Below, piece by piece: positions 1 to 22,001 of a stretch of DNA of 22,001 nt. The notes beneath the pieces were generated by a model. That model did not search any database. It had not been told where the DNA came from and saw only the letters and a list, made by a program, of their open reading frames with translations. The stretch covers positions 1-22,001 of the IMG/VR virus record IMGVR_UViG_3300028843_000046. One strand, 5' to 3'. The DNA comes from a virus. The position numbers were made by a program, and so were the translations under genes. The first letter of the stretch is position 1; every line of letters begins with the position of its first letter.

Positions 1-388
1 TATCCTCCGGCAATCCAGCCGCCTTGTTTAGCGCGGAGTCTGCTGCGTTGTACAGCCCCACAGCCCCACGGCCAGTGCCAGCGATTGCTCGGGTGGCTAT
101 GTCATTTACATCGAGCACGTTCTTCACAACAGCGTCAGAAGCGATCCCCATAGCCTTAATCGGCGCCCCGAAAGGGGCTGGGATAGAGGCGTACACTTCG
201 CGCTGGTAGTCATTAAACCGATCAACAATCCCTCGCTTAGGCGCTGCGCTGCCTCTAGCAGCGGTTTGCGCCCCCGGGGCGACAGCAGGAATTGCAGGGT
301 TCGGCACACTGACACCGCGCTGGGAGTTCTGGAAGTTACGCTCTATTGCCCTGCGGTTCTGTATTTGCTCTGCTCTAAAGTCGGCCAT
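1..388 (-). CDS. 5' part of a virion or ejection-type protein (runs off left edge)
   Basis: This frame stays open from an ATG at 388-386 to the left edge, giving about 129 visible residues that begin MADFRAEQIQNRRAIERNF. The start lies inside the last codons of the adaptor gene (14-base overlap), with an AGG about 8 bases upstream, which fits translational coupling. The visible part is hydrophilic at the N-terminus, then has a Pro/Ala-rich linker (PNPAIPAVAPGAQTAARG, about residues 29-46), then an Ala/Gly-rich probably helical part (RAIAGTGRGAVGLYNAADSA, about residues 102-121). No catalytic motif is visible. Its place right after the head-tail adaptor is where podoviruses often encode tail or internal (ejection) proteins, so that role is an inference from position. 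It could be the start of a very long gene; the total length cannot be seen. I am confident it is a gene and unsure of its function. Confidence 0.75.
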   Translation of the reverse strand, partial: MADFRAEQIQNRRAIERNFQNSQRGVSVPNPAIPAVAPGAQTAARGSAAPKRGIVDRFNDYQREVYASIPAPFGAPIKAMGIASDAVVKNVLDVNDIATRAIAGTGRGAVGLYNAADSALNKAAGLPED

Positions 389-1025
389 TGTATGTACCTG
401 TCCAGTGGGTTAGCACCAGCTTGTCACCAGTGCGGTATCTATAGAGCTCGCGCTTTAAATCGCGCAGATACTTCAGCCAGCTCTCTTTGTATGTCTCAGC
501 CGCTGCAGTGCTCTCGCCGTCCTCGTCTGGGATGATGAGGCATCGGTAAGCTGCATAGTCTACCAGAGCATGCTGGTGCTCTTCTGGTATTTCTGAGTCT
601 GTGTCCTCGCTAACAGGGGTGCCCGGCATAACTGCACATAGCATCTCTATTGTGTATTCCGCGTCAGGCACCGGATAGAACGATACTCGCTTGTCGCCCA
701 GATTTGTTGTGAAGTGCCTAGGGGTGCCTAGGGTGTCCATAATATGCACCCCGTACGCTGCCCCACGGAGCCTGCCTAGAGCCTGCCTAGAGCCTGCCAC
801 CCGGGAGGCATACACCCGCAAAATGCGGCGGTCGAGCGTATAAGTAGCGGTGTCCGCCTCTACGTCGAGGGGCACCTCAGTGTTGATAAGGACGTGCGTC
901 TGCTTACACATAGTACGCTCGGCGTCGCGCAGGAGCTTGAGTATCGCTTCGTCAGCCCATAGGTACGGCGCGACCTCGTCCTGTATCAGCGATCTTACGT
1001 CGCTGATAAGCTCGTCGCCTGTCAC
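375..1025 (-). CDS. Head-tail adaptor (connector) protein
   Basis: This 216-residue protein is probably the adaptor ring that binds below the portal after DNA packaging and joins head to tail. It begins MTGDELISDVRSLIQDEVAP, then YLWADEAILKLLRDAERTMC. This short helical opening with a Trp and a run of hydrophobic helix positions resembles phage adaptors of the gp6/gp4-like kind. A strand-rich middle follows (TATYTLDRRILRVYASRV, about residues 59-76), then a C-terminal helical part with HALVDYAAYRCL and an ESWLKYLRDLKRELYRYR helix. The start is GTG at 1025-1023, overlapping the upstream stop in TAGTG. Its position directly after the capsid genes supports the role. Oddity: three tandem copies of an 11-bp unit (799-768) encode about residues 77-87, so one unit is read in all three frames. 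Confidence 0.75.
   Translation of the reverse strand: MTGDELISDVRSLIQDEVAPYLWADEAILKLLRDAERTMCKQTHVLINTEVPLDVEADTATYTLDRRILRVYASRVAGSRQALGRLRGAAYGVHIMDTLGTPRHFTTNLGDKRVSFYPVPDAEYTIEMLCAVMPGTPVSEDTDSEIPEEHQHALVDYAAYRCLIIPDEDGESTAAAETYKESWLKYLRDLKRELYRYRTGDKLVLTHWTGTYNGRL
714..733 (-). repeat. 10-bp tandem duplication inside the adaptor gene
   Basis: The plus-strand 10-mer gtgcctaggg is present twice back to back (714-723 and 724-733), about 35 bases from the 11-bp repeat and sharing the core gcctag. It encodes part of DTLGTPRH. It may be chance, or a trace of slippage in a gene segment tolerant of insertions. Confidence 0.75.
768..799 (-). repeat. 11-bp tandem repeat inside the adaptor gene
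   Basis: On the plus strand the unit gagcctgccta occurs at 768-778 and 779-789, and a third near-complete copy at 790-799. The unit length is not a multiple of three, so successive copies are read in different frames and give the peptide AGSRQALGRLR. Loss or gain of one unit would frameshift the essential-looking adaptor gene. Confidence 0.9.
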
Positions 1026-1339
1026 TACTCAGCCCCAGCCAACTCTGCAGCTTCCGCTTCTTCCTGTGCTTTCTTTGCAGCTTCCGCTTCTTTCTCTAGC
1101 ACAGCCATCCGCTTTTTCTCAGCCTCAGCCTCAGCCTTCTTATCCTTCTCGCGGCCTTTCTCGGCCGCCTTGGCTTGCTTAGCAGCGGCGTTCTTTTTGG
1201 CTGCGGCGCTGCGTTTCGTATTGGCCATCAGCTTTTTGGCGTCCGCCTCTGTGATGGGTTCCATATCGGGGTGGGTAGCTTGGAACTTAGTTACGATCCT
1301 CAGCTCCCCAGTCTTTTTGTTCTTTAAATATCCGGTCAT
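1025..1339 (-). CDS. Small Lys/Ala/Glu-rich helical protein between capsid and adaptor genes
   Basis: This 104-residue protein has a short ordered-looking N-terminus (MTGYLKNKKTGELRIVTKFQ, then THPDMEPITEADAKKLM). From about residue 40 onward it is almost entirely Ala, Lys and Glu, which predicts one long charged helix or coiled coil. The N-terminal half of the tail is strongly basic (KRSAAAKKNAAAKQAK) and the end is acidic (EEAEAAELAGAE). The start ATG has a GGAG-type ribosome site within AGGAGATAAGC, and the gene overlaps the GTG of the adaptor gene. Genes in this position in related phages are usually unnamed head or neck accessory proteins. A DNA- or neck-binding role would be a guess from charge. 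Function is not recognised. Confidence 0.7.
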   Translation of the reverse strand: MTGYLKNKKTGELRIVTKFQATHPDMEPITEADAKKLMANTKRSAAAKKNAAAKQAKAAEKGREKDKKAEAEAEKKRMAVLEKEAEAAKKAQEEAEAAELAGAE

Positions 1340-1360
1340 GCTTATCTCCTATTCGTGAAC

Positions 1361-1382
1361 GGCAGGGGCCGAAGCCCCCGCC
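1361..1382 (-). promoter_or_regulatory. Strong UUCG-loop hairpin between decoration gene and the 104-residue protein gene
   Basis: In the 59-base gap between the two genes, the minus-strand transcript reads GGCGGGGGC-TTCG-GCCCCTGCC: a 9-bp stem with one G-U wobble and a UUCG tetraloop. On the plus strand the wobble becomes an A/C mismatch, so the structure is better on the coding strand. No T-run follows (GTTCACGAATAGGAG), so it is not a classic intrinsic terminator. It could attenuate transcription, or protect the 3' end of the abundant coat and decoration mRNA. Confidence 0.7.
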
Positions 1383-1398
1383 TCTATTCAGCTATCCT

Positions 1399-1842
1399 CT
1401 AGCCCATCAGCGTGCACTCGACCACGACACGTACTTCTAGTACGGTCAGGTCTGCGGCTGCGGCTGGGCACGCCACTACGATCTTACTCGCGGCGGCGTA
1501 GAACTTACCAGCGGCGGCAATCAGAGCACCCGCGCCCTGAGTGAAGCCTAGCGCGTTCGCGTTCGCGGCGGCTACATACCCGTTAGGGTCTGCGCTGTCG
1601 CCCACGTCCACGGTGCTCGCTACGCCGTTGGCGTTGACGACTTCGATGAACACGTTGTGCACTAACGTACCGGCAGGGATATTCATTACTTCCGCAACGT
1701 CAGCCCCCGCAGTAGTCAGTCCACGCTTTGAGGCGTCGAAGGTGCCAGTAAGCACGGTTTGGGCGGGAGCACCTGCAGCGTTGCCTCCAGAGGAAGCCGC
1801 GATGTTGGGCCCGCCATTGATGTAGTCAGTATAAGTTGCCAT
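1399..1842 (-). CDS. Probable capsid decoration or head surface protein
   Basis: This 147-residue protein is encoded 13 bases after the coat gene. The N-terminus is Gly/Ala/Asn-rich and likely flexible (MATYTDYINGGPNIAASSGG). The rest is strand-like and rich in Val and Ala, with the segment TVDVGDSADPNGYVAAANAN (about residues 78-97) and a hydrophobic end (LTVLEVRVVVECTLMG). Short beta domains carrying a VDVGDS-type turn are, as I recall, found in phage virion proteins encoded next to coat proteins, which suggests binding to the capsid surface. The start is the ATG at 1842-1840 with an AGG upstream. A stable hairpin follows the stop codon. It could instead be a head fibre or minor tail protein; the decoration role rests on position and composition. 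Confidence 0.65.
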   Translation of the reverse strand: MATYTDYINGGPNIAASSGGNAAGAPAQTVLTGTFDASKRGLTTAGADVAEVMNIPAGTLVHNVFIEVVNANGVASTVDVGDSADPNGYVAAANANALGFTQGAGALIAAAGKFYAAASKIVVACPAAAADLTVLEVRVVVECTLMG

Positions 1843-1855
1843 GATTGATTACCTG

Positions 1856-2779
1856 TTATGTTGCGTTATAAGCGTAACCAGCGACGAGAGAATCGCCGTC
1901 AATGACCTTAAAGCCAAAGATCTGCAGGCCGCGCATGATGTCACCAAAGGTAGACTCAGCACGAAGCGTCTCTGTTTTCACCAGCTGGGAAGCGAAGGTC
2001 AGGCCTTGCTTAACCCCGGCGATGAAGTCAAAGGCTTCGTTAGCACCATCGGTTACGTGGGACAGGTTGTTGCTCGTGTAGATAGTGAACCTGTCGATCA
2101 TACCCACCCGGCCGTTACGCAGTGGGGAAGACCCGTCTTGGGTCAAGGAAGCATCCTTGATGTCAGACAGCTTCAACAGCGTAGTAGCCCAGTAAGGCAA
2201 TACCAGAAACCGGCCTGTCTCTGGGCGGTTCTGCTCGTCCAGCACCTGACCCATGTTAAGAATCAGGTCGAGGATGTTGGCCTTGGTTACGCCCACAGGA
2301 GTACCAGTTACGCCGAGGTTGATATTGCCCGAGATGCGACCCGCAGTAGCGCCTTTGTTGAGCGCAGAAATATCAGGCACGATAGACCCGAGGACCTGTG
2401 TGTCGATGTTGATTTTCATCTGCTCAGATGCGTCTTGCGACCACATATTCATAGCAACGATGTCACGCTGGATAGCCTGCACGTCGTCGATGATAGCGGC
2501 CCAGTACTTGCCCTTGTCGATCAGTAGCTCCACCTTGGTGCCTTTAGGGCGCTGCAGGGTGAGGTTCTGGCCAGACTCGTAGTCATTGATGGCAAGAGTT
2601 GGGATGGTACGAATGATAACCTTGTCGCCTTCCGACTTGATTTCACCTTCGTAGTTCGTGTTCGAGATTGCGGTCAGAACAGTTGTATCGTAGAACTTCT
2701 CGATCAACTTCTTAGACCAAATCTCAGGGATAAAAGTACCCGAGTAGGATACACCCCCATTTACGACTGGATAAGTCAT
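1856..2779 (-). CDS. Major capsid protein (HK97-like fold expected)
   Basis: This 307-residue protein is the most likely coat protein. It begins MTYPVVNGGVSYSGTFIPEI, then WSKKLIEKFYDTTVLTAISN, an opening widespread in short podovirus-type coat proteins. It continues with a charged loop (YEGEIKSEGDKVIIRTIP), the GKYWAAIIDDVQAIQ segment near residue 95, a central LVLPYWATTLLKL region and a C-terminal strand (GLQIFGFKVIDGDSLVAGYA). No N-terminal prodomain and no nearby protease are seen, so assembly probably uses a separate scaffold without proteolytic maturation. It has the clearest ribosome site in the window (GGAG, 8 bases before the ATG), as expected for the most abundant virion protein. 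It lies between the scaffold and decoration genes, the usual order. The family assignment is strong by pattern but was not tested by search. Confidence 0.88.
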   Translation of the reverse strand: MTYPVVNGGVSYSGTFIPEIWSKKLIEKFYDTTVLTAISNTNYEGEIKSEGDKVIIRTIPTLAINDYESGQNLTLQRPKGTKVELLIDKGKYWAAIIDDVQAIQRDIVAMNMWSQDASEQMKINIDTQVLGSIVPDISALNKGATAGRISGNINLGVTGTPVGVTKANILDLILNMGQVLDEQNRPETGRFLVLPYWATTLLKLSDIKDASLTQDGSSPLRNGRVGMIDRFTIYTSNNLSHVTDGANEAFDFIAGVKQGLTFASQLVKTETLRAESTFGDIMRGLQIFGFKVIDGDSLVAGYAYNAT

Positions 2780-2787
2780 GTCTAAAT

Positions 2788-2791
2788 CTCC
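2788..2791 (-). promoter_or_regulatory. Ribosome binding site of the major capsid gene
   Basis: GGAG on the minus strand, in ACGGAGATTTAGACATG, is spaced 8 bases from the coat start codon at 2779. It fixes this start and suggests strong translation. Confidence 0.7.
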
Positions 2792-2807
2792 GTAGAAATA
2801 GTGTTAA

Positions 2808-3836
2808 TTACGCCGCCCATCTACCGTCAGATTGGGCAGCAAACATATCGCGCTCCAGAATGTTAAATTCCTGCTTGGTGATCTCTCCCCTTCGCAGGCC
2901 ATCGTAGAGCTCATTAACGGCGGCGGCGTTCCATGTACGCTTCTGACCTTGTGCCGGTGCGGCAGCAGTTGTTTTGCCCGGGGCGACAAGTTTTTCTTTC
3001 GCGGACTTTCTTGCAGTTGCTGCTACCTCTTGCAGCTGGGGCTTTTGTCCACCACCTACCTCTTTCTGGTATGCAGTGAAAAACGCCGAAGCTCTGTTAG
3101 CATCCCCCGCCTGTACAGCGCTGCCTAGTAAATCCAGCCGCGCTACACCCGCGAAATTATCTTGTTCTCCTAACCACGAATTAAAACCTTCGTCTGTGTT
3201 CAGGGCTTCCCAATCCGGCACTAGTCGGTCAAGCGCTGCGTCGAAACTACTCCTTGCGGTAGTAGCTGCACTCTGGGCTACGTGCTCTAGTGAGCCCTCT
3301 AGCTTAGAGAATCGTTTTGCAAACTTGTCCAGTATCGCTTCACTTGCAGACAGGGCTACTTGGTTTGATATTTGCTGAACCATGTCAACCATATCACCGC
3401 CATACTCGTCCACGAACTGCTTAGTGTCTAGTTCCGGTTTTGGGGCTTCTGAACTACTGGCCTCTTGCGCTGGGTCTTTGTCAGCCATCCGGCTAATGAC
3501 CTGTCGCATGGCAGTCAGCTCTTCGTCTTTCTTCGCAATCATGCCTTGGGCGACTCTATGACGCTGGTCAGCCTTCTCTAGGTCCTTGCGGATCTCAGCT
3601 AGCTGGGCGTCGTGGTCTGCTTCTGCATCTGTACTTTGGTCAAGCGCTTGGTCCGCTTGCACGCCTGTATCGTCCGGGCTTTCTCCCGGCTCGGGGATGG
3701 CAGCATCCGTCTCAGCTACTGGGTCTTCTACCGTCTCAGCTACGGGGCTATCAGCCTCTTCGCTCTGCGGTTGATTCAGTGCTTCGATCATTCGGTCGGC
3801 CTCTTCTCCTGCTTTCTTTGGGTCAAACTCTGACAT
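2808..3836 (-). CDS. Capsid assembly scaffolding protein
   Basis: This 342-residue protein is encoded between portal and coat and has the usual scaffold makeup. An acidic, Pro/Glu/Asp-rich and probably disordered N-terminus (about residues 1-75) is followed by a charged coiled coil (HDAQLAEIRKDLEKADQRH, about residues 75-117). A middle helical part follows, then a basic/aliphatic C-terminal helix-turn-helix (VNELYDGLRRGEITKQEF, then ERDMFAAQSDGRW, about residues 307-341). In known scaffolds such as that of P22, the C-terminal helices bind the coat protein; the same role is inferred here. The start is the ATG at 3836-3834. A short linker (GQKRTW) separates an Ala-rich stretch from the C-terminal domain. 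Composition, length and position agree well. Confidence 0.82.
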   Translation of the reverse strand: MSEFDPKKAGEEADRMIEALNQPQSEEADSPVAETVEDPVAETDAAIPEPGESPDDTGVQADQALDQSTDAEADHDAQLAEIRKDLEKADQRHRVAQGMIAKKDEELTAMRQVISRMADKDPAQEASSSEAPKPELDTKQFVDEYGGDMVDMVQQISNQVALSASEAILDKFAKRFSKLEGSLEHVAQSAATTARSSFDAALDRLVPDWEALNTDEGFNSWLGEQDNFAGVARLDLLGSAVQAGDANRASAFFTAYQKEVGGGQKPQLQEVAATARKSAKEKLVAPGKTTAAAPAQGQKRTWNAAAVNELYDGLRRGEITKQEFNILERDMFAAQSDGRWAA

Positions 3837-3896
3837 TGTCGTGTTCTCGTTGATGTACCGGACTTAGCTTTTCTTTCGATGCCTCGCCTATACTGT

Positions 3897-4106
3897 TCAT
3901 AAGTTGTCCGAGGCAGTAGATATGGCTTTCATAATAGCCTTTATCTCCTGCACGCGGCCTTGTGCCCATCGCACTGAGACATCATCCTTCATGCTTTCCA
4001 TCTGGTCTTGATGTCTCTCTAGGCGGCTTTTCAGCCACTCAGTTAGGTGGGGCTCTGAGGCATTAACTCTCGCTAGTGACTCAGTTACCCGTCTGTCCAT
4101 TTTCAT
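3897..4106 (-). CDS. Small helical protein between portal and scaffold genes
   Basis: This 69-residue, highly charged, all-helical-looking protein (MKMDRRVTESLARVNASEPH, then LTEWLKSRLERHQDQMESM) ends with WAQGRVQEIKAIMKAI. Similar short proteins with a WL...L...RW.QGRAQ-like pattern sit beside portal genes in several tailed phages and are generally unnamed. It starts 12 bases after the portal stop. ATG codons at 4106 and 4100 (MKM) are both possible starts. A 60-base gap follows before the scaffold. It could be an assembly chaperone or a minor head protein; function is not recognised. Confidence 0.65.
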   Translation of the reverse strand: MKMDRRVTESLARVNASEPHLTEWLKSRLERHQDQMESMKDDVSVRWAQGRVQEIKAIMKAISTASDNL

Positions 4107-4118
4107 AGTGTATCACAC

Positions 4119-6158
4119 TCACTGCGCAGAGCGCATGTTGTTATTGCTGAAGTTAGCTGTGGGGGGCTGCCCCGTGAACAGCTGGTCTTGGTTAGGCTGG
4201 CTTATCGCCGACTGCCCGTCGGGGCCCTGCCCGACCGGAGCTGGTTGCGGTTGCGGTTGCGCATCCGCCTTAGGTACTATCCTATTGACATCCATTTCCA
4301 GCCCCTTCGCCACCTCTCTCAGGATCTCGCGTCGGCCTTCTTTACCGACTATCTCCGCATCAATCGGGTTGGCTGTCGCTTGCAAGAACTCGTTGCGGCG
4401 TAGCTGCAGGGTCTCTATCTGCATAAGCGCTATCGCGCCTCTGGCTTCTACCTGTGCGTCGCCCTTCACTGAGTTGTCGTCCTCGAACATCATATTGTAT
4501 GTGTACAGCGCGGCTAGCATAGGGGTCACTATCCGGGTGTCAATGGTGGACACGACGCCCTTCAGGCCTTTATTAGCTGCATTGAACAGCATAGACATGC
4601 CGGAGGCCGTGCGCCCTATTCCACCACTGATACTGTCACTGCCGCCCATGTACCTAGGTATGAGGCTCCAGTCGTCCGCGTACTGGTAAAACTTATCCAG
4701 TACGCTTATTAGCGCCGCTGCGTTCATATCAGGCTGAAAGAACTTGATCGCGTCCCCCGTGCTGCCGTATTCGCTATCGACGGTCTGCCAGATCTTCCAC
4801 GGGTGTTGGGTCTCTATGTCCTCGCCTGCTGGCAATCGGTCTATATTCACCTCTACCTGTGGGCCACTCGCAATACTCATGTTATTGACCAGCGCTCTTA
4901 GCGCGGAGTTGGTCACGCCCTCTATGTCTCGTAGTCCGTCTGGCAAGCCTTGGCCCCAGTACTCCCCGGGGATTTCTTCCCAGCAGGCTTTATATATCGG
5001 CCGTAGGCCTATAGGGCTAGGGTTTATCTGCGCCTTGATAACATGCCTGCCTATGAGCCACGCCGTTACCTCGTAGTCCAGTTTGCTGTTCGGCACGTCC
5101 TCTTTAGACAGCCCCCAATCGAGCAAATCTTCACCGCTGATAGGCCCGTAGTACTCCAGCGCCTCTACGTCTTGGTCCGGGGATAAGTAGCTCACATCGC
5201 CACGCTCCGCGTCCGCTTGGTTGGCGTCCGTGAGGCCCAGCCAGTTCACTAGCGAGCCTCCTTTGTGTTCTTCTAGTACTGTGAGTATCGCTTCCTCGTT
5301 ATACCCTTCGACCCCTATCAGGTCTTGTAGTTCTGTCCGGGAAAGCGAGATGTGCTCTATCCAATAGCTGTCCTGTGGCGTCGTGGCGCCCGGAGCGGGG
5401 TACGCCCGGAGCGGGTCTACTCTTTGGAACGTAGGCACTATCTCTTCAGTCGGCACCGCCGCCCACTCACCTTGGACCGTCTCCCATTTTAGGGCAGTCT
5501 TCTTGCGGTAGATAGGGCCCTTGAAGTGCGCTGCTGGGTATGTAACGAAGTCGTTAAGGAAGTCGGACCACTCTTGCACATACCCTGTCTGTGTCAGCTG
5601 GTCAGCCATGAGATCTTCCATGCGCTCCACTGACAGCTTCGCTTGTTCTTTCATGCGCATGCGCACCGCGTCGATTAGCTCGTTCTTACGCTGCTGCACC
5701 ATACCCGTTGGCGGAGCCTTGCCCTGCACTGACACAGCCTCCATGATTTCTTTCTGGATGGTAGTCTCTACCTCTTTCATATCGTCGGGGGTGAGCGACG
5801 GCACCGGGGTGGCCTTGAGTGTCCACGCTTTCTCTGTCTGCCCTAGATACACGTCTTCTAGCCAAGAGCCTGCAATCCTGCACTTGTTGCTTACCACGCG
5901 GCCAAACTCCTCAGAGCCTCCGGTTTCGGATCTGATCTCGGCCAGCTTCTGGGGGTCGTACTCCCCACGTCGCGACCGTTGCGCGGCTAGTATGCGGTCT
6001 TTGACCAGCGTTTGTTTGTTGGTTCTGGCAGCTTCCCAGCTCTTATTGATATACCCGGATATTCCAGATACTGCCATGTCCGGTAGGTCTAGCGAGTTTT
6101 CCGCCTCTGTGGCAGCGTCGATAGCGTCTAGTTCCTTGTTTGTGACCACGGATACCAT
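4119..6158 (-). CDS. Portal protein
   Basis: This 679-residue protein should form the dodecameric ring at one capsid vertex through which DNA is packaged and ejected. Length and layout fit podovirus-type portals. A helical N-terminus is followed by RVVSNKCRIAGSWLEDVYLG (about residues 87-106) and a segment (about 390-442) with EEIPGEYWGQGLPDGLRDIE and VTNSALRALVNNMSIASGPQ, typical of the portal core. Next are IKFFQPDMNAAALISVLDKF and IGRTASGMSMLFNAANKGLK (about 514-533), matching the long stem helix region. A C-terminal Gln/Pro-rich flexible tail follows about residue 630. The ATG overlaps the upstream stop in TAATG. The tail region contains three GCAACC hexamers read as Gln-Pro. The terminase is not in the window, so it probably lies beyond one edge. 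Confidence 0.9.
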   Translation of the reverse strand: MVSVVTNKELDAIDAATEAENSLDLPDMAVSGISGYINKSWEAARTNKQTLVKDRILAAQRSRRGEYDPQKLAEIRSETGGSEEFGRVVSNKCRIAGSWLEDVYLGQTEKAWTLKATPVPSLTPDDMKEVETTIQKEIMEAVSVQGKAPPTGMVQQRKNELIDAVRMRMKEQAKLSVERMEDLMADQLTQTGYVQEWSDFLNDFVTYPAAHFKGPIYRKKTALKWETVQGEWAAVPTEEIVPTFQRVDPLRAYPAPGATTPQDSYWIEHISLSRTELQDLIGVEGYNEEAILTVLEEHKGGSLVNWLGLTDANQADAERGDVSYLSPDQDVEALEYYGPISGEDLLDWGLSKEDVPNSKLDYEVTAWLIGRHVIKAQINPSPIGLRPIYKACWEEIPGEYWGQGLPDGLRDIEGVTNSALRALVNNMSIASGPQVEVNIDRLPAGEDIETQHPWKIWQTVDSEYGSTGDAIKFFQPDMNAAALISVLDKFYQYADDWSLIPRYMGGSDSISGGIGRTASGMSMLFNAANKGLKGVVSTIDTRIVTPMLAALYTYNMMFEDDNSVKGDAQVEARGAIALMQIETLQLRRNEFLQATANPIDAEIVGKEGRREILREVAKGLEMDVNRIVPKADAQPQPQPAPVGQGPDGQSAISQPNQDQLFTGQPPTANFSNNNMRSAQ
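4243..4260 (-). repeat. Three tandem GCAACC hexamers in the portal C-terminal tail
   Basis: The plus strand shows ggttgc three times (4243-4260). Read in the portal frame they give the QPQPQP part of the flexible tail. The same hexamer is repeated four times in the fibre gene (17527-17550), where it is read in another frame as Ala-Thr. Confidence 0.85.
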
Positions 6159-6940
6159 TAGACGGCCCCCGCTGATTGGGCAGTCTTATCCGCCTTTCGT
6201 TTCTGCTTACCCGCCACCTCTCTCGCTTTATCCACTAGCCCGTCAAAGAACTTGGTGCCGTAGTACTCTACTATGTTTTTAGGCACGACGAACTCCCCGT
6301 TGGAAAGCGCCGCTGGCCTCTCGCCGTCGATAACAGCAGGGATAGAGTCAGACTTGCCAGTACCAGCGCCTCTCACCAGAGCACCCCCAACGTCTACGGA
6401 CCCTCCATCTGCGAAGCCGGGCGTGGTAGCCCCCGACGCTATTTGTTTCAGCACCTTAGCCCGCTTGGCCGCCCGCATCTGCGCCATGGCGGGGATAGCG
6501 ATCTGGTAGTCTAGCTCCGGCAGTCCGGCATCGGCCGCCGCTTGCCGGTACAAATCATAGTCTGCGTCTACTGGGCCTCCCTCCGCGAACCTCTGGGGGG
6601 CTAGGCTGCTATCCAAAGAGAATCTGCTCCCTCCGGGCACGCTGTTAAGCCTACCTACCTGATTGCCCGCACTGATGGCCCCAGCCTCGAAGCCCCCAAA
6701 CGCGGGTGCCGGGGCGAACCCTTCAGGCTCCCCAGTACTGCTTAGAGTGTCCGTCGCTAGGTTCTGCACTGCTGCTTGGGAGTCCTGCAGGGCGTTGCGT
6801 GATACGGAGTCTGGTTGTATCGTGGGGACTGTCTCCCGGTTAATCGCTGCTCTGGATAGGGCCTGCTCTGTCTGGGCCCCTTGCAGGGTTAGTTTACTGT
6901 CCAGCGCCGTGGCGAATTGCTCGTTAAATCTGTTTCTCAT
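6158..6940 (-). CDS. Virion protein with tape-measure-like Gly motif
   Basis: This 260-residue protein is encoded immediately before the portal. Residues 174-232 hold a motif often seen at the ends of phage tape-measure and other tail proteins: PGFADGGSVDVGGALVRGAG, then GKSDSIPAVIDGERPAALSN, then GEFVVPKNIVEYYGTKFFDG. A second short match, RFAEGGPVDADYDLYRQAA, lies at about 117-135. The N-terminal 100 residues look disordered, and the C-terminus is basic (GKQKRKADK). The start ATG has AGGA 7 bases upstream. The protein is far too short to be a tape measure, so it may be a stand-alone carrier of this domain or a connector to the portal. The exact role is unknown; that it is a virion component is likely from context and motif. 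Confidence 0.72.
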   Translation of the reverse strand: MRNRFNEQFATALDSKLTLQGAQTEQALSRAAINRETVPTIQPDSVSRNALQDSQAAVQNLATDTLSSTGEPEGFAPAPAFGGFEAGAISAGNQVGRLNSVPGGSRFSLDSSLAPQRFAEGGPVDADYDLYRQAAADAGLPELDYQIAIPAMAQMRAAKRAKVLKQIASGATTPGFADGGSVDVGGALVRGAGTGKSDSIPAVIDGERPAALSNGEFVVPKNIVEYYGTKFFDGLVDKAREVAGKQKRKADKTAQSAGAV

Positions 6941-6949
6941 CGTGCTGTC

Positions 6950-8926
6950 CTATGTGCTGGTGCTTCTGGTCTTACGATATGCGTACGACCTGTTAGTGGA
7001 GGTGGAGATGGTATTCGATGCACTCGCTGAGCCTGAGTCTACCATACCTGCAGTAGCGCGCATGCCCGCAGATATACTTCTCACTGAATACGCAGCTTGC
7101 GCGCACCCTGCCGCTGTAGTCGCATTGGCTGCGGTTAGGCCTATGTCGATGCTCTCTTGCAATGCGATAGCTTGCGCTTCTAACGCCGCCATGCGGACAC
7201 GTGCGTCCTCGGCAGCGAGGTCTATGTTCGACTGGGATTCTGTAAGCGATATTGAGTGTCGGTTAAACGCGCCCACGTACCCTGATTCCGCAGCGATCCC
7301 GCTGGCGTACTGATTGTGCATTGTCGCATTGGCTTGCGTCCAGTCTGTAAGCGCCCGCAAGTACACGCGCTGGGATTGTGATGCGGTTTGGAACTCCGCT
7401 ATTTCTCCTGATAGCGCCTGCAAGCTGGATGAGTACCAACTCTGTCTGGCCTCATTGCTGCCTCGTTTGGCACTTAACGTGGCTGAATACGCATCGTAAT
7501 TAGCTTCATACACCCCTGTGGCTGACCCTGTGGCTTGGACCTGCGCTGCGTACCCGTCGATCATGGCGGTGTCTGCGTCGATCGCTTGCCCATACGCGCG
7601 CACCGCTTGGGAGAACGACTCGATATTCACCTTGGCTAGGTCTACGTTCTTTAGTATCCCCTGCACATATATTTGGTACTCGGTCAGAGGCTGGGTAAGG
7701 TGCTCTATCTCAGTAGAGTACACGTCAGCCTGCACTCCTATCGTGCCTGCCTGCGCCCCATACGCTGTTACCTTGGCGCTGTTGGTGTCCAGCACCGCGT
7801 TCTGGGACACTATCGCTCTGGTGTAGGCGTTGTATTCCGCGATCACCGCCCCGGCGTAAGTCTGGTACGCCCCCACTAACGCCCGCACCCCTTTCAGTTG
7901 CTCGTTGAACACGGACACCAGTAGGTTGGCGTATTCTATCTGCATAGCTACGTTGAATTTGAGCGTCTGTACTAACTTGCTAGCGTAGTTCAAGTGTACC
8001 GCCCCATTGGTGGCTTCTAGCACCAGCGCGGACTTAACCGCCTCTGTAACATGCTTTAACGCGCGTTGGTGCAGTTCCCCGCGGGCCTTCTCGTACTGCT
8101 CGCGGTCCTTGAACGAGGCCTCGTAGGCTAAGTCTGACAGCGCGCTAACCAGCGGCCCTGTGGCGTTGTTGAACCCCGCCGCCGCGAACTTGTCGAAGAC
8201 GCCTCGCTCCGCCTTGTCGTACTCGTGGTCTGCCCCTCTGCTAGCCCTGTCCAGCATTACCTGCTGTTCTGGGAACCCCACGACCTCCACCCCAGATAAG
8301 CCCCGGCCAATGGCGTCTAGCAGCCCTTGGCTTATTTGCATGTTGAATTTGTCTGGCTGCTCTAACAGCTGTAGCTCCGGCAATGTAGGGGGCACTGGCG
8401 CCGGCCCCTGCATAGTGTCTATATCCGTTAGCTCGTACGTCAGGGTAGGGACGTCAAGGAACGCTGGCACTGTGCCCACCGTAATCACGGGGGTGTCCAG
8501 CACTGATAGCCCGGCATCACTGCCGACGGGCAGGTACGGGGCCTCCGGGTATCCTACGTCAGGGGCACCTACGTTGTGGGTGGGGAGGCCCGTAGGCAGT
8601 ATGTAATCCCCATATAGGGCGGCCCCTATGTCCCGCAGGGCGATGGTAGCGATGTCCTCGTATGTGCCGTCGTATGCGGGAGAGCTTACCTGTGTGTCTA
8701 TAACCCCGTCTGTGGGAACCGTATGCGCTGCCCGGGCCACTGGATCTGGTAGCGCAACACCTATGCTGCTACTGAATTCTGATATTGGTATCTTGGGCGA
8801 CTCCACCTCAACACCATTGCACGAGTTAGCCGCATTGGCGGCGTCGTCAAGGTAATCCTTGACCATATCGAATATCTGCGCCGATACGGTGTCGTCCTGA
8901 TTCGATGGGGGTAGCCAAGTACTCAT
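6950..8926 (-). CDS. Large Ala-rich helical virion protein (second of two similar proteins)
   Basis: This 658-residue protein has a Pro/Asp/Val-rich, extended N-terminal third (about residues 40-195, with repeated P-x-V or P-x-L turns). A long Ala/Gln/Glu-rich region from about 225 to 610 predicts continuous helices or coiled coil. The end is Ser/Thr-rich and basic (NRSYAYRKTRSTST). The ATG overlaps the stop of the upstream gene in ATGA. The layout closely matches the 674-residue neighbour, including an F-x-x-AM-x-x-x-x-ANLL stretch (FNVAMQIEYANLL), so the two may be paralogues. Long helical proteins in a podovirus-type structural block could be ejection proteins or part of a tail core. No enzyme motif is visible. 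It is a gene with high certainty, but its function is inferred. Confidence 0.7.
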   Translation of the reverse strand: MSTWLPPSNQDDTVSAQIFDMVKDYLDDAANAANSCNGVEVESPKIPISEFSSSIGVALPDPVARAAHTVPTDGVIDTQVSSPAYDGTYEDIATIALRDIGAALYGDYILPTGLPTHNVGAPDVGYPEAPYLPVGSDAGLSVLDTPVITVGTVPAFLDVPTLTYELTDIDTMQGPAPVPPTLPELQLLEQPDKFNMQISQGLLDAIGRGLSGVEVVGFPEQQVMLDRASRGADHEYDKAERGVFDKFAAAGFNNATGPLVSALSDLAYEASFKDREQYEKARGELHQRALKHVTEAVKSALVLEATNGAVHLNYASKLVQTLKFNVAMQIEYANLLVSVFNEQLKGVRALVGAYQTYAGAVIAEYNAYTRAIVSQNAVLDTNSAKVTAYGAQAGTIGVQADVYSTEIEHLTQPLTEYQIYVQGILKNVDLAKVNIESFSQAVRAYGQAIDADTAMIDGYAAQVQATGSATGVYEANYDAYSATLSAKRGSNEARQSWYSSSLQALSGEIAEFQTASQSQRVYLRALTDWTQANATMHNQYASGIAAESGYVGAFNRHSISLTESQSNIDLAAEDARVRMAALEAQAIALQESIDIGLTAANATTAAGCAQAAYSVRSISAGMRATAGMVDSGSASASNTISTSTNRSYAYRKTRSTST

Positions 8927-10947
8927 GCGCTGATCGACTCTATTGCAGTATCTGACTCTGCGTAGTTAAGGCTGCCAGAGTAGCTCTCACGAGATGCCTT
9001 GCTCTTAGTCGCCTGTAAATTGCCCACAGCGCTTATCGCCGCAGACGCCCGGAACCCTGATAGCTTGCCTGATGCTACAGCGGCTCCAGCTCTCCCTGAC
9101 GCCTCGTATGCCCTAGCGTACGCCTTAGCCAGCGACTCGTTCGCCGACTGGGCAAGGCCCGCCGCTGTTGCTGAAGACAGGATAGCAGTCTTGGTGAATC
9201 TGGATATTGCGTCGCCTATGGCGGACACTGCCTTGGGCTCTACTGCGTCTCTGGCGGTATCCGCCCGCAATAGTGCCGTGCTCTCTATAAACGCGCCTAG
9301 CTCCCCCGCTATGTCGTAGCTGGCTGCGGCGTTCTTCGCGGAGCTGCTTTCGTGCTCCGCGGTTTGTCCTTTGGACAGCCTCATCTTGCGGATGGCCTCG
9401 ACCCCAGCGCTGGACGCTAGCGCAGCGGCTTCTACCGCGATGGCCCTAGCCTCCGCAGCCCCGCCGCGCACCTCTATCTTGGTCATGTCGTTCTGGGAGG
9501 ACACAGATTTAGCCTCTGCGCTATACAGCTTGTATTGATTCTTGGCATCCTGCACCTCTGCGGAGTACGCGACCACCCCCGCGGTGTACGTCAGCATAGC
9601 GCTTCTGGCTTTAGCCACTTCTGCTTCCTGCGCGGTAAGTTGCGCGTTGAGCGCTTCCAGCTTTGCCTTCTCCGCCGACACCAGAGCCTTGAACGCTTGC
9701 GCTTCTGTCTTCTTGGCATCTTCTCCTATTGAGAATTCTCTAGCTAGTAGCTTATTTGTGCGGCCTACAGTATCCACAGCTTCTGCCTGCGCCACCATAG
9801 CCTGCGCAGCCGTGGTGACTTGCAGTAGGGCCGCATTATACTCTGTAGCCTGCGCCTCGAACGCTAGCACCTGCGCGTTGTACGCGGCGGCTATACCTTT
9901 CGCGGCTAGCAGGTTGGCAGTAGCCCATTCCATAGCGTACGCAAACCTAGCGTCGTACACCCCTAGATTTATGTTTATTAGCATCTTCTCCGCTTCCGCC
10001 GCAACCACGTATGCGTTGCTTATAACTTCGTCCCTGTACAGCGCTGAAAACAGCGCCTCGCTGTCCTCCACATAGGTAGTGATAATCCCGTCCAGCCAGC
10101 TGTCATACCCCGCGGCGGCGTCTAGCACGGGCAGGCCTCTTTTCGTCAGCGACGGCACTATGCGTCTAGCCGGACGGGCGTCACCCATTATGCGGCTTCT
10201 GTCCACCGCGGTGCCAGTAAGCATAGCCCCGACGACCTCAAATACTTCGGGTATCAGTAGCTCGTAGTCAGGCACTGCGTCTGCGGGCAGTACTACGTTG
10301 TTCAGCAAGTCGATGGCCTCCTCTATCGCTGTGTAGTCTATGGTCACGTCTAGCGGATCAAGGACAATCTCCCCGGGCAGAGATACCACTATCGCTTCCA
10401 GCTCTGGCTTTATTGCGTCCCCGAACTCAGCGTCTGGCACCACAAGCGTGGGGACCGAAGCTATCGCGGGGTCGTACTGCGCAGGAGCAGTGGGAGCAGT
10501 GGGAGGAGCGCCCGCCGCAGGGGCGGCAGGGGCGGCAGGGGCCGCGCCAGTGGGGGCTACTATGCTATCGCTTGGTGCGTTGACATCGTTTAGCGTTGGG
10601 GTAACCCAAGCCACTCTGTCCTCGTATGCGGGTGCGGGTGCGGTGTCCAGATCCCCTGCAGTGACTTTGTGGATGGCCGGAGCGGTCCATGACGGGGCCT
10701 TGTATATGACCGCTGGTAACTGCGCAGCTTGGTAGTCCGCCAGCGCCTGAATCACTAAGAGCGCATCCGCACCTGCGGCGTCCGCGTTGGCGTTTATCAT
10801 AGCGATAAGGTCGTTCACGTAGTTGGCTTCCGCCAGCGCCGTAGCGGCGATGTTATCAACAGGCGTAGTAGTGAACGATGCCGGGCACACCGCGTTTATG
10901 GTCTCGTGGGCCGGGGTCTCTACACAATAGTCGTCGGTGAACGGCAT
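8923..10947 (-). CDS. Large Ala-rich helical virion protein (first of two similar proteins)
   Basis: This 674-residue protein begins MPFTDDYCVETPAHETINAV. Residues 1-130 mix helix with Pro-rich turns, 130-158 form a Pro/Ala hinge (GAAPAAPAAPAAGAPPTAPT), and 160-240 are again Pro- and acid-rich. From about 275 to 640 the protein is Ala/Glu/Lys-rich and should be one long helical region (AYNAQVLAFEAQATEYNAAL, KAKLEALNAQLTAQEAEVAK). FAYAMEWATANLL resembles FNVAMQIEYANLL in the downstream neighbour, supporting common ancestry. The start ATG overlaps the upstream stop in TAATG and has a GGAAG ribosome site. The likely role is structural, such as ejection protein, tail core or long rod-like component. 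No catalytic residues stand out. An alternative is a neck or appendage protein. Confidence 0.7.
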   Translation of the reverse strand: MPFTDDYCVETPAHETINAVCPASFTTTPVDNIAATALAEANYVNDLIAMINANADAAGADALLVIQALADYQAAQLPAVIYKAPSWTAPAIHKVTAGDLDTAPAPAYEDRVAWVTPTLNDVNAPSDSIVAPTGAAPAAPAAPAAGAPPTAPTAPAQYDPAIASVPTLVVPDAEFGDAIKPELEAIVVSLPGEIVLDPLDVTIDYTAIEEAIDLLNNVVLPADAVPDYELLIPEVFEVVGAMLTGTAVDRSRIMGDARPARRIVPSLTKRGLPVLDAAAGYDSWLDGIITTYVEDSEALFSALYRDEVISNAYVVAAEAEKMLININLGVYDARFAYAMEWATANLLAAKGIAAAYNAQVLAFEAQATEYNAALLQVTTAAQAMVAQAEAVDTVGRTNKLLAREFSIGEDAKKTEAQAFKALVSAEKAKLEALNAQLTAQEAEVAKARSAMLTYTAGVVAYSAEVQDAKNQYKLYSAEAKSVSSQNDMTKIEVRGGAAEARAIAVEAAALASSAGVEAIRKMRLSKGQTAEHESSSAKNAAASYDIAGELGAFIESTALLRADTARDAVEPKAVSAIGDAISRFTKTAILSSATAAGLAQSANESLAKAYARAYEASGRAGAAVASGKLSGFRASAAISAVGNLQATKSKASRESYSGSLNYAESDTAIESISA

Positions 10948-12041
10948 TATATCTTCCTGCTCAGCGTCTTGGCTTCAGGTACGACCTTCCTAAGGACAGC
11001 AAACCCTCTGGAGGTAATTTTGAATTTGAAGAACGTACTGCGAAACCCTTTTCCGAAGCTGGTACGGACTGATCTATCGGCGTCGTTCGCAGCGTTGGGG
11101 GAGTCGTATTTATAAGTGGCCGTCTTACCTCTGACATCAGCAGTTACCTCTATGGATAATGGTCTATCGTGGCGTGCGTGCGTGTATGCGCTTCGGACTG
11201 CCTTGCGCTGGTACGAGCCAAGCGACTGGTATCCTGTGTCGATTACGCCGTCCGCGAACTCATCAGCCTCGGTGTATAGCCCGGTAGCGGCGACCGCGTA
11301 TCTGCCCGCCCTGCTTGTATGCTCTAGCCCTGTGTACGCTGACATAGCCCAGTTTACCGTATTCGCGGTAAAAATGTAATTGCGTTCTTCAGTCTCCGAC
11401 GGGTAAACGTCGCTGGCAACGTGGGCGTGCTCTAAAAGCGCGGCCTGAGCGAGCAGCGTATAAGTACCGCCGTCGCTAAGTACCGCCGTCTCGGACACGT
11501 CCCATGTCTGCTCTGTCTGGGATGCCGCACTGTCGCTAAGTACCGCCGTCTCCGCCAGATCGTACGCGCTTACTGAGCTGGTTTTGTCGCTAAGTACCGC
11601 CGTCTCGACCACGGTCTCTAAGCCACCGATGTACGTGTAGTCCGCAAGCGTCGCTGTTTCTGATACATCGCTCGTGCGCTCTGTGCCTTCTACGTGCGCC
11701 TGCCCCACGACCACAGCGGTTTCCACGGCCCCTGCGTAAGGGTAGCTGTGGTACACAGTGTCTGCCACCAGCGCGCCGTCGGTAACGCTCAGCGCCGCGG
11801 CTACACCCACGAGGTACGCACTCGCTACGCCGCCCTGTTCTGTATGGTCTGATACCACTGCGGCACCCGCTAGCGCGTCGTCTTGCAGTGTTGCTGCTTC
11901 AAGCACATCGTAGAACGGGGTGATTATGGGTTCCGGGCTAGTAACAACCGCAACTTCCGTCAGGGAGGACACCACCGTAACAGCGGGGGCCGGGGAGGCC
12001 GTCTGGCCTGTCTCTAATACGTCGTAGCTCGTGGTGGCCAT
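10947..12041 (-). CDS. Virion protein with ETAVLSD repeat array and conserved C-terminal domain
   Basis: This 364-residue protein has two parts. Residues 1 to about 215 hold roughly nine degenerate 18-20-residue units around ETAVLSD or similar (SETATLAD, VETAVLSD, LAETAVLSD, DVSETAVLSD), likely short beta hairpins forming an extended spacer. Residues from about 222 to 364 form a different domain (NYIFTANTVNWAMSAYTGLE, RPLSIEVTADVRGKTATYKY, SFGKGFRSTFFKFKI). Its pattern resembles a beta-sandwich found in other phage structural proteins. The gene begins directly after the upstream stop (TAGATG). Three repeats are nearly identical at DNA level, pointing to recent duplication. A tail-side or appendage role is inferred from the neighbours; no enzyme activity is suggested. 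Confidence 0.72.
   Translation of the reverse strand: MATTSYDVLETGQTASPAPAVTVVSSLTEVAVVTSPEPIITPFYDVLEAATLQDDALAGAAVVSDHTEQGGVASAYLVGVAAALSVTDGALVADTVYHSYPYAGAVETAVVVGQAHVEGTERTSDVSETATLADYTYIGGLETVVETAVLSDKTSSVSAYDLAETAVLSDSAASQTEQTWDVSETAVLSDGGTYTLLAQAALLEHAHVASDVYPSETEERNYIFTANTVNWAMSAYTGLEHTSRAGRYAVAATGLYTEADEFADGVIDTGYQSLGSYQRKAVRSAYTHARHDRPLSIEVTADVRGKTATYKYDSPNAANDADRSVRTSFGKGFRSTFFKFKITSRGFAVLRKVVPEAKTLSRKI
11472..11605 (-). repeat. Near-identical DNA repeats coding for ETAVLSD units
   Basis: The 20-base plus-strand string gtcgctaagtaccgccgtct occurs exactly at 11472-11491, 11532-11551 and 11586-11605, spaced 60 and 54 bases (both multiples of three). A partial extra copy lies at 11461-11474. 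The copies encode the conserved part of the repeat in the 364-residue protein. Confidence 0.92.
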
Positions 12042-14174
12042 CTATAATCCCTCTGTGTCGTTTAGGTTGGCGTACTGCAGGTATCCTAAAAACCGATACA
12101 CGGAGTACTCGCTGGCTTGGTAGCTGCTGTCTAACCCCGACATATCTACCGCGGATATGTCCGGCAGCCACTTAAACTCAAACGACGCCGGGATGCCCTC
12201 GCCCGGGGTATCCGGCACCGCTATAAAAGTATCCCACCCGTGGGTGTACCACCCTACCCCAGCGTCGTAAAACGCGGGCAGTGTGTTGTTTGTCATGGGC
12301 GTAGTCACCGCGGAGAAGGCTATTGCCCCGTCGTCTGCTACCTGCATAGTACCATCGTATGTGTTAGCGAATGAATAAAACCTCGCTATGGGCTCGTGGT
12401 CTATCGTGACCCCTAGCCGGAACTCATCGACTTTGGTTATGTTGGGCGCCTCATATACGTTGCAGGTGGGCGGGTTGCGAGGAGGCCTAGGCACCGTATA
12501 TACCGTCGATACGCCGTCTTTGTTTAGGATTAAGAACAGGTCTTTTCTCATGTTCTCCACAGTAAACGTGGTCACGCCTTGGTTAGGAGGCAGGTGGGAG
12601 TCAACTACGTGCGCAGCCATAGTGCTAACAGAGGCCACCATAGTGCCGGTGCGCAAGTCTACACAGGGCAGAGCGGTTACTGCGCCGAGCTGCTGCGGGT
12701 GGTTACCGAGCGGGGTGCCGAAGATCCACCCGGTAGCGGTAGACACTTTCGTAAGGTTGAAATCCCCTGTGTACCCCGCCCTGCTGCGCGCCATACCGTG
12801 TATCTCCGCCACTACTAGATCGGGGAGGTACAGCTCTGTAGGGGTCTTGTAGTACGCTTTGAATTCTACCTCGGCTACTCTATCTACGTTATCTAGCTGG
12901 GTTTTAGAGGCGTACACCCCAAACTCGCACCTGTCCCCCGCCGCGGTGTACCCCAGCCGCATAGGGAATCGGTCCTCCGATAGCCCAGAGTCTGTGTACG
13001 GCGGCGCCGCGCTATTATCCCCAGCGTAAGCGTCTGCGCATAGCGTCACTATAGGCAGCTTGCTGTATGCCCCCGTTGTTGGCCCTCCCTGCCCATCTGA
13101 GGATATGGACAGCTCCTCTACCTGCTGCAGTATTTCGTACCCTGTTATGTCTGCTCGCTGGGAGCCGTACACTATCAGTTGCTTTACCGCCTTGCTGCCG
13201 TCCGGCGAGAACGTCCAGTACACGGTACTGCCTATGGCGTAGCTCACGTCGGTCAGTGGGGTGCTAGCGTCGTACTTAGCGTCCCAAGTGTCTAGGATCT
13301 CCATCGAGTTGAGGTTGACTATTGGCTGTCCTGTTATTCTAGCCCCGGACACCGTGGGCATAACGATATTATAGGATAGCAGCCATTGGGTATCTGGTAT
13401 CTCCGCGTTTTGCACTACGACGATCAGCTTGCCGCCTGCCTTGTAGTAGCACGCGCCTGCTAAGAATGTGCCCGGGACTCCCGCGTGGGCCGCCCATACA
13501 GGCACCCCGTTCCAGAACACATTAGCTGCGAACGTGACTGATACTGATGTCTGCGGATCTACTCCGTAGCTAAGCTCGAAGTCTAGCTGCGAGTACGAAG
13601 TTATGCCTCTGCTGGTCCACGTATGCGGCACTGGTATGTAAAACGTGTGCATCGGGTTCTCACCCCTGTGCATCTTATACCCTACGAACTCCGAAGAAGA
13701 TGGTAGCCACGACTTGTCGTTCCCTACGTCGTTAGAGTACCCGCCGCCATACTTGCCCGCTACATACCCGTTGCCGCCTAACAGCTTTCCCTCTGTGCTT
13801 ATCGCCAAAGGCATGGCGTCGAATATAGTGGCCTCCTCACCCCATGTGTTGATGAATCCAGCGCCCTCTTTCCAAGACTGTTTTATAGGCGGCCCGAAAA
13901 GGAACTCCCCCTCGGTGCTCTCCTCCGCCTCCCTAGGCTGAGCTACGCGTGTCGTCTCCACCACGTCAGGCGGCCAGATGGTAAGGTAGCTTACATGCTG
14001 GTCGTCCACCACCTCAACGATACCACCGTACGGCAGCTCGAAGGTTTTCGTAAGGCTGGCTAGCCCTGCGCTCTCCTTCAGCGCGCTGACTAGATTGCCT
14101 AGCTGTATAGCATCGGGCGTGGCTTTCTTGCCGAACTCCTCATCGTCCTTGATGAAGATATTGCCCGTAAACAT
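12042..14174 (-). CDS. Large virion structural protein of unknown function
   Basis: This 710-residue protein begins MFTGNIFIKDDEEFGKKATP, then a short helical part (IQLGNLVSALKESAGLASL) and a strand segment (LPYGGIVEVVDDQHVSYLTI, about residues 47-66). The rest is rich in aromatic residues, Gly, Thr and Val, with many short strands and few charged helices, as in beta-rich tail or baseplate proteins. The C-terminus has FEFKWLPDISAVDMSGLDSS and ends with RFLGYLQYANLNDTEGL. The start overlaps the upstream stop in TAATG with no strong ribosome site, so translation probably depends on coupling. No hydrolase or lyase motif was recognised. A tail hub, baseplate-like or host-contact component is possible. 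That it is a structural protein rests on neighbours and composition. Confidence 0.62.
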   Translation of the reverse strand: MFTGNIFIKDDEEFGKKATPDAIQLGNLVSALKESAGLASLTKTFELPYGGIVEVVDDQHVSYLTIWPPDVVETTRVAQPREAEESTEGEFLFGPPIKQSWKEGAGFINTWGEEATIFDAMPLAISTEGKLLGGNGYVAGKYGGGYSNDVGNDKSWLPSSSEFVGYKMHRGENPMHTFYIPVPHTWTSRGITSYSQLDFELSYGVDPQTSVSVTFAANVFWNGVPVWAAHAGVPGTFLAGACYYKAGGKLIVVVQNAEIPDTQWLLSYNIVMPTVSGARITGQPIVNLNSMEILDTWDAKYDASTPLTDVSYAIGSTVYWTFSPDGSKAVKQLIVYGSQRADITGYEILQQVEELSISSDGQGGPTTGAYSKLPIVTLCADAYAGDNSAAPPYTDSGLSEDRFPMRLGYTAAGDRCEFGVYASKTQLDNVDRVAEVEFKAYYKTPTELYLPDLVVAEIHGMARSRAGYTGDFNLTKVSTATGWIFGTPLGNHPQQLGAVTALPCVDLRTGTMVASVSTMAAHVVDSHLPPNQGVTTFTVENMRKDLFLILNKDGVSTVYTVPRPPRNPPTCNVYEAPNITKVDEFRLGVTIDHEPIARFYSFANTYDGTMQVADDGAIAFSAVTTPMTNNTLPAFYDAGVGWYTHGWDTFIAVPDTPGEGIPASFEFKWLPDISAVDMSGLDSSYQASEYSVYRFLGYLQYANLNDTEGL

Positions 14175-14749
14175 TAGCTGTCAGTCAGCTCTACTTCGTA
14201 CCCGAGGTTAAACACATCGGTGTTGTTCAGCGTGCGGGACGCGGCGAAGCGCGTAGCGGAGGCTAGAACACCAGACGTAGACCCTCGGTTAGCAGAAGAC
14301 AGCAGCCCCGCGCCATAGAACGTGACCGAGCTAGCCGACACGATAGTGAACGCGGCGCGAGCGGACAAGTTGCCGATCTTACCAGCGGTCGCTGCTGTGG
14401 GGGTCCACGCGGGCCTCACAGTCCCAGAGAACCCCTCGGTGGTGCTGACGTTCTCAGTGGAGTTGCCTGTGAAGTTGGCAGCGGTCCAACCTACTGCAGG
14501 AGTAGCATTGCCGCTGTAAAGCGCTAAATACCACGCTGCTTCCTTGGCGGTGACGCCGAACGCCACGTCTAGAATATGCAGGATGCCCTCAGCAGGGATA
14601 AGGTTTGGGTCAGACTGCTCGTCTTCGCCGTTTACGTCGTGCGTGTATAGGCCGCGGGCCATAATACCGCCGTGGATGAGTACGCCGCCGTCTGTCACTT
14701 TATAATCACCGTTAGCGACGAACCGGCGAATCTCATTTGCGTGTTTCAT
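14174..14749 (-). CDS. Virion structural protein, 191 residues
   Basis: I choose the ATG at 14749-14747 (MKHANEIRRFVANGDYKVTD), which gives 191 residues. A longer frame from 14812 would overlap the upstream gene by 62 bases, while the chosen start has AGGA 8 bases upstream and lies one base after the upstream stop. The protein reads as a beta-rich fold with a helical first turn (GGVLIHGGIMARGLYTHDVN, then EGILHILDVAF) and an Ala/Thr/Ser-rich second half (SARAAFTIVSASSVTFYGAG, SATRFAASRTLNNTDVFNLG). The second half resembles the small 'WGTV ... LTASKT' type phage protein encoded at 20316-19906. Proteins beginning MKH.NE.RRF are, to my recollection, recurrent in podovirus structural clusters. 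A capsid or tail decoration role is likely; the exact position in the virion is unknown. Confidence 0.72.
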   Translation of the reverse strand: MKHANEIRRFVANGDYKVTDGGVLIHGGIMARGLYTHDVNGEDEQSDPNLIPAEGILHILDVAFGVTAKEAAWYLALYSGNATPAVGWTAANFTGNSTENVSTTEGFSGTVRPAWTPTAATAGKIGNLSARAAFTIVSASSVTFYGAGLLSSANRGSTSGVLASATRFAASRTLNNTDVFNLGYEVELTDS

Positions 14750-14750
14750 A

Positions 14751-15641
14751 TTAATAATCCTGAGTGGAAAAGATGAATACTCGGTCGTCTTCGACAACCA
14801 TACTACCAGCATGTAGGGGCAATCCCTCTAGCCGATCTGCTTGCGGATACTCTACTGCGCCGGACGGCTGACCTACAGCGATGCCGACCTCAGTAAACCA
14901 CAAGGCAAATTCTGCGCCGCCAGTGCCTTTATGGCGGGTGTCATATACTGCGGATACGCCCCGGGCAGAGGTATCGCCCACTGTGCGCATAGAAAATTCG
15001 TTAGGGGAGGTGCCCGATAGGAACACTACTGAGTTGCGTAGTCCTACATATACTCCGCCGGACAACGGGGCTACCCAGAATATGCGCTGGCCAAATCGGA
15101 GCACGTTCCTAGCGGCGCTGTACACCCCGAACCTCATAGCTTCTGACCACATAAATGTGCTGCCTCTGGCTACCAATAGCCTACCCTGCCACGCGTGTAT
15201 GTAATCCCCGCCGGGCAGTTCGTCCAGCTGGTACTCCTCCTGCTCGTCGTTTTCGTAGTACCCAGCGCCTAAGGGATAGGCCACCTCGTCTCGTATCGTG
15301 CGGATACTATCATAGTCAGAGTACACAGGGGCACCGTCCAGCACCGTCCAGCAAACTGCGCCTGTTACAGGTGCTATTGCAGTGAACGACGCATCGCCAA
15401 CCACCCCTACTTGCCCATTACGAACCGCGTAGGTCTTGCTATTGTGCTTGAATATGCTGGAGTAGCGCGCGCCGTCTTCCTGCGCCCACTTGCGGCGTGT
15501 CGTTGCTACGCCGTGTCGGTCTATGTTCACGTCTTCCGCCGCTAGCAGCCCATCCGCAGGGACGGAGTGGTCGTCTACAGCGTTGACCATGCCTAGAGGC
15601 CACGGGCCGTACGCCAGCACGTCTTGTGGATTAACTTGCAT
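14751..15641 (-). CDS. Tail-associated protein with propeller-like repeats
   Basis: This 296-residue protein begins MQVNPQDVLAYGPWPLGMVN and continues with ADGLLAAEDVNIDRHGVATT (about residues 29-48), an opening for phage proteins that set up per-position metadata-like strands. Repeated strand and Gly/Trp turns follow: DYIHAWQGRLLVARGSTFMW (about 146-165), then RIFWVAPLSGGVYVGLRNSV and VVFLSGTSPNEF. This WQGRLLVARG...MWSEA pattern recurs in structural proteins of podovirus-like phages and suggests a beta-propeller or solenoid. Its role is probably in the tail or neck. It follows a 46-base gap that holds a small hairpin and shows no good ribosome site. Function is assigned by pattern only. Confidence 0.68.
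   Translation of the reverse strand: MQVNPQDVLAYGPWPLGMVNAVDDHSVPADGLLAAEDVNIDRHGVATTRRKWAQEDGARYSSIFKHNSKTYAVRNGQVGVVGDASFTAIAPVTGAVCWTVLDGAPVYSDYDSIRTIRDEVAYPLGAGYYENDEQEEYQLDELPGGDYIHAWQGRLLVARGSTFMWSEAMRFGVYSAARNVLRFGQRIFWVAPLSGGVYVGLRNSVVFLSGTSPNEFSMRTVGDTSARGVSAVYDTRHKGTGGAEFALWFTEVGIAVGQPSGAVEYPQADRLEGLPLHAGSMVVEDDRVFIFSTQDY
14758..14761 (-). promoter_or_regulatory. Ribosome binding site that decides the start of the 191-residue protein
   Basis: AGGA on the minus strand is spaced 8 bases from the ATG at 14749. It lies just upstream of the TAA-T-ATG junction and supports the shorter start over the longer open frame from 14812. Confidence 0.65.
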
Positions 15642-15655
15642 GCTGCGTATTATGC

Positions 15656-15681
15656 ACTACTGCTCTCTACATTACAGTAGT
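15656..15681 (-). promoter_or_regulatory. Hairpin in the leader of the 296-residue protein gene
   Basis: Within the 46-base gap between the fibre gene and the next gene, actactg (15656-15662) and cagtagt (15675-15681) form a 7-bp stem with a 12-base loop, about 15 bases before the ATG. The gap lacks a clear Shine-Dalgarno sequence and a T-run. The structure may tune translation or mark an mRNA processing site; it may also be chance. Confidence 0.45.
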
Positions 15682-15687
15682 AATATT

Positions 15688-18600
15688 TTACTGCACCACC
15701 ACAGAGTCCGCCCTACTGGCCGTTGTAACCTCTGTGATGCCAAGCCCTACCACTATAGCTGACGTGCGGCTGCGCACGCCGAACGATGTGTCCACCCTCA
15801 CGCTGATTATCAGGGTAGCCTTAGCGGCGCAGGCCAATTCAGGGGACACTGTATTGCGCGACGATGTCGCAATAGTGGCGGTGGCCCGAGCTACTGCCCT
15901 CATCTCACTGCCCCTGTTGGCTGTGGCTGTGGCTGTGGCTGTGGCTGTGGCTGTGGCCCCTGCTAGCGCCACCATCGTGGCCGTGGCCGTGGCCGTGGCC
16001 GTGGCTGCCGCGGAAGCGACTCTGGAGCTATGTATCCCACCAAGGGGCTGAGCTACCGCTACGGCTACCGCGGTAGTGGCCCCCTCCCTGTACGCGGTGC
16101 CTGATGCTAAGCAGTTGGCTGCTGGCTGGAGTTGGCACGTTGCGTTCTTATGCGCAGTGGGTAGCGGCGAGGTAGCGGCGCTACCGAAGAAGACCGTGGC
16201 CGCGTTGGACGATAGGGCGCCAGTAGGGGTTGCGGACGCCGTGCTGGCTAGCGCAGCCCTGCCCGCCTGCTCACGTGTAGCCGTGGGCCATACCGCAGCC
16301 GTGCTAGCCGCTGAAACCCTTAGCCCGCGAGCCACCACCGCCCAGCCTGCAGCCAAGGCCGCCGCTGCAGGCTGCGTAGCCCCTATCCGGTACGCCGTGG
16401 CCTTGGGCGACAGGGCTGCGACGCCGGTGGTTGTCGCTCTCCCGAACACAAACGCGGAATACGACTCCGCTACCGCGGAAACCAAGGCTGTGCAGGATAC
16501 AAACGCGGCTCCTGCGCGAACCAATATCGCCGCCGCTGTGGCCGCCGCTGTGGCCGCCGCTGTGGCCTTGCCCTGTATCGCGGTGGCTATCGTTATTGTG
16601 GCGGTGGCCTCCATAGAGAAGCTGCTAACTTTCTCGGATACGAACGACACATAGTTCGCGGTAGTGATGTCCCCCGGAATGGTTAAAGGCGTGAAAAGGG
16701 CGTCCCCGACGCTTCTTACATAGTCAGGCACATACAGCATATTGTTGATGCAGAAGGCCCAGTTCATGTCGCTGATGGAGGTGTTCTCTTGCGGGACGCT
16801 GTATGTGTCTGTAGCAAACTCTAGGTCGATCGCGGTGTTCCCGATAACGCACATGCCCCAGTCTGCCAGCTGCGCCCCGGTAGCTCCTGCACCGCCAGGC
16901 TGAGTAGTCGGCACTGATATACTGCCTAGTGCGTAGGTCTTCGTGCTTATTGTGAATTTATCTCCCGCCGTTACGCTGGTGTATGCGCTCCCATCCCATG
17001 TGTACCCCCACAAAAAATGGCCCGCGTCTGGCCCTGTCATGCTAGTGCCTTTCTCGCGCCCTAGCGGCACTACAGCACTAGACACTAGCTGCGACTGCGT
17101 AGCCAAACCCAACTCCTCTATAATCGCTACTGGTATGCCCCCGGTAGGCTCGCGTCCTCCTATCCAGAACCCTGTGTTATCGTCCCTAGTGGCTAGCGAT
17201 ATTGCCCGCGGCCCACTAAGCGTAGCCGATATTAGCTCGTGCACCTCTGTAGCATACACAAGCTGGACCACCTGTGAGTACATAGCGCCGTAATTATATG
17301 TGTACCCACCTGCGTAGTACCCTACCTCCCTGACGCTGTCCTCTATCGGGTCGCTTGGGAACTGAGGAGCAGGAACTGTGCCGTACCCGGCTAGCGACAC
17401 CCTAGACGACCCCACTATGCCATCGAACACTACCGTGTGCGCCTGCCCTGCTGTGCTACCAGAAAACGTGCCCACCATATACACTTTGGACGCCCCCGCT
17501 GGGTAATCCCGCAGTATCGTGTCCACGGTTGCGGTTGCGGTTGCGGTTGCGCGGTTGCGTATCGCGCTTGTGTCGGTTGCCGTGAGCTCTGCTGTGGCCC
17601 GCGCTACGGCGTTGCCTGTCCACACGCCCGCAGTAAGCTCTGCAGGGAGGGCTGCCACAACTGCCGAGGCCGTGCCGGGCAGTGTGGTAGCGCTAGGAGC
17701 GTGGCTCAGCATAGTCCTGCCTAGGTGGCTGTCCATAATAAACGAGTGCGTGAACACCGAGCGGGAGGAGAATATGAGTCCTGTCACCGCGGGACTAGCG
17801 CTGCTACCGTCGGTATCCATCTCGTACGTCTTATCCCCGGAGTACCCAACTGCGCCCGTGTTGAACCCTGTAGCGGGGCGCACTATGGTAACCACGGTAA
17901 CATCGGCGGGCATGTCGTACTCTCCTATGTTCCGGGAGCTGCTCTCTCGGTCAGAGTCATAGAAGTACCCCCTTGGATGGGGCGAAGCCGTGCCGCCTCC
18001 TGCGGTGTTCATAAGCGCACTTGCCAGCTGCCACGCATCTCCTAGCGTAAAGTGTATTTTGTTAAGCTCCGCCCCACCCCCGAAAAACCTAGACGCGTAC
18101 CCGATCGTGGTGGATTGCACAGCGCCGCCGTAGCTTAGGTCGTCCCCAGTTACTGCAGAGGCTACCCTAGCTACCTCGGTAGCGTAGTCTAGCTTCTGTA
18201 TCTTATTCGTCTTCACCCCTGTGCCGGTGGACCCCGCCATCCAATACCCAGCAGTAGGGGAGTACGTAGTAGTTGGCCTGTCCACTTTCTCAGACACCGC
18301 GGCGGCTACATCGACAAAGGTGTCTGTGGCGTACTTAATAGAGTGCATAGACCGCACTAGTTCGTAACTGTTATCGCTCGCGAACTCTCGATTGATACCC
18401 CCGGTCATGTACCCCGCGTACCCCGCGTCTACAGTAGCCAAGTCCCGGGTACGCGTGTTTATCTGTATCGCCGCTACTGGCACATAGGTGTTGCGCAGCG
18501 GCAGTATAACCACTACATCCCCCTGCGGGACTGAGTACTCTATTGGGCTCTTTATCCTGTTAGAGAACGCGTACATGCGCGGCGAGTGCCCCCAGTCCCG

Positions 18601-19317
18601 GGCCACCGCGACCACCACGCGAACGGCCAGCTGCGCTCGCGCTACCATACCTATGACAGGCGGCGGGGCGGGTATTATAGCCGCCCACGATAGCACCCCT
18701 AAACTGCCTGCGGTTGTGAGCCCGACGGAGAGAGCGCTACCTATTGATGTGTTCCACTTGCTCTCTATAACGCTAGAGTACTTACTGCCGGGTATCCCGG
18801 GTATAGGGGTTACTGGGGAAAACGAGGTGTGACGCATCTCCCCTGAAGGCGCTGCGTCAGGGGAGTCTGTGGATATACCACCGCCTATTATTTCCTCGTC
18901 GGTAGCCCGCACATACGCGGTGGGTAGTAGCCCGTTTCCAGTACTTGTGGCTATCTGCACCTGCCTCAGGTTAGGGTCTTTCACGTCGCTATACTCAGAC
19001 AGCGTGGCAGATACCTCTCCGGGATCGCCGCCCCAGTCTATCGCAGTGACTATAGACGCTACTACACCTGTGACGTACGCGGTGTATATAGTGACTCGGT
19101 CGGGAGGAGACACAGTGCTCGTGCCGGTCTGCACCTGCACCACAGGAACCCCGTTGGCGGTAAACGACAGCGGTGTATTGCCCCCCGCCCCATACACCGC
19201 GTACACGATCAGCACATCCGACACCCCGGACATAAACGACTCGAAGCTAAATTGGTAGCTGCTACCGTCCCACACCCCACGAACGTCTAGTAGCCGGGCG
19301 TTCTCTTGGACTGACAT
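15688..19317 (-). CDS. Large tail fibre or adhesin with kelch-like regions and Ala/Thr repeats
   Basis: This is the largest protein in the window, 1209 residues. Residues 1-220 form a beta-rich domain ending in LSWAAIIPAPPP. Residues about 295-545 and 660-890 contain kelch-like units: Gly-pair turns and 'D-x-ATE-x-x-x-x-x-A-x-L' patterns (GYMTGGIN, IQKLDYATEVARVASAV, VYATEVHELISATLSGPRA, GFWIGG). They suggest two beta-propellers. A short Ala-Thr linker (about 590-597) separates them. From about 900 the C-terminus is Ala/Thr/Val low complexity with (AT)n runs, ending near 1209 with a more ordered VVVQ tail. Such kelch-like repeats occur in phage fibre and appendage proteins, so host recognition is the likely role. 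The start ATG follows the upstream stop by one base. No enzymatic motif is apparent. The C-terminal part is encoded by hexamer tandem repeats. Confidence 0.78.
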   Translation of the reverse strand: MSVQENARLLDVRGVWDGSSYQFSFESFMSGVSDVLIVYAVYGAGGNTPLSFTANGVPVVQVQTGTSTVSPPDRVTIYTAYVTGVVASIVTAIDWGGDPGEVSATLSEYSDVKDPNLRQVQIATSTGNGLLPTAYVRATDEEIIGGGISTDSPDAAPSGEMRHTSFSPVTPIPGIPGSKYSSVIESKWNTSIGSALSVGLTTAGSLGVLSWAAIIPAPPPVIGMVARAQLAVRVVVAVARDWGHSPRMYAFSNRIKSPIEYSVPQGDVVVILPLRNTYVPVAAIQINTRTRDLATVDAGYAGYMTGGINREFASDNSYELVRSMHSIKYATDTFVDVAAAVSEKVDRPTTTYSPTAGYWMAGSTGTGVKTNKIQKLDYATEVARVASAVTGDDLSYGGAVQSTTIGYASRFFGGGAELNKIHFTLGDAWQLASALMNTAGGGTASPHPRGYFYDSDRESSSRNIGEYDMPADVTVVTIVRPATGFNTGAVGYSGDKTYEMDTDGSSASPAVTGLIFSSRSVFTHSFIMDSHLGRTMLSHAPSATTLPGTASAVVAALPAELTAGVWTGNAVARATAELTATDTSAIRNRATATATATVDTILRDYPAGASKVYMVGTFSGSTAGQAHTVVFDGIVGSSRVSLAGYGTVPAPQFPSDPIEDSVREVGYYAGGYTYNYGAMYSQVVQLVYATEVHELISATLSGPRAISLATRDDNTGFWIGGREPTGGIPVAIIEELGLATQSQLVSSAVVPLGREKGTSMTGPDAGHFLWGYTWDGSAYTSVTAGDKFTISTKTYALGSISVPTTQPGGAGATGAQLADWGMCVIGNTAIDLEFATDTYSVPQENTSISDMNWAFCINNMLYVPDYVRSVGDALFTPLTIPGDITTANYVSFVSEKVSSFSMEATATITIATAIQGKATAAATAAATAAAILVRAGAAFVSCTALVSAVAESYSAFVFGRATTTGVAALSPKATAYRIGATQPAAAALAAGWAVVARGLRVSAASTAAVWPTATREQAGRAALASTASATPTGALSSNAATVFFGSAATSPLPTAHKNATCQLQPAANCLASGTAYREGATTAVAVAVAQPLGGIHSSRVASAAATATATATATMVALAGATATATATATATANRGSEMRAVARATATIATSSRNTVSPELACAAKATLIISVRVDTSFGVRSRTSAIVVGLGITEVTTASRADSVVVQ
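15921..15956 (-). repeat. Six tandem copies of a CTGTGG hexamer in the fibre gene
   Basis: The plus strand reads ctgtgg six times without interruption (15921-15956), coding for alternating Ala-Thr near residues 1121-1133. Six bases are two codons, so unit gain or loss keeps the frame. Confidence 0.95.
15981..16004 (-). repeat. Four tandem copies of a CCGTGG hexamer in the fibre gene
   Basis: ccgtgg occurs four times (15981-16004), preceded by a one-base variant tcgtgg at 15975-15980. It differs from the 15921-15956 hexamer by one base and encodes another Ala-Thr run (about residues 1105-1112), 24 bases away. Confidence 0.95.
16529..16564 (-). repeat. Three tandem copies of a 12-bp unit in the fibre gene
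   Basis: gccgccgctgtg is repeated three times exactly (16529-16564) and encodes the ATAAATAAATAA stretch at about residues 918-930. It lies at the start of the Ala-rich C-terminal region. Confidence 0.93.
17527..17550 (-). repeat. Four tandem GGTTGC hexamers in the fibre gene linker
   Basis: ggttgc occurs four times (17527-17550) and once more two bases later. It encodes the Ala-Thr linker between the two kelch-like regions (about residues 590-597). The same hexamer appears in the portal gene. Confidence 0.93.
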
Positions 19318-19318
19318 A

Positions 19319-19906
19319 CTACCACTCTATCAGTTTGCGCTTGTCTAGCTCCGCTGTGGCTAGCAGCTCATCCCAGTTGGGCATGTCCGCTCTCATGTTC
19401 GTTAGCGCCTCCGCTGCGCCTCGTATGCCTTGCACGTCTCTGGTGAGCTTCTGCTCGAAGTGTTCCTGCTCCTCCGCCTCAAACTGCTGCCTCGTGTACG
19501 CGGGTATTCTTTTAAACTCCGTGTACATCACGTTGAGGTCGCTAAGCGCGTCGTTCAGTAGTTTGCCGTCCCACGCCTTGCCCTGCTGTAGTTCCTGTAA
19601 GTCTAGCTGTAGTAGCTGCTGGTCGTAGGAGCCCTCCTCCGCCGAGGATATGTTGTCTTTTAGCTGGGCTTCTTTTATCGTCCGTCGCTCTGTTGCGATT
19701 AGGCTAGTCTGGATAGCCCTTATTTTGGACATCATCCCTAGCCCCAAAGTGCGGTACGCCCTTGCTGGGGTTATCTGCCCTGCTACAACAAACGCCCTTG
19801 TCTGGAACGCAGAATTCTCAAAGGGTATGTCGAAGAACGCAGCCTCTATCTCCTCCAGCACGGACACCGCTCGCTCTGGCGTCATTTTAGCGACCCGCGT
19901 ACTCAT
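19319..19906 (-). CDS. Helical virion-module protein of unknown function
   Basis: This 195-residue protein is mainly helical and charged. It has MTPERAVSVLEEIEAAFFDI (about residues 8-27), a middle with RTIKEAQLKDNISSAEEGSY, and a coiled-coil-like stretch (LQLDLQELQQGKAWDGKLLN, about 98-117). The second half is acidic, with RQQFEAEEQEHFEQKLTRDV and then GAAEALTNMRADMPNWDELL. The start ATG overlaps the upstream stop in TGATG. No known domain was recognised. It lies between a small virion protein gene and the fibre gene. It could be a fibre assembly chaperone, a neck factor or a minor tail component; this is inferred from position and helical content only. Confidence 0.62.
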   Translation of the reverse strand: MSTRVAKMTPERAVSVLEEIEAAFFDIPFENSAFQTRAFVVAGQITPARAYRTLGLGMMSKIRAIQTSLIATERRTIKEAQLKDNISSAEEGSYDQQLLQLDLQELQQGKAWDGKLLNDALSDLNVMYTEFKRIPAYTRQQFEAEEQEHFEQKLTRDVQGIRGAAEALTNMRADMPNWDELLATAELDKRKLIEW

Positions 19907-20316
19907 CAGTCTAGGACTACGTCGAAGTCACCCGCGAGGAACTTAAACACGTCGCCCAGCCCTATTGTTTTGGACACCGTCAGGTTAGCCCAATACAGCA
20001 CGTTTACGTCTGTCCCATAGTTGCTGTTTGTGGCGTGGTCTACCAGCGCGACTGTGGTGACCGTGCCCCATGCGCCCGATGCGGTAGGGAACACCACGTC
20101 AGCACTATTGTCTGTGGCCCCGCTTGCCGCTACGTTAAACGCCATCGACTGTCTGGCGTACGCGTTGCCCACAAGTTCAGAAACCGGGGCGTTAGCCTCC
20201 AGCCCAGAGCTAGCGGTGAACAGCGCTACGTACAGCGTGCCCGGAGGGGTGTATATGGTGTTCCTCAGCGTGTGGTTCAGCAGTTTATTCTCTAAATAGT
20301 CTGAAAATGCGGTCAT
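19906..20316 (-). CDS. Small beta-rich virion protein
   Basis: This 136-residue protein begins MTAFSDYLENKLLNHTLRNT, then YTPPGTLYVALFTASSG. It continues with GNAYARQSMAFNVAASGATD, VVFPTASGAWGTVTTVALVD and LTVSKTIGLGDVFKFLAGDF. This order (short helix, YVALFT, YARQ, FPTA..WGTVT, LT.SKT, G.FLAGD) is a frequent small phage protein family found in tail and fibre clusters. Members are annotated variously as tail or head fibre proteins. A jelly-roll-like beta fold is likely. The ribosome site AGGA is 7 bases before the ATG. The stop overlaps the next start. It probably joins the fibre or appendage assembly. Confidence 0.75.
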   Translation of the reverse strand: MTAFSDYLENKLLNHTLRNTIYTPPGTLYVALFTASSGLEANAPVSELVGNAYARQSMAFNVAASGATDNSADVVFPTASGAWGTVTTVALVDHATNSNYGTDVNVLYWANLTVSKTIGLGDVFKFLAGDFDVVLD

Positions 20317-20325
20317 TGGTATGTC

Positions 20326-20931
20326 CTATCTCGTTGTCTCTCGGTTGATTTTAACTGTGCCTTCCATAAGGCGGAAAACCTCGTTTGTCGGGGCCACCAG
20401 CTCTAGGTCGTACACCCCAGAACGCATAGTAAGGGCCTCGGTAACATCGTCCGCTATAACAATGGCGATTGTCTTTTCTGCTTGGTCTATAACTATGGCC
20501 CCGCTTCCGCTGGTTAGGGTCACCTCGGCCACAGTAGACGCTTTAGACTTGCGGATGGTCATACGTGCGGTGAACCCTGTTAGATCCACAGGTTCCCTGT
20601 ACCGTACGTACCCGCCGCTCTCGTACCCTGTGTACAAAGAAGCGTCCACGAACGGAAGCACTATGCTGTTCGCGTCTACCGCTTCGGCAGGAGTGTACAA
20701 GTGTAGCTTCTTGGGGTCGGCGATGTTTATCTCAGCCATGCCCCTTACACTGACTATCGCCACTGGCCACCCCTCTGGTATCCCATGCGAAGGCACAGTT
20801 ATCGCGACCGGGGCGACTTGGGCGATGTCAGTTATCGCCTTGAACACCGGCACCCCGGTATCCCATCTGATCGTCCTAGTGAACGTAGCGCCCTGTAGGA
20901 CTACTATGTTCTCTATTAGTGGTATCGCCAT
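20326..20931 (-). CDS. Tail or appendage structural protein with beta-sandwich domain
   Basis: This 201-residue protein begins MAIPLIENIVVLQGATFTRT. The segment PVDLTGFTARMTIRKSKAST is followed by a charged hairpin. The C-terminal region (LTMRSGVYDLELVAPTNEVF, then MEGTVKINRETTR) fits a common phage domain in which 'DLTG..ARMTIR ... SGVYDLEL ... R.L.G.V.I....TR' defines a beta-sandwich found near tail fibres and baseplates. The ribosome site AGGTG lies upstream of the ATG, one base after the upstream stop. It probably connects appendages or serves as a minor tail protein. The exact role is unknown. Confidence 0.72.
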   Translation of the reverse strand: MAIPLIENIVVLQGATFTRTIRWDTGVPVFKAITDIAQVAPVAITVPSHGIPEGWPVAIVSVRGMAEINIADPKKLHLYTPAEAVDANSIVLPFVDASLYTGYESGGYVRYREPVDLTGFTARMTIRKSKASTVAEVTLTSGSGAIVIDQAEKTIAIVIADDVTEALTMRSGVYDLELVAPTNEVFRLMEGTVKINRETTR

Positions 20932-20932
20932 G

Positions 20933-22001
20933 TTAGATCACCTTGAGGTTGTCGCGTGCGTTATCTACGCGTATGATATAGGAGACGGAGTTGCTTTGCA
21001 CGGTATATCCGGCCACCACTGACACCGCCGCGCCCTCTGGCCCGCGGCTATGTGCCTCGCTACCGTCTGCGAAAACCCGCACTGTGCTTCTCCACTTGTC
21101 TATATTCGCGGTCACTTTTGGAGATATGTCCTGCCTCGTACTAACTAACACTAGCACCTGCGGGACAGGGGTGACTCTAGTCGCCAAGAGCGACTGCGGT
21201 GTCCCTTCTACTACTAAGACCGCGTTGTCTTTCTGCGCTACCTGCGAGTCCGTGTTCGCCCGCACCGCCTGCGGCGTCTCGACCAGCGTAAGCGTGGCGG
21301 GGGTTTGTAACACTCCCTCTTCTTGGGTAACCTGCTGCTGAGGCGCTACCAGCGTAAGCGTGGCGGGGGTTTGGGCGATTATAGTATCTATCCCAGCGCG
21401 TATATTCTGCCTGTGCCCCACCAACAATAGACCAGTCAGCCCTTGGGCTACCGTGGTATCCGTGTCCGCCTTAACAGCCTGCCTTGTTAGCCCTACCAAC
21501 AACGCGTCTGGGGTCTGGCCCACTACAGCGTCGGCATCTGCTTTTACGAGTTGCCCCGTGGCCGTCAGTGATAGCGAGCTCTCTACCTGCGCCACCACCA
21601 CGTCGGTGTCAGCCTTGACAGTCTGCCCTGTTGTACCTAGCACCAGTGAGTCCGCGCTCTGGCCCACCAGCGAATCCATATCCGCCCGCACCGCTTGTTG
21701 CGTGGTGCTTACCACTAGCGCGTCTAGGGTCTGAGATACCTGCGTGTCTATGTCCGCTCGCACCTGCTGGGTGACCCCCGCCAGAACCAACGACGCGTTC
21801 GTGTTCTGCTCCGCTACGTTATCAAACCCGGCGGATACTGTCTGCTTCTCCTCAACGATAACCAAACCCGCCGGGCTCTGCAAAACATCGGTGTTCACCT
21901 CCGCCTGTACCGACTGCGCGGTGGTAGCCAGCACCAGTGAGTCCGTGCTCTGGCCTACCTGCGTGTCTGTGTCTGCCTGTACCGACTGCGCGGTGGTAGC
22001 C
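20933..22001 (-). CDS. Repeat protein, partial (5' end beyond right edge)
   Basis: The frame is open to the right edge. A GTG at 21934 is inside it, but the repeats continue upstream in frame, so the true start lies beyond 22001. Visible are about 355 residues. Twelve units of 22-25 residues follow a pattern Q-x-V-x-A-D-x-D-x-x-V-x-Q-x-x-D-x-L-x-L (for example QAVKADTDTTVAQ and QTVKADTDVVVAQ). A non-repeat C-terminal domain of about 69 residues follows (WRSTVRVFADGSEAHSRGPE, then YIIRVDNARDNLKVI). The alternating pattern suggests short beta strands stacked into a fibre, stalk or solenoid. Position upstream of fibre genes suggests a virion appendage. The stop is one base from the next start. 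Confidence 0.72.
   Translation of the reverse strand, partial: ATTAQSVQADTDTQVGQSTDSLVLATTAQSVQAEVNTDVLQSPAGLVIVEEKQTVSAGFDNVAEQNTNASLVLAGVTQQVRADIDTQVSQTLDALVVSTTQQAVRADMDSLVGQSADSLVLGTTGQTVKADTDVVVAQVESSLSLTATGQLVKADADAVVGQTPDALLVGLTRQAVKADTDTTVAQGLTGLLLVGHRQNIRAGIDTIIAQTPATLTLVAPQQQVTQEEGVLQTPATLTLVETPQAVRANTDSQVAQKDNAVLVVEGTPQSLLATRVTPVPQVLVLVSTRQDISPKVTANIDKWRSTVRVFADGSEAHSRGPEGAAVSVVAGYTVQSNSVSYIIRVDNARDNLKVI
21143..22001 (-). repeat. 72-bp-period repeat array in the partial repeat protein gene
   Basis: Twelve units of about 72 bases are seen and the array continues past the edge. A 27-base string (gcctgtaccgactgcgcggt and 7 more bases) is exact at 21903-21929 and 21975-22001, spaced 72. 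A 26-base string starting accagcgtaagcg is exact at 21282-21307 and 21348-21373, spaced 66. Other units are diverged, so the array mixes old and recent duplications. Confidence 0.93.

Follow-up and report, generated by a model that had tools for sequence, protein, structure and literature searches.

The closest described counterparts of the locus examined here are the LtfC–LtfA pair of T5 and DT57C and the adaptor gp77 of podophage GP4, where, as in the present locus, a small beta-rich adaptor gene lies beside a possible binding partner. In the T5-like phage DT57C, LtfC is arranged as a dodecameric ring. Strands of the fibre protein LtfA add to its beta-sheets, and the LtfA chains lie lasso-like around this ring (PMC10713586). 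LtfA trimerises through a coiled-coil helix and, unlike the protein discussed below, is not described as having a 24-residue array. The adaptor encoded here is also longer (201 residues) than those of T5, DT57C and GP4.

It is already known that cultured phages carry arrays of short repeats in minor tail proteins, and members of the class considered here, which has no name and is referred to by its motif SLTLTGxAPTV, are annotated as such in mycobacteriophages and Gordonia phages. In our searches these repeats had neither a Pfam entry nor a solved structure and were hardly covered by PHROGs, and a literature search returned no relevant paper naming the motif. The minor tail protein of the mycobacteriophages Yoshi, Avani and Kersh (phrog_553) and the Gordonia phage proteins Gibbles gp37 and Kampe gp39 resemble the present one in their short beta-type units, hydrophobic spacing and location in a tail-gene cluster. 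These actinobacteriophage arrays differ from it in that the units are about 20–25 residues long and carry GGQP or YAPT motifs where the present ones have TTxQxV, the terminal domains are different, and the neighbouring gene belongs to phrog_644 and is not LtfC-like. The number of units is about 5 in the mycobacteriophages and 11–12 in the Gordonia phages, compared to about 12 visible here. Tandem repeats have also been studied as a hotspot of evolution in crAss-like phages, but the repeated elements there are whole BACON domains (PMC6949934) rather than 24-residue units.

In the present work, we analyse a window of 22,001 bases, which is the entire viral record IMGVR_UViG_3300028843_000046. 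We conclude that its terminal repeat gene probably encodes a virion connector or stalk, with a C-terminal tail docking near the adaptor and a middle part that has been enlarged by beta-strand repeats.

The repeat-array gene (20933..22001, minus strand) is an open frame running from 22001 to a stop codon at 20933–20935, with 355 residues visible. Since the window is the whole record, position 22001 is a contig edge and the gene is truncated at its 5′ end; as an earlier note on this DNA had stated, the frame remains open up to the edge, and no 5′ end is encountered before it. The array itself (21158..22001, minus strand) was delimited by self-similarity and unit-pattern matches and consists of about 12 units, ten of which are clear and one or two degenerate, with a partial one at the contig edge. 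The units are mostly 24 residues long, with exceptions of 22 and 25, and follow the consensus [AS]LVLxTTxQxV[KR]ADTDxxVAQxPD, with variable residues at the exposed positions. The protein has a sharp self-similarity peak at lag 24 (mean BLOSUM62 score 1.08), with echoes at 48 and 72; no lag scored above 0.041 in any of 1000 shuffles. This peak and the unit count bear out the earlier claim of at least twelve 24-residue repeats. When the unit is written as a degenerate DNA pattern, it has six in-frame matches in the gene and none in shuffles. Reading the region on the plus strand, where open frames are short and interrupted, was rejected.

All main genes of the window share the minus strand. The array gene is followed, in order, by an LtfC-like protein, a gp80 homologue, a 195-residue protein, a 1209-residue protein and a head-closure-like protein, and beyond the latter, on the same strand, several unknowns followed by portal-like, scaffold, capsid and adaptor-like genes. 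This is a podophage-type structural block. The gene that directly adjoins the array gene, as would be expected in a tail-fibre attachment module, encodes a 201-residue LtfC-like beta-sandwich protein (20326..20931, minus strand), presumed to be the fibre-tail adaptor. It matches PHROG 1084 (E=4e-25) and chain M of PDB entry 26dk, a solved ‘Structural protein’ (E=4e-29), and also Pfam PF23926 (LtfC), in that case with an E-value of 0.0011 that falls below Pfam's cut-off. The following gene (19906..20316, minus strand) is a homologue of the podophage GP4 fibre I protein gp80 (PF23140, E=3e-37; PDB 8jou, E=1e-10), and after it comes the 195-residue protein (19319..19906, minus strand; PHROG 1409). 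The 1209-residue protein (15688..19317, minus strand) carries the second repeat of the window, an Ala/Thr-rich one of 20 residues that is degenerate and lies close to the C-terminus; it also contains YATE/GGY-type motifs, and exact 6-base DNA repeats are found at 15918–15957 and 15976–16005.

Repeat proteins are common next to gp80 in other phages as well. The gene directly after gp80 has a significant periodicity of 20 or 40 residues in 38 of 39 gp80-bearing loci (L002–L081), many of which are near-identical so that the effective number is smaller, compared to 9 of 329 other open frames. Array proteins thus seem to be a regular part of the fibre module. As separate observations, long open frames with 47-residue repeats (GTARYGLAAASYGGDKAIFGYG...) are present in L046, L055 and L056, from other phages, near gp80 and a 20-residue array, and phrog_644 and the gp80 family (phrog_240) may be related to each other (HHalign E=2e-4, probability 43%).

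We now consider the corresponding locus in a related phage. Relatives were retrieved by a capsid search, and the nearest one found, called G001 (contig L270), has a capsid protein that is 90% identical. It keeps the order of the adaptor (65% identical), gp80 (59%) and the 195-residue protein (48%). The counterpart of the 1209-residue protein has 1288 residues and is only 23% identical, compared to 48–65% for its neighbours, which shows this protein to be fast-evolving. Directly upstream of the adaptor, G001 encodes a protein of only 117 residues (L270:8480-8833), the C-terminus of which resembles the last 24 residues of the repeat protein (YTVQSNSVSYIIRVDNARDNLKVI; 20936..21007, minus strand), with 13 of 24 positions identical (54%; E=2e-4 for two sequences). 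At the DNA level, the alignment between the two phages (66.8%) extends from the adaptor gene into the final ~50 bases of the repeat gene. From the shared gene order and the similar tail it follows that the array occupies a slot that in G001 holds a small protein. In contrast to the repeat protein, the 117-residue protein has no repeat units that a profile search could detect, and the possibility that it consists of three degenerate units was rejected because the profile scores were no better than those of shuffles.

Proteins resembling the first 38 residues of the 117-residue protein are present in L277 (55%) and L278 (58%), phages that seem different in other respects. In L277, the gene after this small protein matches the Pfam family Gp77, ‘podophage GP4 fiber-tail adaptor’ (E=9e-13). 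What precedes the small slot protein and the adaptor differs between the related contigs L277 and L278 (L277:1515-4306 and L278:2737-4306): one has a large gene for a long array protein, the other three small genes, and the genes that follow are conserved in both contigs.

Close relatives of the array itself were not found. Neither the protein nor a synthetic consensus, used as BLAST or tblastn query, matched a relative in isolates, plasmids, viral contigs or bacterial and archaeal genomes; a protein search of the bacterial and archaeal genomes gave no prophage relatives either, and the DNA pattern QxV[KR]ADxDxxVxQ gave nine single matches in which no array could be recognised. A more distant likeness was obtained with the motif SLTLTGxAPTV, which as a DNA-pattern query returned 63 viral stretches, many of them with arrays of 20, 22 or 24 residues. 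In IMG/VR contigs (L098–L160) the pattern of the class is SLTLTGxAPTVxxxxxxxVxPxxG. These arrays are like the present one in being multi-unit, in having a period of 24 in many cases and an identical register, and in being located in structural gene blocks. They are unlike it in that several have LamG or other N-terminal domains and most are not beside a recognisable LtfC-like gene. In two loci, arrays of the class precede genes that weakly match PHROG 1084 (E=0.006–0.007), and among the small proteins downstream of other arrays, four of six have no match to any adaptor family.

The window array has the period of 24 and the hydrophobic residues at positions 2, 4, 11 and 19 that were taken to define the class. 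Its unit profile aligns to that of the 24-residue arrays without gaps and in the same register with a score of 17.9, compared to at most about 12.4 for 260 column-permuted controls and 10.2 for the reversed profile, and when the window units are rotated, each of the five resulting versions returns to one identical offset. HHalign gives a probability of 18% (P=0.0014) for window units against the class, and the match of the window profile to the array of L157 is weak (E=0.67). At position 9, the window units have Gln where the class has a conserved Pro. Taken at the level of sequence, these comparisons support a repeat design shared with the SLTLTGxAPTV class, while descent is not proven at an HHalign probability of 18%.

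Next, the history of the array at the DNA level is considered. On the minus strand there is an exact 27-base repeat with copies at 21975..22001 and 21903..21929, spaced by 72 bases, and an exact direct repeat of 26 bases at 21348..21373 and 21282..21307, spaced by 66. The earlier note had reported exact repeats of this size at these spacings, and they are confirmed in the sequence. In 300 versions of the gene in which synonymous codons were permuted with the protein unchanged, no 26-base repeat arose, the longest being 20. The suggestion of recent duplication at the DNA level therefore stands in so far as the exact repeats exceed these controls, but it does not extend to clean whole units, the identity being patchy. 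The unit at the edge has 15 residues identical to its neighbour, but only 10 of 24 codons, which indicates short copied patches and not clean, recent duplications of entire units. Copying of units as short DNA tracts thus fits better than recent whole-unit duplication; within the gene, these patches would be copied via slippage or gene conversion.

It is worth pointing out that the final base of the 27-base repeat is also that of the contig (position 22001), so the identity may extend past the edge, and the contig break itself may have been caused by the repeat. This coincidence could also suggest that part of the array was created by the assembly at the contig edge. Such an explanation is extremely unlikely, as any effect would be limited to the terminal partial unit, and collapsed or duplicated reads are impossible for the other units because these differ in sequence and codons.

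According to the earlier note, the length of the array could change by recombination. Between the window and G001, the same slot contains an array in one phage and no detectable array in the other, and L153 differs from L131/L135 by four whole 22-residue units, the longest local DNA alignments being about 78–90% identical. A copy number fixed across all relatives was accordingly not found. On the other hand, the number is fixed in nine mycobacteriophages with proteins of 310–315 residues (six of these were aligned, at 51–100% identity), and constant in two Gordonia phage lineages and four L102-like contigs. The capacity to change length is thus seen in some groups and not in others, and recombination would be its route. 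The arrays of the Gordonia phages Gibbles and Kampe align nearly gap-free, and their C-terminal domains are different. In another Gordonia phage, Orchid (L171:1417-3063), the array gene has an in-frame stop where Kampe reads through, and the annotated start is later.

AlphaFold monomer models of the repeat protein are all-beta, each unit contributing about two strands, but of low confidence, both with a 13-row alignment (pLDDT 55) and with a single sequence (pLDDT 49). Fold searches with both models gave no structural match at E < 0.001. The earlier statement that the fold cannot be named with confidence therefore holds, and a globular enzyme is not what these low-confidence models suggest. 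The only Pfam match, to M12 peptidase, is far below the cut-off (E=0.045), and a PDB match to an OprJ-like protein (E=0.0034) was judged to be due to repeats or composition. With no family match, no globular match and all-beta models of low confidence, an enzyme is unlikely.

Based on these results, we propose that the repeat gene would encode a structural protein of the virion that belongs to the fibre-attachment module of a podophage-type tailed phage. Its 24-residue C-terminal tail would probably dock on or near the neighbouring LtfC-like adaptor, and its middle, expanded by 24-residue units with predicted beta-strands, at least 12 in number, would form an extended stalk or spacer, the reach of which may be set by the number of units. 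The original reading as a stalk or fibre is in this way supported by the adaptor and fibre I genes downstream and by the class repeats in the ‘minor tail proteins’ of cultured phages.

Repeats in phage fibres can also be adhesive, and the array could instead be the distal, receptor-contacting part of a fibre, the units themselves forming a varied adhesive surface and not a spacer. The window units do vary at exposed positions, and array proteins of other phages bear LamG lectin domains, some arrays in viral contigs even beginning with one. However, arrays of cultured phages join distinct terminal domains, as a spacer would (in the Gibbles/Kampe pair the C-terminal domain differs), and here the C-terminal end of the array adjoins the adaptor gene, so that we consider an adhesive role unlikely. 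Even less can be said for a fibre decorating the head or capsid rather than belonging to the tail. Head genes are present in the same block and PHROGs label gp80-like proteins (phrog_240) ‘head protein’, but the Pfam name of the gp80 homologue is that of fibre I in podophage GP4, and adaptors of the LtfC and gp77 kinds are fibre-tail adaptors, which makes this assignment quite improbable.

The strand donation from LtfA to the LtfC sheets and its lasso-like course in DT57C (PMC10713586) raise another option, namely that the array is a multivalent docking tether wrapping the adaptor ring, with units donating strands to successive adaptor subunits. The fusion of the array to a tail common to the small same-slot protein is in line with this, but G001 manages with no detectable units, and we regard such a tether as very unlikely. 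A broader scheme can be formulated, in which a small fibre-attachment protein becomes a long fibre by expansion of 24-residue units, each donating a strand to an adaptor subunit, and the number of units tunes reach or valency across unrelated podophages and siphophages. It is decidedly speculative, and we give it little credence.

SLTLTGxAPTV-type repeats are a very common and widespread class of phage structural repeats, and the present locus ties one version of the class to a fibre-tail adaptor. Together with G001 it constitutes a natural pair, two related phages of which only one has a detectable array in this gene slot, and this makes it testable whether the length of the array sets fibre reach or host attachment.
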